Positions 1-64,000 of a stretch of 64,000 nucleotides of DNA are shown piece by piece. Both the position numbers and the translations under genes were made by a program. This DNA is from Sulfuracidifex tepidarius (GTDB lineage Archaea; Thermoproteota; Thermoprotei_A; Sulfolobales; Sulfolobaceae). The DNA is taken from the NCBI RefSeq assembly GCF_008326425.1, contig NZ_AP018929.1:944875-1008874 (forward strand), in the 5' to 3' direction. Each line of letters starts with the position of its first letter. Position 1 is the first letter of the stretch. The notes beneath the pieces were generated by a model that was given only the letters and a program-made list of their open reading frames with translations, did no database searches and was not told where the DNA came from.

Positions 1-371
1 GTATATTATTTTGTTATAAATAATAGTTGTGAAAAATAAAGTAGAGTCACTGTTTCTCTTGTCGTCCTGGGACTTTACTCCCCAGTTTACCTCTCAAGGG
101 TTTCTTGTTAACTTAGGACTATGCAGTACATGCAGGAAAGGAGGTTCGCGAAGTAGCAGAAAGCTAGATAACCTGCTATGACCGTGAAAGAGTTACAAAA
201 AGAATGAAAGCCTCGACTCTCTGAGGCAGGTATGGATAGCCCCCTTATATTTAAATGCTCCTTTTTCCAAAGGCTCCTTAATGTCTATGAGGGGTAAGGC
301 GATCAGAGCAACTGTTTCGATGAAAATCCCCCTCTGAACCCCTCCTAGCTCTTTTGAATAGCTACGTGAAA
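1..371. other. Non-coding stretch, possible transposon debris
   Basis: No open frame here looks like a functional gene. The minus strand has a short open 60-codon stretch (193-375) without recognisable features. The sequence lies directly upstream of the decayed TnpB remnant and may be its decayed flank, but I see no terminal hairpin I can defend. Confidence 0.3.
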
Positions 372-717
372 ACACTGCGTTTCACCCTGTTTTGGTTAAA
401 GGAGAACGTGAAAAATCTAGGAGAGAAGAGAGCACTATGAAGAGTCCACGAGGAGTTATACAAGAGGCTAAGAGAGGGATATGATCTACCGTCAGTTGCT
501 GAGGACTGCTATCGTGACGCTCTCGCGACGTACAAGGGTTGGCATAGTAACCTTAAGAAAGGTCGTTTCCATAGGGTGTACAAGCCCACTTTGGTTGACA
601 CCTAAAGAGAAGTGGGCTAAGGCGAACCTCCTCCACTTATCATCACTCTTCACGTATATTCCCACCTATGTGAAGATGTCCAGGGGCATATGGAAGGGAT
701 CTCTCGATGGAGAGTAG
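372..717 (+). pseudogene. Decayed TnpB-like transposase fragment (IS200/IS605 type)
   Basis: Translated in one frame from 372, the sequence reads [16 protein letters not shown], a stop, then [19 protein letters not shown] and [15 protein letters not shown], and it continues in the +1 frame as [11 protein letters not shown]. From memory this matches the N-terminal part of TnpB/OrfB proteins of Sulfolobales IS605-type elements. It has an in-frame stop (TGA at about 420), a frameshift near 595, and no RuvC-like catalytic half. It is therefore a dead fragment. No TnpA and no end hairpins were found nearby. Family assignment is from recall of motif wording, not from a search. Confidence 0.55.
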
Positions 718-1012
718 GAGAAACTAAGGGAAGTCACCGAGGAGAGAACCGAGAGCGAAGAAAGGTATAGAAGAACATTCCCCACACCACTGACCTCGGG
801 AAAGTGTGGGTCTGTGGCGTCGTGGTGGGTATGATCCATCGTCTAGTGCGTACTTCCCTGTGACCAAGCTCATCGATGATGAGGTTCCCCGCTACGGAGA
901 GGACACCTGCCAACATAAGGTAGGGAAGTGATATATATATACATCTTCTTTGCATCATTTCCTTGCGTGCAGTGTTCTCCCTCTTCGCGTTTTCGAAACG
1001 TGGGAGTAAAAG

Positions 1013-1708
1013 CTAAAGTTTGTAGCTTGACCTCAGGAAGGAGAAAAGGAAGAGAGTGACGAAGATAGCGCTCAGCACGGAGTCCACCAGGTACACGTAC
1101 GGGAAGTCCACGTGTATCAAGCCTATGGATTCGCCTAAGTAACCCGCTACGGGAGAGACGGAGGAGAACACGTAAGACATCAGGTCGGAGTGCAGTCTCA
1201 ACGACTGGTACGTCAGTAACGCTACCTGCGACGATATTGACGTCATGAACGAGAAAAGGAAGGAGAGAGTGAGAGCAAGTCGTGAGAGCATGAACAAAAG
1301 CGAGACGCAAGAGAAGAGTACCACGGTGAATACTGTGTCCAGGTAGAGGTTCCACTCGCCGGTGACCAAGGGGAAGACCAAGTCCACCGCTGAGAAGAGG
1401 AGGTCCCACGCGAGGACTGAGACCACCTTGGCTACCCCTATTCCCTTCCACGTCTTGAGCATGGAGAGCTCGAACACCGTGACGTCGTCCTCCCTGTAAA
1501 CGTGCGACACACCTCCTACCACTACCAAGGGAACCGTGAATATCCCTATAAGGAAGGACTCTATCTCCTTGACCCCAAGTACGTAGCCGAAGAACTGAAA
1601 ACCGACACACAAGAAGAGGAGGAAAGCTGTGGACAAGGGGAAAAGCCCCTTGAAGTACCACTTAACTGCACGTGTATAGCTTCCTGACTCCCGCTCTCTT
1701 GAACCCAA
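1013..1708 (-). CDS. ABC transporter membrane subunit (ABC-2-like)
   Basis: A 231-residue polytopic membrane protein with about six hydrophobic segments (for example around residues 20-45, 100-125 and 205-225). It follows the ATPase gene on the same strand and overlaps its end by 47 bases, so the pair almost certainly forms one transporter. The overlap is long; a later start such as the GTG giving VKWYFKGLF is equally possible. No soluble domain is seen. The substrate is unknown; the two membrane-anchored paralogs upstream in the same operon suggest export of a peptide or a cell-surface role. The permease call rests on topology and context. Confidence 0.6.
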   Translation of the reverse strand: MGSRERESGSYTRAVKWYFKGLFPLSTAFLLFLCVGFQFFGYVLGVKEIESFLIGIFTVPLVVVGGVSHVYREDDVTVFELSMLKTWKGIGVAKVVSVLAWDLLFSAVDLVFPLVTGEWNLYLDTVFTVVLFSCVSLLFMLSRLALTLSFLFSFMTSISSQVALLTYQSLRLHSDLMSYVFSSVSPVAGYLGESIGLIHVDFPYVYLVDSVLSAIFVTLFLFSFLRSSYKL

Positions 1709-2450
1709 CTATCTCACCCTTCTTCACCAGTGACGAGAGTAAGTCCTCGTCTCCCTTGACAAGGGCGACGTTTCCGAAGTCGCACAACGCGTCCAACCTC
1801 AGCTTTCCCCTATAATAGACCTCGTATATGTCTCCCCTGTAGAGTTCCTCCACGGTCCCGTACCACTTCAGCCTTCCGTCCTGGAGTACCACTATCACGT
1901 CTCCCATCCACTCCGCCTCCTCTGGGACGTGGGTGGTGACGATCGTGTCCGAGTCGAGAGAGAGCATGGCCTTCCTGAGCTTGCTCTCCACGTTGACGTC
2001 CAGATGAGAGAAGGGTTCGTCGAAGACCTTTACCTCGGACTCGGAGCACATCACGGAAACCGCTTGGACCAACTGTGTCTGACCGCTGGAGAGACCAGAC
2101 AGATAGAGGGGGTAAATCTCCCTGGGAATAAGGGAGGTATCGCAGCCGTACTCCTTCTCCAGGAAGGAGACCAGGTCCTTCACCTTCATGTTGAACAAGA
2201 AGCGTGGCTTCTCGAACTGGAAGCTTATCATTTTCACCGCCTTCTCCCTCTCCCTGTAAGGGACTACTCCATTGACCTTGAGCTCTCCCTTCGTGGGCTT
2301 CAGGATGGAGGAGAGAATTGAGAGGAAAGTGGTCTTGCCCGAGCCGTTAGGTCCCAGGAGGGCTATCCTCTTACCTTCCACCTGAAAGGTCACGTTGAGG
2401 ACCTCCCTGTCGAAGACCTTAACCAGCGAGTCTGCTTGTACCTTCATCAC
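1662..2450 (-). CDS. ABC transporter ATP-binding subunit
   Basis: A 262-residue ATPase. Walker A is GPNGSGKTT near residues 34-42, a signature-like LSGLSSGQT lies around residues 112-120, the Walker B region ends VFDEPFSHLD, and the switch histidine is in TTHVPEEAE. It has the short architecture of ABC-2 export ATPases (CcmA-like). The signature LSSGQ replaces the usual LSGGQ, a tolerated variant. The gene lies 9 bases after the 277-residue membrane-anchored protein and overlaps the permease gene, so all four are probably co-transcribed from upstream of 4299. It would power transport of an unknown substrate at the cytoplasmic membrane. Confidence 0.85.
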   Translation of the reverse strand: MMKVQADSLVKVFDREVLNVTFQVEGKRIALLGPNGSGKTTFLSILSSILKPTKGELKVNGVVPYREREKAVKMISFQFEKPRFLFNMKVKDLVSFLEKEYGCDTSLIPREIYPLYLSGLSSGQTQLVQAVSVMCSESEVKVFDEPFSHLDVNVESKLRKAMLSLDSDTIVTTHVPEEAEWMGDVIVVLQDGRLKWYGTVEELYRGDIYEVYYRGKLRLDALCDFGNVALVKGDEDLLSSLVKKGEIVGFKRAGVRKLYTCS

Positions 2451-2459
2451 GATCGCCCT

Positions 2460-3293
2460 TCACCTGAGATACCTCCAGTACACCCATATAGCTGCAGCTA
2501 CCACGAAGAAGAGTATAGAGTACCTCAACATGGGGACTGCGGTGGAGTAGACGAGCCCTCCCCAGTCCTCAACAGGACGAATGTTGGAGGAGTATAACTT
2601 CAAGGTGAAAGTCACCAAGGCATGTTGGTTAGATTTGGGGAGGGCCTCCTCGAGGGCACCGCGGTAGAGGAGCGCCACCTCACTTTCCGTTGAGCTGGTC
2701 ACCTTGACCTCCGTTGAAACCGGGTCTAGGGAGACCGTGCTTTGTAACTTGTATGTCTCGGCCATACCGTTGTTCAGGAGGACAGAGTGGAGGGGAAAAC
2801 CGGGGAGGGTAGAGGACAAGCAGTACGCCTCACCTAGGAAAGGAGATGACACCTGAGATTCCGTGGTTCCAGCGTGCAGGATGTAAGTTCCGTTATTGTA
2901 CACGAAGGAGAAAGCCTCATTGCCTTGGTGGTACGTACTCAGGACTAGGGCTATCAGCGGAGACTCCTTGGTCAGCACCGTGACCTTATGGAAGCGAGAG
3001 ACAGACGAGTTCCCCGAGGAGTTGTATGCGTAGCACACTGTGTGAACGGTGAAGTTCTCCCCGTTGTATGTTATGTTGATCTCAGCGCTGATAGACTGCG
3101 TGGAGAGGGAGGGGATCACGTACTCCGTGCCGTTCAGGACGTACGTCACGGTTGAACCCTTCTCCAGTCCTGGGTTGAGGGAATAGTACAGCGAGTAATA
3201 GCTCAGCGAAGGTATGAATAGGATGAACGCACCTAAGGCTACCAAAGACACAACGAGAGCTATGACGATCCCGCTCTTAGTTCCCTGCCTCAC
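2460..3293 (-). CDS. Membrane-anchored extracellular protein, paralog 1
   Basis: A 277-residue protein with one N-terminal membrane segment (about residues 9-30), a large outside domain rich in Asn-X-Ser/Thr sites (likely glycosylated) and a C-terminal segment (about 252-273) ending in WVYWRYLR. It is clearly related to the next gene: both have SYY...L.P.LEKG after the first span and EDW...Y just before the last. This points to a tandem duplication. I do not recognise a domain. Its place 9 bases before the ATPase suggests a substrate receptor, an accessory subunit or the protein served by the transporter. Confidence 0.65.
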   Translation of the reverse strand: MRQGTKSGIVIALVVSLVALGAFILFIPSLSYYSLYYSLNPGLEKGSTVTYVLNGTEYVIPSLSTQSISAEINITYNGENFTVHTVCYAYNSSGNSSVSRFHKVTVLTKESPLIALVLSTYHQGNEAFSFVYNNGTYILHAGTTESQVSSPFLGEAYCLSSTLPGFPLHSVLLNNGMAETYKLQSTVSLDPVSTEVKVTSSTESEVALLYRGALEEALPKSNQHALVTFTLKLYSSNIRPVEDWGGLVYSTAVPMLRYSILFFVVAAAIWVYWRYLR

Positions 3294-3294
3294 C

Positions 3295-4299
3295 TTACCT
3301 CACCGCCCTCCTACCGAGGTAGCTCCAGAGCACTACGGCAATAGCGAAGAATATTATAGACATGCTGAACATCAACTCGAAGCTATAGAGCATAACCTTA
3401 GACCAGTCCTCCTGGGGTCTCATGTTACCTGATACCAGACTTATGATAAGGGAGCTCTCAGAGTCCGTCAAGTTCAGGTGTGTCTTCCCTGAGACGAGGC
3501 AGATAGGGTATATGCTCTTAAGCACTGCGGATGTCATGGAGTTGGTGGTGTTAGCCAAAGTCATGTTGAGCTCAGAGTCGTTCACCTCGAACGAACCTGC
3601 AGGGACGCTCCTGGTGTAACCTATATCGGAAATTTTAGGTGCGTAAAGCAGACACGTACTGTAGGAGACCGCTAAGTCGCCCTCCATGGGGACGTCTACC
3701 ACTTGAGGGCCGACGGGGCACAGCTCCTGGTTGTTCTCCACCACGTAAGGTGGATATCCGAAGTACCTTGAGAAGTCTCCGTCATATTTACCCTTCATCA
3801 CGGGAAACGTGATGCCCTTCACGTGACCTAGGTTGACGAAGTGCAGGGTCAGTGAATAAGCCGGGATTGAATAGTGGACGTGCCTAAGCGTGAAGCTTAC
3901 TGTTGTCCTGTGGAGGGAGTAGTTGAAGAGGAAAGCCTCTATGACCGGGGAGTCCTCAGGAAGGCATAGGGTCTTGCTGAACCTAGCTGAGTTATCTGAC
4001 CCTACTTGGTACTCCCCGGTCTCCGTCAATCTGAAGATCCCTTTACCCTCATAGGTGAGCGTGACGTTAGAAAGGATGTGCCCGGTTATAGAGAAATATG
4101 AAGAGTTTTCCACTATGAACTGGGTGGGGGAATCCCTCGTGGTAAACGTGAAAGTGACCCCCTTCTCCAAGGAAGGTCTCAAGGAATTGTAATACAGATA
4201 GTAAGACGTAAACGGCACGAACAGGATAACCACTCCCACTATTACGAGTAAGGAGACAATTATAATCAAACTTCTTCTCTTTATGAACATTTCTTTCAC
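3295..4299 (-). CDS. Membrane-anchored extracellular protein, paralog 2
   Basis: A 334-residue protein of the same build as its downstream neighbour: short basic N-terminus, membrane span at about residues 10-34, a long exported domain with many N-glycosylation sequons, and a C-terminal span (about 303-328) ending GRRAVR. Shared motifs are SYYLYYNSLRPSLEKG and PQEDWSKVM. Two cysteine pairs in the middle (CLPEDSP, CPVGPQ, CLLYAPK, CLVSG) could form disulfides. It is the first gene of the apparent four-gene operon. Function unknown; the transporter link is inferred from spacing only. Confidence 0.65.
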   Translation of the reverse strand: MKEMFIKRRSLIIIVSLLVIVGVVILFVPFTSYYLYYNSLRPSLEKGVTFTFTTRDSPTQFIVENSSYFSITGHILSNVTLTYEGKGIFRLTETGEYQVGSDNSARFSKTLCLPEDSPVIEAFLFNYSLHRTTVSFTLRHVHYSIPAYSLTLHFVNLGHVKGITFPVMKGKYDGDFSRYFGYPPYVVENNQELCPVGPQVVDVPMEGDLAVSYSTCLLYAPKISDIGYTRSVPAGSFEVNDSELNMTLANTTNSMTSAVLKSIYPICLVSGKTHLNLTDSESSLIISLVSGNMRPQEDWSKVMLYSFELMFSMSIIFFAIAVVLWSYLGRRAVR

Positions 4300-4313
4300 C
4301 TTCTCTCTCTTTA

Positions 4314-4947
4314 TCAGTCAAAAACGGAAAAAATACATATATTGATTTTTTGCCTTGTTGAATAACAAGTTAGTCTAGATCCATCGTGAAAGCTAGTGTT
4401 TATCGGCAACTGATAGACGTTAGTATATCTGTATCCAGGTAGAGTGCATTGTCCATGATTCACATACACTGTAGTTGAGTTATCTTTGAAGTCAACAAAG
4501 TTATATAGGTTTACAGCTCCAGTCGGTAGAAGCATTTGAAGCCATGGAGGTAAAAGGATTGCTGCTGGAGAAGGGCTATATGCCATGAGAGTCCATTCCT
4601 GTAGCTCGACAGCGTCTTTTCCGTTAACAGTTGTTATATATACTATATGACTATGAAAATCACTAACATAAACATTTTCAAACATTGTACCTGCTGCGTT
4701 AGGATGTGGAAAGTTAATACAGGTAAATCCTACTATATGGTTTAGCTCACAATAATGAAATTGTACTGTCAAGCACGCTTTTCCTAGATGCCCAAAGAGT
4801 GGAGCCCTAATATTCCCTTGGTTCGTAACACTATTAACCTCAGCCTCATTGACGCTTGCCAAACTTATCGTTGGAAACATGGCCAACACGACGAACACAA
4901 AAAAGTCTAAGGGCAACAGCCCTTACTAATAACGTTTTAACTTTCAT
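4314..4947 (-). pseudogene. Exported cysteine-containing protein with a one-base frameshift
   Basis: Read from an ATG at 4947, preceded by GGTG, the gene begins MKVKTLLVRAVALRLF and then loses frame at a run of six T (4899-4904 on the plus strand as A). With five T the frame continues as VFVVLAMFPTISLA and the whole becomes a 210-residue protein with a normal signal peptide. As given, only a TTG at 4916 could start the long frame, with half a signal sequence. The mature part has six cysteines (CLTVQFHYC, GFTC, GQC, LTC, INIC) and no known domain to me. Base composition is richer in A+T than its neighbours. It sits just upstream of the ABC operon, on the same strand, so it could be the exported substrate. 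Confidence 0.55.
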
Positions 4948-5453
4948 TATTTTTTCACCTTATTATAGCCTTGTAATATACTTACTTTTATATCTGACTC
5001 TACAGATCTACTTTTCACTGTACGCTTTATTCAAGGAATTTACTGATTTACAATAGACCAAAATTACTATTTTTTCGCTAAATGGAAAGATCCGTGGAGT
5101 AAGAAGAGAGCTCGCTATCCTGGTTTCCCTTGCCGGCTGTATTTTACGGAAGTGAGAGCTTGCTTTCTATCTATACCTAGATTGAAAGAAAGTTGAGTGT
5201 GAGCCACTGACAGATTTACGTGAGGGGTATATCACGTATGTGTTAGTACTGCAACCTATGATTCATACTAAAACCTGATTTTAGAGTATTACATCCTCAT
5301 AGGTCAATCGCATTCATGTATTTACACCAACGAGGTGGAAGAGGAGAACAGCGAAACCTTTCTGAAAGCTCCCAGCTCACATCGGATCTATTATGAATAC
5401 GAAAGGTACCCTGGGGACGGGGAATTAAAAAAGAGTGGTTGAGTGTCTCGCAG
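4948..5453. other. Intergenic stretch, nothing recognised
   Basis: Roughly 500 bases without a credible gene on either strand. The first 60 bases hold the AT-rich promoter of the exported protein. The remainder shows no repeat, tRNA or conserved frame I can support. Confidence 0.4.
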
Positions 5454-5529
5454 TGGGGCTGGGGGGATTTGAACCCCCGACCTCAAGGGCCCAAGCCTTG
5501 CGTCCTGGTCCAAGCTAGACTACAGCCCC
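5454..5529 (-). tRNA. tRNA-Pro (anticodon TGG)
   Basis: Folds as a complete cloverleaf on the minus strand: acceptor GGGGCTG with CAGCCCC, D arm starting GTCTAGC, anticodon stem CAAGG/CCTTG with loop CTTGGGC, and T arm GGGGG-TTCAAAT-CCCCC. The anticodon TGG lies at 5491-5493. The discriminator is A (position 5454) and no CCA is encoded. There is no intron. Confidence 0.95.
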
Positions 5530-5847
5530 AACGGATGTATATCTAAAAAACCAAATATTATAATCTTTCCCCGGACACGCGGGGAGAAAAAATGCGAGGA
5601 AGGACGTAAGGGAACCCGAGGAGACATCTAAGGAAACCGAAGCAAGGGTTGCAATAAATCTTATCAATAGAAAGATTTGAAGGGAAATCGCCTTCATCCT
5701 CCACGGGGAACCGAGGGAAAGAGACAACCAATAAGAAGGAGGTGATTTTTAAAGGGGAAAATGGAAGCGGGGAGACTCACGTAGCTAAAAACGAGACCTA
5801 AGGGAAAAAATGAGAGAAAAGGAGGAGAGAAAGGTCCGCCTCTAGTC
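5530..5847. other. Intergenic stretch, nothing recognised
   Basis: About 320 bases between the tRNA and the carbonic anhydrase stop codon. A 70-codon open frame on the minus strand has no start signal, no hydropathy pattern of a real protein and no recognisable motif; I treat it as noise. Confidence 0.4.
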
Positions 5848-6387
5848 TCAGAACTCTGACTTCTGTAGCTTCAAGCCGAGGGAGTCCGCTATCTTAACGT
5901 CGGCGTTGAGGTCTTCCTTTGAAGGGGCTTGGAGCATGTAACCTCCTATCATATCGTTTTCGTACTTTGAGGAGCTCTTGAGCAGATAGTAGACTGCCTT
6001 CCTTTCGGGCCACTTTATCTTCCCTACATCGATCAACTCAGTTGTCACCTTTGCGTTAGGTAGTATTTCCTTCAGTAGCTTCTCTCCCAACATTGCATTA
6101 ACCTTGTCTAGATCGTTCACGTCTTTACCCTTGAACTGAGATACTAACTTCTCCTCCACCTCCTTGTCCACGGTCTTCTCCCCAGTGAGGACGCCTTTCA
6201 CCAGCTTCATGGCAGCGCAGTCAGTGTGTGGCATGAAGATCACCTCTTCTGGAGACAGCTTCCTCAGCGTCTCCTTCACTGCGTTAACGTTGGCTCCGGC
6301 GTTCCTTATTACCATCACTCCTTCTCCCATTTTCTTCATTACTTCTTCCGTTAGCCTGTAGTCCATACAGGATAAAACTACTTTCAT
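5848..6387 (-). CDS. Beta-class carbonic anhydrase
   Basis: A 179-residue enzyme interconverting CO2 and bicarbonate in the cytoplasm. The zinc ligands of the beta class are visible: Cys7 with the Asp9-Arg11 dyad in CMDYR, then His54 and Cys57 in HTDC. The length fits short archaeal beta-carbonic anhydrases. An AT-rich box (TTTAAA, around 6412) lies some 26 bases before the ATG, so the message is probably leaderless. A perfect 16-base tandem repeat sits just upstream of that box. In this autotroph-rich lineage the enzyme would supply bicarbonate to carboxylases. Confidence 0.85.
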   Translation of the reverse strand: MKVVLSCMDYRLTEEVMKKMGEGVMVIRNAGANVNAVKETLRKLSPEEVIFMPHTDCAAMKLVKGVLTGEKTVDKEVEEKLVSQFKGKDVNDLDKVNAMLGEKLLKEILPNAKVTTELIDVGKIKWPERKAVYYLLKSSSKYENDMIGGYMLQAPSKEDLNADVKIADSLGLKLQKSEF

Positions 6388-6414
6388 ATGGTAGTAATGT
6401 TTATATGGGTTTAA

Positions 6415-6446
6415 ATTCTTTAAGTATCCTATTCTTTAAGTATCCT
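6415..6446. repeat. Perfect 16-bp tandem repeat in the carbonic anhydrase promoter
   Basis: The unit ATTCTTTAAGTATCCT occurs twice without a gap (6415-6430 and 6431-6446). It lies directly upstream of the likely TATA box of the carbonic anhydrase gene and between that gene and the divergent MFS gene. Two copies in the same orientation, repeating at 16 bp, suggest a regulator binding side by side. Confidence 0.75.
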
Positions 6447-6531
6447 AGGAAGTTAAAGACACGGGAGAGGAAGTTATAGTTTTGTTTTGAAATCTTAATC
6501 ATATCTACTTTTTAACTTCCCCATATGAAAT

Positions 6532-7797
6532 GTGACCGTGGACTTCGATAACTTATCGGGGAAATTCAGGTCTTTCTTCCTCTCCTCGGGAGGGTTTTTC
6601 CTGGATGGTTACGATCTGTCGGTTATATCCTTCGCCCTGTTCTTCCTGGGCAAGGAGATGTCGTTGAACCCTTACCAAGAAGGTCTGGTGTCTTCAGCGT
6701 CGTTGATGGGGATGGGGATAGGTGCTGTCCTTTTCGGTGCTCTCTCCGACAAGCTCGGGAGGAAGAGGCTCATGGGTGTAGATCTGTTCTTCTTCTCGGT
6801 CTTCGCTGTCCTATCAGCGCTCTCCAACAACTTCCTCCAGCTTTTCGCTTCACGTTTCCTCTTGGGAGTGGGAATCGGCGGGGACTATCCTATAAGCAGT
6901 ACTGTAGTGTCGGAGTTTTCTCCCACCAGATCCAGGGGGAGGTACCTCACAGGGTCGGTTTCCATGTATTGGCTCGGGACATTGTTCTCGGCTTTCATGA
7001 ACTTAGTGTTCATCCACACTGGAGACTACTTCTGGAGGTACTCCTTCGCAGTGGGAGGCCTGATTGCTGTACCTATAATCGCTGGAAGGATAAAGCTCGC
7101 CGAGTCACCCAGATGGCTCATATCCAAGGGAATGGTAAAGGACAGTGTGACCCAAGGGGAGGAGAACAAGGGTGTAACGTGGAGGGATCTGTTGAGGGGG
7201 AAGATAGGGGTGACATTGGTGTCCCTCTCTGCTATATGGTTCCTTTTCGACGTAGCGTCCTACGGCATAGGGCTTTACTACCCTTCCCTGCTTAGGGAGT
7301 TCGCCTTCCCGTCGGAGTACGAAACACTTTACGGAACTATGCTAATATCCTTGGGAGCGCTTGCGGGGTACTTGGTAGCTGAGAGCGTTGTAGACTCGTT
7401 AGGCAGGAGGTTCACCTTGATTGTGGGACTGCTATCCATGTCTGTCCTACTGCTGATGGGTGGTGTTACGTCAGTGACTGGTGCTTCCCTCGTACCTTAC
7501 TTCATGTTCTTCGTTGCCATGGAGCAGTGGGCTGGTGCAGTGACTTTGTTTTACCCCACAGAGGTATTCCCAACTTCTGTCAGGTCTACCGCTCAGGGGA
7601 TTACGACCGCTTTCAGCAGGGTAGGTGCAGTTCTAGGGGTCTTCCTCTTCCCGTCTATGGTTAAGGGACTAGAGCTATCACATTCCCTAATGCTCTTCGG
7701 TTTAACCTCAGCTCTCGCCTTGGTGATAAGCGTGATAGTCGTGAAGGAGACTAAATCCAAGAGACTTGAAGACATAGCGTTAAGCCAGAAGAGTTAA
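6532..7797 (+). CDS. MFS transporter (metabolite/phosphate:H+ symporter type)
   Basis: A 421-residue, 12-span carrier. The loop 2-3 signature [14 protein letters not shown] is present, followed by [18 protein letters not shown], a motif typical of the sugar and phosphate:H+ symporter branches, and a C-terminal [17 protein letters not shown]. The start is GTG; an alternative would add only a few residues. It is divergently transcribed from the carbonic anhydrase gene and shares the 145-base intergenic region. Substrate cannot be read from sequence: an inorganic ion, organic acid or sugar are all possible. Confidence 0.8.
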
Positions 7798-7837
7798 ATT
7801 TCGTCTGGTTCTCAGAGATCAGGTTTTTTTTTGTTTT

Positions 7838-7861
7838 ATAACTCTTTTTATAACTCTTTTT
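7838..7861 (+). terminator. T-rich tandem 12-bp repeat downstream of the MFS gene
   Basis: The unit ATAACTCTTTTT occurs twice in a row, 40 bases past the MFS stop codon, and is preceded by a run of nine T at 7824-7832. Archaeal RNA polymerase stops at such T tracts, so this is a reasonable terminator; no hairpin is needed or seen. Confidence 0.45.
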
Positions 7862-8179
7862 GCGGTAGAGTAATGAAGGACTTCCGTGCGGTCAAAAGCC
7901 GATTTTATTAGAGGAAGCTTCCTCAGACCTCAACGAGGAAAGAAACGTTTTCGGCTGATAATGTAAAAATAACGACCGAACCGTTGATAAGGTCTATGTA
8001 TGTGACAACACGATTTTTAATCCAAGGGAGAAAGAGTGAGTACATATCCCGATAGAACTCTTGTCATCGCTAATTGACAATGAGTTCTATCATGCGATGG
8101 AGGGGAAAAGGGGTTGTGTACCTCTGCTTGCGATAGAATAGCAATTACTACGTCTTGAGAATTTGTGAACTTTACAACG
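7862..8179. other. Intergenic stretch, nothing recognised
   Basis: About 320 bases between two convergent genes, with no credible open frame. A partial inverted pair (GATAGAACT and AGTTCTATC near 8050-8093) could form a weak hairpin but is not convincing as an RNA gene. Confidence 0.35.
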
Positions 8180-8935
8180 TCACCAGAGATCCAACCCTAC
8201 TTTGTCCAGAGATGTGAGCCAACTTATGAACTTCTTAGCGTTCTCACCCATGAATATGGAACCGTGCTGAGGGGCCACGACCTCGATCTCCAGATTTGAG
8301 ATCCTCCTCTGCCAGAGGTCTATTGCCTTCCTTGACGCTATGTACCTCCTGTGGAAGGGTTCCATGTACTTCCTGTGCTCATCGAAGTTCTCCACTATTA
8401 GATACCATGTGCCCTCAGGGTAAACTGCAGCCCCCATGTCTCCGGAGAAGTAGATCTTCAAGGTAGGGTCGTAGTAGTGGAAGTTACCCGGCGAGTGCAT
8501 GAAGTGAGCAGGAATAGCCTTCACCTTGGACTTGCCCACGTTTATCTCCATTCCCTCGTCTGGTATATCTACTATCCTGTCTTTGACCGAAACTCCGAGG
8601 TGTGGGATGAACCTTTCCCAGAGTGCCGACACGTAAAATGAAGCGTTGGGGAACATGTCCAGAAGCAGGTTGAGTGAACCTATAACGTCAGGGTCTTGGT
8701 GGCTGTACATGACCTTGGTCACCTTTTCCGGTTCAACGAAGTTCTGGACGTTGTTGAAGACCCTCTCGAACACGAAATATCCTCCTGGGTCTATCAATGC
8801 AGCCTCGTCCCCGTCAATTACAAGGTATTGGTTAGTTAGTATCCCTTTTTCACTCTCGCTCTCGTCCAGCCCTAACCAGACGAACTTGTGGTTTGCGTCC
8901 TCTCCTATCACGTACGGTTTATGAACTTGAAGCAT
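8180..8935 (-). CDS. ODP-type metallo-beta-lactamase-fold protein (flavo-diiron-like, no flavodoxin)
   Basis: A 251-residue protein matching the diiron domain of flavodiiron proteins: His79-x-Asp81-x-Asp83 (SHQDPD), His147 in HFMHSPGNFHYYD, Asp166 in FSGDMG and His224 in APQHGS. Canonical flavodiiron proteins have HxExD; here Glu is replaced by Asp. The flavodoxin domain is missing, so this is a stand-alone ODP protein, which in other organisms handles O2 or NO or acts as a sensor. It is monocistronic; the upstream 30 bases hold an AT-rich promoter. Redox partner unknown. Confidence 0.75.
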   Translation of the reverse strand: MLQVHKPYVIGEDANHKFVWLGLDESESEKGILTNQYLVIDGDEAALIDPGGYFVFERVFNNVQNFVEPEKVTKVMYSHQDPDVIGSLNLLLDMFPNASFYVSALWERFIPHLGVSVKDRIVDIPDEGMEINVGKSKVKAIPAHFMHSPGNFHYYDPTLKIYFSGDMGAAVYPEGTWYLIVENFDEHRKYMEPFHRRYIASRKAIDLWQRRISNLEIEVVAPQHGSIFMGENAKKFISWLTSLDKVGLDLW

Positions 8936-9034
8936 TATATAGAAAATAACCTGAAGAAAATAATAAGGTGTTGCTTTTACTCGGCTTGAAAAGTAAATTA
9001 ACGGAGTTAAAACGGTCTTGGTTCAGGACATCAG

Positions 9035-9502
9035 CTAGATTGCCAACATCCCCATTATGAAAATCATATACACGATTGAAAGTGAGGCTATGGTCTGCCC
9101 TAACTTGATGAGCTTTCTCATGCCCTTGAGGTAAAAGACTGAGAGGACGATAAGGGTTATTGAAAGTATGAACGTGTTCACGTCTATGGAATCGATGATG
9201 AGGACTTGAGTTGCAGGAAGACTGGTATGAAGGAGTGTGAGGAAAGTGGGTCTACCCTGTTCGTTATACATTATCGCACCTGATGCGAAGGTCACGAACA
9301 TGGAGGACAGAGCAAGAGGCATAACTGCGTCCCTCATGGACTCGAAGTCTACCTTCAGGAGAGACGTAGAGATCACGAGGCCAGCGAAGAAGACCCCGGT
9401 CATCACGTGGACGTAGTTGAGGTAGATCAAGTCCCCTGTTAGGAGAGAAACGTATAGCCCGAAGACCGGGAGGAGTGAAATGAGGTTTATCCTTCTGAAC
9501 AT
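9035..9502 (-). CDS. Small polytopic membrane protein
   Basis: 155 residues, with four or five hydrophobic helices covering most of the length. Single histidines occur in membrane or border positions (YVHVMTG, LLHTSLP), so haem or copper binding is conceivable but not shown. No family recognised. It follows sulfocyanin on the same strand after 66 bases and may be co-transcribed with it, which would place it near the respiratory chain; this is inference from neighbourhood. Confidence 0.55.
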   Translation of the reverse strand: MFRRINLISLLPVFGLYVSLLTGDLIYLNYVHVMTGVFFAGLVISTSLLKVDFESMRDAVMPLALSSMFVTFASGAIMYNEQGRPTFLTLLHTSLPATQVLIIDSIDVNTFILSITLIVLSVFYLKGMRKLIKLGQTIASLSIVYMIFIMGMLAI

Positions 9503-9568
9503 TTCGATAAATGAGGTGAGCCTGATTTAAGGTTTAAAAGAGCAGTAGCTTTTTATAGACCTCTGACT

Positions 9569-10162
9569 TCAGCCCTCTAGGGAATAGGGGACGCTCACGT
9601 TGGACACAACCATGACAGCCCACATCCCCATCTCTGCATGGCCCGGGAAACCGCAGGCTAACCAGTAGACCCCAGGTGAGGAGTCCCACAGCGTGTATGC
9701 GGCCTCTCCCGGTTGCACGAAGGAGCTGTCGTAAGTCGATGGGGAACCTCCTACTGTAGCTAGGATTTCACCGTCATGTGCTATGTAAACTGAGTTGGGG
9801 ACGGGAGTAGTGTTTCTCACCACGTTTAAGTTGTGCGGTAACTCGCTTCCGTCGTAAAGGGATATGTTCACAGTCCAACCTTCAGGTATGTAGACCTTCA
9901 ACATGCCGTTCACAGTCCCGTTTATGTTCACACCACCGTTAACGTTTGGGTTGACACATAGATGCAGGAAGACCTCGTGTCCCTTATGCGGTAAGATCTT
10001 GGCTCCATCAGGGAGGTGAGTGGTTGTCACGTTTGTAGTCGACGTGGTACTGGTGACACTCTCTTGAGATTGGCTCGTCTGTTTCGAGGTCTCGAGGTAA
10101 AAGAACGAAGCTGTCAAGACCAGGAGTAAGGTAACCAATGGTACAACGTAATTCCTGTTCAT
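9569..10162 (-). CDS. soxE: Sulfocyanin-like blue copper protein
   Basis: A 197-residue membrane-anchored cupredoxin. Residues 7-22 form the anchor, followed by a Ser/Thr linker (25-50) and the copper domain. Ligands are His110 (ELPHNL), Cys170 and His175 in CGFPGH and Met180 in AEMGMW, the usual sulfocyanin set. Sulfocyanin carries electrons from a bc-type complex to a terminal oxidase (SoxM type) on the outer membrane face. No oxidase genes are in this window, so this may be an unlinked paralog; the symbol is given by family, not by locus. The promoter is very compact (see 10182-10195), suggesting a leaderless message. Confidence 0.8.
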   Translation of the reverse strand: MNRNYVVPLVTLLLVLTASFFYLETSKQTSQSQESVTSTTSTTNVTTTHLPDGAKILPHKGHEVFLHLCVNPNVNGGVNINGTVNGMLKVYIPEGWTVNISLYDGSELPHNLNVVRNTTPVPNSVYIAHDGEILATVGGSPSTYDSSFVQPGEAAYTLWDSSPGVYWLACGFPGHAEMGMWAVMVVSNVSVPYSLEG

Positions 10163-10181
10163 AAATTTTTTTGAAATAGAT

Positions 10182-10195
10182 TCACTTTAAAGTGA
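10182..10195 (-). promoter_or_regulatory. Palindromic TATA region of the sulfocyanin gene
   Basis: TCACTTTAAAGTGA is a perfect 14-bp palindrome whose centre, TTTAAA, lies about 26 bases before the ATG at 10162, the right distance for a TATA box of a leaderless transcript. The symmetry may be chance or may let a repressor cover the box. Confidence 0.5.
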
Positions 10196-10688
10196 TATCA
10201 CCGACAACCATATTATAGATTCCTGGGTCTCATTAGTGTTCACCTTACCTCACGAAGGACCGTGAAGCGTGAGCGGAAAGTAACTTGCAAAGCTGAAAAG
10301 AACGCTCATTTTATCATGAGTCCGCTTTGAATTTGAACGAAAACCGGGCGCCCATGGTCCTGGGTCTAATACGAGAATTTAGCGTGACATGAACACGACT
10401 TGGATTTCAAGTCTTTACATGAATCAAGATCTGTCTGTAGTCTTCTTCAAATTGGTCTGTTTGGTCTGATTGAAGTAAAAAAGCGTGTTCCTCCTGCAGC
10501 CTAGGCGGTCTTGATAGATACATGTACATGTTAACAATAGTGATGCAGAACGGGGCCATGATTAGAACTTGAGATCAGGGTAAGTGATATTATTATATGT
10601 GTATGTATATATATACGCCATTTCATAAGAAATAAGAGATGCAGTGTTTATGCTACAGTTTGAGAAAGGACTTAGAAAGCTGAAAACT
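10196..10688. other. Intergenic stretch, nothing recognised
   Basis: About 490 bases with no credible gene. It holds an alternating TATATGTGTATGTATATATAT tract near 10592-10616. No hairpin, tRNA or repeat family was found. Confidence 0.35.
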
Positions 10689-10999
10689 TCAGTTACGTGC
10701 AGGTCGTCTTCTTATACCTAAGTAACCTTGGTATAAGTTCCAGGCAGAGATGGAAAACTCGAAGACAGTATCGACTAAGATGATGTATGAGAGAAGTGGA
10801 GGGGAACCCAGGTAAAAGTACGGGAAACCACCAACGTGGCCAAGGAAAGCTTGTACACCAGTAGCCTAAACGTTGAGGAGGCTATCTTCTTGATGAAGAA
10901 GTTACCCTCGTAAGCGTTTCCTACCCTAGAGAGCGCCGTCCCGGTGGTGAGGAAGTCGTCGAAGTGGGCGAAGTAGAAAGCGAAGATCTCGACCCACAA
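10689..10999 (-). pseudogene. Decayed small membrane protein (DUF5658-like)
   Basis: From a TTG at 10999 the frame reads FYFAHFDDFLTTGTALSR and later NAYEGNFFIKK, which resembles the first part of short membrane proteins of the DUF5658 type. The frame then breaks near 10815; the next frame gives GFPYFYLGSPPLLSYI and a hydrophobic helix ending at the stop 10689-10691. One base change restores about 103 residues with three or four helices. Family name is a tentative recall. It starts immediately after the stop of the fragment upstream (TAATTG). Confidence 0.45.
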
Positions 11000-11241
11000 T
11001 TACCTCCTGTACACCAGGATTACCCCTATCAGGATAGAGATTCCCACGCCTATCAACGCAAGGTTGATGTCGTGTGCAGTAATCGTGAATTGAAAGGAAT
11101 GGGCATAGCGGAGGTGGACGTGAGCGAATGAGTGGCGTTCTGCGGTTCAGTTGCGTTCTCACCTATGATTATTGAACCGTTCTGTCTGCCCACCCACGGA
11201 AAAACCGAAAAGTTTACCGTCTCAGGAAGCAATTGGCTCAT
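11000..11241 (-). pseudogene. C-terminal fragment of an exported, membrane-anchored protein
   Basis: Two frames together give an outside segment with Asn-X-Ser/Thr sites (NGSIIIGENATEPQNATHS) followed, after a frameshift near 11100, by a closing membrane helix DINLALIGVGISILIGVILV and a basic VYRR end. There is no credible start. It looks like the tail of a longer gene that was lost. The pattern (exported Ser/Thr/Asn-rich domain plus C-terminal span) matches many archaeal surface proteins. Confidence 0.4.
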
Positions 11242-11612
11242 AAGGAAAAAATTAAACTCTTTATTTATTGTTTTTCGTAAGTCGGGTCAAGATTGTATGA
11301 ATGGAGGCGAGTCGGTATATGACAGGTTAATGGTACCGGTAGCATTTGAGAATCATTACTCCCATAGCGTCGACGTTGATACTACCTTTATCAGATAGGA
11401 ACTGAAAGACAACGTACGCGTATTAGTTGTCGTAATAACCCTAAAAATATAGAATTTGGTTTCTTTACATATAGCGTTTATCTCCATATTCCACTTGGTT
11501 AGAAACCACCTAGGACTATTTGACGTCTCTTTTCAACTATTCGTATTTTGATGGCAAAAATTAACGTGTTGCCAAGCCTTATAAACGCGTTTCGGCGATC
11601 GTAATACTAGAC
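11242..11612. other. Intergenic stretch, nothing recognised
   Basis: A plus-strand frame at 11132-11398 is a shadow of the fragment above and has no start signal. The rest is AT-rich. Nothing further can be supported. Confidence 0.35.
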
Positions 11613-11787
11613 GTGAAAATGACGAGAGGAAAGACGCGTTATAAATACGGGGATTATATTTTACGTGATGAGGAAAGGTCGGCATTACGTTTACAAGGTA
11701 GAGCATGAGGAAGGTAACGTAAGGGAAACTTACGTAGGACCTTTAACCGATGTAGTTGAATCGTATATCAAATTGAAATCAGGGTAG
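11613..11787 (+). pseudogene. Frameshifted copy of a small tRNA-adjacent protein
   Basis: A GTG at 11613 opens [18 protein letters not shown], then the frame shifts by one base near 11665 and continues [20 protein letters not shown] with the end [11 protein letters not shown], stop at 11785-11787. Removing one base gives about 57 residues. Alternatively a 40-residue protein could start at the GTG/ATG at 11665-11670. It is related to the gene at 23231 (GRYYVY...HHYVGSLEMVIQTYLE). Both lie directly beside a tRNA gene on the opposite strand. Function unknown. Confidence 0.5.
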
Positions 11788-11829
11788 TAGGGGGTACCCC
11801 CTACAAGGGGGTGTGGGGGTATCCCACAG

Positions 11830-11906
<77 letters not shown>

Positions 11907-11949
11907 CATCATTTAAGACTACCCTGAGGTAAAAAAGTTTTTTACAAGG

Positions 11950-12195
11950 TCACCTCCTGAATGACCTGAGGAGAATTATGTTCAGCAAATAGAAACCAAC
12001 TGCTATCACTGTGAGGACTATGCCTAGGATCACGAAGTCGCCGGCGTAGTTTGACGGGCCTTCGCCGAAGAAGATAGGGAAAGGCCCTATCAGGACTACT
12101 CCTCCGAACCCGGCGGTCGGACTTGTTATGCTCCCCGCTATCACCAGAGCGAACCCCAGGAGGATGATCAGGAAGCCCAACAAGATTAACCTCAT
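11950..12195 (-). CDS. DUF131-like small membrane protein
   Basis: 81 residues with two long membrane helices (about 3-22 and 52-75) separated by GGVVLIGPFPIFFG, the characteristic loop of the archaeal DUF131 family. Function of the family is unknown. The start at 12195 is divergent from the SelB-like gene at 12243, leaving a 47-base shared promoter region. Confidence 0.7.
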   Translation of the reverse strand: MRLILLGFLIILLGFALVIAGSITSPTAGFGGVVLIGPFPIFFGEGPSNYAGDFVILGIVLTVIAVGFYLLNIILLRSFRR

Positions 12196-12242
12196 AAGTG
12201 TAGAATCTGCTTTACCACTAATAAGTCTGAACGTGAGATTTC

Positions 12243-13142
12243 ATGTACTTCGGGAACATAACTTCGGTGCTCTCATCTGACCCTCAGAGAGCCGGGAAGA
12301 TAGCTGAAAGGCTTGGAAAGCTACACGAGAACGCGAAGGTCAACATCTATTACAGGAGAAACGGAGACTACATAAGGTCAGTGTTGGTGGGTACCCAGTA
12401 CCCTGAGAAGGTCATCTGTCTGGCTGAGGCTGTGAGCATGTCCTCAACGGTAATATTGAACGTCCCGGACTCCCCTAAGTGGACTGACGGTGAGTTGGGG
12501 CTTCTGGCCGACTCTAGCGGGGCTAAGGTAATTATCACGAGTTCATTACCGGAGGACAAGGTCAGGAAGGTATTCAAGGGAATAGGGATAGAGAACGCTG
12601 AAATAGTTCAGGAAGTGAACGACATACCCGAAGGGGAAGAGAGGGACAGGGGTTTCGTTTACGTAGACAAGGCGTTCAACGTGAAGGGGGTCGGAACCGT
12701 GGTCACGGGGTTCTCGTTCACTCAGGTAGAGTTGCACGAAAAGCTCACAGCAGTCCCCGTGAATAAAGAGGTCGAGGTAAAGACGATCCAAGTTCTGGAC
12801 GAAGACCAGAAAGGAGTTAAAGGAGGAGTGAGGATAGGTTTCTCCCTCAGGAACGCTAAAGAAGAGGACATGAAGGACGCATACTCCCTAGTGAAGAACG
12901 CTCCCCTTTTGAAGGAGTTTGAAGCCGAGGTCGTGACATATCCCTGGGCTCAGGTCCAGGAAGGGAACTATCACGTGGTAGGCGGGGGAGTTGCCGTGAC
13001 GTCTACCCTTAAAGTCGGCGGGGGAACGGCACAGGTGAGCCTAAGCTCTCCACTCCCTAAGGTGGAAAGGTACCTTCTCCTGAACGTTAACGTGAAACAG
13101 GGGAAGCCAAGAGTCTTGGGTTACTTGAAGCCCAAATCTTGA
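12243..13142 (+). CDS. SelB/EF-Tu-like protein without a GTPase signature
   Basis: A 299-residue protein. The middle (around residues 140-165) contains AFNVKGVGTVVTGFSFTQVE, which is the start of translation-factor domain 2 as in SelB. Upstream, where a GTPase should be, there is no P-loop GxxxxGKS/T, no DxxG and no NKxD. The first 140 residues keep an alternating strand/helix pattern (KVICLAEAV, STVILNVPD, AKVIITSS). It therefore looks like a SelB-type factor that has lost nucleotide binding. The C-terminal third is unknown. Single gene, divergent from the DUF131-like gene. Confidence 0.6.
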   Translation: MYFGNITSVLSSDPQRAGKIAERLGKLHENAKVNIYYRRNGDYIRSVLVGTQYPEKVICLAEAVSMSSTVILNVPDSPKWTDGELGLLADSSGAKVIITSSLPEDKVRKVFKGIGIENAEIVQEVNDIPEGEERDRGFVYVDKAFNVKGVGTVVTGFSFTQVELHEKLTAVPVNKEVEVKTIQVLDEDQKGVKGGVRIGFSLRNAKEEDMKDAYSLVKNAPLLKEFEAEVVTYPWAQVQEGNYHVVGGGVAVTSTLKVGGGTAQVSLSSPLPKVERYLLLNVNVKQGKPRVLGYLKPKS

Positions 13143-13175
13143 GTTCGTTTCTCAAGTTTCTCTCTATCTTATCAG

Positions 13176-13436
13176 CTATTTCACTTCCACTTCTTCTCCC
13201 TTCGGGACTACCTCCTCTAAAGACGATGAGTCCACAACTATCACCATCAGCATGGCTTCGTCGGTGTGTTTGTAGACTTCGTCGTAGATCTCGTTCATGA
13301 GTCTGTTCCTGTCCCTACAGGAGGAATGTACCCCGACAACTAAGTAGAAGAAACCGTCTTTGTCCACGAAAAGCCTCGTTTTCCCTCCTTTCCTTCTAGC
13401 AACTTCGACGCCATTCTTCACGTATTCCGGGATCAA
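13176..13436 (-). CDS. Conserved-looking small protein of unknown function
   Basis: 86 residues, soluble, mixed alpha/beta (TRLFVDKDGFFYLVVGVHS, AMLMVIVVDSS), acidic C-terminus. Codon use and a start next to an AT-rich promoter support a real gene. No motif recognised. It converges with the SelB-like gene. Confidence 0.55.
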   Translation of the reverse strand: MIPEYVKNGVEVARRKGGKTRLFVDKDGFFYLVVGVHSSCRDRNRLMNEIYDEVYKHTDEAMLMVIVVDSSSLEEVVPKGEEVEVK

Positions 13437-13580
13437 GTTCCTCTCAATATAAAACGATTCCTAGGTTAAAACTTTTCTCAAATTGCTATTTAATCTTATT
13501 TTTTTAAAGGATAATTAAATAAAAGCTTAAAAAAGAGATATACTTAAAAATGATATTCTTATTTTTTTGTTTAGGTAAGA

Positions 13581-15191
13581 ATGTTTAGCTCTAAAATCTT
13601 GGTTTTATTTTTAGGGATCATAATGGTTCTCTCGGCCGTCTCGGCCTTAGAGATCATTGAGGCAATGCCTACATCGACTCAAGCGACCATGACACAAGGA
13701 GAGTACATGACATGCTACAACCAGTTCAACGGAACTTACTTCCCATACAAGGTGATGGTGACTTACTTCCCAGGGAACTACAGCGGGGGAATGGGGTTCC
13801 CGTCAAAATGGACTGTCACCAATGACGGTCAGGAGCATAACGCAGTCGTACCTACCACGAGCACAGCTCTCATGCAGGGAGTGAGCTGGGAGCTTCCCTT
13901 GAATAACTACGTCGGTGGAGTTGCGATACCTCTCACGACGCCCGATACCAGGTTACCTTGGGCCCAACAACTTGGAGTTAAGGGAGCACTGGTGATGCAG
14001 ACCCAGATGGCCGGAGAGCCCTTAGGAGTGACATTGGCTGACAACTTGCTCTTCGCAACTGAGGACAGCATGATGGGTAGCATATCTGCTATAAACCCAG
14101 TCACGGGGCAAATAGTGTGGACTGCGACGGGTCTTGCTGGACAAGCCATGAACAACGCAATAGTCTACAAGGGACTTGTCATAGTGTCTGTAGGAGGAGT
14201 ATGTTTCACCTTCTCTCAGTTCGTGCACTACGAGACCCACCACTACAACGAGATAATGAGGGCTAGGAACGGTGCTATATACGCTTTCAATGCAACGGAC
14301 GGCAGGTTAGTCTGGATGATATTCACCAAGGGCGAGGCAATGCCTGCTCCAGCTGTTTACCACGGCGTCTTAGCTTACACTACAGGCGGAGGGTGCTTCG
14401 CAGCAGTTAACGCTACCACAGGTCAAATGCTATGGAAGGACAGCTTCCCAGGATACATGGGGAACATGGCCAGCGTGAACTATTACGTGATGCCTAACGG
14501 GACTCCGCTCTTCATAGCCGGGTTCACCTACACCGTTGCTCCTTACGGATTCCTCCTCGCAGTGAACGGGCTTAACGGGAGGTTAGCGTGGAACGCGACA
14601 ATGCCGTCTCCCTACGTAGGGGCTAACACCGGGCTCGGGGACGTACCTCCAGCAGTAGATCAGCAAGCGGGGCTGGTGATAGACAACGACATAGCTAACT
14701 TCAATGCAAGCAGTAACACAGTCGACACAGTGACGTTCGCACTCAATGCAAGCACTGGTAAACCGGTGTGGGCTACGAACTTGGGAACTGGAATAATACC
14801 GCCAGCCTTCAAGGGAGGTATGCCGACCATACATGGGAACTTCATCTATGACGGATCACCTTCTCTAGGTATAGTAGCGAAGCTTTACGTGAACAACGGT
14901 AGCATAGTCTGGGAGACAAGGTTACCAGATCTCAAGATACCTCCGCAGTTACCGGGCGGACCTAGGGGAAGCCCAACATATTACCACGGACTGTTGTGGG
15001 TCGCAGCTGGAAGTAGAGTATACGTCCTGAGCCCAACTACTGGAGACGTGCTTTCCATGTATTACGTCGGAGGAAGGATGGGAATAGTCAACCCAGTGAT
15101 AACCGGAGGGACTATGTATCTCTCTAACAGTTACGGATGGGTCGTGGCTATACCTTTAAGTCAGATATTCCCAGATTGGGAGAGCTATTAA
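13581..15191 (+). CDS. Secreted PQQ-propeller protein, tetrathionate hydrolase-like
   Basis: A 536-residue exported protein: signal peptide at 1-23 (LGIIMVLSAVSALE), then repeated beta-propeller blades with the quinoprotein signature (NPVTGQIVW, NATDGRLVW, NATTGQMLW, NGLNGRLAW, NASTGKPVW, SPTTGDVLS). Length and order match the extracellular tetrathionate hydrolases of Acidianus and related acidophiles, which split tetrathionate to thiosulfate, sulfur and sulfate and do not need PQQ. Assignment to that enzyme rather than another secreted quinoprotein-fold protein is inference. The upstream 140 bases are extremely AT-rich, as expected of a strong promoter. Confidence 0.65.
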   Translation: MFSSKILVLFLGIIMVLSAVSALEIIEAMPTSTQATMTQGEYMTCYNQFNGTYFPYKVMVTYFPGNYSGGMGFPSKWTVTNDGQEHNAVVPTTSTALMQGVSWELPLNNYVGGVAIPLTTPDTRLPWAQQLGVKGALVMQTQMAGEPLGVTLADNLLFATEDSMMGSISAINPVTGQIVWTATGLAGQAMNNAIVYKGLVIVSVGGVCFTFSQFVHYETHHYNEIMRARNGAIYAFNATDGRLVWMIFTKGEAMPAPAVYHGVLAYTTGGGCFAAVNATTGQMLWKDSFPGYMGNMASVNYYVMPNGTPLFIAGFTYTVAPYGFLLAVNGLNGRLAWNATMPSPYVGANTGLGDVPPAVDQQAGLVIDNDIANFNASSNTVDTVTFALNASTGKPVWATNLGTGIIPPAFKGGMPTIHGNFIYDGSPSLGIVAKLYVNNGSIVWETRLPDLKIPPQLPGGPRGSPTYYHGLLWVAAGSRVYVLSPTTGDVLSMYYVGGRMGIVNPVITGGTMYLSNSYGWVVAIPLSQIFPDWESY

Positions 15192-15659
15192 ATCCTGAAA
15201 TAAAAGAGAGGAAAGGAATATTCTAACAAAAAAGTTTTTTCTTCGTTCTGTCTTTCAATTATTCCCTTCCCATAAGAAGGGAGTGAAACGTCTTCATCTT
15301 TTCCTTTCAACTCGGGCTTTATTTCAATTCATTAACTAGTAATCTAAGACTTTCTTATATACTAGAACCAATGATTTTTTTAATTCCTATATTTATTTAT
15401 ATTAGAAATTATCTATTTTCTAAGAAAATTCTTTAATAAAACGATTAGAATATAATTAAGTAAAGAATATTCCAGCTGATATCCGAACTTCCGTCGTAGC
15501 CTCAGAACCTACTCTGGCGTAGTTAAGTACCCAGGAGCCGGTTTGAAACGTAATACAAAATATTTGAAAAGACATGGGCAAGTAAAAATCAGTTTATACA
15601 GTTCAAACTATTGAATAGCGTACGTAAACTTATATAAAATGAATGAGTAGAATATCCTC
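15192..15659. other. Long AT-rich intergenic region
   Basis: About 470 bases between two plus-strand genes. It includes T tracts just after the propeller gene (15231-15241), likely a terminator, and the promoter of the APC permease. No small gene or repeat was found. Confidence 0.4.
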
Positions 15660-17225
15660 ATGTCCGGAGATAAGGGTTTAAAGAAAGAGATTGGTCTGAA
15701 GTCCCTCACTATAATAGGAATATCTTCAGCTGTAGCTACTGCCATATTCTTCAGCCCTCTCGAGATGTCGGAAGTCGCTGGACCAGGGAGCATGTTCTCG
15801 TGGTTACTGGGGATATTCTTCTACATCATGATATCTGTGACTTACATAGAGTTGTCCCAGAACTATCCCGAAGCGGGAGGACCTTCAAGGTTCTCCATCT
15901 ACAGCCACGGGGCCGTGACGAACCTCATAAACGCCATGGCTGATCTAGTCTGGTACATTTTCATTCCGCCAATTGAGGCTTTCGCCACAATAGAAGGTCT
16001 TTCTTTCATTTTCCCCTCACTCCTTGTCAATGGGGTTCCAACGCTTGAGGGAGCTCTGGTTGGAGTCCTCATCATGTTGGGTTACATACCTTTCAACTAC
16101 TACGGAGTAAAGACGTTCGCCAAGGTCACGTCCGGGTTCGGCACCATCAAGTACGTGATTTACCTACTCCCGGCTTTCCTTCTCCTCCTGGTCTATTACA
16201 ACCCAGCTAACTTGACTTCATATCACGTCCTTCCTTTCGGAGTAGGAGGAATATTCGCCGCCATGCCTTACGCCATGTTCGCATTCGGAGGGGCAAGGGT
16301 GATCCCGGACTTAGCTGAGGAGGTCAAGAACAAGACCTACCTTATTTACGCACTCATCATAACCGTAGTAAGCGAAGGAATAATCTACTTGTTCTTTAAC
16401 TTCACCTTCTTAACCGACTTGAACTGGGCTAAGCTAGGCCTCACCCCAGGAGACTGGGCAGGGCTTGCAAACGTCCAAGGGAACCCTTTCATTGACCTAG
16501 CTTCCTCGCACAACGCTGAACTCGCACTGATACTCCTCCTGATAGGAGGAATCGTAGGTCCTTTCCTAACCGGGTACGTCTACATGGGTACTGGGGCTAG
16601 AGTCCTCTTCGCCAGCGCAAGGTCTGGGTTCGTCAATAGCAAAATGATGGAGTTACACGAGAAATATGCTATACCTTACTGGGCATTGATAGTTTTCGCT
16701 GTCGTGGGATCTGTAATAGCTTTCCTTTTCGCTCCAGTTCCCTCCATATACGGGCTGATAGACGACGCAACCGTAGCCGGTTACATAGGTTTCGCCACCA
16801 ACCCAGTCGCTTTGATGGTGCTCAGAAAGCAAGGGGCTACCAGTTACAGGGTAACCGCCGGGTCCGTGATAGCGCCGATAGCTTTCATAGCTTCAGGGCT
16901 CATAGTCTTCTGGAGCGGATGGCCTGCAGTGCCTTACTCGGTAGTGATACTGGCTGCAGTGAGCGGTGTCCTAGGCTTAATAGGGAAAGTGAAGGAGGGA
17001 TTCCTCGAGTCCCTGTGGTACATGGGTTACATAGCTTTCCTGACCTTCATGACTTTCATAGGCTCTGACGGTGCCATGAGTCTAGTGTCGTTTGACATGT
17101 CGACCGTGATAGTAGCGTTGGTATCGCTTGTAGTCTTCTATCCTCTCGGCATAGTCCAGGGGCTCAAACAGAGGAACTTCGAAGTCCACACAGAAGCTTT
17201 AGGCAGCAAAGAGGAGAACGAGTGA
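15660..17225 (+). CDS. APC-superfamily amino acid permease
   Basis: A 521-residue, 12-span (possibly 14) carrier. The N-terminal helix pair carries [20 protein letters not shown] and the family pattern [11 protein letters not shown] and EAGGPSRF, as in amino-acid/polyamine antiporters. Helix 6 region [15 protein letters not shown] matches the conserved APC segment FGGxExxxxxAEExKN, here with Ala-Arg instead of the usual Glu. Substrate unknown; amino acids are most likely. Single gene with its own promoter. Confidence 0.8.
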
Positions 17226-17604
17226 AAAAATAAGCCAAGCCTTTTCTTCTGCTTAAAAAAATTCTTTTTTCTCTTCTTTCTCTAGCCCGAAACTATCCTC
17301 TTTAAGCCTTGATACCAAATTGAGAATCAAATTGAGAGTTATTATAGAAGTTCTCTGTGAGGACTTCGCAAGAATAAGCTTAGGGTGGAATGTCTTGAAT
17401 CTAGCTAACTACCGCGGTGTTCATGTTAGCGTCTATAGGACTTCGCTCTCTATAAGCTCCAGTGCTTCCCATTGAGAGAAGAAATTTTTGCCTATTTCTC
17501 TCATTCGGGAGTCTAAGTTATCCTCCAACTTAGCGAAATGATTTTTTAATCCTTATACAGTTATTATTTTCTATTAACTCTTTTTCAAAAAACTTTTCAC
17601 TGCA
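17226..17604. other. Intergenic stretch with a possible transposase tail
   Basis: On the minus strand, 17401-17482 reads FLLSMGSTGAYRERSPIDAN followed by MNTAVVS and a stop. It is unlike a random frame and resembles the C-terminal end of an archaeal insertion-sequence protein, but I cannot name it. An 8-bp inverted repeat (TGAGAGAA/TTCTCTCA) flanks 17473-17504. The rest shows nothing. Confidence 0.25.
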
Positions 17605-18177
17605 TCACTTTAGCTTGTTCTTCAAATGGTTGAACTCCGTCTGAGAAAGCAATTCCTTCATAACCTGAAAAGCTACCTCTCTGTATGGGCTAACGTCTAA
17701 TTCCCTTCTCTCATCTAGACACAACTCGGCTCTGAGCTGTTCGTCCCTAAGTCTCCCGAGTTCCTTAGCGACACCCTTTAGCCTGGCATCTCTAAGCCCC
17801 AAGCTCTCGAGTAAGAAAAGACACTCCCTCACTTTCTTCCTCAATGGATGCAATTCCCTCTCCTGTGGTATGAGGGACATGAGGTGGAAAACCCTCTCAG
17901 CTATGATCAGCCTAGACCCGGGGGTTCTTGGGAGAATACATTTCTCAACTTCCATTTTCCTAGCTTTATAATGAGGCAGAGGAACGCATGAAGCTACTGT
18001 GGCATCTCTCAACTTCCCAAGCGATTTCATTTCCTTTTTCACCTTTTTCACACACTCTCCAGAGGACAGGACCCTCGCGACCACTAGGTACTTCCTGAGC
18101 TCTACCCTCCTCTTGTGCACGCCTTTAGCTCTGATTGCCTTGAGGAGATGGAAGTTGGCGTACTTCTCTGGTCTCAA
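17605..18177 (-). CDS. CHAD-domain protein
   Basis: 190 residues, all-helical, very rich in Lys and Arg. Conserved CHAD features are visible: HKRRVELRKYLVVARVL (HxxRxxxRkl motif near residues 21-37), a second basic LGKLRDATVASCVPLPHY, then LRKKVRECLFLLESLG and LGRLRDEQLRAELCLDE. CHAD domains bind polyphosphate. It overlaps the upstream kinase-like gene by 4 bases and is the last gene of the Ppx operon, so a role as polyphosphate-binding partner of these enzymes is a good inference. Half the length of a two-repeat CHAD protein. Confidence 0.75.
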   Translation of the reverse strand: MRPEKYANFHLLKAIRAKGVHKRRVELRKYLVVARVLSSGECVKKVKKEMKSLGKLRDATVASCVPLPHYKARKMEVEKCILPRTPGSRLIIAERVFHLMSLIPQERELHPLRKKVRECLFLLESLGLRDARLKGVAKELGRLRDEQLRAELCLDERRELDVSPYREVAFQVMKELLSQTEFNHLKNKLK

Positions 18178-18812
18178 CGTTTCAGGAACCCCTCCACGTA
18201 TGAGGTTATCTCCTTGTTAGTCTGATCGAAAGTCTTGTTAGTCCTGAACGCCATTCCTCCGGAACTTTCAGTCAACATAGTCAAGTTGGATTGGAACTTA
18301 TTGACGTACCTCAGGAAGGAATGGAAGAGGTCCTCGTTTATGCACAAGTCTACGGCTGAAGTTAAAGGATCCAGAAACCCCCTCTTCTTTATTATCCTCC
18401 TCACTATGACCTTTGGGGGAGAGATGAGGGAGATGGAAATGTCAGGCTTAGGAAGGATGGAGAGCACACCGTCAACCCATTCACGGTCTAGTTTTCGCGT
18501 CAGAGCCCAAGACTTCAACGTGTTAGTGTAACCGTCTGCTATGACTATGAAACCCGACTTGATGGAAGGTTTGATCGCGTTTTCTGCTTGGTCAGCCAGA
18601 TCGGTAGCGTAGGCGAGGAAAAGAGTGAAACGCTGGAAAACTATGTTCCTCTTCACCTCGCTGAGTGGTTCGCTCATCAGTTGCGACGTCTGAAGCCCTA
18701 TGATCGAGACGACGTACCCCATGTCCTCTAGCCACTTCTTGAGGGCCTCGACGTGGAGGGTCCTCCCTGAACCCTCAACCCCGTCAACTGAGATTAAGAG
18801 TCCTCTTTCCAA
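18174..18812 (-). CDS. Thymidylate-kinase-like protein with altered P-loop
   Basis: 212 residues, a paralog of the next gene. The P-loop is G11-V-E-G-S-G-R17-T18, with Arg where the phosphate-binding Lys should be, and the DRY/DRF motif is replaced by ADGY. The LID region [10 protein letters not shown] is basic. The fold is kept but ordinary dTMP kinase activity is doubtful. It overlaps both neighbours (18794-18812 and 18174-18177), so its dose is coupled to the kinase and the CHAD protein. A regulatory or partner subunit, or a kinase with a different acceptor, would fit. Confidence 0.7.
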
Positions 18813-19450
18813 AGCAGATCCCCTATTCTCTCCCTGATTTTGGTCTGGACTTCCCTCGGAGACATGGTCCCGTCTATCGTGATGAAGTCCTCTTCCTTGG
18901 AGATCCTGTCGTAAGCTTCGGTGACCATGCTCTGGTACTTGACGAAGCTTTCCTCCGGGGTCAGATGAGGGAACATGCCGTCTCCAGCCTCCGAAGGCTT
19001 TATGAAGCGCCTGTTTTCCTTTATTCTGGAAAGCGCTACCTCCACGGGAACCCTGATGTAGAACGTCAAGTTCGGCTTCACGGCGAAAGAGTAAACGTTC
19101 TTGACCCAGTTGAGGTCGTTCCCCCTAGCCGTGTCCCTTGCGTAAGCTGTGAAGATGTATCTGTCGGAGACGACCACGAACCCAGCCTTTATCATGGGTA
19201 AGATGTACTTCTCATAACGGTCGGCGAAGTCGGTAGCATGTATGAGGCTGAACGTAGAAGGGGTAAGCATGTTCTTCTTCTTGGCTTCCTTTATGACCTT
19301 GTGAACCCACTCGGAGGAGTTCCACTCCGTGAAGAAAGTATCGAGCTTGTGGCTCAACCAGTCCCTGAGGAGAATGGCTTGGCTTGTCTTGCCCGAGCCG
19401 TCTATTCCTTCCAAGGCTATGATAACTCCTTTCCTTCTCTTTAATTCCAT
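18794..19450 (-). CDS. Thymidylate-kinase family P-loop kinase
   Basis: 218 residues with intact dTMP-kinase-like motifs: P-loop E14-GIDGSGKT, the DRY motif in [14 protein letters not shown], and the LID stretch SRIKENRRF. It could make dTDP, but its position between Ppx and the CHAD protein suggests polyphosphate chemistry; I recall, but cannot verify here, a proposal that Tmk-like proteins beside ppx in Sulfolobales act as polyphosphate kinases. The gene overlaps the end of Ppx/GppA by 10 bases and the start of the altered paralog by 19. Confidence 0.75.
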
Positions 19451-20685
19451 GGATTGAATTCCCTCACTTTGGTTCTTACCTTCATGGCTTTCTCATAAAG
19501 GTCTTTCTTCTTTATCTGTTCCCTCACAAGCTTATAGAACTTCTTCTTCACCTTACCTTTACTAGCTACACTGCAGAGTGTTAACATGAGCCTTATTTCT
19601 TCCCTCGAGAAACCGGGTAACGTCGTTGACCTGAGGATGTCCATGCATGAACTATACTTGCTTATGAACCCAGCTACCTGCATGTTCATGACCAGGAAAG
19701 CGACGTAGTCCTCTACACTGTCTTCAGAGATCGTGAAGAGCGACGGGTCCAACCCAAGAGAATAAGAGAAGAAAGATAACCACATCCTCCTCAGTTGTGT
19801 CAGACTCTTGACTTCTTCGCCCATGAGGAGACCTTCCCTCAAGCCGAAGGCTGATATCGTGACTCCTGATGCCTTCACTGACGAGAGTATCTCATCCACT
19901 ATCAGTGCACCGGTGTTGATCGTCACAGCCCTTCCCTCGTCTATCCCGGGAAGACCTGCCCTTTCCTTGACTCCCATAGAGTTCAGGAGCCTGGAGTACC
20001 TCGAGATTACCTTAGACGATATGTGATACCCGTGAACTGACTTTATCATTCTACCCTTGGTTTTAATGTCAAGCTTGGCGATCGCCCTCAAGTTACCTCC
20101 CGAGCCGAACACCTTAATTCCTTCCTTCAAGTTCATTGAGGATATAGCGGATCTGATTTCCTTCCTTATTGCCTCCTCGGGCTTCCCAGAGAGCTTCAGG
20201 GCCCCCAAGGGGAATTGCTTCACATCAGCTATCTTTCTGTCTTTCACTAAGGTTAGCTCCAGGGAACCTCCTCCCAAGTCGAAGACGAGTCCTTCCACCA
20301 CTGGGAGGGTGTTCATTACACCTATAGTGGAGAATTTTCCTTCCTCCTCTCCCGTTATTATCCTGATCTCGTGCCCAAGGGAAGAAGATAGCCTCTCGGC
20401 TACCTCTTTCCCGTTTGACGCGAACCTGAACGCGCTCGTTCCCACAGCTGTGACGTTTTTTATCGACTTGCTCTCGATGACTCTGGAGAACCCCTGCAAG
20501 GCCCTAGAAGCTTCCTCAATCTTCCCTTCAGGGACGGGGTCACCTTCCTTCAGACCTTCACCCAGCCTGACGAAACTCTTCACAGACCCTACGTTCCTGA
20601 ACGTGCCGTTGGGGAAAACCTGAAAGATCGAAAGCCTGAACGAGTTGAAGCCGGCATCTATTACGGCAGAGAGCATGGTAATCAT
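19441..20685 (-). CDS. ppx: Exopolyphosphatase / guanosine pentaphosphatase family (Ppx/GppA)
   Basis: 414 residues of the actin-like ASKHA fold. Phosphate 1 loop is [15 protein letters not shown] at the N-terminus, the catalytic Glu is in [10 protein letters not shown], phosphate 2 loop is [14 protein letters not shown], and a glycine-rich [10 protein letters not shown] follows. The C-terminal 100 residues are helical and may be an HD-like remnant. The reaction is release of orthophosphate from polyphosphate ends. It follows SixA by 3 bases and overlaps the Tmk-like gene, forming one operon from 21177 to 17605. Confidence 0.85.
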
Positions 20686-20688
20686 TAC

Positions 20689-21177
20689 CTAGAGTAGCTT
20701 TAACGTCTTCTGATCTAAAAGCAACTCTAACGTTCCTACTCCCTTCTCCTTCTCCACCTCAACTAGTGCGATTCCTCCTTTCTTTAGAGATACCTCTCCA
20801 CCTGTCAAAGCCTTGATCACGTTCTCTAGGAGAGGGTTGTGACCTACTACCATGACGTTTCCGTCCAGCTGAACTAACGCTTGCATCACGGTAGTAGGAT
20901 CGCTCGACGGGAGAAGGAAGTCCTCGGTTTCGATCTGCATCTCCAATTCCATCTCGTCAAGGATCACATCTGCGGACTGGTATGCCCTGATGAAAGGACT
21001 GGAAATTACCCTTTCCGGGAGGAAGTTCACCTCAGACAAGAAGCTTCCTACCCTCCTCATTTGCTTTATTCCCTTCTTTACAAGCTTCCTATCTTTGTCC
21101 TGAACTTCCTGGTTTGGCTCCTCTGCCTCTCCATGCCTTACCAATAAAAGTTTCATTGTAACACGGGTTAATATCAT
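20689..21177 (-). CDS. SixA-like phosphohistidine phosphatase
   Basis: 162 residues of the histidine-phosphatase superfamily. The catalytic RHGE is at residues 14-17 if the ATG at 21177 is used; the ATG at residue 8 (MKLLLVRHGEAEEP) fits the family better. The second His is in VVGHNPLLE, and the substrate Arg/Ser motif is ISSPFIRAYQSAD. First gene of the polyphosphate operon. In this context it may act on phosphohistidine or on a phosphorylated small molecule rather than on a phosphorelay. Confidence 0.8.
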   Translation of the reverse strand: MILTRVTMKLLLVRHGEAEEPNQEVQDKDRKLVKKGIKQMRRVGSFLSEVNFLPERVISSPFIRAYQSADVILDEMELEMQIETEDFLLPSSDPTTVMQALVQLDGNVMVVGHNPLLENVIKALTGGEVSLKKGGIALVEVEKEKGVGTLELLLDQKTLKLL

Positions 21178-21469
21178 CGAAAAATAATTAAAAGTGTTAG
21201 CTATATATTCTATTTATTTATCAGGAAAGCCTATAGACATACAGTGAAACCTGCAGACTATCCGTGACTCCTTATTAGACCTAGATGTACCACGATCTGG
21301 GAGAAGACGTATTATTTTGATTGCGCAAAATGGTAGATAGGTTCTATCAGCAGAGCAGAACTTCCTACCCTTAACAGTTCATTGCTCTTTAAGCCTCTTG
21401 GATTTACCCAAGCATTGATGATTTATTAAAAGTATAAAATTCTGACAATTACTTTTTAAATGCTGAAAC
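21178..21469. other. Divergent promoter region
   Basis: About 290 bases between the polyphosphate operon and the anchored nuclease gene. AT-rich boxes near both ends are consistent with two diverging promoters. No gene seen. Confidence 0.35.
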
Positions 21470-22093
21470 ATGGCAACTTCAATCCTTCTTTCAGTTATTA
21501 TTGTAATATTATTACTAGTAATTTTGTATTATTCTAAAAGGATCTCAGAGTTAAACAAAAGAATAAATGAAACGCAAGTGAGAGCACAGCAACAAGCCCA
21601 ACAGCTGGCCCAACAGTACTTTAACACATGGATACAGCAGAACTTACAACAAGCTAGGTTACAGATGGAGCAATCTATCAGACGGGAATATGAGGCACAA
21701 CTAGAGGAATGGAAACAACAGAACGAGAAAAACATAAGGAAAGACGCTGTACTGAGATCCGTAAACACACTCTTGGGAAGAATAAGCGAAGAGTTCGCTC
21801 CTCTGTTCCTCACCGAAAAGTATCAAGTTAACCCGAAGGACTTCAGGCATTTGGGAACACCGGTCGACTTCATAGCGTTCAAGGGACTTTCCGACGACGC
21901 CGATCCGGAGATTATCTTTATAGAGATAAAGAGCGGAAAGAGTAGTACGTTAAGTGAAAGGGAGAGGAGAGTAAGAGAAGCGATAAGGAAATCTAAGGTG
22001 AGATACGAAGTAGTCAACCTCAACGATTTAGTGGGAGAAGTTCAGAGGAAAGTTACAGACGAGGTCAGGAAATCCGAAGAACAAAGTAGGTAA
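21470..22093 (+). CDS. Membrane-anchored Holliday-junction-resolvase-related protein (PD-(D/E)XK)
   Basis: 207 residues in three parts: a membrane helix (about 4-22), a Gln/Ala-rich coiled coil (25-90) and a nuclease-like domain. In the last part GTPVDFIAFKG gives the Asp and IIFIEIKSGKSS the Glu-x-Lys of the PD-(D/E)XK fold, followed by LSERERRVREAI. This is the layout of the archaeal-bacterial family described as Holliday-junction-resolvase-related. Real substrate unknown; anchoring at the membrane argues against routine recombination. Single gene. Confidence 0.7.
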   Translation: MATSILLSVIIVILLLVILYYSKRISELNKRINETQVRAQQQAQQLAQQYFNTWIQQNLQQARLQMEQSIRREYEAQLEEWKQQNEKNIRKDAVLRSVNTLLGRISEEFAPLFLTEKYQVNPKDFRHLGTPVDFIAFKGLSDDADPEIIFIEIKSGKSSTLSERERRVREAIRKSKVRYEVVNLNDLVGEVQRKVTDEVRKSEEQSR

Positions 22094-22503
22094 GGAAATG
22101 GAAGACGGAGTTCACCTTTTTAGATTCTCTTTTGTCGGTTCGTCCAACACACATCCTAAATTCAATTTATTTAAAGAAATGTAACAAAACTAATTGAATT
22201 GGATCGACAAGATAGGTTCGCTCTAGACAATTTAATTTATTACATCCGTCTTGTTCATGAAATACAACCCTCAATGGGGTTCTGTAGTGGAACTTCTATT
22301 TTTCTTAATGTGCAGTAGATTATATTGATACCTTAGCTATTATTTAGCGTAAACACGATTTGAGATTAACACTACGCTTTTCAATCGACTACTCGATTAA
22401 TATAGGAATTCACTTTTCTAGGACAGTACACTTCAATATCCGTAAGGTTCAAGATAATAAATTGTTGTTAGATGGTCCAAGTTCTATTATCTCTCTACTA
22501 GGG
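22094..22503. other. Intergenic stretch, nothing recognised
   Basis: About 410 AT-rich bases between convergent genes. No credible frame, repeat or RNA fold found. Confidence 0.35.
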
Positions 22504-22914
22504 TCATATCTTTCTCTTAATTCTCTCTAACCTTACATCTTCCTCGAAATTCTTTAGGAAATCTTTGATCCACATATTGATTATCACGGAAGATGTTCTC
22601 TCCATCCATCCTTCGTATTTTAACGAAAGAGAAACTTTGTTTAGTCCAAGAGAAAAGACTAGCTTACCTAGTCCCAGACTTCTCCCGTACCTCAAAGAGA
22701 AGACATATGAAATCTCGTTCATAGACGAGTACACGTTTCCGTTGATTTCGTGCCAAAGTCCCATGTAATTAGCCCTCCCGTGATAGGAGGACCCATCTAC
22801 TTGCAGATCCTTTATCGATTTAAACATTCTGGGTAGAACGAAACGTGGATCTGACAACAGAATACTCAATGCGTCAGCTGTGTGAGAAGTATTAATCTCC
22901 GTATAATATTTCAT
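22504..22914 (-). CDS. START-like small protein (resembles DUF3211)
   Basis: 136 residues with the wording of the Sulfolobales DUF3211 family (structure solved for a S. tokodaii member, a helix-grip lipid-binding-like fold): DALSILLSDPRFVLPRMFKS near the start, GRANYMGLWHEINGNVYSS, then beta strands KVSLSLKYEGW and a closing helix. Ligand unknown. Assignment is from memory of the family pattern. Single gene. Confidence 0.5.
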   Translation of the reverse strand: MKYYTEINTSHTADALSILLSDPRFVLPRMFKSIKDLQVDGSSYHGRANYMGLWHEINGNVYSSMNEISYVFSLRYGRSLGLGKLVFSLGLNKVSLSLKYEGWMERTSSVIINMWIKDFLKNFEEDVRLERIKRKI

Positions 22915-22972
22915 AACTACTACAATAGTATTTCTTGATAAAAAGTTTATCTAAAGCTCTAATATGAAAACT

Positions 22973-23016
22973 TCTCAAAGTCAGCCTTAATGCCGTTGAA
23001 ACCCACGACTTTGAGA
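22973..23016. repeat. Perfect 10-bp inverted repeat with 24-base loop
   Basis: TCTCAAAGTC (22973-22982) and GACTTTGAGA (23007-23016) are exact complements separated by 24 bases. It could be a transposon-end hairpin, an RNA stem or a regulator site. The following 63-codon frame (22990-23181) has no other support as a gene. The remainder of the 22915-23230 gap shows nothing. Confidence 0.5.
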
Positions 23017-23230
23017 GGGAATTCGGTTAATAAGTCCTATCTTGTTGCGAAATTGAAAGCTGTAACTACATCACGTGAGATATATAAAAGGATGATTCAG
23101 GCTTCCTATAAAACAAAATCTAACTGTTGTTTAAGCGTTTCAAGAGTAAGGTGTGAACTACGCAATCTATTGAAATACTGAGGAATCATATCACCTTGTT
23201 TGAACTTTTATAATGATATTCTAATTTAGA

Positions 23231-23522
<292 letters not shown>

Positions 23523-23959
23523 TAATTAGAGATATCGTGCTTGGTATTTAAAACTCTTACGCTTAAATCACGGAAGCTACGGAGATATAAAATATTGATG
23601 AAAAAACAGAGACTGAAAGGACGTTAAAATATTAGGACTAGGTGCTCGTGAACTCTACTATTACGAATGTAACATTTACACCTCTCACGATGAATTATTC
23701 TCATAGGATTTCTATCCCCTACCTACAACTGATCTCGGAAGAAAATGTTCTGTGATATAAGTTTTCTCCACAATCTGTTCACCGGTAGAGCCTACACGCT
23801 CACAACTGTCAGCCTTGGGCAAGGAACATCAACGTTTGCCTTATGAAGGCTTTCACTAGGGATATCAATCTCCTCACGGATGGAGGGTTTCCTCACCCAT
23901 AACAGCGCCAAGGTAAAAAAGTCCTTAATCAAGGATTTAAAGGTAGTTTACTAACTATT
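23523..23959. other. Intergenic stretch, nothing recognised
   Basis: About 440 bases. The first 30 hold the tRNA promoter. Local runs look like old coding sequence broken by stops on both strands, but I cannot assign them. Confidence 0.3.
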
Positions 23960-24733
23960 ATGGGGTATGATCGATTGTTTTTCGATATATTCAGGAAATC
24001 TAGCAACAATGAAGGATCAGGATACGTAACTGACGACTTCGGAGAGTGGATGTTGATATCACATAACAAAGAGCTACTTCTTGCTACCAACTTAGTCTCT
24101 AAAGCGATAAGGAAGGCTGGGGTGAAGGACTTTGATCTTTACTTAGGTTACTTTTCTACAGACGAGAGAATAAAGAGCTTGGTCGGCATCAAGGGGATGG
24201 CAGTTACTAAGGACAACAAGAAAAACATAGACGTGAGGACATCAATGAGGAGTATCGCAGGAGACGATGTTATAGTAATAGAAGACCAACCCCACTCCGT
24301 ATCTAACATTTGTAACTCCACTTTCATCTTCTTCAACTTCTTACTCTTAATAAAGAAGGGGAAGGAGTACAAACACCCGGTAAAGCTCCTCCTACCTCCC
24401 ATGGGGATAAACCCTTCCGAGATACCCCTTTCATTGACTTCCCTATTCAAGACTTTATTGGAGAGAAATCTCAACGCTGTATGTTCACTGAACGAGGTTG
24501 ACGCTAGTGACGGGAGCAGGCTGAAGCTCATGGCTACTTGTAGAACGGAGTCTTCTTTTGACACGGAGAAAGTAAAGAACGCATTATCCTACTTCGCGCC
24601 TGAGAAACCTAAGCTCTTCACCAAGAGAGTCGGCACAAGGGACATGGAGGTAAATTTGTATATTCAACAGTTAAACGTAAAATTTTTCATTCCTCTGCTT
24701 TGGAACAACTTTTTAGAGCAACTAAGATGCTAA
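23960..24733 (+). CDS. Unknown soluble protein
   Basis: 257 residues with a preceding AT-rich promoter and normal codon use for this genome. A hydrophobic stretch (CNSTFIFFNFLLLIKKGK, about 114-131) could be a buried helix rather than a span. No catalytic motif seen. It is a lone gene between tRNA-Gln and the PGK operon. I do not recognise the family. Confidence 0.5.
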   Translation: MGYDRLFFDIFRKSSNNEGSGYVTDDFGEWMLISHNKELLLATNLVSKAIRKAGVKDFDLYLGYFSTDERIKSLVGIKGMAVTKDNKKNIDVRTSMRSIAGDDVIVIEDQPHSVSNICNSTFIFFNFLLLIKKGKEYKHPVKLLLPPMGINPSEIPLSLTSLFKTLLERNLNAVCSLNEVDASDGSRLKLMATCRTESSFDTEKVKNALSYFAPEKPKLFTKRVGTRDMEVNLYIQQLNVKFFIPLLWNNFLEQLRC

Positions 24734-24935
24734 TCTTTGAAAAAGATCAAAAAGAATTGACTTACAAAGTAAGATCTCTAAAGCTTCATTGCGTATCGAA
24801 ATCGAGCTTAATTAGAACGCTATCTTTATTGGATCGAGCTTTTTAAAAAAATACACTATAATCACAGTGACTGTCTATTGCGTTATACCCTCATTTTTAT
24901 AAATTTGAAAATGCATAGATTATTGGGGAATTGCC

Positions 24936-26156
24936 CTGATAAAAATAGGAGATTTAGATATTAAAACTTTGGATGATATGGAACTTTCTGGTAGGAAAGT
25001 TCTCTTACGTGTTGACCTTAACTCTCCCATAGATAAAGACGGACGTATACTGGACAGCTCAAGGTTGAAAGCGCATGCTCCTACTATCAAAGAATTAGTT
25101 GAACGAAGGAACTCGGTAGTCCTAATATCACATCAAGGCAGGCCTGGAGACAGAGACTTCGTGGAGCTTCAAGAGCATGCCCAGATCCTTTCGAAATACC
25201 TAGACATGAATGTGGAGTTCGTAGACGACGTAATGGGGCCTTACGCCAGGGAGAAAATAAAGAACATGAAAGAGGGTGAGATAATCCTCCTCAATAACGT
25301 GAGGATGGTATCGGAGGAACTCATAGAGGCTCCACCGCAACAACACGCGAAGACGTTCCTCGTTAGGAAACTGTCTCCCCTTTTCGACGGTTACGTGAAC
25401 GACGCGTTCGCTACTGCACATAGGAGCCAGCCAAGCTTAGTTGGATTTCCTCTCGTAATCCCGTCAGCAGCAGGGAGGGTCATGGAGAAGGAAATCTCTG
25501 CGCTCTCAAAGATATTCACGCCCGAGGAGTCACCTAAAGTGTTCGTCCTAGGAGGAGGCAAGGTCCTGGACACCCTCAGAATAATAGAGAACTTAACCAA
25601 GAAGAGAATAGCTGATAGGATATTAACAGGAGGGTTGATAGCCGAGCTGTTCGCCACAGCTAAGGGAATATCTCTAGGAAAGGAAAACATGGAAGTCTTA
25701 GAGAAGCTCGGAATACTGAGCCTAATACCCAGAGCCAGGAAGTTACTCATGAGCGGGTCGCCTGTTGAGATACCTGTAGACTTCAAGGTAGAAAGGGAAG
25801 GCAAAACAGAGGAAAGCCCGGTCCACAAGGTTAACGGAGTAATAAAAGACATAGGTACCAACACAGCCGACATATACTCTTCCTTCATTAAGGACTCAAA
25901 GGTCACTGTCCTGAGGGGACCCATGGGGATAATAGAGGACGAAAGGTTCAGGGACGGCAGCAAGAGCGTCATGAAGGCTGCGCTGGAGAACTCAGGTTAC
26001 GTTATAGTAGGAGGAGGTCACATGGTGAGCGTCCTTGAAGGGAAAGTCGAGGACACCTCTAAGCTTCATATCTCGACCGGAGGGGGCGCATTGCTTTTAT
26101 TCCTCTCAGGAGAGAGACTTCCCGCTTTAGAGGCATTGAGCCTCAGCAAGGTGTGA
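24936..26156 (+). CDS. pgk: Phosphoglycerate kinase
   Basis: Converts 1,3-bisphosphoglycerate and ADP to 3-phosphoglycerate and ATP. Family motifs: [25 protein letters not shown] (substrate Arg), [30 protein letters not shown] and the C-terminal [11 protein letters not shown] and [15 protein letters not shown]. The first conventional codon is a TTG at 24969 (395 residues). The in-frame bases upstream, [17 protein letters not shown], match the usual N-terminus of crenarchaeal PGK, so initiation at the CTG at 24936 is plausible. First gene of a PGK-GAPDH-Usp operon, 3 bases from the next start. Confidence 0.9.
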
Positions 26157-26159
26157 AAT

Positions 26160-27173
26160 TTGATAAAAGTATCGATAAACGGTTACGGAACTATAGGAAA
26201 GAGGGTAGCCGACGCTGTCCTCAAACAGCCTGACATGGAGTTAGTGGGAGTAGCTAAGACCTCTCCCAACTACGAGGCAATGGTAGCATTCAAGAGAAAC
26301 ATGAGGATCTACGTACCTGAGGAAAACAAGGAGAAGTTCATAAGCGCTGGGATCGAGCCGGCCGGGAACATAAGCGACATGATAGAGGAGTCTGACGTGA
26401 TTGTAGATGCTACCCCTAACGGCGTCGGAGCGGAATACAAGAAGATATACGTTGAGAAAGGTAAGCCAGCTCTTTTTCAAGGGGGAGAGAAAAGCAACGT
26501 TGGGGAAATTTCCTTCTCAGCGTTATGCAACTACGATGAAGCGATAGGGAAGAAATACGTTAGGGTAGTTTCATGTAATACGACAGCTATGTTGAGGACT
26601 ATATGCACGACATCGAAGGTCTCACCCGTGAAAAAGGTGAGGGGTACGGTGATAAGGAGGGCCGCTGATCCCAAAGAGTACAAGAAAGGACCTATAAATG
26701 CACTCGTCCCAGACCCTGCTTCGGTTCCCAGCCATCACGCTAAAGACGTCAACACTGTGTTGAAGGACCTCGACATAGTAACTATGGCAGTGATATCACC
26801 AACTAACTTGATGCACGTTCACCTGCTTGACATGGAAACGGAGAGGGAAGTCAGGAGGGAAGAGATATTGGAACAGTTGCTCTCCACCCCGAGGATAGTA
26901 GTAGTTCCAGGAAAGGCAGGAATAAACTCTACAGCTGAGCTGGTTGAACTGGCGAGAGATCTGGGAAGGGAGAGGAACGACATGCCTGAGGTGATGGTTT
27001 TCGAGGACTCAGTACAGACCAAGGGAAAGGAGGTCTTCCTCATGTACGCAGTGCATCAGGAGTCTATAGTTGTACCCGAGAACGTTGACGCGGTGAGAGC
27101 TGTGTCCGGTATGAGCAAATCCATAGATTTAACTAACGCGTCCCTCGGAATAAGGAAAGGGTACATAATCTGA
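26160..27173 (+). CDS. gap: Type II (archaeal) glyceraldehyde-3-phosphate dehydrogenase
   Basis: 337 residues. Nucleotide-binding INGYGTIGKRVADAV at the N-terminus, catalytic Cys139 in VVSCNTTAMLRT, and PSHHAKDVNTV in the catalytic domain, all typical of the archaeal phosphorylating enzyme using NAD(P). Works mainly in the gluconeogenic direction in Sulfolobales, in tandem with the co-transcribed PGK. Starts with TTG/ATA region at 26160 (TTG), 3 bases after the PGK stop. Confidence 0.95.
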   Translation: MIKVSINGYGTIGKRVADAVLKQPDMELVGVAKTSPNYEAMVAFKRNMRIYVPEENKEKFISAGIEPAGNISDMIEESDVIVDATPNGVGAEYKKIYVEKGKPALFQGGEKSNVGEISFSALCNYDEAIGKKYVRVVSCNTTAMLRTICTTSKVSPVKKVRGTVIRRAADPKEYKKGPINALVPDPASVPSHHAKDVNTVLKDLDIVTMAVISPTNLMHVHLLDMETEREVRREEILEQLLSTPRIVVVPGKAGINSTAELVELARDLGRERNDMPEVMVFEDSVQTKGKEVFLMYAVHQESIVVPENVDAVRAVSGMSKSIDLTNASLGIRKGYII

Positions 27174-27174
27174 G

Positions 27175-27603
27175 GTGAAAAAAGTGAGCGATAAATTACC
27201 CCCTACCTACTCTGTAAGCTTCCTCCTGAGGAAAATACTGATCCCAGTCGACGGATCTGAGAACAGTATGAGGGCCGTTGACATAGGGGTGGACTTCGGG
27301 ATGAGGTATGGGTCTAGGATTTACCTAGTTTACATTTGTCAGGAATGCAGAAGCACTCAATCCATAAAGGAAATGTTAGAAAAGAGAATAGGTGGAAGGA
27401 CGGACTACGAGTTCAAGGAAGTTAAGACGAACTACAAGGAGTCTAGCGTGGCAAACGAAATCCTCAAATTGATAGCTGAGGAGAACTTCGACGCCGTGAT
27501 AATGGGTGCTAGAGGTACATCAATAAATAGCGACATAAACATAGGATCTACAGCTACGTCCGTAGCGCTTAATGCTCCCATCACCGTGATAGTTGTTAGG
27601 TAA
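27175..27603 (+). CDS. Universal stress protein (UspA) family
   Basis: 142 residues. N-terminal strand KILIPVDGSENSMRAVDIGVDF and the C-terminal nucleotide loop AVIMGARGTSINSDINIGST (G-x2-G-x9-G-S/T) are the family hallmarks of the ATP-binding Usp type. The GTG start lies one base past the GAPDH stop, so it belongs to the PGK-GAPDH operon. A CxxC-like pair (CQEC) follows the second strand, unusual for Usp proteins. Confidence 0.85.
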   Translation: MKKVSDKLPPTYSVSFLLRKILIPVDGSENSMRAVDIGVDFGMRYGSRIYLVYICQECRSTQSIKEMLEKRIGGRTDYEFKEVKTNYKESSVANEILKLIAEENFDAVIMGARGTSINSDINIGSTATSVALNAPITVIVVR

Positions 27604-27922
27604 ATATCTAGTAAGCTAAATTTTTTTGAATTAAGATATAGAATCAATTTTTTGTTCAGAAAGGAATTATCTTACCTCCTTTTATCGGTTGTGAATTCAT
27701 GATTCCCGAGGAGTACATGTGCACATGGAAGACTAGGAGTCAAGGCAACTAGCCCCACTTTATTGCTCAACATATATTTAAGCTTCTCCTTTTTCGCTAC
27801 TCCCTTCTACTATGTTCAGCAAGGGCAGAAAGAAGAGGAAAAATATCAAGCGTATTGTAACAAATAGATAGTCAGGAAAAACAACACACATATCTTTGCA
27901 TTTGACTGTTCTTTAAGCACGT
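27604..27922. other. Intergenic stretch, nothing recognised
   Basis: About 320 AT-rich bases between convergent genes. The T run at 27619-27625 may end the PGK operon. No gene seen. Confidence 0.35.
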
Positions 27923-29224
27923 CTATATTATCATCGGGATTACCTTAGACGAGAACTTCTGTTCCCATTCCCCGTCTTGGAAGGTATACTTCACGCTAAG
28001 GTAGCCCTTCCTCATCTCCATGACTTCCCTTTTAATCTGGCTTGGCTCTTTACCATCTATGAGCACCTTCTTGAAGAGCGAAGCTATCTCCTCCATCTCT
28101 CCCTCCTTCATTCCGAACCTGGTCATCTCCTGAACGCCTATCCTAAGTCCGCTCGGATTCGAGACCGCCTCTGGACCGTCATAGGGTAGGAGGTTCTTGT
28201 TCACTATAATGTTTGCCTCTTCCAACGTTTTAGCTGCCTTCGCTCCTCCACCTTGAGGTCTCACGTCAACTGCTACTTGATGGCTCTTCGTGTAGCCCAG
28301 GTGTTCTCCCACGACCTTGAAGCCCAGTGAAGCTAGGCTCTCAGCTAGCTTCTTGGCGTTCCTCACTATTTGGGATGCGTATTCCTCGCCGAACTCCCTC
28401 ATTTCCAGTGCTGTGACTGCAGTAGCGGGCAACCTATGTAAATGGTGGTTACTCACAAACCAGGGGAAGATCGTCCTCGACACAGGTTTGTAGTAATCCT
28501 CGTTGTTAGAGAAGATCGCTCCACCCTGAGGACCGGGGAACGTCTTGTGTGTCGACACGTTAAGAAAGTCAGCTCCATCGTCTAAGGGGTTGCTCCAAGC
28601 CTTTCCCGCTATTAGACCATAGACGTGGGCTGCATCGTAAACTAGTTTCGCCCCTACTGCGTGAATGTGAGGGGATAGCTCCTTGGCTGGGTGAGGGAAG
28701 AGGTAAAGGCTTCCTCCCATAACTACGAACTTAGGCTTCACTTCCTCTATCATCTTGATTGACTTATCGACGTCGACGTTTATGTTCTCCTTATCGAATG
28801 GAAGCTCTATGTGTTCTATTCCGAGGGCTCCCAGAGTCCCGAAACGTGTGTGACTAACATGTGCTCCCGCTTGGACTGGGGCAATTAAAGCCTTGTCTCC
28901 AGGGTTAGCCAGAACCCTGAACACAGCAGCGTTTGCCACAGTACCGCTTATTGGCCTCATATCGCAGAACTTGGAAGAAGTTACTTGGTTCATGAGGTCC
29001 ATGGTTAGGGTTTCAATTTCGTCCACATACTTCGTACCTTGATAGAACCTCTTGTAAGGTTTACCCTCGGCGTATCTAGACATGTAATCGCTCATGTAGA
29101 CCGATTCAGCTACGGGGCTCATGACGTTCTCTGACGCTATCAAGTTCAAAGTTTCCTTTCTCCTCCAAGTGTTCTGCTCCTTTGTGATTTCAAGAATTTT
29201 TTCCAATTCTTTAGGTATGGTCAT
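27923..29224 (-). CDS. glyA: Serine hydroxymethyltransferase
   Basis: 433 residues of the PLP-dependent fold type I. Serine/glycine interconversion with a pterin carrier (the modified folate of Sulfolobales). Motifs: [30 protein letters not shown], and the PLP lysine in [14 protein letters not shown]. Complements the glycine cleavage system found later in the window. Single gene with its own AT-rich promoter near 29250. Confidence 0.95.
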
Positions 29225-29302
29225 AATTACAAAGTAAGCGATGTAACATAAAAACTTTTAGAAATTCAGATTTATGTAAATTTCAGGTAACCAAAACGCG
29301 GG

Positions 29303-30523
29303 TTAAGATTTGGCATTCCTACCAAGTTTCATGTGTGCCTTACCTAACTCTTTGTTGGCCAGAGCTGAGAGGAGGTTCAACTCTCCAGCAAGGACAGCTG
29401 AAGCAATTATCTCCGCGAGCTTCTTGGAAGACCCTTCCTCCTCCCCTTTTATCCCCATGATAGAGAGGGCTTCCCTCTGTGTTGGAAGTCTCGTCCCGCC
29501 TCCCACGGTGCCGACTTCGAGGGAGGTCAACGTCACGGAGATGTAAAGACCCTCATCCCTGACCTCAGTCCACGTGTACCCGGAGCTACTCTCTACTACT
29601 TGAGCTACGTCCTGACCGGTCGCCACGAATATAGCAGCGACCACGTTGGCGAAGTGGGCGTTGAACTGCGACACTGAGCCTGCTCTCGCGCTTCCTAGCC
29701 AGTTCTTCCTGAGGTTCACCTCGTTGATCAGCGAGACGTCACTTTTCAGTTCCCTCTTAACCACGTCGTTAGGCACAAGAACGTCCGCTATTACCGTCTT
29801 ACCTCTACCCATCAACGAGTTGACCACGGTGTTCTTCTTATCGCTACACATGTTCCCGCTCACGGCGACGCACTTAGCGCCCGGAAAGTTCTCCTCTATG
29901 AAAGAGCAAGCCCTCTCAGAAGCTATGGTAACCATGTTCATGCCCATTGCGTTTCCTGTCTGGAAGGAGAACCTGAGCCAAACGTTGTTTCCCACAACAT
30001 AAGGTGAGCATCCTACGTATTTCAGGTGGGAAGACGTGGACTCGGTGATTTCCTTGATTTTATCCTGAACCGAGGAGAACCATGAGAGGAAATCTGACAC
30101 ATGTGTCACCGACCTAAGCTTTATCACCGGAGCCCTTGTCATCTCGTCCTTTATGACCCTAACGTTAGCTCCGCCTGACACTGTGATGGCCTTCATCCCC
30201 CTGTTCACGCTCGCTATCAGAGCGCCTTCCGTGGTAGCCATGGGGACCAGGAAGTCTCCCTTGGCGAACTCACCGTTCACCCTCAAAGGGCCCGCTATCC
30301 CCATCGGTATTTGGGCCGCACCTATTACGTTCTCAGCGTTCCTGTTCTTGATCTCGGCGTAGTCTATGACAGTAGATCCTATGTTAGGAAGACCGACTCC
30401 AGTTATCCTCTCTACTGCGAGCCTCCTAGCTACCATGGCTGCGTTGGCTTCAAGGTACTTGTCTGCCTCGTGGAGAGGTATCTCCCCCTTCACCATCTTG
30501 TCAACGGTTTCCTCAAGGCCCAT
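29303..30523 (-). CDS. hmgA: HMG-CoA reductase (class I, NADPH)
   Basis: 406 residues. Reduces HMG-CoA to mevalonate, the committed step to archaeal isoprenoid lipids. Motifs: [30 protein letters not shown] (catalytic Glu), [14 protein letters not shown] (catalytic Lys), [11 protein letters not shown] and the C-terminal [11 protein letters not shown] (catalytic His). Last gene of the operon, overlapping the DUF35 gene by 11 bases. Confidence 0.95.
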
Positions 30524-30926
30524 CGGAAATTACCTTGAACTTCAGGCCGTACTCTATTAGCCCATTCGAGGAGTCCACGGTCAATTTCCTGAGCACTGCA
30601 GTCACTCTAGATCCTTCCTTGGGTTCCTCATCCACGTCTGTCAACGGGGCAACTATCTCAGGACCTTCGTCCAGCTTTATCAGGCCGATGAACTGTGGCA
30701 TCGACCTCTCATACCCAGCCCTCTGCTGGAAGTTCTTGGTAGAGAGGATCAAGGTACCGTTCCCACTCAGGTTGATGGAGGAAACCTCAGGAGATCCGCA
30801 CTTGCTGCAGAATGTAGATGGAGGAACGTCTATGTTACCGCATTTATTACACTTAGACCCGGTTAACTTATACAAGGACTGTTTTGCTCTCCAAACTTGT
30901 GGAGGGGAAACTCTCATCATGATCAC
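30513..30926 (-). CDS. DUF35 zinc-ribbon/OB-fold acyl-CoA-binding protein
   Basis: 137 residues. Rubredoxin-like zinc ribbon with Cys26-x2-Cys29 and Cys40-x2-Cys43, then an OB fold. In archaea such proteins bridge thiolase and HMG-CoA synthase and channel acetoacetyl-CoA between them. Fits exactly: it overlaps the thiolase-like gene by 4 bases on one side and HMG-CoA reductase on the other. Confidence 0.9.
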
Positions 30927-32005
30927 CTCTTGAAATGAATGAGAAAGCTGGTCCTCAAGACGTCATCAGTGCTCAACACTATGCCTTCCTCTACTTCCTT
31001 TGCCTTCCTTCCAGGGAACTCGTCCGCGAGTTGCATGTAGATCTCCGCAGTCTGGTACACCCCAGTTGCTCCTCCTGGATATCCCCTGGCCTTGAGCCCA
31101 CCGCTGTAATTGACGTTCAATTGATCAAGAGATTTAATTGACTTCCCCCTCTCCGCAAGCCCCATGGCTTCTAGCTCTATCGCTGCAGAGACGCTGAATG
31201 TATCAGAGATCTCCATCACGGTCCTCTCTGGCTTAACGTTTACCCTCTTTATTGGGAACTCCAAGGAGGAGATAGAGGGCTCTCCCGATGAGAAGTCGAC
31301 GCTCTCTATTTCTACTGGAACTTCTGACAACTTTGAGTAGTCCTGAGAGGATATGAGGACTGCTGACGCTCCGTCTGCGCGTGGTGCTATGTCAAAGAGC
31401 CTCATCGGAGTTGATACCTCCTGCGATTTGGCTATGACCTCTTTGTCTACAGGAAAGCGTAGGTAAGCGTAAGGGTTCTCGACGGCGTTCGAATGCATCC
31501 TGATCGCCCAGTCGTAGAAGTAATCTTCACTCACGTCGTACTTCTTCATGTAACTCTTCATCATCAGTGCACCGTAAGGAGAAGTGGAGATACCTTCGTG
31601 GTATGATACCTCTTCCAATGTAGAGGAAGTCGCGTCATTGACGAACTTGGAAGGAAAGTCGGAGAACTTGTCTACACCAATAACGAGTACGTTCTTAGCC
31701 ACGCCTGACTTCACGAGTGCGTAAGCTGTAAATATTGAAGCCCCACCGCTAGCGTCGCCTTGCTCCACCGTCATTGACACCTTTCCGGATAGACCTGCCC
31801 TCCTTGAGATCTTGTAACCTAGCATGGACTGTGATCCCAATTTCTGCCCGTAGGCGTTAGAAACTACCACAGCGTCTATTTCAGGGATCTCCTCCACGGT
31901 CTTCCTAATTCCCATCAAGGCCGAGTTAGCCAAATCGAAGAGCGACATGTCGTAATGTCTATTGACGGGAACCATGGAGGCTCCTGTAATGTATACCCTG
32001 CTCAT
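30923..32005 (-). CDS. Thiolase-family protein lacking all cysteines
   Basis: 360 residues of the archaeal acetyl-CoA acetyltransferase (thiolase) type that partners DUF35 and HMG-CoA synthase. The fold motifs are present but the catalytic ones are changed: the nucleophile Cys position reads [11 protein letters not shown] (Asp), the C-terminal GHP box reads GYPGGATG (Tyr for His), and the NxCGG-like box reads NVNYSGG. The whole protein contains no Cys. It is therefore probably not an active thiolase; a scaffold role in the complex is likely, with the real thiolase encoded elsewhere. Overlaps both neighbours by 4 bases. Confidence 0.85.
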
Positions 32006-33063
32006 AGTTCATACGCCTTTATCTTGTTAGTGAACCTGGCGTAAGTAGCGTAGTCAACTACCTTCTTGTTCACGATGTACTGCTCGGTGGTTGGAGCTAA
32101 TTTCTGTTTCTCTCCTATAGCGTCGGTCACCATCATACTGAAGGCGTCGCTTCCTGCCCCGCTTCCGAAAGGAGCTACGAGTATCCTTTCCCCTGGTTTA
32201 GCGACGTCCAGTACCTTCGTCAGACCCAACAAAGCCGAAGCGTTGTATGGGTTACCTATGAACGGGGAGACCAGACCTTGTTTAACCTTCTCCATGGGAA
32301 CCCCTAGCTTCTTAGCTACCTGAACCGGAAACTTACCGTTCGGCTGATGGAAAACGAAGTAATTGAAGTCTGAGATAGAGAGACCCGTCTCCTCGAAAAG
32401 CTTCTTCACAGCGCTGATTATGTGAGCGAAGTAAGCTGGCTCTCCGGTGAACCCCTCTCCGTGGAGTGGGTAGGGCATTCCGTCCCTCCTCCAGAAATCG
32501 GGGGTGTCAGTGGTGTAAGAGGTGGAATGTTCTATGACCACTGGGACATCTCCGCTACCCAGAACAAAGGATGAGCCTGCAGAGGCTGAGCTCAGCTCCA
32601 GTATATCTCCGGGGTTTGACTGGGCGGTGTCTGCTCCAACTACGAGAGCGTAGGAATCAGGATGGCTTTCCACAAACGTGGAGGCCAGCCTGAGTCCTAC
32701 TGAAGCTGCCCTACAGGCGAACTCCATGTCCGCTGAAGCTGAGAAATAGGAAAGGCCTAAGGAGTCTATCAAGAGAGCCGACGTTGGCTTCACAGCGTAG
32801 ACCTTAGACTCCGAACCGAAGAGAACCAACTTCACCTTTGAAGGATCTATTCCTGCCCTCGCCAACGCATTCCTTGAAGACTCCCATGCTATGGTAGTTG
32901 AGTCCTCGTCTGGACCTGGAAGTGACTTCTCTTGAAGCCCAAGACCTCTCACTACTCCTTCTTCCATTCCCCAAAGCTTCGCTATGTCGCTGACCTTAAC
33001 CCTAAATCTGGGAACGTAAGCGCCCCAGCCTATAATTCCGGACTTCATCGAAACTTTCTTCAT
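32002..33063 (-). CDS. HMG-CoA synthase
   Basis: 353 residues. Condenses acetyl-CoA with acetoacetyl-CoA. Catalytic Cys117 in [12 protein letters not shown] and the His in [12 protein letters not shown] are visible, and the N-terminus [14 protein letters not shown] is typical. The ATG at residue 6 (33048) is the better start: it is about 26 bases from the TATA-like CTTAAAAAG and would give a leaderless message. First gene of the mevalonate operon (synthase, thiolase-like, DUF35, reductase), with nested palindromes just upstream of the TATA box. Confidence 0.95.
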
Positions 33064-33091
33064 CTGCTAAACTTTTTAAGATTTGTGCAAC

Positions 33092-33121
33092 TGTCTATAT
33101 CACCTATAGACAACTGTCTAT
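33092..33121. promoter_or_regulatory. Nested palindromes upstream of the mevalonate operon
   Basis: Three TGTCTAT half-sites overlap in 30 bases: TGTCTATA-5-TATAGACA (33092-33112) and ATAGACA-2-TGTCTAT (33106-33121). All arms match perfectly. The block sits directly upstream of the BRE/TATA of the HMG-CoA synthase promoter, at about -42 to -71 from the inferred start, a place suited to an activator or a repressor that blocks TFB. Confidence 0.7.
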
Positions 33122-33212
33122 GTGATGAAAAATAGATAGTGATCGATGATCTGACTCAGCTCACTCTGATTGGCGAATAAGAATAATAAAATGTACTCTT
33201 TATCCTTTAGTC

Positions 33213-34103
33213 GTGAAGTTCAGAATAACGTACGTAATACTGGCTTTAGTCGTCGTGATTGCAATAGTTGGAGTCCTGTTCTACGTGGAGGACACGTCGT
33301 TCCACATTAACGTGAGCCCCGAGTACGTGGAAGAAACATTCTCTCCAATAGGGTACAAGTACGTGATCAAGCTGGACGCGTCTAACGATGGACCTCTACC
33401 CATGTCTACAGTAGCGTACATACAAGTGGGATATCTTAACGAGACCACCCACAAGCTCACTTTCGAAAACTATACAGTCCCAATTCACCTGAATTCGGGA
33501 CAGAAGTTCCAAAAGACCATCATAGTATACCTCAACATAAGTGATGTGATTGCGAACGTCAATGGGAAACCGACCTATGAGCCAGACTATTCAATGCCTC
33601 AGATAGAGGTAGCTAGAATAGAGGCTACCGGGACTTACGGTTGGAGCTACAGCCATAATATAGGATTGGGTAGCCACTCACCATTGTTAATGGTAACCCA
33701 ACAATCACCTCCGGATCCCGCGATCTACAGTGACGCCGCCATTACCCCTAGCAACCAAGCCACCTTCGGCGAGAAAATGACTTACGTTTTTAATAACACA
33801 GGAGAGATCTACTATCCCAACACGTCCAGCTATTTCACTTTCATGACTTTGACATTTCAAAAATACAACAATAACCCACACATAGGGTACATCACGTTGC
33901 CTCCGGGCTACTATAACGTGACGTTTCACCTCTACAATCAAAACATTTCAAAGTACTTCGATTTCGGTCACGTTTTGATAAATCCTAGCACACAGTTCAG
34001 CTTTCCCTATCCCATTACAGGGGTTTACAACGTCACCGTGACAGTGCAAGGAAACGGGGTTCAATACACTTGGGAATTTCTAGACATGAAGTATAAGCTA
34101 TAA
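33213..34103 (+). CDS. Membrane-anchored extracellular protein of unknown function
   Basis: 296 residues. One N-terminal membrane helix (about 4-25) followed by an all-beta exported domain with many N-glycosylation sequons (NETTHK, NYTVP, NNTGE, NTSSY, NVTFH). Strands near 60-100 and 255-290 suggest Ig-like folds. Starts with GTG. The TATA-like AATAATAAAAT lies about 26 bases upstream. No catalytic motif; likely a surface-layer-associated protein. Confidence 0.55.
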   Translation: MKFRITYVILALVVVIAIVGVLFYVEDTSFHINVSPEYVEETFSPIGYKYVIKLDASNDGPLPMSTVAYIQVGYLNETTHKLTFENYTVPIHLNSGQKFQKTIIVYLNISDVIANVNGKPTYEPDYSMPQIEVARIEATGTYGWSYSHNIGLGSHSPLLMVTQQSPPDPAIYSDAAITPSNQATFGEKMTYVFNNTGEIYYPNTSSYFTFMTLTFQKYNNNPHIGYITLPPGYYNVTFHLYNQNISKYFDFGHVLINPSTQFSFPYPITGVYNVTVTVQGNGVQYTWEFLDMKYKL

Positions 34104-34159
34104 AAGTCATTTGATTTTTCCTTACATTTATTTAATATAGCAAAATGAGCTGTTAGCTC

Positions 34160-34696
34160 ATGGAAAAAGCAACATTAGGTGGAGGATGTTTCTGGTGCAC
34201 TGAAGCCGTGTTCTCCAAGGTGAAGGGAGTAATAGACGTGAGGCCAGGTTACGCTGGGGGCACTTTCCCCAACCCCACCTATGAGGACGTATGCAGCGAC
34301 ACAACTGGTCACGCGGAGGTAGTACAAATAACGTTCAACCCGTCTGTGATAAGTTTCAGGGATCTCCTAGAAATATTCTTCGAAATTCACGACCCTACGA
34401 CGCCAAATAGACAAGGTAACGACGTAGGATCCCAGTACAGATCTATCATCCTTTATCACAGCGAGGAACAGAGGAAGATAGCCCAGGAAGTGATAGAGGA
34501 GGTTCAGAAGAGGTTGGGAAAGAAAGTGGTCACTGAGCTTAAGCCATTTGACGTTTTCTATGAGGCTGAGGACTACCATCACAGATACTTTGAAAGGCAC
34601 CCCAATCAGCCTTACTGCAGGATAGTGATGAGCCCTAAAGTGAAGAAATTCATGTACCACTTCCCTGATAGGGTAAGGATGGAGGAAGCTAAATAA
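34160..34696 (+). CDS. msrA: Peptide methionine sulfoxide reductase MsrA
   Basis: 178 residues. Repairs oxidised methionine (S form). The signature [12 protein letters not shown] is at residues 7-18 with nucleophile Cys10; Cys13 follows. [15 protein letters not shown] and [11 protein letters not shown] are further family motifs. A C-terminal resolving Cys ([10 protein letters not shown]) is present. Single gene, ahead of tRNA-Met. Confidence 0.95.
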
Positions 34697-34908
34697 TGAG
34701 AACGGGACCTTCAAGCCGTTTTTATAAATTTCAAGAGACATAAAACTGAGTTACGCTCTTGGTTAGACGAGGCATCGGATACTCCTCGGTGTACCAGTCA
34801 CTTTTTTCCTTAATTTATAAGAAAAATTAATAGTAACTCTATCAGAGTAGGACTACGTAAATATAAGATAAAAACTTTATAACCAAACGTGTAGGAAATA
34901 GTAACAGT

Positions 34909-34998
34909 GCCGCCGTAGCTCAGCCCGGCTAGAGCGCCGGACTCATACGATCCAGAGGGGATATCCGGTTGTCCGGGGTTCAAATCCCCGTGGCGGCA
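34909..34998 (+). tRNA. tRNA-Met (anticodon CAT), with 15-nt intron; integration site
   Basis: Acceptor GCCGCCG with TGGCGGC, D arm GCTCAGCCCGGCTAGAGC, anticodon stem CCGGA (34937-34941) with TCCGG (34964-34968), anticodon CAT at 34944-34946, T arm GGGG-TTCAAAT-CCCC. A 15-base intron (34948-34962) follows base 37, the usual place for archaeal introns. It looks like the elongator. From base 38 onward the gene is repeated at 37793, marking it as the target of an integrated element. Confidence 0.9.
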
Positions 34999-35035
34999 CC
35001 TTAACTAAATTTGCTAAAAATTTCAATAGTTTTCT
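34963..35035 (+). repeat. Left attachment repeat (attL), 73 bp
   Basis: Identical over 73 bases to 37793-37865. It begins exactly at the first base of tRNA-Met exon 2, covers the rest of the tRNA gene and 37 bases downstream. Only this copy belongs to a complete tRNA. Confidence 0.9.
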
Positions 35036-35106
35036 AGATAAGAATAACTACCAAAGGAGTAAGAATTTGACAACAATAATTAATACAATCGTGTATGTTT
35101 AAGTTT

Positions 35107-35649
35107 TTATCTTTCCCCGAAACGATACTTATAAGTCTCGATCTTACTCTTCAAATTATCAACCAACATTTTAGTCTCAAAGCTTACACTCTTTCTTTGC
35201 ATAGCCTCCTCAGCCCTTGACAAGTACTCCTTAGCCCTCAAATACAAGTCTTTATTATCATAAGCTATAGCATTCTGCAGATACATCATGCCAATCATGG
35301 CTAACTGTTTAATATACTCCTCACCTTTAGCAAACTTAAGCTTAGCCTCAAAACTCTTAATATATTTCTCGTCAATAGATTGTCCGCTGTCCGGTAAGAT
35401 TGTAATGGATACCCTCTTCATAAAGGGGGTAATAAGACCACGACTTTCTAAGTACCTCTTAAAGTAAGTAGCCGAAACTACAAATACTAATATAGGAATA
35501 ATAGTACTAAGAGTGTTGGCAAGTGTCATATCATGTAGTATATAGTAAGGAATAGAAAACGATAACACCACAGCCACTACAGTAGGTAAACCTATAAATA
35601 GTAATGCTAGACCGAGCCATTTAAAAAAGGATAACCTCTTTTCTTCCAT
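35107..35649 (-). CDS. Two-span membrane protein, candidate immunity or export partner
   Basis: 180 residues. Two membrane helices (about 10-32 and 44-63), then a cytoplasmic, helical C-terminus: GQSIDEKYIKSFEAKLKFAK, LAMIGMMYLQNAIAYDNKDL and RAKEYLSRAEEAMQRK, resembling a tetratricopeptide-like hairpin. No known domain recognised. It lies 44 bases after the cysteine-rich gene on the same strand. A broken paralog stands in the same position next to the right att repeat. A role as immunity protein is inferred from this pairing alone. Confidence 0.65.
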   Translation of the reverse strand: MEEKRLSFFKWLGLALLFIGLPTVVAVVLSFSIPYYILHDMTLANTLSTIIPILVFVVSATYFKRYLESRGLITPFMKRVSITILPDSGQSIDEKYIKSFEAKLKFAKGEEYIKQLAMIGMMYLQNAIAYDNKDLYLRAKEYLSRAEEAMQRKSVSFETKMLVDNLKSKIETYKYRFGER

Positions 35650-35693
35650 AACCTATCCCCTGGTTAGTATTATTTATGATACTTAAAAAATTT

Positions 35694-36353
35694 CTAACAA
35701 CATAGACCAGCTTTCTGACATAGATATTCTCCACCTAGCCCGCAAGCAGTTGCTACACCTAATGAGATAATTAATTGGAGTAATTCGTCACAAGAAGGTA
35801 TACATATCACTACACATATACCGTAGATAACAGGATCCTCAATAAATATTAGACAAACCTCACCACAAGCTTCATCGCATGCTACACTTTCAGCAACGCC
35901 TTCGGCTAGCAATCCGCATAGTACAGAAACTATTGCTTTACATATTTCACATTCTATCGGATTCGGATCTTTCCCTTCTTCACTTTTTTGTTGTAAAGGG
36001 TAAGGTTGGTATAGTTTATCTGGTACTAGTAATTCCTTATTCTCTATCCTCTTAGTCTTAGTTCCGCAACCAGACACTCCTTCCTTAATCAAAACCCTAT
36101 GCTTATCCCCTTCCCTTCCTAAATACTTCACCTTAAAACTTCTAAGTATACTTTCGGAACCGTAGTTTATCCTATAAGTTGTCTCGTGCTCACCGAAAGG
36201 GTCACCTTCTACCAACTGACTCCATTGGATTATCTTTGACGGTTGCCCTTCATACTCTATTAATGTCACTCCTTGTCTAAAAATTCTCTTATCATCTTTC
36301 TTCTCTTCATAATGCAATAATTTAATGCTCTTAGGCTTTAAACTCTGAGGCAT
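35694..36353 (-). CDS. Cysteine-rich halocin C8-like archaeocin precursor (candidate)
   Basis: 219 residues. Residues 1-130 are soluble and charged, with one Cys (96). Residues 135-219 are hydrophobic with 13 Cys, opening CEICK (135-139) and closing CQKAGLC (212-218) plus a final Cys. Halocin C8, a haloarchaeal peptide antibiotic cut from the C-terminus of a precursor, has the same plan: about 75 residues, CxxCK at the start and CxxAGLC at the end. In that system the N-terminal part is the immunity protein. No signal peptide is seen here. A TTTAAA box about 23 bases before the ATG suggests a leaderless message. Similarity is from memory and pattern, not alignment. Confidence 0.6.
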   Translation of the reverse strand: MPQSLKPKSIKLLHYEEKKDDKRIFRQGVTLIEYEGQPSKIIQWSQLVEGDPFGEHETTYRINYGSESILRSFKVKYLGREGDKHRVLIKEGVSGCGTKTKRIENKELLVPDKLYQPYPLQQKSEEGKDPNPIECEICKAIVSVLCGLLAEGVAESVACDEACGEVCLIFIEDPVIYGICVVICIPSCDELLQLIISLGVATACGLGGEYLCQKAGLCC

Positions 36354-36696
36354 GGAAGAATTGAGAACTTTAAAAAAAAGTTAACTATAATAGAACATCT
36401 TGGCAATATTCATCACTTATTTTTATTCTAACCTAACTAGGTTATAGTTTGAAAGGGTGTGCAATTATCTTTTGAAACTAGATGCAACAGAAGTCCTTAA
36501 ATCAGCATAGAGATGCTAACAGCCTTAACAGATACCGAAGATATGAATAAGAGGATCAAAGAGGATAAAGCTATGTTCAAATCCGTAGTTTCATCAAAAA
36601 AATATAATTAGTGTTGAGTATAAAGACAAAATCTCCACGTAAGAAGATAATGCATAGAACTCTTTGTACATTTAAAGAAAATTTGTAAATATTTAG
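36354..36696. other. Intergenic gap inside the element
   Basis: About 340 AT-rich bases. Contains the promoter of the cysteine-rich gene and a weak plus-strand frame (MLTALTDTEDMNKRIKEDK, near 36510-36610) too short to call. It separates the protease pair from the cysteine-rich pair, so these may be two transcripts. Confidence 0.35.
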
Positions 36697-37128
36697 TTAA
36701 AGATCGTTAGCCTTAATAATTAGTCTAACGTTTGTGTCGAAGCATATCATTATTCTTGAGAAGAAATCTTCCCTACCTAAAATTAGGCTGGGATATATAC
36801 CCTCACCTAAATTTACGAAATCTAAAGATGCAACTGGTATCTGTAATGTCTCATTAAGTTCCACGAAATGAAATTTTATGTTATACCTTTCTTTTGTAGT
36901 GAGCAGATTAGAAATTATAACTTTATCGACTAAACGGTTTTTTAACGAGGATTCATCAAAACACTTTAAGAACGTATCATTTCTAATGACAGAAAACCTA
37001 CTTCCAGTATCTAGAAGGGCATAAACTAAATACTCACTACCTAGTTTTGGACACTCCATTTCCACTTTAAGTAAAGGTAAATACGTATCATTAACCTTGA
37101 CAAAAGGTACTTCTATCTCGCGAGACAT
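36697..37128 (-). CDS. Retropepsin-like aspartyl protease
   Basis: 143 residues. Active-site ALLDTGSRFSVI with Asp40-Thr41-Gly42, then the second hallmark SLILGREDFFSRI (ILGR box) near residues 113-124: the single-domain, dimeric retropepsin fold. Such proteins process other proteins. Its gene follows the 55-residue gene by 2 bases. In this cassette it could release the cysteine-rich peptide from its precursor; this is inference. A C-terminal remnant of a homologue lies at 39728. Confidence 0.8.
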   Translation of the reverse strand: MSREIEVPFVKVNDTYLPLLKVEMECPKLGSEYLVYALLDTGSRFSVIRNDTFLKCFDESSLKNRLVDKVIISNLLTTKERYNIKFHFVELNETLQIPVASLDFVNLGEGIYPSLILGREDFFSRIMICFDTNVRLIIKANDL

Positions 37129-37130
37129 TA

Positions 37131-37298
37131 TTAACTCTCTACATATTTGATGGAGACTAAAATATCGTAAGTCCCTTTCTTATAACCCTTCTTCTCCATG
37201 ATCTTATCAATCTCCTCTTCAGAATCAGCCTCAGCAACAATTCTTCTATTATAATCTATTGCGTAATATTTCCTCATAACCTTGATGGGAGTAGTCAT
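37131..37298 (-). CDS. Small conserved protein, first gene of the cassette
   Basis: 55 residues: KVMRKYYAIDYNRRIVAEAD, then SEEEIDKIMEKKGYKKG and DILVSIKYVES. Beta-beta-alpha pattern, similar to short archaeal proteins (DUF5678-like) whose function is unknown. The stop is 2 bases before the protease start, so the two are translated together. A frameshifted paralog of equal length is at 40691. It could be an inhibitor, chaperone or DNA-binding protein for the cassette. Confidence 0.7.
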   Translation of the reverse strand: MTTPIKVMRKYYAIDYNRRIVAEADSEEEIDKIMEKKGYKKGTYDILVSIKYVES

Positions 37299-37792
37299 AT
37301 TCTCAATTTAAATATAAACTTGCAGGGCTATAACTTTGTCTGCTATGCTCTATTAACGAATTTTTGAACTAGAAATGTTAGTGTGCTTGGTTGTTTAGTA
37401 TTTAAAAGCTTAGAATGCCTCTTCACTCAGAAAAAGAGGAGAAAAATAAGTGTTAGGAGACAATAATAACAATATCAGCTGCAAAAGTTAATGCATATTG
37501 GTTATTTGGTCTAAAAAGCTCGAATATGACAAAAATCTATTTTTAACATCATTTTCAAAAATCGAAATGAAATAATATTCACGTTATAGATAAAATATTA
37601 TGGCAAGAAGTTCAAGATTTATACACTAGAATAGAGGAGAATGACAAAGTAACTGAGGTGTTTAAGGGTTTAACATCTCATACGATGTAGATTCTTTCAT
37701 CTAATACTTAATCTAAATTATATTATTAGAATGAAAATTAACCCTTTAACACAAAGGTGTTAAATCAAGCCTATTAATTTAACGTTTTTTAC
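37299..37792. other. AT-rich tail of the element
   Basis: About 490 bases. A plus-strand open stretch (ILWQEVQDLYTRIEENDK, about 37590-37690) ends in a stop but has no start; it may be a gene remnant. An inverted pair TTAACAC/GTGTTAA near 37742-37762 could form a short stem. No integrase fragment is recognisable. Confidence 0.35.
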
Positions 37793-37865
37793 ATCCGGTT
37801 GTCCGGGGTTCAAATCCCCGTGGCGGCACCTTAACTAAATTTGCTAAAAATTTCAATAGTTTTCT
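37793..37865 (+). repeat. Right attachment repeat (attR), partial tRNA-Met
   Basis: Exact 73-base copy of 34963-35035. It holds exon 2 of tRNA-Met only, without acceptor 5' strand, D arm or anticodon, so it is not a working tRNA. Confidence 0.9.
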
Positions 37866-37934
37866 CTATGATGAACTACTAAAAAGTAAGAGCTAAATTA
37901 ATAATATCTGAATAACATCAATAAGTTTAAGTCT

Positions 37935-38541
37935 TTATCTTTCTCCGAAGCGGTACTTGTAAGTCTCAATTTTACTCCTCAGGTTATCAACGAGTGCTTT
38001 AGCCTCAAAACCCACGCTCTTTCCCTGCATTACCTCCTCAGCCCTTGACAAGTACTCCTTAGCCCTCAAATAAAGATCCTTGTCGTCTTAAGCTACAGCG
38101 TTCTGCAGATACATCATGCCTAGCATGGCTAACTCCGCCACATAATTTTCCGACTCCTTATCTGAAAACGCTAACGCTTTCTCATATCTCTTAATCACTT
38201 TTTCATCAATGGGTTGTCCGCTCTCTGGAGAGATTATATACTTAGTCCTAGCCTCTTTTTTCCTTATTCCAGGAGGTCTTATCCCACGCCTCATAAGATA
38301 TCTGTCAAGGTAAGTGGACAATGTCGCACCTAATGTAGAGGATATTATAGCGCTTAAGGAAACGGATAATATTAAGCTATGTAAAAAGATATAAATAATG
38401 TCATAAGCCAAAATAAGCACTATAGCTGATGGCAATGCTGAAAATAATAGGATAAGTAAGACGTATTTTAAAGTTGATATCTGTTTAGTAGGACCAAAGA
38501 TAACCTTATTTGTTTCGTGTTTTTCCTTACTTACTTACCAT
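37935..38541 (-). pseudogene. Broken paralog of the two-span membrane protein
   Basis: Homologous throughout to the gene at 35107: GQPIDEKVIKRYEKALAF, LAMLGMMYLQNAVA, then an in-frame TAA where the sister has Tyr, and beyond it DDKDLYLRAKEYLSRAEE with the same RFGER end. At the other end the ATG at 38541 is followed by a duplicated TAAG that breaks the frame after four codons. Both lesions together make it a pseudogene. It lies 70 bases from the att repeat, against 72 in the intact copy, so whole segments were duplicated or integrated in the same manner. Confidence 0.8.
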
Positions 38542-38627
38542 AATAACTACTATCTAACTAAATATTTATTACCTTTAAACCTTTTTTAATTAACAATAAA
38601 ATCTACCTCTTTCGCATACGTATTCAC

Positions 38628-38935
38628 CATTTGGTATTGCTAGCACTCTATGACAATGATAAAGTAACATTAAGGAAATTGATAGAACGTACAAAGAGCT
38701 CAACTGCTCCAGTAAATAATACTGTTAAAAGGAGTGGGGATTGGTTGAAGAGATTGAGGAGACTAGAGGCTTTCCTAAGAGGAGATATATCAAATTAACA
38801 GAAAAAGGTAAAAAGGTAGTGAAAAGCTTAAAGAATTATACATTTTGATAGAAGCAAGCACTCAAGGTTGAAAATCTCATGAAAAGTAAGCTAATACAAA
38901 TCCTAGAAGGGTTATTAAACGAGTTCGAAGAGTGA
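38628..38935 (+). pseudogene. Winged-helix regulator, frameshifted
   Basis: Frame 1 gives LALYDNDKVTLRKLIERTK and STAPVNNTVKRSG; after a one-base shift near 38740 it reads GLVEEIEETRGFPKRRYIKL, TEKGKKVVKSL, two stops, and a helical tail to 38935. This is a MarR/ArsR-like DNA-binding fold (recognition helix plus wing). It probably once regulated the neighbouring Fic gene. Confidence 0.6.
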
Positions 38936-38956
38936 AGAAGAGGAGAAAGCGATGAA

Positions 38957-39337
38957 GAACTAACTACACTAAAAATCCACGATACTATAATTAAACGCGA
39001 TACTAATACTGAACCAGGGATAATTAACGTGGACGTTATAGGCATTGCAATTTATTCCGCAATAGAAGACCTAATTAATTATCACGATATTAGTAGAAGT
39101 TTAGCAGTATTGACATACCATTTGATAACTTCTCACCCTTTCGTTGATGCTAATAAGAGGACTACTTTCGTACTGTTATTAAACATATTATACGAATTAT
39201 ATGATAAAGAAGTCCCACAAGACTTAGAAGAGGAATTAATAAAGACCTTAGTTGAGGTAGCCGATAACCCACCAAAAGAAGATGAATACACAATAAATAA
39301 AATAAGGAAAATTATACAGAAGATTATTGAAGATTAA
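38957..39337 (+). CDS. Fic/Doc-family protein, start uncertain
   Basis: The Fic/Doc core is HPFVDANKRTTF (HxFxDANKR), preceded by a helix AIEDLINYHDISRSLAVLTY. Doc-type proteins are kinases acting on translation factors; Fic proteins AMPylate. The first usual codon is a GTG at 39029 (102 residues), but homology-like sequence (LKIHDTIIKRDTNTEPGIIN) continues in frame back to about 38957 without a proper start, so the gene may have lost its beginning. No separate antitoxin (Phd-like) gene is visible. Likely part of the accessory island. Confidence 0.6.
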   Translation, partial: ELTTLKIHDTIIKRDTNTEPGIINVDVIGIAIYSAIEDLINYHDISRSLAVLTYHLITSHPFVDANKRTTFVLLLNILYELYDKEVPQDLEEELIKTLVEVADNPPKEDEYTINKIRKIIQKIIED

Positions 39338-39542
39338 GTCGTTTATTCTTATTTTCCTCTTCTTGTTCTATGTATTTTCTTACATAAAGGACTTTACCAT
39401 GTATTTTTAATACACCAGTTCTGTCAAACTCAGCCAATGCATCTAAATATTCCTTGTAAGCGTTGATGATATAGCCAACCCTGTCTCGCATTCTTTCCAA
39501 GATCTTTTTCTGCTCATCAGTTACCTTATTGGCTACTACCAT
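39324..39542 (-). CDS. Small helical protein of unknown function
   Basis: 72 residues, mostly charged helix (KVTDEQKKILERMRDRVGYI, NAYKEYLDALAEFDRTG). Starts at an ATG with an AT-rich promoter near 39570. Its last 14 bases overlap the end of the converging Fic gene. No family recognised; size and place suit an island-encoded regulator. Confidence 0.5.
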   Translation of the reverse strand: MVVANKVTDEQKKILERMRDRVGYIINAYKEYLDALAEFDRTGVLKIHGKVLYVRKYIEQEEENKNKRLNLQ

Positions 39543-39727
39543 TCTGAATTCCCTATTAAATATAATGTTATACTACTTGCAATATATTTCTGCCATACAT
39601 GCCACGTACATATATCATATTAAGATCTTTGTGGCATGTAATATCATATAAAAAGACCTATAAATACATTATATGGATTATAACAAAGACTAAAAAGGAA
39701 TAATATAATTGAAATTATGAAGTCAGG

Positions 39728-39832
39728 CTAATGATAACTGATCTTTCTAATGAACTCAACGTTTCTGTCAAAACGTATCATTACTTTTACAAAGAAGCAA
39801 TTCTTGCCTAAAATTAGGTTTGAGAAATTCTT
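39728..39832 (-). pseudogene. C-terminal remnant of a retropepsin-like protease
   Basis: In one open frame, NLILGKNCFFVKVMIRFDRN and VEFIRKISYH, stop at 39728-39730. It aligns residue by residue with the end of the protease at 36697 (SLILGREDFFSRIMICFDTN). The catalytic DTG half is gone. It confirms that the second segment once had the same gene order as the first. Confidence 0.75.
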
Positions 39833-39898
39833 GAGGTATTATGTTAATAGATGGAAAGTATTTAAAGTAGGGGTAGAGAGTATAAATTAGTGGAATAA

Positions 39899-40048
39899 AT
39901 GGCTAAAGCTGAGGAAGGAGAAATAATCTTAGAGACTGAGGAGGAGGTTAATAACTTAATTGAAGCTATAAAGAAGGAGAAAGTTGATGAAGAATTAATA
40001 AGAAAAGCATTGTTATTTAGCAAGAAAAGTCCTATACCTGACCTCTAA
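39899..40048 (+). CDS. Small acidic protein, possible antitoxin-like
   Basis: 49 residues: MAKAEEGEIILETEEEVNNL, then helical EAIKKEKVDEELIRKALLFS. Preceded by an AT-rich promoter. Converges with and overlaps the GNAT gene by 36 bases. Acidic small proteins next to GNAT toxins often neutralise them, but here the orientation is unusual, so the link is weak. Confidence 0.45.
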   Translation: MAKAEEGEIILETEEEVNNLIEAIKKEKVDEELIRKALLFSKKSPIPDL

Positions 40049-40633
40049 CACGTTTTTATATAACGAGTAAAAGTAATTTGCACCTCCGTTCTTATCCTCA
40101 TAAATTAGCTGAAAACCCAGTTTTTCGTAAAACTCCTTAGCAGTCTTTGTATAAACTAAAATTCCGATACAACTATTCCTGATACAATAGCCTAAAGAAT
40201 AGGGAATTATGAAACTCCTAACGAAAAAACTCCCTACTCCTTTGCCCTGATATATTTTATTTATACCTAACTGTCCTAAAAGGATCACGGGTAGTTTCTT
40301 GAAACTTATATCAAACTCATGAGGTAAACCTTTTTTGTTAAACTCCTTCTTCATTGCCTCTCTTATCTTACCCAGAAAACCTTCGGCAAATGCGTAAGAA
40401 TAGCTTGAAAATGAGACGAAGCCCGCTAAATCGTTATTACAAATCAGTAGGAAAGTGTGATTTATTCCGGTTAAATAATGTCCTACTGCAAACCTCTTTA
40501 TGAAGTCGTTTTGCTCCTCTTCTCCGCAATCAAAACTACCTAACCTATTTAGGAAAGATAAGTGGATTGTGTAAATATAGCAATTGCCTAAAGGAGTCGA
40601 AATAGTATCGTAAGGCTGAATATTTGTACTCAA
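40013..40633 (-). CDS. GNAT-family acetyltransferase (toxin-like)
   Basis: 206 residues. The CoA-binding region is LGQLGINKIYQGKGVGSFFVRS (Q/RxxGxG/A as QGKGVG), followed by the C-terminal YTKTAKEFYEKLGFQLI typical of GNATs. The N-terminal part FDCGEEEQNDFIKRFA is shared with toxin-type GNATs (TacT/AtaT-like: FxCGxxxLdxfL). Those acetylate charged tRNA. Borne by the accessory island with AT-rich codon use. Confidence 0.65.
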   Translation of the reverse strand: MSTNIQPYDTISTPLGNCYIYTIHLSFLNRLGSFDCGEEEQNDFIKRFAVGHYLTGINHTFLLICNNDLAGFVSFSSYSYAFAEGFLGKIREAMKKEFNKKGLPHEFDISFKKLPVILLGQLGINKIYQGKGVGSFFVRSFIIPYSLGYCIRNSCIGILVYTKTAKEFYEKLGFQLIYEDKNGGANYFYSLYKNVLEVRYRTFLAK

Positions 40634-40690
40634 CTCCTTATCGTATAAGATAGCTAATCTAACAAATTAAAAAATCAAATGCTTACTCGT

Positions 40691-40857
40691 TTATAATTTC
40701 TCGTTTTCTACTACTGTTAAAATGTCATATTGGCTCCTCTTATACCCTTCTTTTTCATTATCTCTCCAACTTCCTCCCACGAATTACTCCCAGCTATAAT
40801 ATTCCTATTCTCGTCAATTGCCAAATACATCCTAATAATCTTAATAGTATCAGACAT
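40691..40857 (-). pseudogene. Frameshifted paralog of the 55-residue cassette protein
   Basis: From the ATG at 40857: TIKIIRMYLAIDENRNIIAG, SNSWEEVGEIMKKKGIRGAN, then a one-base loss; the next frame continues DILTVVENEKL to a stop at 40691-40693. Adding one base gives exactly 55 residues and matches the gene at 37131 all along. As read, a 46-residue protein ends at 40717. Confidence 0.7.
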
Positions 40858-41126
40858 ACGCTCCCAAAGTAAATGCAAACATCTAAAATTATAGCTCTGC
40901 TTGTCTTATATTACTTCAGATTTTAAATTAGAAGTTTTGACTCATTATCTATACACCTAAGTATCTTATGTTCGTACCCTCGTATTAACATCTTCTTTTT
41001 AAAATATATTTTATAGAAATAAATTTTCATAATTAGATATTATAGAAATTAATAAGGGAATTAATATTTTTCCTTTTAGTTAATGTTTCCGAAATGTTAA
41101 TTTACTTAATAGATAACTCAAACTAG

Positions 41127-41858
41127 ATGTCTAGTGAATTAGAGAAGTTATTCCTTACAGACCCTATTAGATTTGCGTTTGAGATTTACGACTTAAGGTT
41201 TGATAAAGAGTATACGGAATTTAAGACGGTTAGGGAAGGTTATTTAATGATATACATAAAATTTTATCCACCAAGAATAATTCTTCATGCGAATGAAGAG
41301 GACACTGCAAGAGAATTACTTTCAATACTGAGGGAGGAGGAGAGTAAATTTATCCTGTTCACAGAACCCAAATGGGTAAAACTGTTAAACTTTCCAAATG
41401 CGAAAATTTATCCGGAAATTTTAATGACTTGTAACAAGCCTAATGTATTTAGAAATGAAAACGTGAGAAGACTAAGTATTGAGGATAAGGAAGAGATTTT
41501 AACTCTTTATGAGCAAGGTCTGGGCAGTGTATTACTCCAATTATTAAGTGAGAACAAAACCACTGCATATGGACTGTTTTTAGATAACCACCTAGTTTCA
41601 GCAGCGTATACATTGATTGAGTCAGAGAACTTTGCTATAATAGGAGGAGTCTTTACTAAGAAGGAATTTAGGAATATGGGCTTAGCTACTTCAGTCGTAT
41701 CAACGTTAACTGAAGACCTTACTAAAAGAGGTAAAGTAGCCTCATTATATGTAAGAGAAGATAATAGTCCTGCAATCCATGTCTACAAGAAAATAGGGTT
41801 TAAAGAATATTGGAAGAGGTTATGGGTATCTGTAAATGTAGACGAGAAACCATTATAG
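41127..41858 (+). CDS. GNAT-family acetyltransferase
   Basis: 243 residues. C-terminal GNAT domain: FAIIGGVFTKKEFRNMGLAT (motif A, RxxGLAT), then TKRGKVASLYVREDNSPAIHVYKKIGFKEY (motif B). The N-terminal 110 residues are a separate alpha/beta part. AT-rich codon use ties it to the island. Substrate unknown. Confidence 0.75.
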   Translation: MSSELEKLFLTDPIRFAFEIYDLRFDKEYTEFKTVREGYLMIYIKFYPPRIILHANEEDTARELLSILREEESKFILFTEPKWVKLLNFPNAKIYPEILMTCNKPNVFRNENVRRLSIEDKEEILTLYEQGLGSVLLQLLSENKTTAYGLFLDNHLVSAAYTLIESENFAIIGGVFTKKEFRNMGLATSVVSTLTEDLTKRGKVASLYVREDNSPAIHVYKKIGFKEYWKRLWVSVNVDEKPL

Positions 41859-42106
41859 TAGCTGTGTTTAGAGGTATGAAATTATCGGAAGGTAACTAAA
41901 ATGATGAAGTTATAATTAGCCTAGGAATTATAGCATATGAAAAGAGAAGGAAAAGATTTAGAGAAAATCACTAATGCCCTTGAAGTTCTAAAAACAAGAT
42001 AAAACTACAAAAGTTCTTATATTTAAGATATATCGGGTTTAGGTAATAATAACTTTACAATGCTTTTTATTAAGACTAGGGAATAATCATTATCGGTTAA
42101 TCAACA

Positions 42107-42462
42107 CTATCGCTTATATCTATCAATAATATGCATCAACTCGTCTCTACTAATTATACCTCTATAATACATATCTATAGCATCTACAATATCATATGGC
42201 AAATATCTCCTTGACCTGTCTCTTATTGCAAAATATACTTGGGATAAAGAAACCCCAGCTTAGGACTAAAATTCCTCCTATAACGTAGCCGTAAATTTGC
42301 GAAATACTCGAAACACCAGTAATTGTAAGTTTGCCCTCTATAATTGAAAAGTAAAGTGCTATGCCTATAGCTATTGCTAGCATGGAAAGGAGGTAGTATA
42401 ATGAGCACTAAAATCGCCCTAATTAACGGTTCTTTAATAAATTCATATGCCATTTTAATCAA
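42107..42462 (-). pseudogene. Small membrane protein with C-terminal SHOCT-like tail, frameshifted
   Basis: Three frames join into one protein: EFIKEPLIRAILVLIILPPF, then MLAIAIGIALYFSIIEGKL and IYGYVIGGILVLSWGFFIPS, then RYLPYDIVDAIDMYYRGIIS and RDELMHIIDRYKR. That is three membrane helices and a short SHOCT-like C-terminal hairpin. Single-base shifts occur near 42385 and 42235. Function unknown. Confidence 0.55.
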
Positions 42463-42812
42463 GATGATTATTTAAGATACGACATATAAAGTTCGTAGAT
42501 AGTTCAATTTTCTGAACCATAATGCTAAAAGGTTATCCTTAAATTGAATAACTAAATCATTTTACTAATTATTTGTTGGTGTCCTATTTCCTTCACTTAT
42601 CTTTCTCCTTTTTATCTAGGATCTTTCTTGTGATCTAAGAACCTTCCACAAAGCAAATAGATAACACGATATAAAAATACTTGTTCCTCTCTTTTTATAT
42701 TAAGTCATCATTAGATTTTATAAAAATGTTAGAAAACTATCTCTAATTTCTCTTATTTCACTAAGCCATGATAAGAATTTTCGCTAAGGGGCCCTTATGC
42801 CGTTTTCCCTCT
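42463..42812. other. AT-rich intergenic region at the island's right edge
   Basis: About 350 bases without a credible gene. No third copy of the tRNA-Met repeat is present here, so the right end of the second segment cannot be placed. Confidence 0.35.
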
Positions 42813-42989
42813 TCAATTCCACACTTCCATGACTTCGTCTGGGCTCGACAGAAATATCTCCAGCTTAGCGTCTGGGTATCTAGTCCCCTGAGATATGGTT
42901 ACTTCAATCGACTCTCAAAGGGTGACCTCATAGCCCTTGACCTCCACTACACTGTTTCTCCCATGTTCTTGCTTTTTCATATTTGTCAT
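42813..42989 (-). pseudogene. Short protein interrupted by a stop codon
   Basis: Starting at an ATG (42989), the frame reads EHGRNSVVEVKGYEVTL, a TGA (42915-42917), then ESIEVTISQGTRYPDAKLEI and FLSSPDEVMEVWN. Both sides look like real protein (about 58 residues), and base composition matches the core genome. No family recognised. It could also be chance. Confidence 0.35.
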
Positions 42990-43058
42990 TAAAAATCCTC
43001 TAACTAGTTCAGTTCAGAAAAGTTTAAAGCTTAACTATTTACTATTGAATAGGTCATC

Positions 43059-44752
43059 ATGGTTCAATATAAGTGGGTCGCACTCTCAAACACAACAATC
43101 GGAGTCCTAATGTCTTCGATAAATGGGACAATAATCCTGATTTCCCTCCCTGCAATCTTCAGGGAATAAATATCAATCCCGTAGAGCCTTCTTCTTTTCA
43201 ATATTTGTTCTGGATCCTCATGGGGTACAACGTCATAACAGCTGCTTTCCTTGTCACTTTTGGTAGACTCTCAGATATTTTCGGAAGAGTAAGGCTATAT
43301 AACCTGGGTTTCGCCGTGTTCACCTTGGGGTCGATTCTGCTTTTCATAACGCCCAGCACAGGGGATCTAGGAGCTTTAGAACTGATAATTTTCAGGCTCA
43401 TTCAGGGTATAGGTGCAGCGTTCCTATTCGCCAACAGTGCAGCAATAATAACAGATGCGTTTCCGGTGACTGAGAGGGGTAGAGCGCTGGGTATAAACCA
43501 AGTTGCTGGGTTAGCAGGGTCTCTGGTTGGTCTAATCCTAGGAGGGATTTTAGCCACCATAGATTGGAGGTTCATCTTCTTGGTGAGCGTCCCAGTGGGA
43601 ATTTTAGGTACAGTGTGGAGCTACTTCAAGCTCAAGGAGACCGGAGGGACTGCTAAAGGAGAAGGAATAGATTGGCTAGGGAACATGATCTTCGCAGGAG
43701 GGCTGATAATCCTGCTTCTGGGCGTCACATACGGTCTAATGCCTTATGGGTCGTCACAAATGGGTTGGACAGACCCCTACGTGATAACTTCGCTGGCTGT
43801 CGGTGCTGGACTCCTGGTAGCTTTCCCATTCGTGGAGAGAAGAACTAAGTACCCCATGTTCAGGTTAGATCTGTTCAAGATAAGGGCTTTCCTGATGGGC
43901 GGGGTCTCTCAATTGCTGTTCGCCTTCGCGTTCGGAGGAATAATGATAATCCTGATAATCCTGCTCCAGGGGATATGGTTACCTTTGCACGGCTACAGTT
44001 ACTCTTCCACTCCGTTCTGGGCAGGAGTCTACATGATCCCAATGATGATAGGGTTCGTGGTGATGGGCCCTATAAGCGGCGCCCTCTCTGACAAATATGG
44101 GGCAAGGACTTTAGCTACGGTTGGGTTGGGAATCGTTGGGGCTGCGTTCGTAGCACTCAGCACATTATCATACAACTTCAGTTACCCAGAGTTCGCTGCC
44201 ATCATCTTCATCATGGGGTTGGGAAGTGGGATGTTCGGAGCTCCGAACACTACCGCCATAATGAACAGCGTTCCTAGGAGGCAGAGGGGTTCAGCGTCAG
44301 GAATGAGAACCACGCTTCAGAATTCCGCTCAAACCGCTAGTCTGGCTCTATTCTTCACCATAATAATAGGAGTGCTGGCAGCTACATTACCTACAGCTCT
44401 CTCAAACGCCGTGACAGACGCAGGAGCTCCACAACTAGCTCCTATAATGTCTAAGATACCAGTAACAAGTGCTTTGTTCTCAGCGTTCTTAGGTTACAAC
44501 CCAGTGGGGGCCATACTTTCGGCGTTACCTCACCAACTGACGGCTTCCTTAAGCCCATCCGCAGTTGCGACGTTAACGAGTAAACAGTGGTTCCCAGAGA
44601 CAATTGCTCCTTCCTTCATGGGGGCACTAAGGGTCTCGTTCTATATAGGTGCAGTGATGGCTTTCTTAGGTGCAATAGTTTCCGCATTGAGAGGAGAAAG
44701 AACGATAGCCGAGGAAGAAACTAAAGTGAGCTCAACAGTCAAAAAGGTGTAA
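43059..44752 (+). pseudogene. MFS drug-exporter-type transporter (14-span), one-base frameshift near the start
   Basis: From the ATG at 43059 the frame reads [34 protein letters not shown] and stops; in the next frame the protein continues [11 protein letters not shown] for 530 residues. One extra G in the GGG at 43162-43164 restores a full 564-residue DHA2/EmrB-like carrier with motif A (GRLSDIFGRVRLYN) and motif C-like GLAGSLVGLILGG. Without it, only a GTG at 43073 in the wrong N-terminal frame is available. Followed at once by a MarR regulator, the usual pairing for drug or toxic-compound exporters. Confidence 0.75.
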
Positions 44753-44755
44753 GGA

Positions 44756-45175
44756 GTGAGGGAGATAGAACCTAAAGGGTTGGAAATACTAAGAATAATC
44801 TCAATAATATATAAGGAAATTAATAGAGAGGCCTCCAGGAGAATGGGACAGGACCTCTCACCCTTAGATTTAGGAATAATAAAGACTCTAAGTATATCTC
44901 CGTACACACCGGCTAAAATTGCGAACGTCTTAGGCGTTTCTAGATCCGCCATGACCTACGCTATAGACAGATTGGAAGAAATGGGTTTAGTCATGAGGAC
45001 TAGGAGCGAAGAGGACAGGAGAGTTATACAACTAGAATTAACGGAAAAGGGTAAAAAGACTTTGATGAGGGCTCAAAAAATATATAATGACATCACCAGA
45101 GAAAAACTTAACATATTAAGCGAAAAGGAAGTTAACTCTTTAATGGATATACTCCAGAAGTTAATATCAAAGTAA
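44756..45175 (+). CDS. MarR-family transcription regulator
   Basis: 139 residues, winged helix: TPAKIANVLGVSRSAMTYAI (helix-turn-helix) and the wing VMRTRSEEDRRVIQLELTEKG, the MarR signature. GTG start 3 bases after the exporter stop, with GGAG before it, so both are one transcript. Likely represses the exporter operon until a small molecule binds. Confidence 0.85.
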   Translation: MREIEPKGLEILRIISIIYKEINREASRRMGQDLSPLDLGIIKTLSISPYTPAKIANVLGVSRSAMTYAIDRLEEMGLVMRTRSEEDRRVIQLELTEKGKKTLMRAQKIYNDITREKLNILSEKEVNSLMDILQKLISK

Positions 45176-45229
45176 AAGATTTTTATAAAATTTTCATTCA
45201 TCCGTTTCTAAGATTATTCAATAAATTAG

Positions 45230-45397
45230 CTATATCTTAATAAATGATATGACAATTATTTCCTTTTTAATAAATAAACTGATAATTAATTTATTGAAAA
45301 AGGCAGACCTTGTACCGACATGAACTCTAAGACCATGAACTAAGGCGAAAAGCGTCAAAGCTATCCCAATCAACAACAAGACCGTTCCAGGCTTCAT
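45230..45397 (-). CDS. Small membrane protein coupled to the upstream gene
   Basis: 55 residues: one membrane helix (KPGTVLLLIGIALTLFALVH) and a basic tail. Its ATG overlaps the stop of the 233-residue membrane protein as ATGA, a sign of translational coupling. The distal part is AT-rich and may not be conserved. Function unknown. Confidence 0.45.
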   Translation of the reverse strand: MKPGTVLLLIGIALTLFALVHGLRVHVGTRSAFFNKLIISLFIKKEIIVISFIKI

Positions 45398-46095
45398 GAG
45401 ATTACATCCCTAATTATTATAGTTAATACTAAAAGGAAAAATACTAACAATGTCTTCTTAATCCCTCTTTTTCCCAATTCCTTTACCTGAGAGGCTGCCT
45501 TGAGTTTGTCTCCTGGCATCATGAACCTGATAGTTGGCTCTATCAACGGCAGTATGAACAATGGATAAACGGCTACTGAGGCTACATCTAGTAATAGAGA
45601 CGCTAACCACGAAACCCTAAGCTGGTTCGCAATGACCCGTCTAAAAGGTAGTTTGTATTCAACATAGATAGCCTCACCTAGAGTATATGTTGCCCAAACT
45701 AGATAAGCCCCAATGTCAATCTCATTTGCACCTCCGAAGACTTGTACCAACGGTAAATATAGCAGGGATATGCCTAACGTTCCAGATAACTGTGGTAGTA
45801 TCCTTGACTTAGCATAAGATAAGAGTATCGACAGAAGGAACGCAGCAGCTGGGATAAAAATTAATGGAGTAAAGAAATATAGATAAGGTACTGTATTTAA
45901 TACAAATAAACCCAGATCCTTGACTCCTATCCTCCCAGATAGCACGTTAGGCAGAACCTTATCTATGGTAAATCCGTGCATGACCATCACGGGCAGGAAC
46001 ACGATGGAAACTAATGTTGGACGTGAGACGACTGCAAGAGCATAGGTTAACAAAAGCATGAAGTAAGCTGCGTCATTTCTCCTCCTGGACTCCAT
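45394..46095 (-). CDS. Polytopic membrane protein of unknown function
   Basis: 233 residues with six or seven membrane helices; loops are short except LPNVLSGRIGVKDLG. Perhaps of the DUF1404 type known from Sulfolobales (tentative, from memory). Start at 46095 lies 40 bases from an AT-rich box. Coupled to a small membrane protein downstream. Confidence 0.5.
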   Translation of the reverse strand: MESRRRNDAAYFMLLLTYALAVVSRPTLVSIVFLPVMVMHGFTIDKVLPNVLSGRIGVKDLGLFVLNTVPYLYFFTPLIFIPAAAFLLSILLSYAKSRILPQLSGTLGISLLYLPLVQVFGGANEIDIGAYLVWATYTLGEAIYVEYKLPFRRVIANQLRVSWLASLLLDVASVAVYPLFILPLIEPTIRFMMPGDKLKAASQVKELGKRGIKKTLLVFFLLVLTIIIRDVIS

Positions 46096-46332
46096 AAACC
46101 CAAGATCAGCACAATTATTTTTAATACACTACCCTTACTCTTTAGGCTCTTAGTGCTTGGATTAAGAAAACTACGTAGAAAGGTACCGAGAGTCCTAGAG
46201 ATGCTACTAGATAAATCCAATTTTAATCGTCTTAAACCCAACACTTTATTGCTAAGAGTGAATTGCACTCTCTATTTGTCTTTGATAAGAAAGATGTTTT
46301 TAATTTCAAAATGAAAATGAGATTGATGGGAA

Positions 46333-46977
46333 TTGGATCCAGAAAAGCTCTGGAAGAGCTCTGAGGACGTCTTTCAGTCAATTATAACGCACAAATTCCT
46401 CAAGGAGATGAGAGATGGTACACTTCCAGAGGAGAAATTTAGATATTATATTATACAAGATTACCAATATCTGAAAGAGTTCTCTAAGGTGTTGTCCATA
46501 CTCGCAGCTAAGGCGGACGAAGATAGTTACTCATCAGTTTTCGCAGAACATGTAAATCACGTTAAAAGAAACGAAGAGAAGCTTCACGAATATTATTTCT
46601 CCGAGTGGGGAAAGATCTCTGCAGAGCCTTCCCCAACAAACGTTATGTATACGTCTTACCTTTCCACGATAGCTTACTCTAGGCCTTTCCATGAGGGGGT
46701 TGCAGTAGTCCTTCCATGTTACTGGATATACTTGAGAGTTAGCGAACATCTGACAAGCTCGTCTAATCCGCTTTATGATAGGTGGATAAAGAACTATTCC
46801 GGCAAGGATTACGAAGCAGGAGTTAAGCAGGTACTGCAAATAGTGAGCAACTTAAAGACTAGCGAAGATGAGGAGAGAAGAATGATGAAGCACTTCAGAA
46901 CTGGTTCCATTTTTGAGTTCATGTTCTGGGACTCAGCGTATAAGATGGAGAAATTCATGTTTAAATTAGATGTATAA
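46333..46977 (+). CDS. tenA: TenA-family thiaminase II-like protein
   Basis: 214 residues, all-helical. Family features: HKFLKEMRDGTLPEEKFRYYIIQDYQYLKEFSKVL (substrate-pocket Asp-Tyr), the middle TSYLSTIAYSRPFHEGVAVVLPCYWIY, and FEFMFWDSAYKMEKF at the end. The catalytic Cys of TenA-C is seen in VLPCYWIY (near residue 136). Salvages pyrimidines of thiamine. TTG start. Confidence 0.85.
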   Translation: MDPEKLWKSSEDVFQSIITHKFLKEMRDGTLPEEKFRYYIIQDYQYLKEFSKVLSILAAKADEDSYSSVFAEHVNHVKRNEEKLHEYYFSEWGKISAEPSPTNVMYTSYLSTIAYSRPFHEGVAVVLPCYWIYLRVSEHLTSSSNPLYDRWIKNYSGKDYEAGVKQVLQIVSNLKTSEDEERRMMKHFRTGSIFEFMFWDSAYKMEKFMFKLDV

Positions 46978-47273
46978 ACAGGAGTGTCTGGTCTTGCCCT
47001 ATACGTGTACAATATTAGCTAAGCTACTGCACAAATTAGTTCCACCTAATGATATCATTTTGATAAATACGTATCTACGTTGTATTTATTTACATAATTT
47101 GTAATTAAATATAATTTTGATTCATATATAAGAAACTATTATAAATTATAGTCGACAAGAGCGGACTCTAATTGCAAAATAGGCTCCCTTTTAAGAAGAG
47201 GATAAGAAATAAAAGGAAAACCCTTTTAAAAAATAAAATTATTATAATATTCAGTTTTTTTATTTATTTATCT

Positions 47274-48797
47274 TTATTTCCCTACAGTAGTTCCCCCTGA
47301 AGAGACTATCTCGTCTTCTGATGCTTCCTCTAACGACTTGTCCTTTGGTTCTCTCACGAAGGCAACCGTAAGTAAGGCTCCTATAATGCTCAGTCCTGCA
47401 AGTAACAGTAGGATATCCTTTACTCCTATAGACACGAGCAACCCTGGGAACAAGTATGTAGCGATTGCTGCTCCAACTTTGCCAGAGGCAGCAGAGATAC
47501 CGTGCCCTGTAGTCCTATATCTCACTGGGTAAACCTCAGCCGGGATAACGAAGGTGGTAGTGTTAGGGCCAAAGTCTATGAAGAAGTAAGATAGGGCATA
47601 AAGGGAGAAAGCTGCAAGCGTTGGGATGACAAATCCAGTCACCTTAGTTCCGCTCGTCACCATCAGAAAAGATACCACAGCGTAAAGCACTGCCATCATT
47701 AAGAATCCCTGAGTTTGGATCAACTTTCTTCCGAGCTTGTCCATCAAAGCCACTGCAGTAAAGTATCCAAAGAAACCTACCAAGAACGGAATTCCTCCGT
47801 CAAATATTTCCTTAGCCAGATCGGCCTGGAAGTCACCCAAAGCGAGAACCTGACCAGCCGCAAGCTTGGGGAATGTGCTACCCAAAACTGAACTCACTAT
47901 AGGCCCAGAGTAGACTCCGGTACCGTAGAACGCCATATCTAACATGGTCCAAGTTATTGCTGTGCCTATCAGGAGTTTCCCGTACTTCGATAGAAAATCA
48001 GAGAAAGATATCTTCTTTGACGTCACCGCTGATGAAGTATCTATGCTGGTCCCTAGAACAGATGCTGCCTTCTTTGCAGTCTCTACGTCTCCTTTAGCTA
48101 GAAGAGAGTACCTCGGAGTCTCAGGGACCTTTCTCCTCAGGTAGATTACGGTCGCTGCCGGAATAGCTCCAATTATTGCCGTTACCCTCCAAGAAAGGTC
48201 AGGAGGTAAATATAAGGCTGATATAGTTCCCACTGCTACTGCAGCAACTGAACCTAAACCTTGATTGGCGAAAACTAAAGCTATCAGCTTACCGCGGTCC
48301 TTTATGTTCGCGTATTCGCTCATGATGGTGGCTGATATCGGATAGTCCCCTCCTATACCTATCCCCATTATCGACCTAAACAGTATGAGTAGAGGAAGGC
48401 TAGGAGCTAGACCGCTCAGGAAAGCTCCAAGGGCTAGGAGAGAAGCTTCAACGCCATACACTGTCTTTCTTCCTATTCTGTCACCAAGGAAGCCAAACAG
48501 GAGTTGTCCAAGAATAGCGGTTATTATTGCTGATGAACCCAAGAGACCTGTCCAAAATGCTGAGTCTGGCCCATTAAGGTATGAAGTGAAGCCTGGTATA
48601 TTGAGACCAGCGTATTTATGGGCATTACTCAAAGTATCTATTATTGCGCCTATGATGAACAAATCATACGCGTCAGTGAAGAAGCCCATCCCAGATGTGT
48701 ACCATATCTTTATATGGTTCAACGAGAGTTTACTTGAATCCACGTTCTTGAAAGGACTCTTTTCCATAGATCTTTCTGAGCTACTTAGAACTGTCAT
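47274..48797 (-). CDS. MFS transporter, phosphate:H+ symporter (PHS) type
   Basis: 507 residues, 12 spans. N-terminal GMGFFTDAYDLFIIGAI, then GQLLFGFLGDRIGRKTVYG and [19 protein letters not shown], which match the eukaryotic-like PHS family (Pho84 pattern). The long loop between spans 6 and 7 (residues 220-250) is as expected. C-terminal PAEVYPVRYRTTGHGISAA. Substrate may be phosphate, or organic acids as in bacterial relatives. The first 15 residues may not belong; ATG at residue 11 is an alternative. Confidence 0.8.
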   Translation of the reverse strand: MTVLSSSERSMEKSPFKNVDSSKLSLNHIKIWYTSGMGFFTDAYDLFIIGAIIDTLSNAHKYAGLNIPGFTSYLNGPDSAFWTGLLGSSAIITAILGQLLFGFLGDRIGRKTVYGVEASLLALGAFLSGLAPSLPLLILFRSIMGIGIGGDYPISATIMSEYANIKDRGKLIALVFANQGLGSVAAVAVGTISALYLPPDLSWRVTAIIGAIPAATVIYLRRKVPETPRYSLLAKGDVETAKKAASVLGTSIDTSSAVTSKKISFSDFLSKYGKLLIGTAITWTMLDMAFYGTGVYSGPIVSSVLGSTFPKLAAGQVLALGDFQADLAKEIFDGGIPFLVGFFGYFTAVALMDKLGRKLIQTQGFLMMAVLYAVVSFLMVTSGTKVTGFVIPTLAAFSLYALSYFFIDFGPNTTTFVIPAEVYPVRYRTTGHGISAASGKVGAAIATYLFPGLLVSIGVKDILLLLAGLSIIGALLTVAFVREPKDKSLEEASEDEIVSSGGTTVGK

Positions 48798-48910
48798 GAT
48801 ATATACTTTACCTACATAATCTATTTTTACCTATAGCAGGTATATAGAGCTATATAGTAGCCCTATAAAAGGCGAGTAAACTTTAAGACTTATGAAGAGT
48901 AATTTGTCCT

Positions 48911-48998
48911 GCCGCTGTAGCTCAGCCTGGTCAGAGCGCCGGCCTTGTAAGCCCTTCTAGAGAGCCGGATGTCGCGGGTCCGAATCCCGCCAGCGGCT
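48911..48998 (+). tRNA. tRNA-Thr (anticodon TGT), with 13-nt intron
   Basis: Acceptor GCCGCTG with CAGCGGC, D arm GCTCAGCCTGGTCAGAGC, anticodon stem CCGGC/GCCGG, anticodon TGT at 48946-48948, T arm GCGGG-TCCGAAT-CCCGC, discriminator T. A 13-base intron (48950-48962) follows base 37. Confidence 0.9.
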
Positions 48999-49122
48999 TC
49001 TCCTTCAAGTATAGAAGCAAGGCTTCCCTCATAACTTCGCTTCTTGACATCCTCTTGTTAGCAGCGTAAAGGTCTAGCAAGCTCAAGAGCTTTTCATCCA
49101 TTTTTATTGTTACGACCCTCAT
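48931..49122 (-). CDS. Ribbon-helix-helix (CopG-like) DNA-binding protein
   Basis: 63 residues: the strand RVVTIKMDEKLLSLLDLYAA and helices NKRMSRSEVMREALLLYLKE are a clear ribbon-helix-helix. The last 20 codons run antisense through the 3' part of tRNA-Thr (AGFGPATSGSLEGLTRPAL), so its tail is dictated by the tRNA. The start at the ATG 49122 fits better than a longer frame from 49164. Target unknown; autoregulation is usual. Confidence 0.65.
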   Translation of the reverse strand: MRVVTIKMDEKLLSLLDLYAANKRMSRSEVMREALLLYLKEKPLAGFGPATSGSLEGLTRPAL

Positions 49123-49214
49123 AAGATAGAAATTGAAGGGTATTATATTATAAAACGACTTCACATAACGTCAAATAGAGAGAGTTAACCGAAAGTAAAA
49201 AGAAGTAATAAATT

Positions 49215-50339
49215 TCAATAACCTAGATGAGTTAGTATAGACTCGATCTTGTCCTTTATTAGGTCAGTAGTTTCGTCCTCTATGAAACCCCTTATTATCA
49301 TCCCCTCAGCCTCTTTCTGAGTCAACCCCCTGCTCTTTAAGTAGAAGATCATGTCCTCATTTATCTTTGAAACTGCTGCGGAGTGCTTAGCCATGATGAC
49401 ACGTCCGGTCTTCACTTCGAGCATCGGTACCACAGAGGCATGAGAACTGGGTGACAGAATCATTGCTCTACCCGTTATTGAAGTTGAGCTGTCAACTGCT
49501 TCCTCCTTTATTTCAGCTTGTCCCCTAACTGCAATTTCAGAGTCGTCCGCGGCTATCCCCTTTAGCTTACCGTCGCTCATGCTCTTAGGGCCTACGTGAG
49601 AAACGTCTGTAATCACGTCAATTCTGTCCCTTTCAGTCCCTAGAGCTAGAGCTGAGAACTCACTTTTAGCTGATGTTTGAAGGTCAGTCTTGAAATAAAC
49701 GTGACTCATCTTGCTTTCCGTACTGAATATAGTAGTCCTTAAATTACCCTTAACGTTCGCCTTCATCGAGATGAAGTTTGGACTGCCTCCCCCGAGAAGG
49801 AGAGAAGAAATAGACACGGAACTATCCTCTTCACATTCTATCGATATTAAGGAAAGGGGAAGAGTAGAATCCCCATTAGCCTCAAGCAAGTAAGTTACGT
49901 CTATTGATGATCCTTTAGCTGACTTTATCATTAAGTGAAGAGGAGACAGTCCTGACCTAGGTCTATGCCTTATTATATAAGATCCAGAGGTGTCTATTCT
50001 CACTACTTTCGCAGTAGCTAACCCTAGTGACACCAGCTTACCGTCGTCCTTCCTGAAAAGGGATCCCTTCAGCGAGTCAGTTATAGATACTGAAGGAGGA
50101 TGAGATAAGATCTCGTCGTCGACAATTATTTCCGATCCAGAAACATCTTTCGGTACGCTGAGTTTCTTTATGTTCATCTTGTCGTATATCGACCACTCAG
50201 TATACGTCTTCACCGTAGGAGAGTCGTGAACTGTTTGATAAGGCAAAGAGTAGAAGGAGGAAATATACTCCTCTCTCTCTGAGGAATTCTCGAACTTGTT
50301 TAGAGATTCTTTTAGAGTATCTGGGTCTATAAGAGCCAA
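49215..50339 (-). CDS. sufD: SufD-like Fe-S cluster scaffold protein
   Basis: 374 residues with the SufB/D beta-helix core and the C-terminal signature KHSAAVSKINEDMIFYLKSR then GLTQKEAEGMIIRGFIED. Partner of SufB and SufC in assembling Fe-S clusters. It follows SufB by 2 bases in the order C-B-D. Confidence 0.9.
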   Translation of the reverse strand: MALIDPDTLKESLNKFENSSEREEYISSFYSLPYQTVHDSPTVKTYTEWSIYDKMNIKKLSVPKDVSGSEIIVDDEILSHPPSVSITDSLKGSLFRKDDGKLVSLGLATAKVVRIDTSGSYIIRHRPRSGLSPLHLMIKSAKGSSIDVTYLLEANGDSTLPLSLISIECEEDSSVSISSLLLGGGSPNFISMKANVKGNLRTTIFSTESKMSHVYFKTDLQTSAKSEFSALALGTERDRIDVITDVSHVGPKSMSDGKLKGIAADDSEIAVRGQAEIKEEAVDSSTSITGRAMILSPSSHASVVPMLEVKTGRVIMAKHSAAVSKINEDMIFYLKSRGLTQKEAEGMIIRGFIEDETTDLIKDKIESILTHLGY

Positions 50340-50341
50340 GT

Positions 50342-51781
50342 TTAAGCCACTGCTCCCAATTTATCTAGCTCCAGTTTAATAACCTTGTTCAGCATCGTGG
50401 CATACTCGAACGGTAGCTCCTTCATGATCTCGTCTACGAAACCTAGGACTAGCATTGATGTAGCCTCCTTTTCGTCTATCCCTCTAGACATCAGGTAGAA
50501 CAACTGTTCCTCGTTCATCCTGAACGTGTGCGCTTCATGTCCTACGTCGCTCTCCTCCTCAAAGACCTGGTTGTGTGGGAATGTGTAAGCCTTGGTTTTG
50601 TCGTCTAACATTAATGAGTCGCATTTCACGAACGCTTTGGAGCCTAGAGCTCCTTTGTTTACCCTGATAAGTCCTCTGTAGATGTTCACTCCGCCGTTGA
50701 AACCTATGTTCTTGTTAATTACCTTACTTTTAGTGTTCGGGGCAGCGTGAATCATTTTAGAACCGCTGTCTTTCCATTCGCCTTCACCGCTCGCCATAGT
50801 CACGACCAAGCTGGTTGAGGAAGCCCCACTACCCCTCAGTATGGTGGATGGATAAACGAAGCTGTACTTGGAACCCAATGAGCCTTCAACCCATTCCACT
50901 ACTGAGTTCTCGTTTGCCCATGCTCTCTTGTTGTTGAAGTTTATCACGTTCTTGCTCCAGTTCTGAATCGTGGTGAACTTTATCCTGGCGTTCTTTGCAG
51001 CGAAAAGCTCAACCATTCCGTCGTGGAACGAATATTTCTTCATTTGAGGAGCACTACAACCCTCTATGAAGTGAACCGAAGAGTTCTCGTCAGCTACCAG
51101 GAGTGTGTGCTCGAACTGTCCTTCCATCTCTGATCCTATTACGAAGAAGCCTTCCACGGGTGTACTTATGTGAACGTTCTTGGGAACGTACATGAAAACT
51201 CCACCGCTCCACAATGCACCGTGAAGAGCGGCGAACTTGTGATCCGACGCAGGGAAGATCTTCATGAAGTAATCTTTCATTAAGTCCGGGTACTTCTGAA
51301 CTGCTTCCTCTGGAGGTAGCATCACTACTCCTTTCTTGGAAAGCTCATTCTTTACGTTAGCGTAAATTGGCTCGGACTCGAAAACTGCTACCAGTCCTCC
51401 AAGGAATTCCTTTTCGCTCTGGGGTATCCCAAGAGCGTCGTAGTACTTCTTTATCTCTTGCGGTACTTCGTCCCAGTTTCCTACCTTCTCAGCGTCTGGC
51501 TTAACGTATATGTCTAAGGCTGATACGTCCAATGAAGAAAGTACTTCGGGTAACCAATTTGGGGTTGGGATCCTCTCGAAGAGTTCCAAGCTCTTAAGCC
51601 TGAACTTGGTCATCCATTCAGGTTCCTTCTTAGCTCTCGATATCGCTTCCACTGTACTCGCTGTTAGCCCTGACTGAACCATCCTCCTGTGAAACTCTGA
51701 CTCTGAAACCTTATTGTACTTGGCTTCCATCGAAGCATTTATGAGCTCGTTTATGTCCAAAGATATTTTGTCCTCTGTCAT
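50342..51781 (-). CDS. sufB: SufB Fe-S cluster scaffold protein
   Basis: 479 residues, full-length SufB: central beta helix with MVELFAAKNARIKFTTIQNW and NVINFNNKRAWANENSVVEW, then LRGSGASSTSLVVTMASGEG and the C-terminal signature DVGHEAHTFRMNEEQLFYLM, SRGIDEKEATSMLVLGFV. Forms the SufB2C2-type or SufBC2D complex with the neighbours. Confidence 0.95.
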   Translation of the reverse strand: MTEDKISLDINELINASMEAKYNKVSESEFHRRMVQSGLTASTVEAISRAKKEPEWMTKFRLKSLELFERIPTPNWLPEVLSSLDVSALDIYVKPDAEKVGNWDEVPQEIKKYYDALGIPQSEKEFLGGLVAVFESEPIYANVKNELSKKGVVMLPPEEAVQKYPDLMKDYFMKIFPASDHKFAALHGALWSGGVFMYVPKNVHISTPVEGFFVIGSEMEGQFEHTLLVADENSSVHFIEGCSAPQMKKYSFHDGMVELFAAKNARIKFTTIQNWSKNVINFNNKRAWANENSVVEWVEGSLGSKYSFVYPSTILRGSGASSTSLVVTMASGEGEWKDSGSKMIHAAPNTKSKVINKNIGFNGGVNIYRGLIRVNKGALGSKAFVKCDSLMLDDKTKAYTFPHNQVFEEESDVGHEAHTFRMNEEQLFYLMSRGIDEKEATSMLVLGFVDEIMKELPFEYATMLNKVIKLELDKLGAVA

Positions 51782-51831
51782 TCTACATCTACTTTAACTA
51801 TGTTAAAGAAGAAATAAAAACCTTTGGTACA

Positions 51832-52581
51832 TCAGTTTTTGCCTTCCTTTATCACGGATTCATAACCGAACTCGTCTATCTTCTTAGCCAGTTCCATGGT
51901 TCCAGAAGCTGCGATTTTACCCCTGTATAGGACATGAACTTGGTCTGCGTTTATGTGGTCCAATATCCTTCTGTAGTGAGTTATGATGAGATACCCGGTA
52001 GAGTTCTGATCTCTAAGTTGAGATATAGCCTTTGATATTATTGAAAGACCGTCTACATCGACGCCTGAGTCTGGTTCGTCCAGAATGGCGAACTTGGGCT
52101 TCAACAAGAGCATTTGAAGTACCTCAACCCTCTTCTTCTCTCCTCCGCTGAATCCCTCATGGACACCCCTATTCAAAAGGGTCTCCTGAATCCCCACTTC
52201 TTTGCTTATAGATCTTACCTCTTGTATTATCTGAGGTACTGATGCTGAGGTACCCTTGACCTTATTGTACTCAGCTACAAGGAGAGTCGATAGCCTTACC
52301 CCTGGGACTTCTACGGGGTTCTGAAAAGCAAGAAAGAGACCCTTCTTTGCTTTCTCGAAAGTATCGAGATTAGTTATGTCTTCACCGTCTACCGTTATCT
52401 TCCCCTTAGTTATCTTATACTTAGGATGTCCAAGAAGAGCTAGTGAGAGAGTTGTCTTTCCTGAGCCGTTAGGTCCCATCAAGGCGTGAATTTCCCCGCT
52501 TTTGATCTCGAGACTTATTCCCTTTAGTATTTCCTTGCCTTCAACCTCAACGTGCAAGTCCTCTATTTTTAATGTTGACAT
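51832..52581 (-). CDS. sufC: SufC ATPase
   Basis: 249 residues. Walker A GPNGSGKTT, Q-loop AFQNPVEVPG, signature FSGGEKKR, Walker B FAILDEPDSGVD, all characteristic of SufC. Drives the SufBD scaffold. First of the suf genes; about 50 bases before SufB. Confidence 0.95.
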   Translation of the reverse strand: MSTLKIEDLHVEVEGKEILKGISLEIKSGEIHALMGPNGSGKTTLSLALLGHPKYKITKGKITVDGEDITNLDTFEKAKKGLFLAFQNPVEVPGVRLSTLLVAEYNKVKGTSASVPQIIQEVRSISKEVGIQETLLNRGVHEGFSGGEKKRVEVLQMLLLKPKFAILDEPDSGVDVDGLSIISKAISQLRDQNSTGYLIITHYRRILDHINADQVHVLYRGKIAASGTMELAKKIDEFGYESVIKEGKN

Positions 52582-52600
52582 AATGTATAGACTTTTCCTT

Positions 52601-53602
52601 TCATCCCGTTAAATTTCTTTCCATCCAAGGTAAATCTTCCAGGAAGATAGTGCAGGAGCTGTTAGCCAACGCTCCTTCCATCATGGAGAGGATTTCAGTC
52701 ACGTAGAAGTTGAGGAGTTGTGGAGAGTTCTTGAAGGAGTCGTTCATCACGTTCTTTATCTGATAAATTATTGTTGTACCGTTAGATATCCTTTTCACGC
52801 TTGGGAAGAGTATGCTCATGACTATTTCGTCCAGAAGATCGTTCATGTTACCGAGGATCTGCTTCAAGGGTTCTGCTATGTTTGGTTCTAATTTAATTGT
52901 TTTAACGTAATCGCCAAGCTTGTCCAGGATCGAATCTATGTTCAGTAGAATTGAGGCGTTAACTATAACGAAAGAGTTCTTCGTGAAGTCTGACTCGGCG
53001 TAAAGCTTATTCCCGACAGTTCTCCTCAATAGCATGAGGTATATTTTCCTCAAGTCCTCTTGATTGGCGTAAACTTCCTTGACCTCTTGATTTGACAACA
53101 GAGAGATGAGGTTATCTATCTTTTTCGACATGATGTTAAGTATCCTCCTCAGGAGACTTTCCATACCTATTTTCTCTATGTCTAGGAGACACTCTAACTT
53201 CACCCTGTTTTCACTGCTCTCCGTGAGCTCTGCTCCAACTAGCTGTTTCGAAAACTCGGAAACCTCCTCAACGTCCTTAGGGTTGAAGGGCTTTTTGCTC
53301 TCGAAAACTATTTCATCGTAACCGAGGGAGTATAAGCAAGTTAAAACCTTAGTCATTGGCTGTTTCAGCGTATCGATGTCCAAAACTATGCTCTTCCTTC
53401 CAGCGTTGAACTTTATTTTCTCAGCCACTAGCTTTAGAGTGCCGTCGTCCAAGACTTCCATAATTATCTTGTCTCCAGGGTTTATCTTCCATTTGTTTAT
53501 CCATTTCTTTGGTAAAGTAATGAAAAGCGACGATGATCCGAGTTTCTGTACTTTCCTAGTTTCCATATCTTTAGCGTTCCTATCTTCGGTCAAAGCAACC
53601 AT
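52601..53602 (-). CDS. PhoU-like protein with N-terminal AbrB/SpoVT DNA-binding domain
   Basis: 333 residues. Residues 15-60 (KVQKLGSSSLFITLPKKWIN, KWKINPGDKIIMEVLDDG) form a swapped-hairpin AbrB domain; the rest is a helical PhoU-like repeat. Archaeal proteins of this kind are thought to sense phosphate or metal and regulate transport. It ends 20 bases before SufC on the same strand, so it may be co-transcribed with suf genes; a link between phosphate/metal state and Fe-S assembly is possible but unproved. Confidence 0.75.
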   Translation of the reverse strand: MVALTEDRNAKDMETRKVQKLGSSSLFITLPKKWINKWKINPGDKIIMEVLDDGTLKLVAEKIKFNAGRKSIVLDIDTLKQPMTKVLTCLYSLGYDEIVFESKKPFNPKDVEEVSEFSKQLVGAELTESSENRVKLECLLDIEKIGMESLLRRILNIMSKKIDNLISLLSNQEVKEVYANQEDLRKIYLMLLRRTVGNKLYAESDFTKNSFVIVNASILLNIDSILDKLGDYVKTIKLEPNIAEPLKQILGNMNDLLDEIVMSILFPSVKRISNGTTIIYQIKNVMNDSFKNSPQLLNFYVTEILSMMEGALANSSCTIFLEDLPWMERNLTG

Positions 53603-53670
53603 ATAACTATTAATAAACAGTGTTTATAAAAACATTATAGACTCTTAGTAAGACTTAGATACGGGGATTT

Positions 53671-54030
53671 TTACGTCGATTTACGTGCCATCCTTATCCT
53701 CAATACCCACTTGACCCTCTCGACCTTGATAGAGTCGGAGTCGGCGTCCTCCGGTAGATTTATCTCAGCTTGGTAAACGTTCCCCATTTTGTCCTTACAT
53801 TTGAACTTCATGAGGTTTCCTTCGACTTTCATGTAAATAGAAGTAGGATCAACATAGGGTACGTCGACAATGCAGTCGTAGTGGTCTTCGCAAGCGTACA
53901 TGTCGAGGAGAGGAGAGGAGAAAAACTCCCTCTCCAAGTTCTCCATTTCCTTCTGGAAATTAGCTATTTCTCTCCTAATAATGGAATTCATCATATCGTT
54001 GAGATCCTTGTAAACCGGCATCTGGATCAC
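53671..54030 (-). CDS. Small heat-shock (Hsp20-like) protein, divergent
   Basis: 119 residues. N-terminal helical arm, then an alpha-crystallin-like beta sandwich: YDCIVDVPYVDPTSIYMKVE, NLMKFKCKDKMGN and AEINLPEDADSDSIKVERVK, WVLRIRMAR. The final I-x-I tail of true sHSPs is lacking. ATG overlaps the PAC2 stop by 4 bases. Single Cys residues in CEDHYDC are unusual. Confidence 0.6.
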   Translation of the reverse strand: MIQMPVYKDLNDMMNSIIRREIANFQKEMENLEREFFSSPLLDMYACEDHYDCIVDVPYVDPTSIYMKVEGNLMKFKCKDKMGNVYQAEINLPEDADSDSIKVERVKWVLRIRMARKST

Positions 54031-54800
54031 GCGTACGTGGAAGGTTTGACCGAGGTATAACCTGGCATCTCTTTCCTGGTCTGCTCCATGAGTCCCTTTA
54101 TCTTAGCCCTGACTTCCTCAGCTTCCTTGAGTAGAGCTGAGGTATCTATCTGAATTCCTGTGTACTTACTCACAACGTCCAAAGCTACTGCGGCAGCTTC
54201 TGGGTCTGGTAGGTCAAGAAAAGACTCGACTACTACTACGAGGTTCCTTATGCCTCTCCTGGCAGTTTCCAGAAGAATAGGAGCATAAGGACCTGCTATG
54301 TACCCTTCCTCGAACCTTTTCATCAGTCCTGTTCTGTTTATCTCTTCACCTAAGGACTCGTCGTTGGCTATCCAGAATGGAGAGGGTTTCTCAAGGTCCA
54401 GTCTGTTCTGAACCGGCAGGCCCGTTATAGAAATGATGAGGGCAGGAGAGAACTTGGAGAGATATTCAACAAGAGCTGAAGCTAAGGCCTGTACCGATCC
54501 TGAAGGTATGGCCGCCCAAGAGTGAACTAGGATGAAATTGTCCCTATGATATAAGGAAATAGGGGACTTGGCTATGCCAGATGAGATGTGTGAAATAGGA
54601 GGTAGATGAGATTCAGAATATACCTGAGCGAATTCCTTGAAGTTGCCGTTACTTATTAGAAACTCAGTTGAGATTCCCCCAACAAGACCCGCATCTGGAA
54701 GACCTAAGATCACATAAGTCGGTTTAGCTACTTCTGGAATGTATTTCTCTCTAAACTCTATTCCGTGCAAATCATTCACCTTTTTGTATTTTCTCAACAT
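54027..54800 (-). CDS. PAC2-family protein (proteasome assembly chaperone-like)
   Basis: 257 residues. Family wording: [20 protein letters not shown] at the start, [20 protein letters not shown] in the middle, and [20 protein letters not shown] near the end. Archaeal PAC2 proteins are candidate chaperones of the 20S proteasome or nucleoside-type enzymes. Overlaps GcvH by 29 bases and the Hsp20-like gene by 4, so both belong to the glycine-cleavage transcript. Confidence 0.8.
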
Positions 54801-55182
54801 ATTTCTCTGCGTCCATTAATTTTACCTTTTCGTTAACGTCTTTGCATCTTAGCTTGAATATCCAACCTTTCCCGTAAGGGTCAAGGTTCATCAGCTCAGG
54901 AGATGAGGTGAGGTCTTCGTTAACTTGACATATCTTACCTGAAAGAGGAGTATAGATATCTACAGCAGCTTTCACTGATTCCACTACGCCTATAGGATCT
55001 CCGGCAGAAAAGTCCCTCCCTACTTCGGGTAATTCTATTCCCACGATGTCACGAAGCTTCTTCTGTGCGTAGTCTGTAATCCCTACTGTAGCCACATCAC
55101 CTTCTAATTTAACCCACTCGTCTGTTTCAGTGTAAAGTAAATCCGAAAGAACCGTGTACTTACCTACCTTTATTTCTGCCAT
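54772..55182 (-). CDS. gcvH: Glycine cleavage system H protein
   Basis: 136 residues. Lipoyl Lys71 in [18 protein letters not shown]. Carries the aminomethyl group between P and T proteins. Its ATG shares one base with the end of GcvT (55182). Length normal. Confidence 0.95.
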
Positions 55183-56219
55183 TAAATAAATGGGAAGTCG
55201 TCCATTTTTATTTCATACGTTTTCCCCCTTATTTCTACAGTCGTCGAGTAGCCAAGAAAGAAGTGTTGAGGTGAAATGTAACCCATACCAATAACTCTGT
55301 TAAGGAAAGGAGAGAAGGTTGAGCTTGTTACGTAACCTACTTTGCTCCCTAAGGACGTGACTTCCATACCCCTTCTCGGTATAACTCTCATGCCTTTCTT
55401 CATCTTGAAGCCGAACCTGATTTTTGAGACGCCGTTCCTCAGCTGTTCAACTATAGCGTCCTTCCCGACGAATCCCTTAGATAAGGAAAATACCCAGTAC
55501 CTAGCTTCAACTGGGGTCACGCTCTCATCTATGTCCTCACCGTAGAGGAGATATCCCATCTCTTGCCTTATGCTATCCCTAGTGACCAGACCTGCAGGCT
55601 TTACACCGTTTTGAGCCAATTTGGTGAAAATCGCACCTGCAATCTCTGGTTCGGCCCAGACTTCTATTCCGTCCTCTCCCGTCCAGCCTGACCTACTGAG
55701 CAAGAAGACTTTCATTCCCATGTAACTGACATTTAACTTGAACGTCATGTGAGGTATCTCGTCTACATTGAAGATTTCCTTTACCTTCTTACCTTGAATT
55801 GCGATCATAGCTAAACTGAAGGTAAGGTCTTCTACGTCTAAAGACGAGTTGGACTTTATCCATTTGATTACCTTTTCCCTATTAGTTGCGTTCGTGACCA
55901 AGAGGAAATCAGAATCGCTAATCTTGTATGTCATAACGTCATCGATGAAACCTCCTCTATCGTTGAGGAAGGCTGTAGGTCCTATCATTTGTCCGGGGCT
56001 TCCATTCAGTTCCTTTGCTATCAATTCCTCTAGTTCCTCTGCTCTTCCCTTCACTCTCAGTCTTCCCATGTGTGATAGGTCAAAAACAGCTACTGAGTTC
56101 CTGACAGCTAAATGCTCCTCTTGGTAGCTAGAGTACGTCATTGGCATGTTCCATCCTGCAAATTCGCCGAAGTTGGCTCCTGACTTTTCTTCAACTTCAA
56201 ACAAAGGAGAAACAAACAT
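55182..56219 (-). CDS. gcvT: Glycine cleavage system T protein (aminomethyltransferase)
   Basis: 345 residues. [35 protein letters not shown], the central [17 protein letters not shown] and [20 protein letters not shown] are classic GcvT motifs (catalytic Asp in LSHMGR region). Transfers the one-carbon unit to the pterin carrier. Divergent from GcvPA with a 40-base shared promoter region, so both strands are likely co-regulated. Confidence 0.95.
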
Positions 56220-56259
56220 TAATTAAATAGAGCCCGTTGGTGAGTATTTAGATTAACTC

Positions 56260-57588
56260 ATGACCCATCCATGGTTACCTAACCTATCCTCGAAGGAGGA
56301 TATATTGAAGAGAATGGGAAAGACCGAGGAAGACCTCTTCAGCGACGTACCTAAGGAATTGATGATCAAGGGGGACCTCAACTTACCTACCAGAAGGTCG
56401 GAATATGAGGTGAAATTGAGATTGAAGGAACTAAAAGAGAAGAACGTTCAGCTTAAATATCCACCTTTCCTTGGTGGAGGGGTCTGCCCTCATTACGTAC
56501 CGGAGGCGGTGAAGTTCATTATAAGCAGGTCTGAGTTCTACACCTCTTATACGCCTTATCAACCTGAAATATCACAAGGGATACTGCAGGCGCTTTACGA
56601 GTACCAGAGCCTCATGGCTGAGATACTGGACATGGAGGTGGTAAATTCCTCCATGTATGACTGGGGATCATCATTGGCTGAAGCGGTGTTGATGGCTTTT
56701 AGAATTAATGGAAGAAAGAAAGTTATAATACCAGAGTTGATTAATCCATTCCACGAGGAAGTGCTAAGGACTTGGACTGAACCTAGAGGAATAACACTGG
56801 TTAAAGTGAAACCCAACGAAGATGGATCATTGAATCTAGACGACCTATCTAGAAAACTCAACGAAGAGGTTTCAGCAATATACGTGGAGCAACCTAACTT
56901 CTACGGCATCATAGAAGACAACTTAGAAGCAGTGGTAGAGCTTGCTAGGAGGATGAAAGTTGTAACCATAATGGGAGTAAACCCTTTATCGCTTTCGTTG
57001 GTGAAACCCCCAGGAGAATACGGAGTTGACATAGCTGTTGGAGAAGGTCAAGAGCTTGGAATCCCATTAAACTATGGCGGTCCGTACATGGGAATAATGG
57101 CTGTCAGATGGGACGCTAAACTGGTGAGACAGATGCCGGGCAGGATAGTTGGGAAAACTAAGGACGAGAACGGAAAGCAGGGTTACACGCTGATCTTACA
57201 AACTAGGGAACAGTTTGCACGCAGGGAGAAAGCTACCTCAAACATAACAACAAATGAATCGTTAATGGCAATAGCTAACGCAGTTTACATCTCCCTACTA
57301 GGAAAGAATGGATTCAAGGAATTGGGAGAGGAAATCTACAGGAGAAGCCATTACGCTATGAGAAAGATGGTTAAGGAACTTGGATTATCCAGAACATTTC
57401 AAGGAGACTTCTTTGAAGAGTTTGAGGTAAATCTCAAAAATTACGACAAGGTACATGAGGCTCTTTTGAAACGTGGAATACATGGAGGGCTGAAGCTGAG
57501 CGACACTTCCTCCCTTCTATGCGTGACAGAGGCACACCCCAAGAAAGCAATAGACGAAATGGTAGATGTGATGAAAGAGGTGATTTAA
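56260..57588 (+). CDS. gcvPA: Glycine dehydrogenase (decarboxylating) subunit 1
   Basis: 442 residues. Two-subunit P protein of archaea. FLGGGVCPHYVPEAVKFIIS, SRSEFYTSYTPYQPEISQGI and YDWGSSLAEAVLMAFR match. No PLP lysine, as expected of this half. The next gene starts one base after the stop. Confidence 0.95.
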   Translation: MTHPWLPNLSSKEDILKRMGKTEEDLFSDVPKELMIKGDLNLPTRRSEYEVKLRLKELKEKNVQLKYPPFLGGGVCPHYVPEAVKFIISRSEFYTSYTPYQPEISQGILQALYEYQSLMAEILDMEVVNSSMYDWGSSLAEAVLMAFRINGRKKVIIPELINPFHEEVLRTWTEPRGITLVKVKPNEDGSLNLDDLSRKLNEEVSAIYVEQPNFYGIIEDNLEAVVELARRMKVVTIMGVNPLSLSLVKPPGEYGVDIAVGEGQELGIPLNYGGPYMGIMAVRWDAKLVRQMPGRIVGKTKDENGKQGYTLILQTREQFARREKATSNITTNESLMAIANAVYISLLGKNGFKELGEEIYRRSHYAMRKMVKELGLSRTFQGDFFEEFEVNLKNYDKVHEALLKRGIHGGLKLSDTSSLLCVTEAHPKKAIDEMVDVMKEVI

Positions 57589-59094
57589 ATGTGGAGACAA
57601 GCTGTATGGGACGAACCTCTAATATTTGAGATCAATAGAACCAAGTCTAGGAGGCAAGGCATTCTAATCCCTAAGGAGGAAATAGAAGAGGACGTCTCAA
57701 TTCCTGATTCGGTGAGGAGAAAGGAAATAGACCTTCCTGAACTAACTGAAAACGAAGTTGTAAGGCACTTCGTTAGACTATCTCAGATGAACTATGGAGT
57801 GGACACAGGGATGATGCCACTCGGGTCATGTACCATGAAGTACAACCCTAAGTCGGAAGAGCTAGCCCAAGACATCACGGGGGACTATCATCCCCTGCAG
57901 GACGTGAATACCGTACAGGGAACCCTTGAGATGATATATGAGACCCAGGAATGGCTGAAGGAAGTAACTGGGATGGACGAATGCTCCCTTCAGGTACCCG
58001 CTGGGTCTGCTGGTGAACTAGCTGGAGTGATCATGATAAGAAAGTATCACCTAGAAAAGGAGAGTCATAAAGACGAGATGCTTGTGGCAGACACAGCCCA
58101 TGGGACTAACCCGGCTAGTGCATCAATGGTAGGATATAAAGTAGTCTACATAAAGTCAAACGAAGAAGGATTAGTAGACGTTGACCTTCTGAGGTCTACC
58201 GCAAGCGAGAGGACTGCAGGATTCATGCTCACTAACCCTAACACCTTAGGTCTTTTCGAGGAAAACATAGGAGAGATATCTAAGGTAATTCACGAGAACG
58301 GCGGTTTGCTTTACTACGATGGTGCAAATCTGAATGGAATTTTGGGGATTGTAAGACCGGGGGACATGGGCTTCGATATAGTACATCTGAACTTGCATAA
58401 GACATTCGGTGTACCCCACGGCGGAGGTGGACCTGGGGCTGGGGCTTTATGCGCAAAAGGAGAAATGACTAGATATTTGCCCTACCCGATAGTCGAGAAA
58501 GCGGAAGGAAAGTTCATCATGAATAAGCCTGAAAGGAGCATAGGAAAGATATCGTCCTTCAATGGGAACATAGGAAATGTGGCTAGAGCTTACGTTTATA
58601 TCATGGGATTAGGAAGAGAGGGAATCTCTGAAATAGCTAGGCTGAGCACTTTAGCGACCAACTACCTGATAGACAGACTTAAGGATACCAAGCTGGAACT
58701 TAAATCCCCGAACAGACCTAGAAAACATGAAGTAGTCTTCAGTGCTAAGAAGATCTTTGATGAGACTGGAATTTCCGCGCTAGACATAGCAAAGGGACTG
58801 TTAGATCAAGGATTTTACGCTCCTACTATTTATTTCCCTCCAATCGTAGAGGAAGCATTGATGATTGAACCAACGGAGACCGAATCCATTGAGACTTTAG
58901 ACATGTTCGCTAACGCTCTACTGAAAACAATCGAGGATGCTTACAGTAACCCAGATAGTTTGAGAAGATCTCCTTCAAATACTGCTGTAGGCAGACTCGA
59001 CCAGACCAAAGCCAATCATCCTTCCACCGTAACACCTTCCTATAAGGTTGAGAAACTCAGGCTATTACTGAAAAACGATCTAATATTAAAGTAG
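57589..59094 (+). CDS. gcvPB: Glycine dehydrogenase (decarboxylating) subunit 2
   Basis: 501 residues. Carries the PLP Lys in VHLNLHKTFGVPHGGGGPGA and the typical GMMPLGSCTMKYNPKSEE near the start. Acts with subunit 1, H, T and lipoamide dehydrogenase (not in this window). Co-transcribed with subunit 1. Confidence 0.95.
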   Translation: MWRQAVWDEPLIFEINRTKSRRQGILIPKEEIEEDVSIPDSVRRKEIDLPELTENEVVRHFVRLSQMNYGVDTGMMPLGSCTMKYNPKSEELAQDITGDYHPLQDVNTVQGTLEMIYETQEWLKEVTGMDECSLQVPAGSAGELAGVIMIRKYHLEKESHKDEMLVADTAHGTNPASASMVGYKVVYIKSNEEGLVDVDLLRSTASERTAGFMLTNPNTLGLFEENIGEISKVIHENGGLLYYDGANLNGILGIVRPGDMGFDIVHLNLHKTFGVPHGGGGPGAGALCAKGEMTRYLPYPIVEKAEGKFIMNKPERSIGKISSFNGNIGNVARAYVYIMGLGREGISEIARLSTLATNYLIDRLKDTKLELKSPNRPRKHEVVFSAKKIFDETGISALDIAKGLLDQGFYAPTIYFPPIVEEALMIEPTETESIETLDMFANALLKTIEDAYSNPDSLRRSPSNTAVGRLDQTKANHPSTVTPSYKVEKLRLLLKNDLILK

Positions 59095-59308
59095 GCAAGA
59101 TCTTTTACTTTTCTATAGAATTTATTAATTTTGGGTTATATAAATAACTTTTTGCCCTTTAGAGCCAGATATGGCTTTGTTACTCCCATGAGTTATGCCA
59201 ACTGACTGCTCAAGTCATTTTAGTTTCTATTGATTCAATTAGAAACCAATAGAACCTATCGAGGAATCAAACCAAAAATCATAATTCATAACTATTAAAA
59301 AGAGACTC

Positions 59309-59731
59309 TTAAATTAAATCGGAGAAAATAACCGAAATATACCCTAGATATGGGATCGATATCACATATCCGTCAACTTCAACTACTTTACCTATCACAT
59401 CATTCTTTGGAATCCCTCCTAAAGGCTCCAGCCCGATTCTATTATCAGGTAAAGGATTAGTTATGTTATCTACACCTTGGGTAACGTAAGAATCTTGCCC
59501 CACTTGTACAACCCTATGAATGACGTAAAACCCTAAAGGTGACCTATATATTACAACGTTGTGGTAACTTGCATCATGAGTTGATTTATAAAAAGTAAGG
59601 GATCCGTTCTGTAGCACGGGGTACATGGAAACTCCTTGAACACTTGCCGTCTCTACCGCACTAGAGAAGAGAAGGACGTAAATTCCTATTATTATTAAAA
59701 TTCCTATCAAATCACTCTTCTTCATCTTCAT
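59309..59731 (-). CDS. Signal peptidase I (archaeal type)
   Basis: 140 residues. N-terminal membrane helix (8-28), catalytic Ser in VQGVSMYPVLQNGSL, the His of the archaeal Ser-His type in FYVIHRVVQVG, and a C-terminal hydrophobic end. The lysine of bacterial enzymes is replaced by His. Removes signal peptides at the membrane. Overlaps the Elf1-like gene end by 20 bases. Confidence 0.85.
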   Translation of the reverse strand: MKMKKSDLIGILIIIGIYVLLFSSAVETASVQGVSMYPVLQNGSLTFYKSTHDASYHNVVIYRSPLGFYVIHRVVQVGQDSYVTQGVDNITNPLPDNRIGLEPLGGIPKNDVIGKVVEVDGYVISIPYLGYISVIFSDLI

Positions 59732-60044
59732 CTATATCACTAAGATCCAACTCTATAACTTCACCCTCTTCTTTCTTTTCCTCAGCCTCCTCCTCTTCTC
59801 CGATCTTTTTGACTCCCTTCTTCCCTTCTATCTCTACAGAAGATCCTCCTGCCTTTATTTTAGAAACCACGCCCCTCCAATGGTGCCCACACTTGGGGCA
59901 ATCAAATGTTCCCATAACTGTGATAGTTATTCTACCTTTTGCGTCTGGAAGTGGAGAAACCAACTGCCACGTCTTTGTTGGTTTAACTTCTGTTTCACCA
60001 CAGTTAGGACAAGTTGTAGAGTCCTTCTGTTTTTTCCTTGCCAT
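59712..60044 (-). CDS. Zinc-ribbon protein, Elf1-like transcription elongation factor
   Basis: 110 residues: CPNCG (12-16) and CPKCG (50-54) form one four-Cys zinc ribbon, followed by a strongly acidic tail (EEEEAEEKKEEGEVIELDL). Crenarchaeal Elf1 homologues have this plan and bind RNA polymerase. The acidic tail is longer than in eukaryotic Elf1. The identification is probable, not certain. Confidence 0.6.
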   Translation of the reverse strand: MARKKQKDSTTCPNCGETEVKPTKTWQLVSPLPDAKGRITITVMGTFDCPKCGHHWRGVVSKIKAGGSSVEIEGKKGVKKIGEEEEAEEKKEEGEVIELDLSDIDEDEEE

Positions 60045-60080
60045 TAAATCCTTAGAATCGTTGTGGCTAATAAAACTGTA

Positions 60081-60359
60081 TTATGTTATGAGAAACAAGA
60101 GTAGAAGATAAAGGAAAGTCGCTAAGAAAGGTATTCCATAATAAATTATAGAATACAGTTTATATTTGAATAAAACGATATAACTAATTAACTGTATAAT
60201 TATCATAAAAACTGCATAAATATTATATATAAAGAAATATGAAACTATAAAAGGGGAAGTAAGCCAGGTAAATAGAAAAGCCTTCTCATTACTGAGCTTG
60301 TTATTAAGGAAGACATGGTAGGGATAGCTGGCGAGTGTGTAAAACAGGAAGAGGAACAA
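60081..60359 (-). CDS. Small membrane protein
   Basis: 92 residues from a TTG at 60359, about three membrane helices, very rich in Phe, Ile, Leu and Tyr. The open frame continues upstream without a better start. No family recognised. It is divergent from enolase. Confidence 0.45.
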   Translation of the reverse strand: MFLFLFYTLASYPYHVFLNNKLSNEKAFLFTWLTSPFIVSYFFIYNIYAVFMIIIQLISYIVLFKYKLYSIIYYGIPFLATFLYLLLLFLIT

Positions 60360-60427
60360 TGGAACTGCTAAGGAATGTTGTATAATATAAAATCCCCCTT
60401 GTGTAGTAGAAGAGCGAGGGTTTTAAA

Positions 60428-61678
60428 ATGAGCGAGAAATTCATCATCGATAAGATCAGAGCAATAGAGATCATAGACTCAAGAGGAAATCCTACAGTAA
60501 GGACGTTCGTGAGGACAAAGGGTGGAGTGGAATCGTTCGGAGATGCACCTTCAGGAGCGTCTAAAGGTTCTAGAGAAGCTCTGGAAATAAGGGACAGTAA
60601 GAGCATGTCGGTGAAAGACGCCGTAAATAACGTGAACTACGCTATAAATGATGCACTGAGAGGGTTTGACGTTAGAGATCAGAGAACCCTAGATGAGACC
60701 ATGATTTCCTTGGATTCCACCGAAAATAAGTCTAAGATCGGTGCTAACGCTATGATCTCTACATCCATAGGCATGGTTAAGACTGCTTCTATGGCTCTAG
60801 GCTTCGAGACAGTGAAGTATATTGCTGGACCTAGACCTCTGACCATTCCTACTCCGCTTCTTAATATAATAAATGGAGGTGTCCACGCTGGCAACTCCCT
60901 AAAAGTACAGGAGTTCATCATAATCCCCGCGGGCTTCAACACATTCAAGGAAGCCTTGTTCGCATCAATAGATGTTTATAGATACTTGAAAGGGTTGATC
61001 ACAGAGAAGTACGGCAAGATATATACCGCGGTCGGAGACGAAGGCGGTTTCGCTCCGCCTTTAAGCCAAACAAGGGAAGCGTTGGATCTGATCCTGTCAG
61101 CGATTGATAACTTAGGATATAGTGGAAAGGTTTTCATGGGAATGGACGCAGCGTCCTCAGAGTTCTTCAAGGATGGGAAGTACGAGATAGATGGTAAGGT
61201 AATGTCAGAAGAGGAAATGGTAGATTATTATTATGATCTAAAGAAACAATACCCAATAAAATACATAGAGGACCCGTTTGATGAGAACTCCTTTGACACT
61301 TTCGCTGAGTTGCAAAAGAAGTTGCCAGAAGTGATAATTACAGGAGACGATCTCTATGTAACAAATACGAAATACCTCAAGAAGGGAATAGAGAGAGGTT
61401 CTACCAGCGGAGTGATAGTGAAGTTAAATCAAATAGGAACGTTTAGCGAAACTTTCGACTTCGTTGAGATGGCTAAAAAGAACAGAATAAGGACAGTCGT
61501 AAGTCACAGGAGCGGTGAAACTGAAGACAACTTCATTGCAGACATGGCCGTAGGCCTTCAATCCGATTTCATAAAGACTGGGGCTCCAGCCAGAGGAGAA
61601 AGGACGAGTAAATACAACAGGTTACTAGAGATAGAGTCTTCCTACAATACGAAATACAAAGGAACTGATGCCTTCTAA
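60428..61678 (+). CDS. eno: Enolase
   Basis: 416 residues. Interconverts 2-phosphoglycerate and phosphoenolpyruvate. Motifs: [52 protein letters not shown] (first Mg ligand), EDPFDENSF (second), TGDDLYVTN (third) and the C-terminal [20 protein letters not shown]. Full length. Confidence 0.97.
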
Positions 61679-61682
61679 CGAC

Positions 61683-61934
61683 TCAAGGTAGGAAAACGCC
61701 TAACGCAAGGATGAACACTGCTACGCCGATCAGGAAAACCAAGAATTGCTTAGTTGTCATCTGAGGAACTGCTCTGATGAGCTTGAACATACCGTATATA
61801 GACATTCCTGCTATCAGCGCTATAATCAAGGCTATCCCTATTGATATTAGAACGTAAGATATAGGCTCGGAATTCACGTTCTGAAGAAGGTGCTGAAATT
61901 GAGAAGTTACGTTATGTAGGGCTGACAAACTCAT
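61683..61934 (-). CDS. Small two-span membrane protein
   Basis: 83 residues: a short outside N-terminus, helices at about 25-50 and 61-82. Convergent with enolase, stops 5 bases apart. No motif recognised; conserved-looking hydropathy and own promoter support it. Confidence 0.55.
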   Translation of the reverse strand: MSLSALHNVTSQFQHLLQNVNSEPISYVLISIGIALIIALIAGMSIYGMFKLIRAVPQMTTKQFLVFLIGVAVFILALGVFLP

Positions 61935-61999
61935 TTCTATCCGAATTGTGTTGTTCTTAAGCTTAGTTTTTTAAGACAAACAGCAAATTGACTCCCATA

Positions 62000-62051
62000 A
62001 GATGATGAAGGTTAAAAGCGCGTATCTGTGAAGACAAAATACCGGCTGAAG
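62000..62051 (+). ncRNA. Candidate C/D-box guide RNA
   Basis: ATGATGA (62002-62008) matches box C, CTGA (62046-62049) box D, and CTGT/GTGAAGA around 62026-62034 could be D' and C'. Total about 50 bases and short flanking complementarity agree with archaeal C/D RNAs. The inner boxes are imperfect and overlap, so this is tentative. Confidence 0.3.
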
Positions 62052-62108
62052 AGCCCCAATCCTTTTAAAGCGAAATACTTAACCTCTAGCTTTTGAGGAG
62101 TAATACCT

Positions 62109-62828
62109 ATGTCAATCTCTTCCGAAGTGTTAACAAAAGCAATAGGTCACAAGATAAAGGACATATATGGAAGGGACTTTGGTTTCATTATTCATGTTTA
62201 CACTGAAATAGACGGTAGCGTAACCGGCATTGAAATATCACAGGGAACCAAGTTCTCGACGATTGAGCCTGGAATGCTCAAGGTAGATGGTGATACTATA
62301 GTGATCTTACCAGACTGGAAAGCAGAAGCGTTGAGACTTCTAAACCTTATCGAGAAAATTAGGAAAAGACAGAAGGCATTGGAGGAACTTTTCAATAAGC
62401 AGGAAATTCCAAAGAGCTCTTATGACGACATGAAGAGGAAACTCGACTCTGAGCTTCTCAAACTGAGGGAAGACCAATCCAAATTGAGGGCTAAACTCAA
62501 GAGCAGGTTGAACGAAATAGAAGATCAACTAGCTCAACTGGACAAAGCTACGATATCCCTAAAGATGAGTTACATAGCGTCTGAGATCCCAGAAGGTTCA
62601 TATAAGAGCTCAATCGAGGTGCTGAGGCAAGCTAAAGACAGCTATACAGCTGAAAGGGACGACATTAAAAAGACTTTAGACAGGTTAGACTCTGCAGATA
62701 AGGAAAGTATGGACATAAAACCACCTACTTCGATCACGTCTCCACCTTCAACTCAGTCATCCTCTCCTGAGCCTCCGAAGTCGGAAATACCATTGCCAAT
62801 ACCAGTAAAGGTAATAAATACTCTTTAA
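62109..62828 (+). CDS. cdvA: CdvA, membrane-binding cell-division protein
   Basis: 239 residues. N-terminal PRC-barrel-like domain ([20 protein letters not shown]), a long coiled coil (77-200), and the C-terminal E3B peptide [15 protein letters not shown] that binds the CdvB winged helix. CdvA recruits ESCRT-III to the division site. A GAGGAG ribosome-binding site lies about 11 bases before the ATG. First gene of cdvABC. Confidence 0.95.
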
Positions 62829-62846
62829 CCAACCTAGTGGTTTAGG

Positions 62847-63623
62847 ATGGTTAACAAGTTATTATCTTCTTTATTTGGCATTTCTCTCTTTCATAGTGAT
62901 AAGAAGGAAAAGGAAAGACTTGGAGAACAGCTAACCGCTATATCTTTGAGGTTAAAGGATCAACAAAACCGTCTTGAAGAGACAATCAGGAGATTGAAGG
63001 AGAAGGACAAGGATCTCTTCTCAAAAGTGATCAGGGCGCAAGAGGAGGGAGAAGAAGCTAGAGCTAAAATCTACGCCCAAGAAATCGCTGAAATCAGAAA
63101 GTTCATTAAAATTATATACACTGCGACCTTGGCGTTAGAGAAGGTCAGAATAAAACTTGATACAGTGCAAGAATTACAGGGAGCCTCCATAGTGCTCTTC
63201 CCAGTGGCTAAGCTCTTAGGTGATTTGAAGGATCAGGTCAGGAACGTTGTACCAGACGTTGCTATGGCATTAGATTCCATCGTAAGCAACGTTAATGGAA
63301 TAGCGATACAGACAGGTTCAGTAGATGGAACCTCACTTGTTCCTTCAATAGTAGATGAGCAAGCGCAACAAATACTCAAAGAAGCCCAGTCCTCTGCTGA
63401 AGCTAAGATGAAAGAGATCCTGCCTGATCTCCCTCATCCTCCGATATCTCAGACCCCAGTCAGGAGGAAGGTAACGGTTGACGACGTAATGAGTTACATC
63501 AAGTCCAGGGGAGGATTCTTTGACGTCCAAGACTTCGCGTCACTGTACGGATTGGGTAGACAAGAGGTCATGGAGCTACTGAGGGAAATGAACTCCAGAG
63601 GCTTGATCTCTCTAGAAGCGTGA
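62847..63623 (+). CDS. cdvB: CdvB, ESCRT-III homologue
   Basis: 258 residues. ESCRT-III helical core (25-175), a proline-rich MIM2-like segment ([14 protein letters not shown]) for the MIT domain of CdvC, and a C-terminal winged helix ([38 protein letters not shown]) that binds CdvA. Forms the division ring. 18 bases after CdvA. Confidence 0.95.
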
Positions 63624-63633
63624 GGTGAGACAT

Positions 63634-64000
63634 ATGAGTACAGCTCAAGTGATGCTTGAAGATAAGGCAAGGACGTACGCAATAAATGCAGTAAACGCTG
63701 ATAGGCAGGGAAAAACACAAGATGCTATAATGTATTATAAGAAAGCAATAGAAGTACTTAATCAACTCATAAATCTCTATCCAGACTCTGTGGTTAGGAC
63801 AGCCTATGAGCAGATGATAAACGAGTATAAGAACAGGATAGCAATGCTCACTAACATGGTTCCTACTGAGGAAGGACCTAAGCAAACATCTACCTCAGCT
63901 GAGGACTTGATAGTCACTGAGAAACCTAAAGTGAAGTTTAGCGATGTAATCGGTCTTAACGATGTGAAGGAGGCCCTCAAGGAGGCTGTAATTTATCCCT
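63634..64000 (+). CDS. cdvC: CdvC (Vps4-like AAA ATPase), truncated by the window end
   Basis: The first 122 codons are seen. MIT domain at about 5-75 (KARTYAINAVNADRQGKTQD, AIMYYKKAIEVLNQLINLYP), linker, then KFSDVIGLNDVKEALKEAV, the opening of the AAA module. Disassembles CdvB polymers. ATG 10 bases after the CdvB stop with GAGGTGA ahead. Confidence 0.95.
   Translation, partial: MSTAQVMLEDKARTYAINAVNADRQGKTQDAIMYYKKAIEVLNQLINLYPDSVVRTAYEQMINEYKNRIAMLTNMVPTEEGPKQTSTSAEDLIVTEKPKVKFSDVIGLNDVKEALKEAVIYP

Follow-up and report, generated by a model that had tools for sequence, protein, structure and literature searches.

Attachment cores of a small integrase-less element family begin at the exon 2 border of the intron-containing tRNA-Met gene in Sulfuracidifex tepidarius and related Sulfolobaceae

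Why does a direct repeat next to a tRNA gene in Sulfuracidifex tepidarius start with the first base after the tRNA intron, and what does this border tell about integration into intron-containing tRNA genes? We addressed these questions in a window of 64 kb (the whole stretch of DNA that was analysed) from the 2.56 Mb genome of S. tepidarius, here referred to as G000; other G labels refer to relatives, and the family set comprises 31 genomes. The window carries an elongator tRNA-Met(CAT) gene at 34909-34998 (+ strand; Rfam tRNA score 55.7 bits), which represents the reconstituted target, i.e., attL. For this region ARAGORN predicted a tRNA-Tyr(ata) when run without introns and tRNA-Met(CAT) when introns were allowed. 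The intron is 15 nt (34948-34962, +; from gene position 40 according to ARAGORN) and interrupts the tRNA at position 37/38, where an intron is present in all 31 genomes of the family set. The direct repeat, 34963-35035 and 37793-37865, has no mismatches over 73 nt, which in 64 kb is far beyond chance. As described in the initial annotation, the repeat starts with the first base of exon 2 (34963) directly after the intron and ends (35035) 37 nt beyond the tRNA end at 34998, and the copy at 37793 is preceded by other sequence; the preceding base is T (in the intron) in the first case and C (37792) in the second.

The 73 bp had also been taken as the length of the attachment sequence, and here our data give a different answer. 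The repeat is composed of exon 2, 36 nt, which is the true att core (left copy at 34963-34998, +, as defined by the repeat and the junctions in relatives), and 37 nt that constitute the right arm of an element (34999-35035, +; repeated without change in the second copy). A nearly identical arm of 37 nt follows the tRNA-Met gene in G015 and G012, and for the single insertion in G015 the repeat is shorter, 36 nt, corresponding exactly to exon 2. The 37 extra nt are doubled in the window because an intact element stands in tandem before the remnant of an older relative. As judged from relatives in other genomes, the intact element, which lacks an integrase gene, covers 2830 bp (34963-37792, +), and it ends with a left arm of 60 nt (37733-37792, +) that is kept in relatives irrespective of the host intron and holds repeats and inverted repeats. 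The junction of the two tandem elements is formed by a copy of exon 2 without exon 1 or intron (37793-37828, +), followed by the right arm of the older, decayed element (37829-37865, +; identified by the 73-nt repeat and by alignment).

Alignment of the two places revealed that the homology continues beyond 35035 (78% identity over 455 nt) and reaches the gene encoding a 180-aa protein in the intact element and the decayed copy of this gene. The latter, 37866-38435 (-; alignment and tblastn), has an in-frame stop and is a remnant of the older element. Moreover, a decayed second copy of the region of a 55-aa gene is present at 40738-40880 (-; 68% over 144 nt to 37178-37319; tblastn), also as a remnant of an older element. 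An ORF of the Fic/DOC family (39029-39337, +) is located in the decayed DNA that follows the mini-elements.

The 2.83-kb element has four ORFs, all on the minus strand, encoding proteins of 180, 219, 143 and 55 aa. The 180-aa product (35107-35649, -) is a putative membrane protein with no Pfam family above the cut-off, and we consider it a candidate immunity or accessory protein. The 219-aa product (35694-36353, -) resembles a halocin-C8 precursor with a Cys-rich C-terminal domain; it matches TIGR04449 over the full domain length with an E value of 1.3e-4 and 22.8 bits, just below the curated cut-off of 24. In the G015 relative this gene has a stop where the Cys-rich domain starts and only the end of the domain remains beyond it, and the alignments to G012 and G025 are confined to the N-terminal part. 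Decay of the Cys-rich part in relatives may mean that immunity has been retained and the peptide lost. The 143-aa protein (36697-37128, -) is weakly similar to retroviral aspartyl proteases (Pfam RVP, E value of 0.24 only), and a 41% identical protein is present in five Sulfolobus islandicus plasmids, while pNOB8 and a Saccharolobus shibatae plasmid contain DNA with 71% similarity to the region of the 55-aa gene (37131-37298, -). In ten genomes searched with Pfam (PF00589 and PF16795) we detected no integrase in or beside the element, and none was found adjoining this type of arm; likewise, no integrase was among the families matched by the ORFs of the element, and no int gene fragment (PF16795) was detected at the tRNA-Met att sites of the window. 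Searching for the att sequence of the element in plasmids and viruses, as suggested in the initial annotation, gave neither a free circular form nor an attP in plasmids, phages or viral contigs. For the proteins of the element no match was confirmed in viral contigs or genome contigs, and a pattern scan of the genome contigs was also empty.

Searches with the left arm gave matches in 13 of the 31 genomes. Eight of these, representing four genera, carry the arm of this family (G000, G025, G001, G012, G013, G014, G015 and G020), and the other five matches correspond to exon 2 alone or, for G030, to exon 2 and a few extra bases of a different arm. In G011 only a right-side remnant of the element is left. 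Relative to G000 the identities of the element are 95.3% over 1884 nt (G015), 90.4% over 2768 nt (G014), 91.0% over 1861 nt (G025), 85.5% over 1923 nt (G012) and 95.8% over 1156 nt (G020). Neighbouring host DNA is 75.6% identical within the same genus, to be compared with 85-96% for the element across genera; with up to 96% identity between genera, the element has therefore moved between hosts. The tRNA-Met locus was compared with empty sites in relatives, as had been proposed: the flank after attR in G014 aligns with the sequence directly behind the tRNA-Met gene of G029 (76%, and 93% slightly further on) and of G019 (79%), both of which have no element there. G025 and G026, which belong to the same genus as G000, have the same tRNA-Met intron and no such element behind tRNA-Met. 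In G025 the mini-elements are instead located at 195-198 kb, where ARAGORN finds no tRNA; two att copies are present in this region (G025:C1:193635-200286) with no tRNA nearby, and position 29 of their exon 2 is C, compared with T in the tRNA-Met gene of G025. A tRNA-Met element of another kind, approximately 45 kb, is present in G030, with an unsplit tyrosine integrase of 413 aa 132 bp behind the tRNA. The arms of this pNOB8-type element differ in sequence from those of the mini-elements.

We then have to ask how general the exon border is. The set used for counting consists of 18 exon-2 copies outside tRNA genes from 10 genomes; the tRNA genes themselves and matches to tRNA-Glu were left out beforehand, the truncated copy G020:2525923 was not counted, and G013:1223522 is included although its left side is no element arm. 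In all 18 copies the match to exon 1 is 0 nt. The match to the host intron is 0 nt in 14 copies and 2-3 nt in four (3 nt in G012 and G030, 2 nt in two copies of G001), because the element arm ends with (G/A)AC and 9 of 30 host introns end with GAC. A core crossing into the intron had been put forward as evidence against a role of the intron, and such crossing is found only in this mild form in four copies and is absent in the other 14. Hence, the border is exact in G000 and soft by 0-3 nt across the family. G015, G012 and G014 have the same sequence over the 20 nt in front of exon 2, from which G000 and G025 deviate at one or two positions, and the hosts sharing this near-constant left arm have four different introns (G000/G025, G012, G014 and G015). 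The same border is seen for a second arm family (G030, G017, G020 and the G000 copy at 943393), which in G030 flanks the 45-kb element. Among the 30 genomes in which the gene could be parsed (G026 has N bases in exon 2 and its intron was checked separately), there are 26 distinct introns of 12-25 nt versus only four variants of exon 2, namely the commonest one and three that deviate from it at a single base. Because the introns are this variable and exon 2 is not, attP would share exon 2 and not the intron with its hosts.

For comparison we used intron-free tRNA genes (Glu, Asp, three Arg, Thr, Gly, Gln, Val and His), which include targets of both integrase types. In 15 att copies at these genes, aligned to the tRNAs of G000 and not to those of each host (and for Glu to the CTC isoacceptor), the identity extends beyond position 38 on its left side by 3-11 nt (median 8); the three lowest values were obtained for a decayed His relic and for two Glu copies that had been aligned to a different isoacceptor. 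The cores at intron-free tRNAs thus take in the anticodon loop wholly or for the greater part, and in many cases extend into the 5' stem. Set against this extension of 3-11 nt, the lack of any match to exon 1 and the intron match of 0-3 nt in 18 of 18 tRNA-Met copies support the suggestion, made in the initial annotation, that the intron limited the homology used in integration. Moreover, a provirus with an SSV-type integrase is inserted in the intron-containing tRNA-Pro(GGG) gene of G025, with 12.7 kb between the tRNA and the copy, and this copy also starts at exon 2, with one further nt matching the intron. The att copies share ancestry, and two tRNA-Met arm families together with the tRNA-Pro case correspond to approximately three lineages. 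A permutation across lineages, three intron-containing versus ten intron-free, gave p = 0.010 (3 of 286), a modest value based on few lineages to which values were assigned manually (the highest for each intron-containing lineage, the lowest for each intron-free one and, for Glu, the value ignoring the anticodon). With respect to other intron-containing targets, a pNOB8-type integrase is located beside tRNA-Trp(CCA), which has a 61-nt intron, in G012 (G012:C1:4200-8800); for this fourth target no attR was detected in G012 at E <= 1e-7. For tRNA-Lys there were no copies of the 3' part only among the matches listed.

Differences within exon 2 give some insight into where the strands might be exchanged. 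At position 22 of exon 2, which lies in the T loop, 4 of the 18 att copies have G, compared with A in all 30 tRNA-Met genes, and for the 45-kb element of G030 this is the only position at which attR differs from exon 2. In addition, position 8 is C in the copy and T in the gene of G014. The part of attR to the left of the exchange is derived from the element, so these differences would place the exchange to the right of both positions, i.e., in the T arm or beyond. This suggests that for the tRNA-Met elements strand exchange may take place in the T arm and not in the anticodon loop. IntSSV1 is described in a review as cutting at the borders of the anticodon loop (PMC8371274). The differences at positions 8 and 22 could, however, reflect decay after integration. 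For tRNA-Pro of G025, there are two differences between host and element among the seven bases at the corresponding place, and either the exchange occurs elsewhere or identity of the overlap is not required.

Taken together, we favour the interpretation, with a probability of roughly 75%, that two related integrase-less elements entered the intron-containing tRNA-Met gene successively and that the tRNA part of their attP equals exon 2, bounded by the intron. They would be members of a family of integrase-less integrative elements that is widespread in Sulfolobaceae. As the anatomy of the copies indicates, the tRNA-derived part of attP would consist of the 36 nt of exon 2 only. The intron separates the 5' half of the anticodon loop and varies with the host, which presumably leaves exon 2 as the only part common to all; the 5' half of the loop would be outside attP because it is located beyond the intron. 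Recombination would set the exon 2 of the element behind exon 1 and the intron of the host, and in this way restore the tRNA gene, as seen in the product. The exchange most likely occurs within exon 2 towards the T arm, catalyzed by a tyrosine recombinase acting in trans, possibly of the pNOB8 type such as the enzyme beside tRNA-Met in G030. The intron would accordingly shorten the shared core and probably shift the exchange point, without preventing integration. Whether integrases of both archaeal classes have responded by moving the exchange from the anticodon loop into exon 2 (T arm), with attP trimmed to exon 2, is a more tentative idea that we consider possible but doubtful; if true, the shift and the trimming would be traces of an arms race between integrases and tRNA introns.

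Other explanations can be weighed against these data. First, the intron may have no special role: the integrases of this family would simply use cores that start near the anticodon, and a single ancestral attP, whose border happened to coincide with exon 2, would have spread. The common ancestry of the copies, which form two arm families and possibly go back to one or two founding events, agrees with this, but both tRNA-Met arm families and the tRNA-Pro provirus, with an integrase of another class, stop at the border, and cores at intron-free tRNAs do include the anticodon loop and often the 5' stem (see the permutation above). We regard a chance border as unlikely. Second, a small plasmid might have integrated by plain homologous recombination through the 36 nt of exon 2 with no dedicated integrase involved, in keeping with the lack of an integrase in the 2.83-kb element and with exon 2 being the sole homology to the host in single insertions. 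However, the conserved 60-nt left arms with their repeats and inverted repeats, together with the conserved right arm, appear by their sequence to resemble the binding arms of a recombinase, and the same site has been reused precisely across several genera, which makes this route improbable. Third, the initial annotation offered as an alternative that attP was made from an intron-free form of tRNA-Met, spliced or intron-less, and the copies indeed contain no intron sequence beyond 0-3 nt; such an attP is nevertheless expected to run into exon 1 (CTCATA), which 0 of 18 copies do, and with an intron-containing tRNA-Met gene in 31 of 31 family genomes, none of them intron-less, this origin is very hard to uphold. 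We also considered that attP was born from a reverse-transcribed 3' exon and rejected this, the bases after the core being CCT, CTT and TTG and not CCA, and nothing else speaking in its favour. Finally, if the repeat had arisen independently of integration, by recent segmental duplication or by gene conversion, this would explain that the homology runs on past the 73-bp repeat at 78%, but such an origin is scarcely credible given that the same junctions occur in separate genomes and that the sequence following the G014 copy can be aligned to empty sites.

The window element can be classified as a tRNA-targeting integrative element, with a restored tRNA at one end, a copy of the 3' part at the other, empty sites in relatives and evidence of mobility. 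It is similar to the integrative conjugative plasmids of the pNOB8 type in Sulfolobales in that the 3' part of a tRNA gene is the target, the tRNA is restored and a direct repeat marks the far end; its cargo genes are also related to those of conjugative plasmids, and the 45-kb tRNA-Met element of G030, with its unsplit integrase behind the tRNA, is of this kind. It differs by its size of 2.83 kb and by having no intact tyrosine integrase of its own beside the restored tRNA. Its core starts at exon 2, unlike those of pNOB8-type elements at tRNA-Glu and tRNA-Asp, which include the anticodon loop. With proviruses of the SSV type, which have a suicidal integrase, it shares the use of the 3' tRNA part and, in the case of the G025 tRNA-Pro(GGG) provirus, the exon border, but there is no int gene split by att at the tRNA-Met sites of the window. 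A non-conjugative satellite element, pSSVi, reportedly integrates and spreads together with a fusellovirus.

That intron-containing tRNA genes serve as integration targets is already known. Such genes account for 10 of 39 cases in Thaumarchaeota (PMC6563490), and for Sulfolobus islandicus integration has been listed at Met-CAT, Pro-GGG and other intron-containing tRNA genes (PMC3718332, Table 5); as in the window, introns are no bar to the use of these targets. Passages on such targets in these two papers do not tie the att limit to the exon border as we do here, and the abstracts and passages covered by our full-text searches contained no mention of an exon-border rule for att cores. Sugahara et al. 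proposed that an intron in Caldiarchaeum tRNA-Thr was gained through an intron-bearing attP (PMC3293823), which also connects tRNA introns with integration; the window element, in contrast, carries no intron and the host intron stays in place. Archaeal tRNA introns have been proposed to protect against integration (Randau and Soell 2008, as cited in PMC4090602, PMC4033280 and PMC3293823). Despite this proposed protection, intron-containing tRNA-Met, repeatedly, and tRNA-Pro have been used as targets, and in these cases the core shared with the element is reduced to exon 2. The protection idea thereby becomes directly testable, in that an intron would alter the size of the site and probably the exchange point, and not whether the site is used. 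The exon-border rule also provides a simple guide for locating the ends of elements at intron-containing tRNAs, and the present data describe a small family of integrase-less elements with a halocin-like gene.

Two further loci were noted. A plasmid contig of 37.8 kb in G014 encodes a pNOB8-type integrase and was considered as a source of a helper for tRNA-Met, but was ruled out since it carries a tRNA-Glu att; the DNA integrated at tRNA-Glu in the G014 chromosome includes a stretch identical to the first 20 kb of this contig. Outside the window, 36 kb from the tRNA, a decayed exon-2 copy with the second type of left arm is present in inverted orientation (G000:C1:943393-943428, -), and its flank resembles the attR flank of G030, which hints at a past inversion.

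Follow-up and report, generated by a model that had tools for sequence, protein, structure and literature searches.

Comparison with related genomes makes it rather probable that the genes at 35036-37792 of the window, the 64,000-nucleotide stretch of the Sulfuracidifex tepidarius genome (2.56 Mb, single contig) analyzed here, comprise an archaeocin-type toxin-immunity pair and a passenger module, with a cartridge of the pair being swapped on integrase-less cassettes. The specific immunity factor is likely the membrane protein, and not the N-terminus of the precursor as in halocin C8. Block exchange between two alleles, together with asymmetric decay that leaves orphan membrane genes, points to toxin-immunity behavior.

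Cassette layout

The bounds of the cassette coincide exactly with the inner edges of two identical 73-bp direct repeats at a tRNA-Met gene (Table 1). Related att-bounded cassettes occupy tRNA-Met in several genera and, along with the identical repeats, bear out the original prediction of a tRNA-Met-integrated element. A plain ARAGORN run called the tRNA gene Tyr(ata) at 34909-35000 and SeC(tca) in relatives, which is an intron artefact that disappears with the intron option.

All four ORFs lie on the - strand and encode proteins of 55, 143, 219, and 180 residues. Just 2 bp separate the 55-residue ORF from the protease ORF and 44 bp separate the 219- and 180-residue ORFs, with 343 bp between these two pairs. 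This spacing suggests that the cassette is composed of two two-gene units rather than a single four-gene operon. The ORFs, motifs, 13 cysteines, and two membrane spans described in the original prediction were all re-found, and its four-gene cassette stood with respect to genes, order, and bounds, although not as a single operon.

Table 1. Coordinates of features in and around the cassette, counted from the first letter of the window.
Feature	Position	Strand	Basis
tRNA-Met(CAT) gene with 15-nt intron, integration target	34909..35000	+	ARAGORN, intron option
att copy 1: tRNA-Met 3' exon and 35 bp downstream	34963..35035	+	73-bp repeat, 100% identical
180-residue membrane protein, type A, proposed immunity protein	35107..35649	-	Hydropathy, AF2, homologues
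Allele-specific block: peptide coding region and TM half of membrane gene	35390..35951	-	DNA identity, A vs B
219-residue precursor, whole gene	35694..36353	-	TIGR04449 match; 9 of 31 family genomes have homologues
Proposed toxin: halocin C8-like, Cys-rich peptide domain at the C-terminus (residues 135-219, 13 Cys)	35697..35951	-	Invariant Cys, TIGR04449
N-terminal domain, residues 1-134, constant between alleles	35952..36353	-	93% identity A/B; AF2 model
143-residue retropepsin-like aspartyl protease	36697..37128	-	D[ST]GS and [IVL]LGRE motifs; here LLDTGSRFSVI, ILGRED
55-residue DUF5678-like small protein, constant neighbor of retropepsin	37131..37298	-	Aligns with pHVE14 WP_011225168.1
att copy 2	37793..37865	+	100% identical to 34963-35035
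Type-B membrane (immunity) gene broken by an in-frame TAA	37935..38534	-	tblastn 54% to type-A protein, with stop

A halocin C8-like domain in the precursor

The peptide domain opens with C-E-I-C-K and closes with C-Q-K-A-G-L-C-C. As predicted, it resembles halocin C8: residues 135-218 matched the full length of the TIGR04449 profile (1-69 of 69, E 1.3e-4). The score was 22.8 bits with the annotated start, where the curated cut-off is 24, and 25.7 bits at the same place in a six-frame search. Among 398 genomes of the phylum searched in six frames, three relatives in the same family scored above the cut-off (24.7-32.3 bits). Matches were found in the window, its genome's second copy, G014, G015, G020, and G006, all at full profile length except for G006. 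A profile built from the family itself added one match outside that family but within the order (G496). Four full-length homologues, with peptides as little as 58% identical and dN/dS of 0.03-0.35, share all 13 cysteines without exception. Because the cysteines are conserved at this divergence, their spacing is not due to chance.

Like halocin C8 and other TIGR04449 proteins, the 219-residue protein has a longer N-terminal part followed by a C-terminal Cys-rich peptide with a CxxC-x7-C opening and a C...GL(x)C ending, a spacing read from the window and haloarchaeal sequences. Unlike in halocin C8, the peptide has 13 rather than 10 cysteines, the N-terminal domain is unrelated, shorter, and predicted to be beta-rich, and the pair has a Sulfolobales host, swappable alleles, and a 180-residue immunity candidate with a large predicted cytosolic domain. 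Halocin C8 is Tat-exported and Haloferax precursors have Tat-like N-termini, whereas inspection of the window precursor revealed no Tat signal, its N-terminus (MPQSLKPKSIKLLHYEEKK) having neither an RR motif nor a hydrophobic stretch. Its lack of a signal peptide, noted in the original prediction, was thereby confirmed.

A single-sequence AF2 model of the N-terminal domain contained seven long beta strands (7-111) and a linker at ~119-134 with moderate to low confidence. The fold of the peptide domain was not predicted (pLDDT ~35). A saposin-like fold was considered for the peptide on account of the CxxC opening and GLC ending. Foldseek returned no significant match to the single-sequence models of the precursor or the membrane protein. 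Searches of PADLOC, PHROGs, and PDB sequences gave nothing useful for the precursor. Scans of a collection of genome contigs returned no relative where a genome search returned many, and the silence of the contig collection was given no weight.

Membrane-protein genes also accompany halocin C8-like genes elsewhere. Haloarchaeal loci were searched with a halocin C8 sequence, and the matches are independently annotated as halocin C8-like. In Haloferax lucentense, Halobacterium salinarum, and Haloferax larsenii, as in the window, a small membrane-protein gene lies downstream on the same strand; in these three loci it encodes a strong TM span and is 19-109 bp away. A small membrane-protein gene also follows the halocin C8-like gene in G006 (a frameshifted homologue) and G496 (divergent). 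No obvious relationship links these downstream proteins, which would be expected for immunity genes. Separately, a divergent gene for a 75-residue two-span membrane protein (L124:3033-3260 and L125:3026-3253) lies immediately upstream of two haloarchaeal halocin C8-like genes.

Exchange of a block between two alleles

The window genome has a second full-length copy (allele B) at 937013-937672, roughly 43 kb away, in which both the peptide and the membrane protein differ. N-terminal domains of A and B are 93% identical (dS 0.30), as compared to 58% for the peptides, where dS is saturated. The TM half of the membrane protein is 36% identical and the cytosolic half 72%. DNA identity drops from 93% to ~42-75% at 35930, where the peptide starts, and recovers to 67-87% below ~35390, which is the lower block edge and lies after the second TM helix. 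The peptide and TM half are thus exchanged as one contiguous, sharp-edged block between constant flanks. Since identity recovers inside the membrane gene, these data suggest that the hairpin, and not the whole membrane protein, matches the peptide.

Only two alleles were seen. Nine pairs could be assigned, and in each the peptide is of the same type as the membrane protein; five are A/A (window, L030, L031, L033, and L034) and four are B/B (L009, L032, L035, and L038:6861), although this concordance could reflect mere physical linkage of neighboring sequence. Joint exchange of putative toxin and immunity sequences, as expected of a toxin-immunity pair, is seen here at the sequence level. Bacterial polymorphic toxin-immunity and bacteriocin-immunity systems have a constant N-terminus, a variable C-terminal toxin that is swapped with the adjacent immunity gene, and orphan immunity genes. 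The pair in the window shows the same constant and variable pattern, and its relatives include orphan immunity genes, but the precursor is small and without known trafficking domains, and the swap reaches no further into the immunity gene than its membrane half.

Asymmetric decay and the proposed site of immunity

Hydropathy placed two spans in the 180-residue protein (12-30 and 41-59). Its single-sequence AF2 model has helices at 2-39 and 41-69 and an all-helical domain at 94-172 (pLDDT ~80-96), such that the predicted architecture is an N-terminal two-TM hairpin with a cytosolic helical domain. Homologues occur in 14 of 31 family genomes, and the protein had no match in PADLOC or PHROGs. A distant chromosomal homologue (25-28% identity; L116:5463-6029 and L117:5551-6111) adjoins an ABC-2 permease and is genus-conserved; it is possibly an ancestor, or a general immunity or transport protein.

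In five of 12 peptide/membrane pairs the precursor is broken but the membrane gene is intact, and no pair shows the reverse (one-sided p 0.03, two-sided 0.06). This asymmetry is expected if toxin loss is tolerable but immunity loss is not. Five more genomes (G001, G007, G021, G028, and G030) have an intact membrane gene without a precursor, and in G001 it is the sole content of a 0.75-kb att-bounded cassette. Signs of purifying selection on these orphans are mixed: G028/G030 gave w of 0.16 in the TM half and 0.38 in the C-terminal half, and G007/G021 gave w of ~1 in the TM half with very few changes. The membrane protein had originally been proposed to serve in immunity or export, and block exchange and asymmetric decay are consistent with immunity.

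A different division of labor is found in halocin C8, where ProC8 gives both the peptide and an immunity protein, HalI (PMC11509114, PMC8628083). By this precedent the N-domain of the window precursor would be the immunity protein, and the membrane protein would have another role, such as export. Consistent with that arrangement, four distinct deletions removed the peptide but spared the N-terminal ORF (about 118-134 residues), which now stops at residue 134 in L033, ~121 in L035, and ~118 in L036 and L038, with dN/dS of ~0.1 in truncated L033 and L035 against the window gene. The membrane gene is intact in L033, L035, and L036. However, intact truncated forms may be recent relics (w reaches 0.59 in L036), and retention of the N-terminal ORF is not universal, since in L034 and L038:6861 it was the N-terminus that was lost. 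Moreover, the N-domain does not follow specificity, being nearly invariant between alleles while the peptides vary, and it has no detectable similarity to haloarchaeal precursor N-termini (hhalign P 0.42). It is also predicted, with low confidence, to be all-beta, whereas a helix-loop-helix is reported to be essential in HalI according to the title of Mei 2008 (via PMC11509114). We therefore regard N-terminal self-immunity, which the original prediction had implied, as quite unlikely, and favor the membrane protein as the immunity factor.

The retropepsin as a probable passenger

The 143-residue protein is a retropepsin by its motifs, weak profile matches, and best PDB match. It matched Pfam RVP at E 0.24, 11 homologues matched several aspartyl-protease families (best E 0.0045), and the best PDB match of their profile was the DDI1 retroviral-like protease (E 0.01). 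Asp40 and Gly118 are invariant in the 11 homologues. The protein shares D[ST]G and hydrophobic-hydrophobic-G motifs with clan AA retropepsins (DDI1-like), from which it differs in being very divergent and paired with a DUF5678-like protein. The Pfam match of the 55-residue protein itself was not significant, and that of its pHVE14 counterpart was (PF18929, E 3.6e-6). Just upstream of another DUF5678-like/protease pair is a longer protein (L080:4509-5518) with an N-terminus resembling the DUF5678-like partner, which may be a fusion.

We considered whether the four genes are a dedicated biosynthetic cassette in which the retropepsin cuts the precursor. The same gene order recurs beside intact, truncated, or broken precursors in L030, L031, L033, L035, and L038, an intact protease exists somewhere in every genome with an intact precursor (G000, G014, and G020), and a homologue of the protease is present in 8 of the 9 genomes that carry a precursor (Fisher p 0.015, kinship ignored). 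In addition, the maturase of HalC8 is reported as unidentified (PMC12893001). Against a dedicated role, the 55-residue protein and protease occur without a peptide gene in at least 13 loci, one of which (L069) retains a membrane gene relic, and on conjugative plasmids of S. islandicus, pHVE14 among them. The window is the only one of four intact precursors with an intact adjacent protease: the protease is broken in L030, reduced to a 53-bp scar at the genome's own B copy (L009), and ~16 kb away in L032 (G020). Conversely, an intact protease adjoins four precursors that are broken or truncated (L031, L033, L035, and L038). The protease has no signal peptide or TM span by sequence and is therefore probably intracellular.

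Because the DUF5678-like/protease pair also occurs independently of the peptide, a dedicated maturation protease, as originally proposed, was set aside. A dedicated four-gene cassette is unlikely, though it may hold in part beside the toxin-immunity pair, and the retropepsin and DUF5678-like protein are probably a separate passenger module. Since all genomes with intact precursors also encode an intact protease, the protease might still act on the precursor in trans.

The nearby protease gene, the mobile cassette, and the missing signal peptide would also suit a module for addiction or abortive infection that works inside the cell. The peptide, once unleashed, would then kill its own cell much as protease-activated pore formers do, the membrane protein would be the antidote, and nothing would be secreted. 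Yet PADLOC returned no match, orphan antidote genes in precursor-free genomes better fit resistance to an outside toxin, and one member of the domain family is a proven, secreted archaeocin (PMC11509114). We consider such a module improbable and retain the reading of an archaeocin with a membrane immunity protein.

Mobility of the cassettes

Att-like repeats flank related cassettes at loci L030, L033, L035, L038, L111, L069, and L037; by genome, such cassettes are in G014, G015, G025, G012, G001, and G013. HMG-CoA synthase adjoins the tRNA-Met locus in the window, G014, G015, and G012. Proteins of the cassette reach 94-98% identity with their counterparts in genomes of genus g7, exceeding the 74-77% identity of the flanking HMG-CoA synthase, which indicates that cassettes have been transferred horizontally between genera. 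A search between the two repeats found no integrase ORF, and all four Phage_integrase matches in the window genome are > 100 kb from the cassette, from which we infer an integrase acting in trans.

Directly behind the second repeat, the broken type-B membrane gene (37935-38534) is 90% identical at the DNA level to the L009 B cassette. Its position indicates that an earlier B cassette once occupied the same tRNA-Met site. We rejected an origin of the toxin pair in viruses or plasmids, as neither the 219- nor the 180-residue protein had relatives in phage or plasmid records, including none for the precursor in IMG/VR. The same island holds a Fic/DOC domain ORF at 39029-39337 (PF02661, E 1.2e-8). 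At 40694-40905 of the window is a frameshifted, decayed DUF5678-like small gene with 50% identity to the 55-residue protein.

Discussion

We propose that gene 3 encodes a precursor with a constant beta-rich N-domain, a linker, and a C-terminal disulfide-rich peptide that would act on membranes of related Sulfolobales after cleavage in the linker. Export without a signal peptide might proceed through a host exporter, vesicles, or lysis. Gene 4 would encode the cognate immunity protein, with its two-TM hairpin blocking the matching peptide in the producer's membrane. This hairpin would be carried on the conserved cytosolic helical domain, on which the constant N-domain may dock. Swapping the peptide and hairpin as one block would yield at least two specificities, and orphan immunity genes would be retained as protection after toxin loss. 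The cassette would move without an integrase of its own by recombining at the 3' half of tRNA-Met.

Literature searches found no paper on the pairing described here, and an earlier listing of these Sulfolobales proteins is possible. Sulfolobicins (SulA/SulB) are likewise archaeocins of Sulfolobales, and we know of no halocin C8 domain in them. They are set apart by consisting, as described in PMC8628083, of two proteins that carry signal peptides. The SSV-encoded toxins of Sulfolobus (B310 and others) also come from mobile elements of Sulfolobales and leave their carriers protected, but they are described as virus genes with Sec signals (PMC8628083).

More broadly, we tentatively suggest a module-exchange archaeocin with a swappable peptide and hairpin cartridge, in which membrane immunity, and not self-immunity alone, is general to archaeal halocin C8-like toxins. 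Halocin C8-like peptides have been described mainly from haloarchaea, and, to our knowledge, few Sulfolobales toxins have an identified gene. If our reading is true, the halocin C8 family extends to acidic hot springs, a specific immunity candidate is named, and natural matched and mismatched toxin and immunity alleles are available for direct tests. We know of no assigned role for the small membrane proteins beside haloarchaeal halocin C8-like genes, and these results would suggest that they may also be immunity factors.
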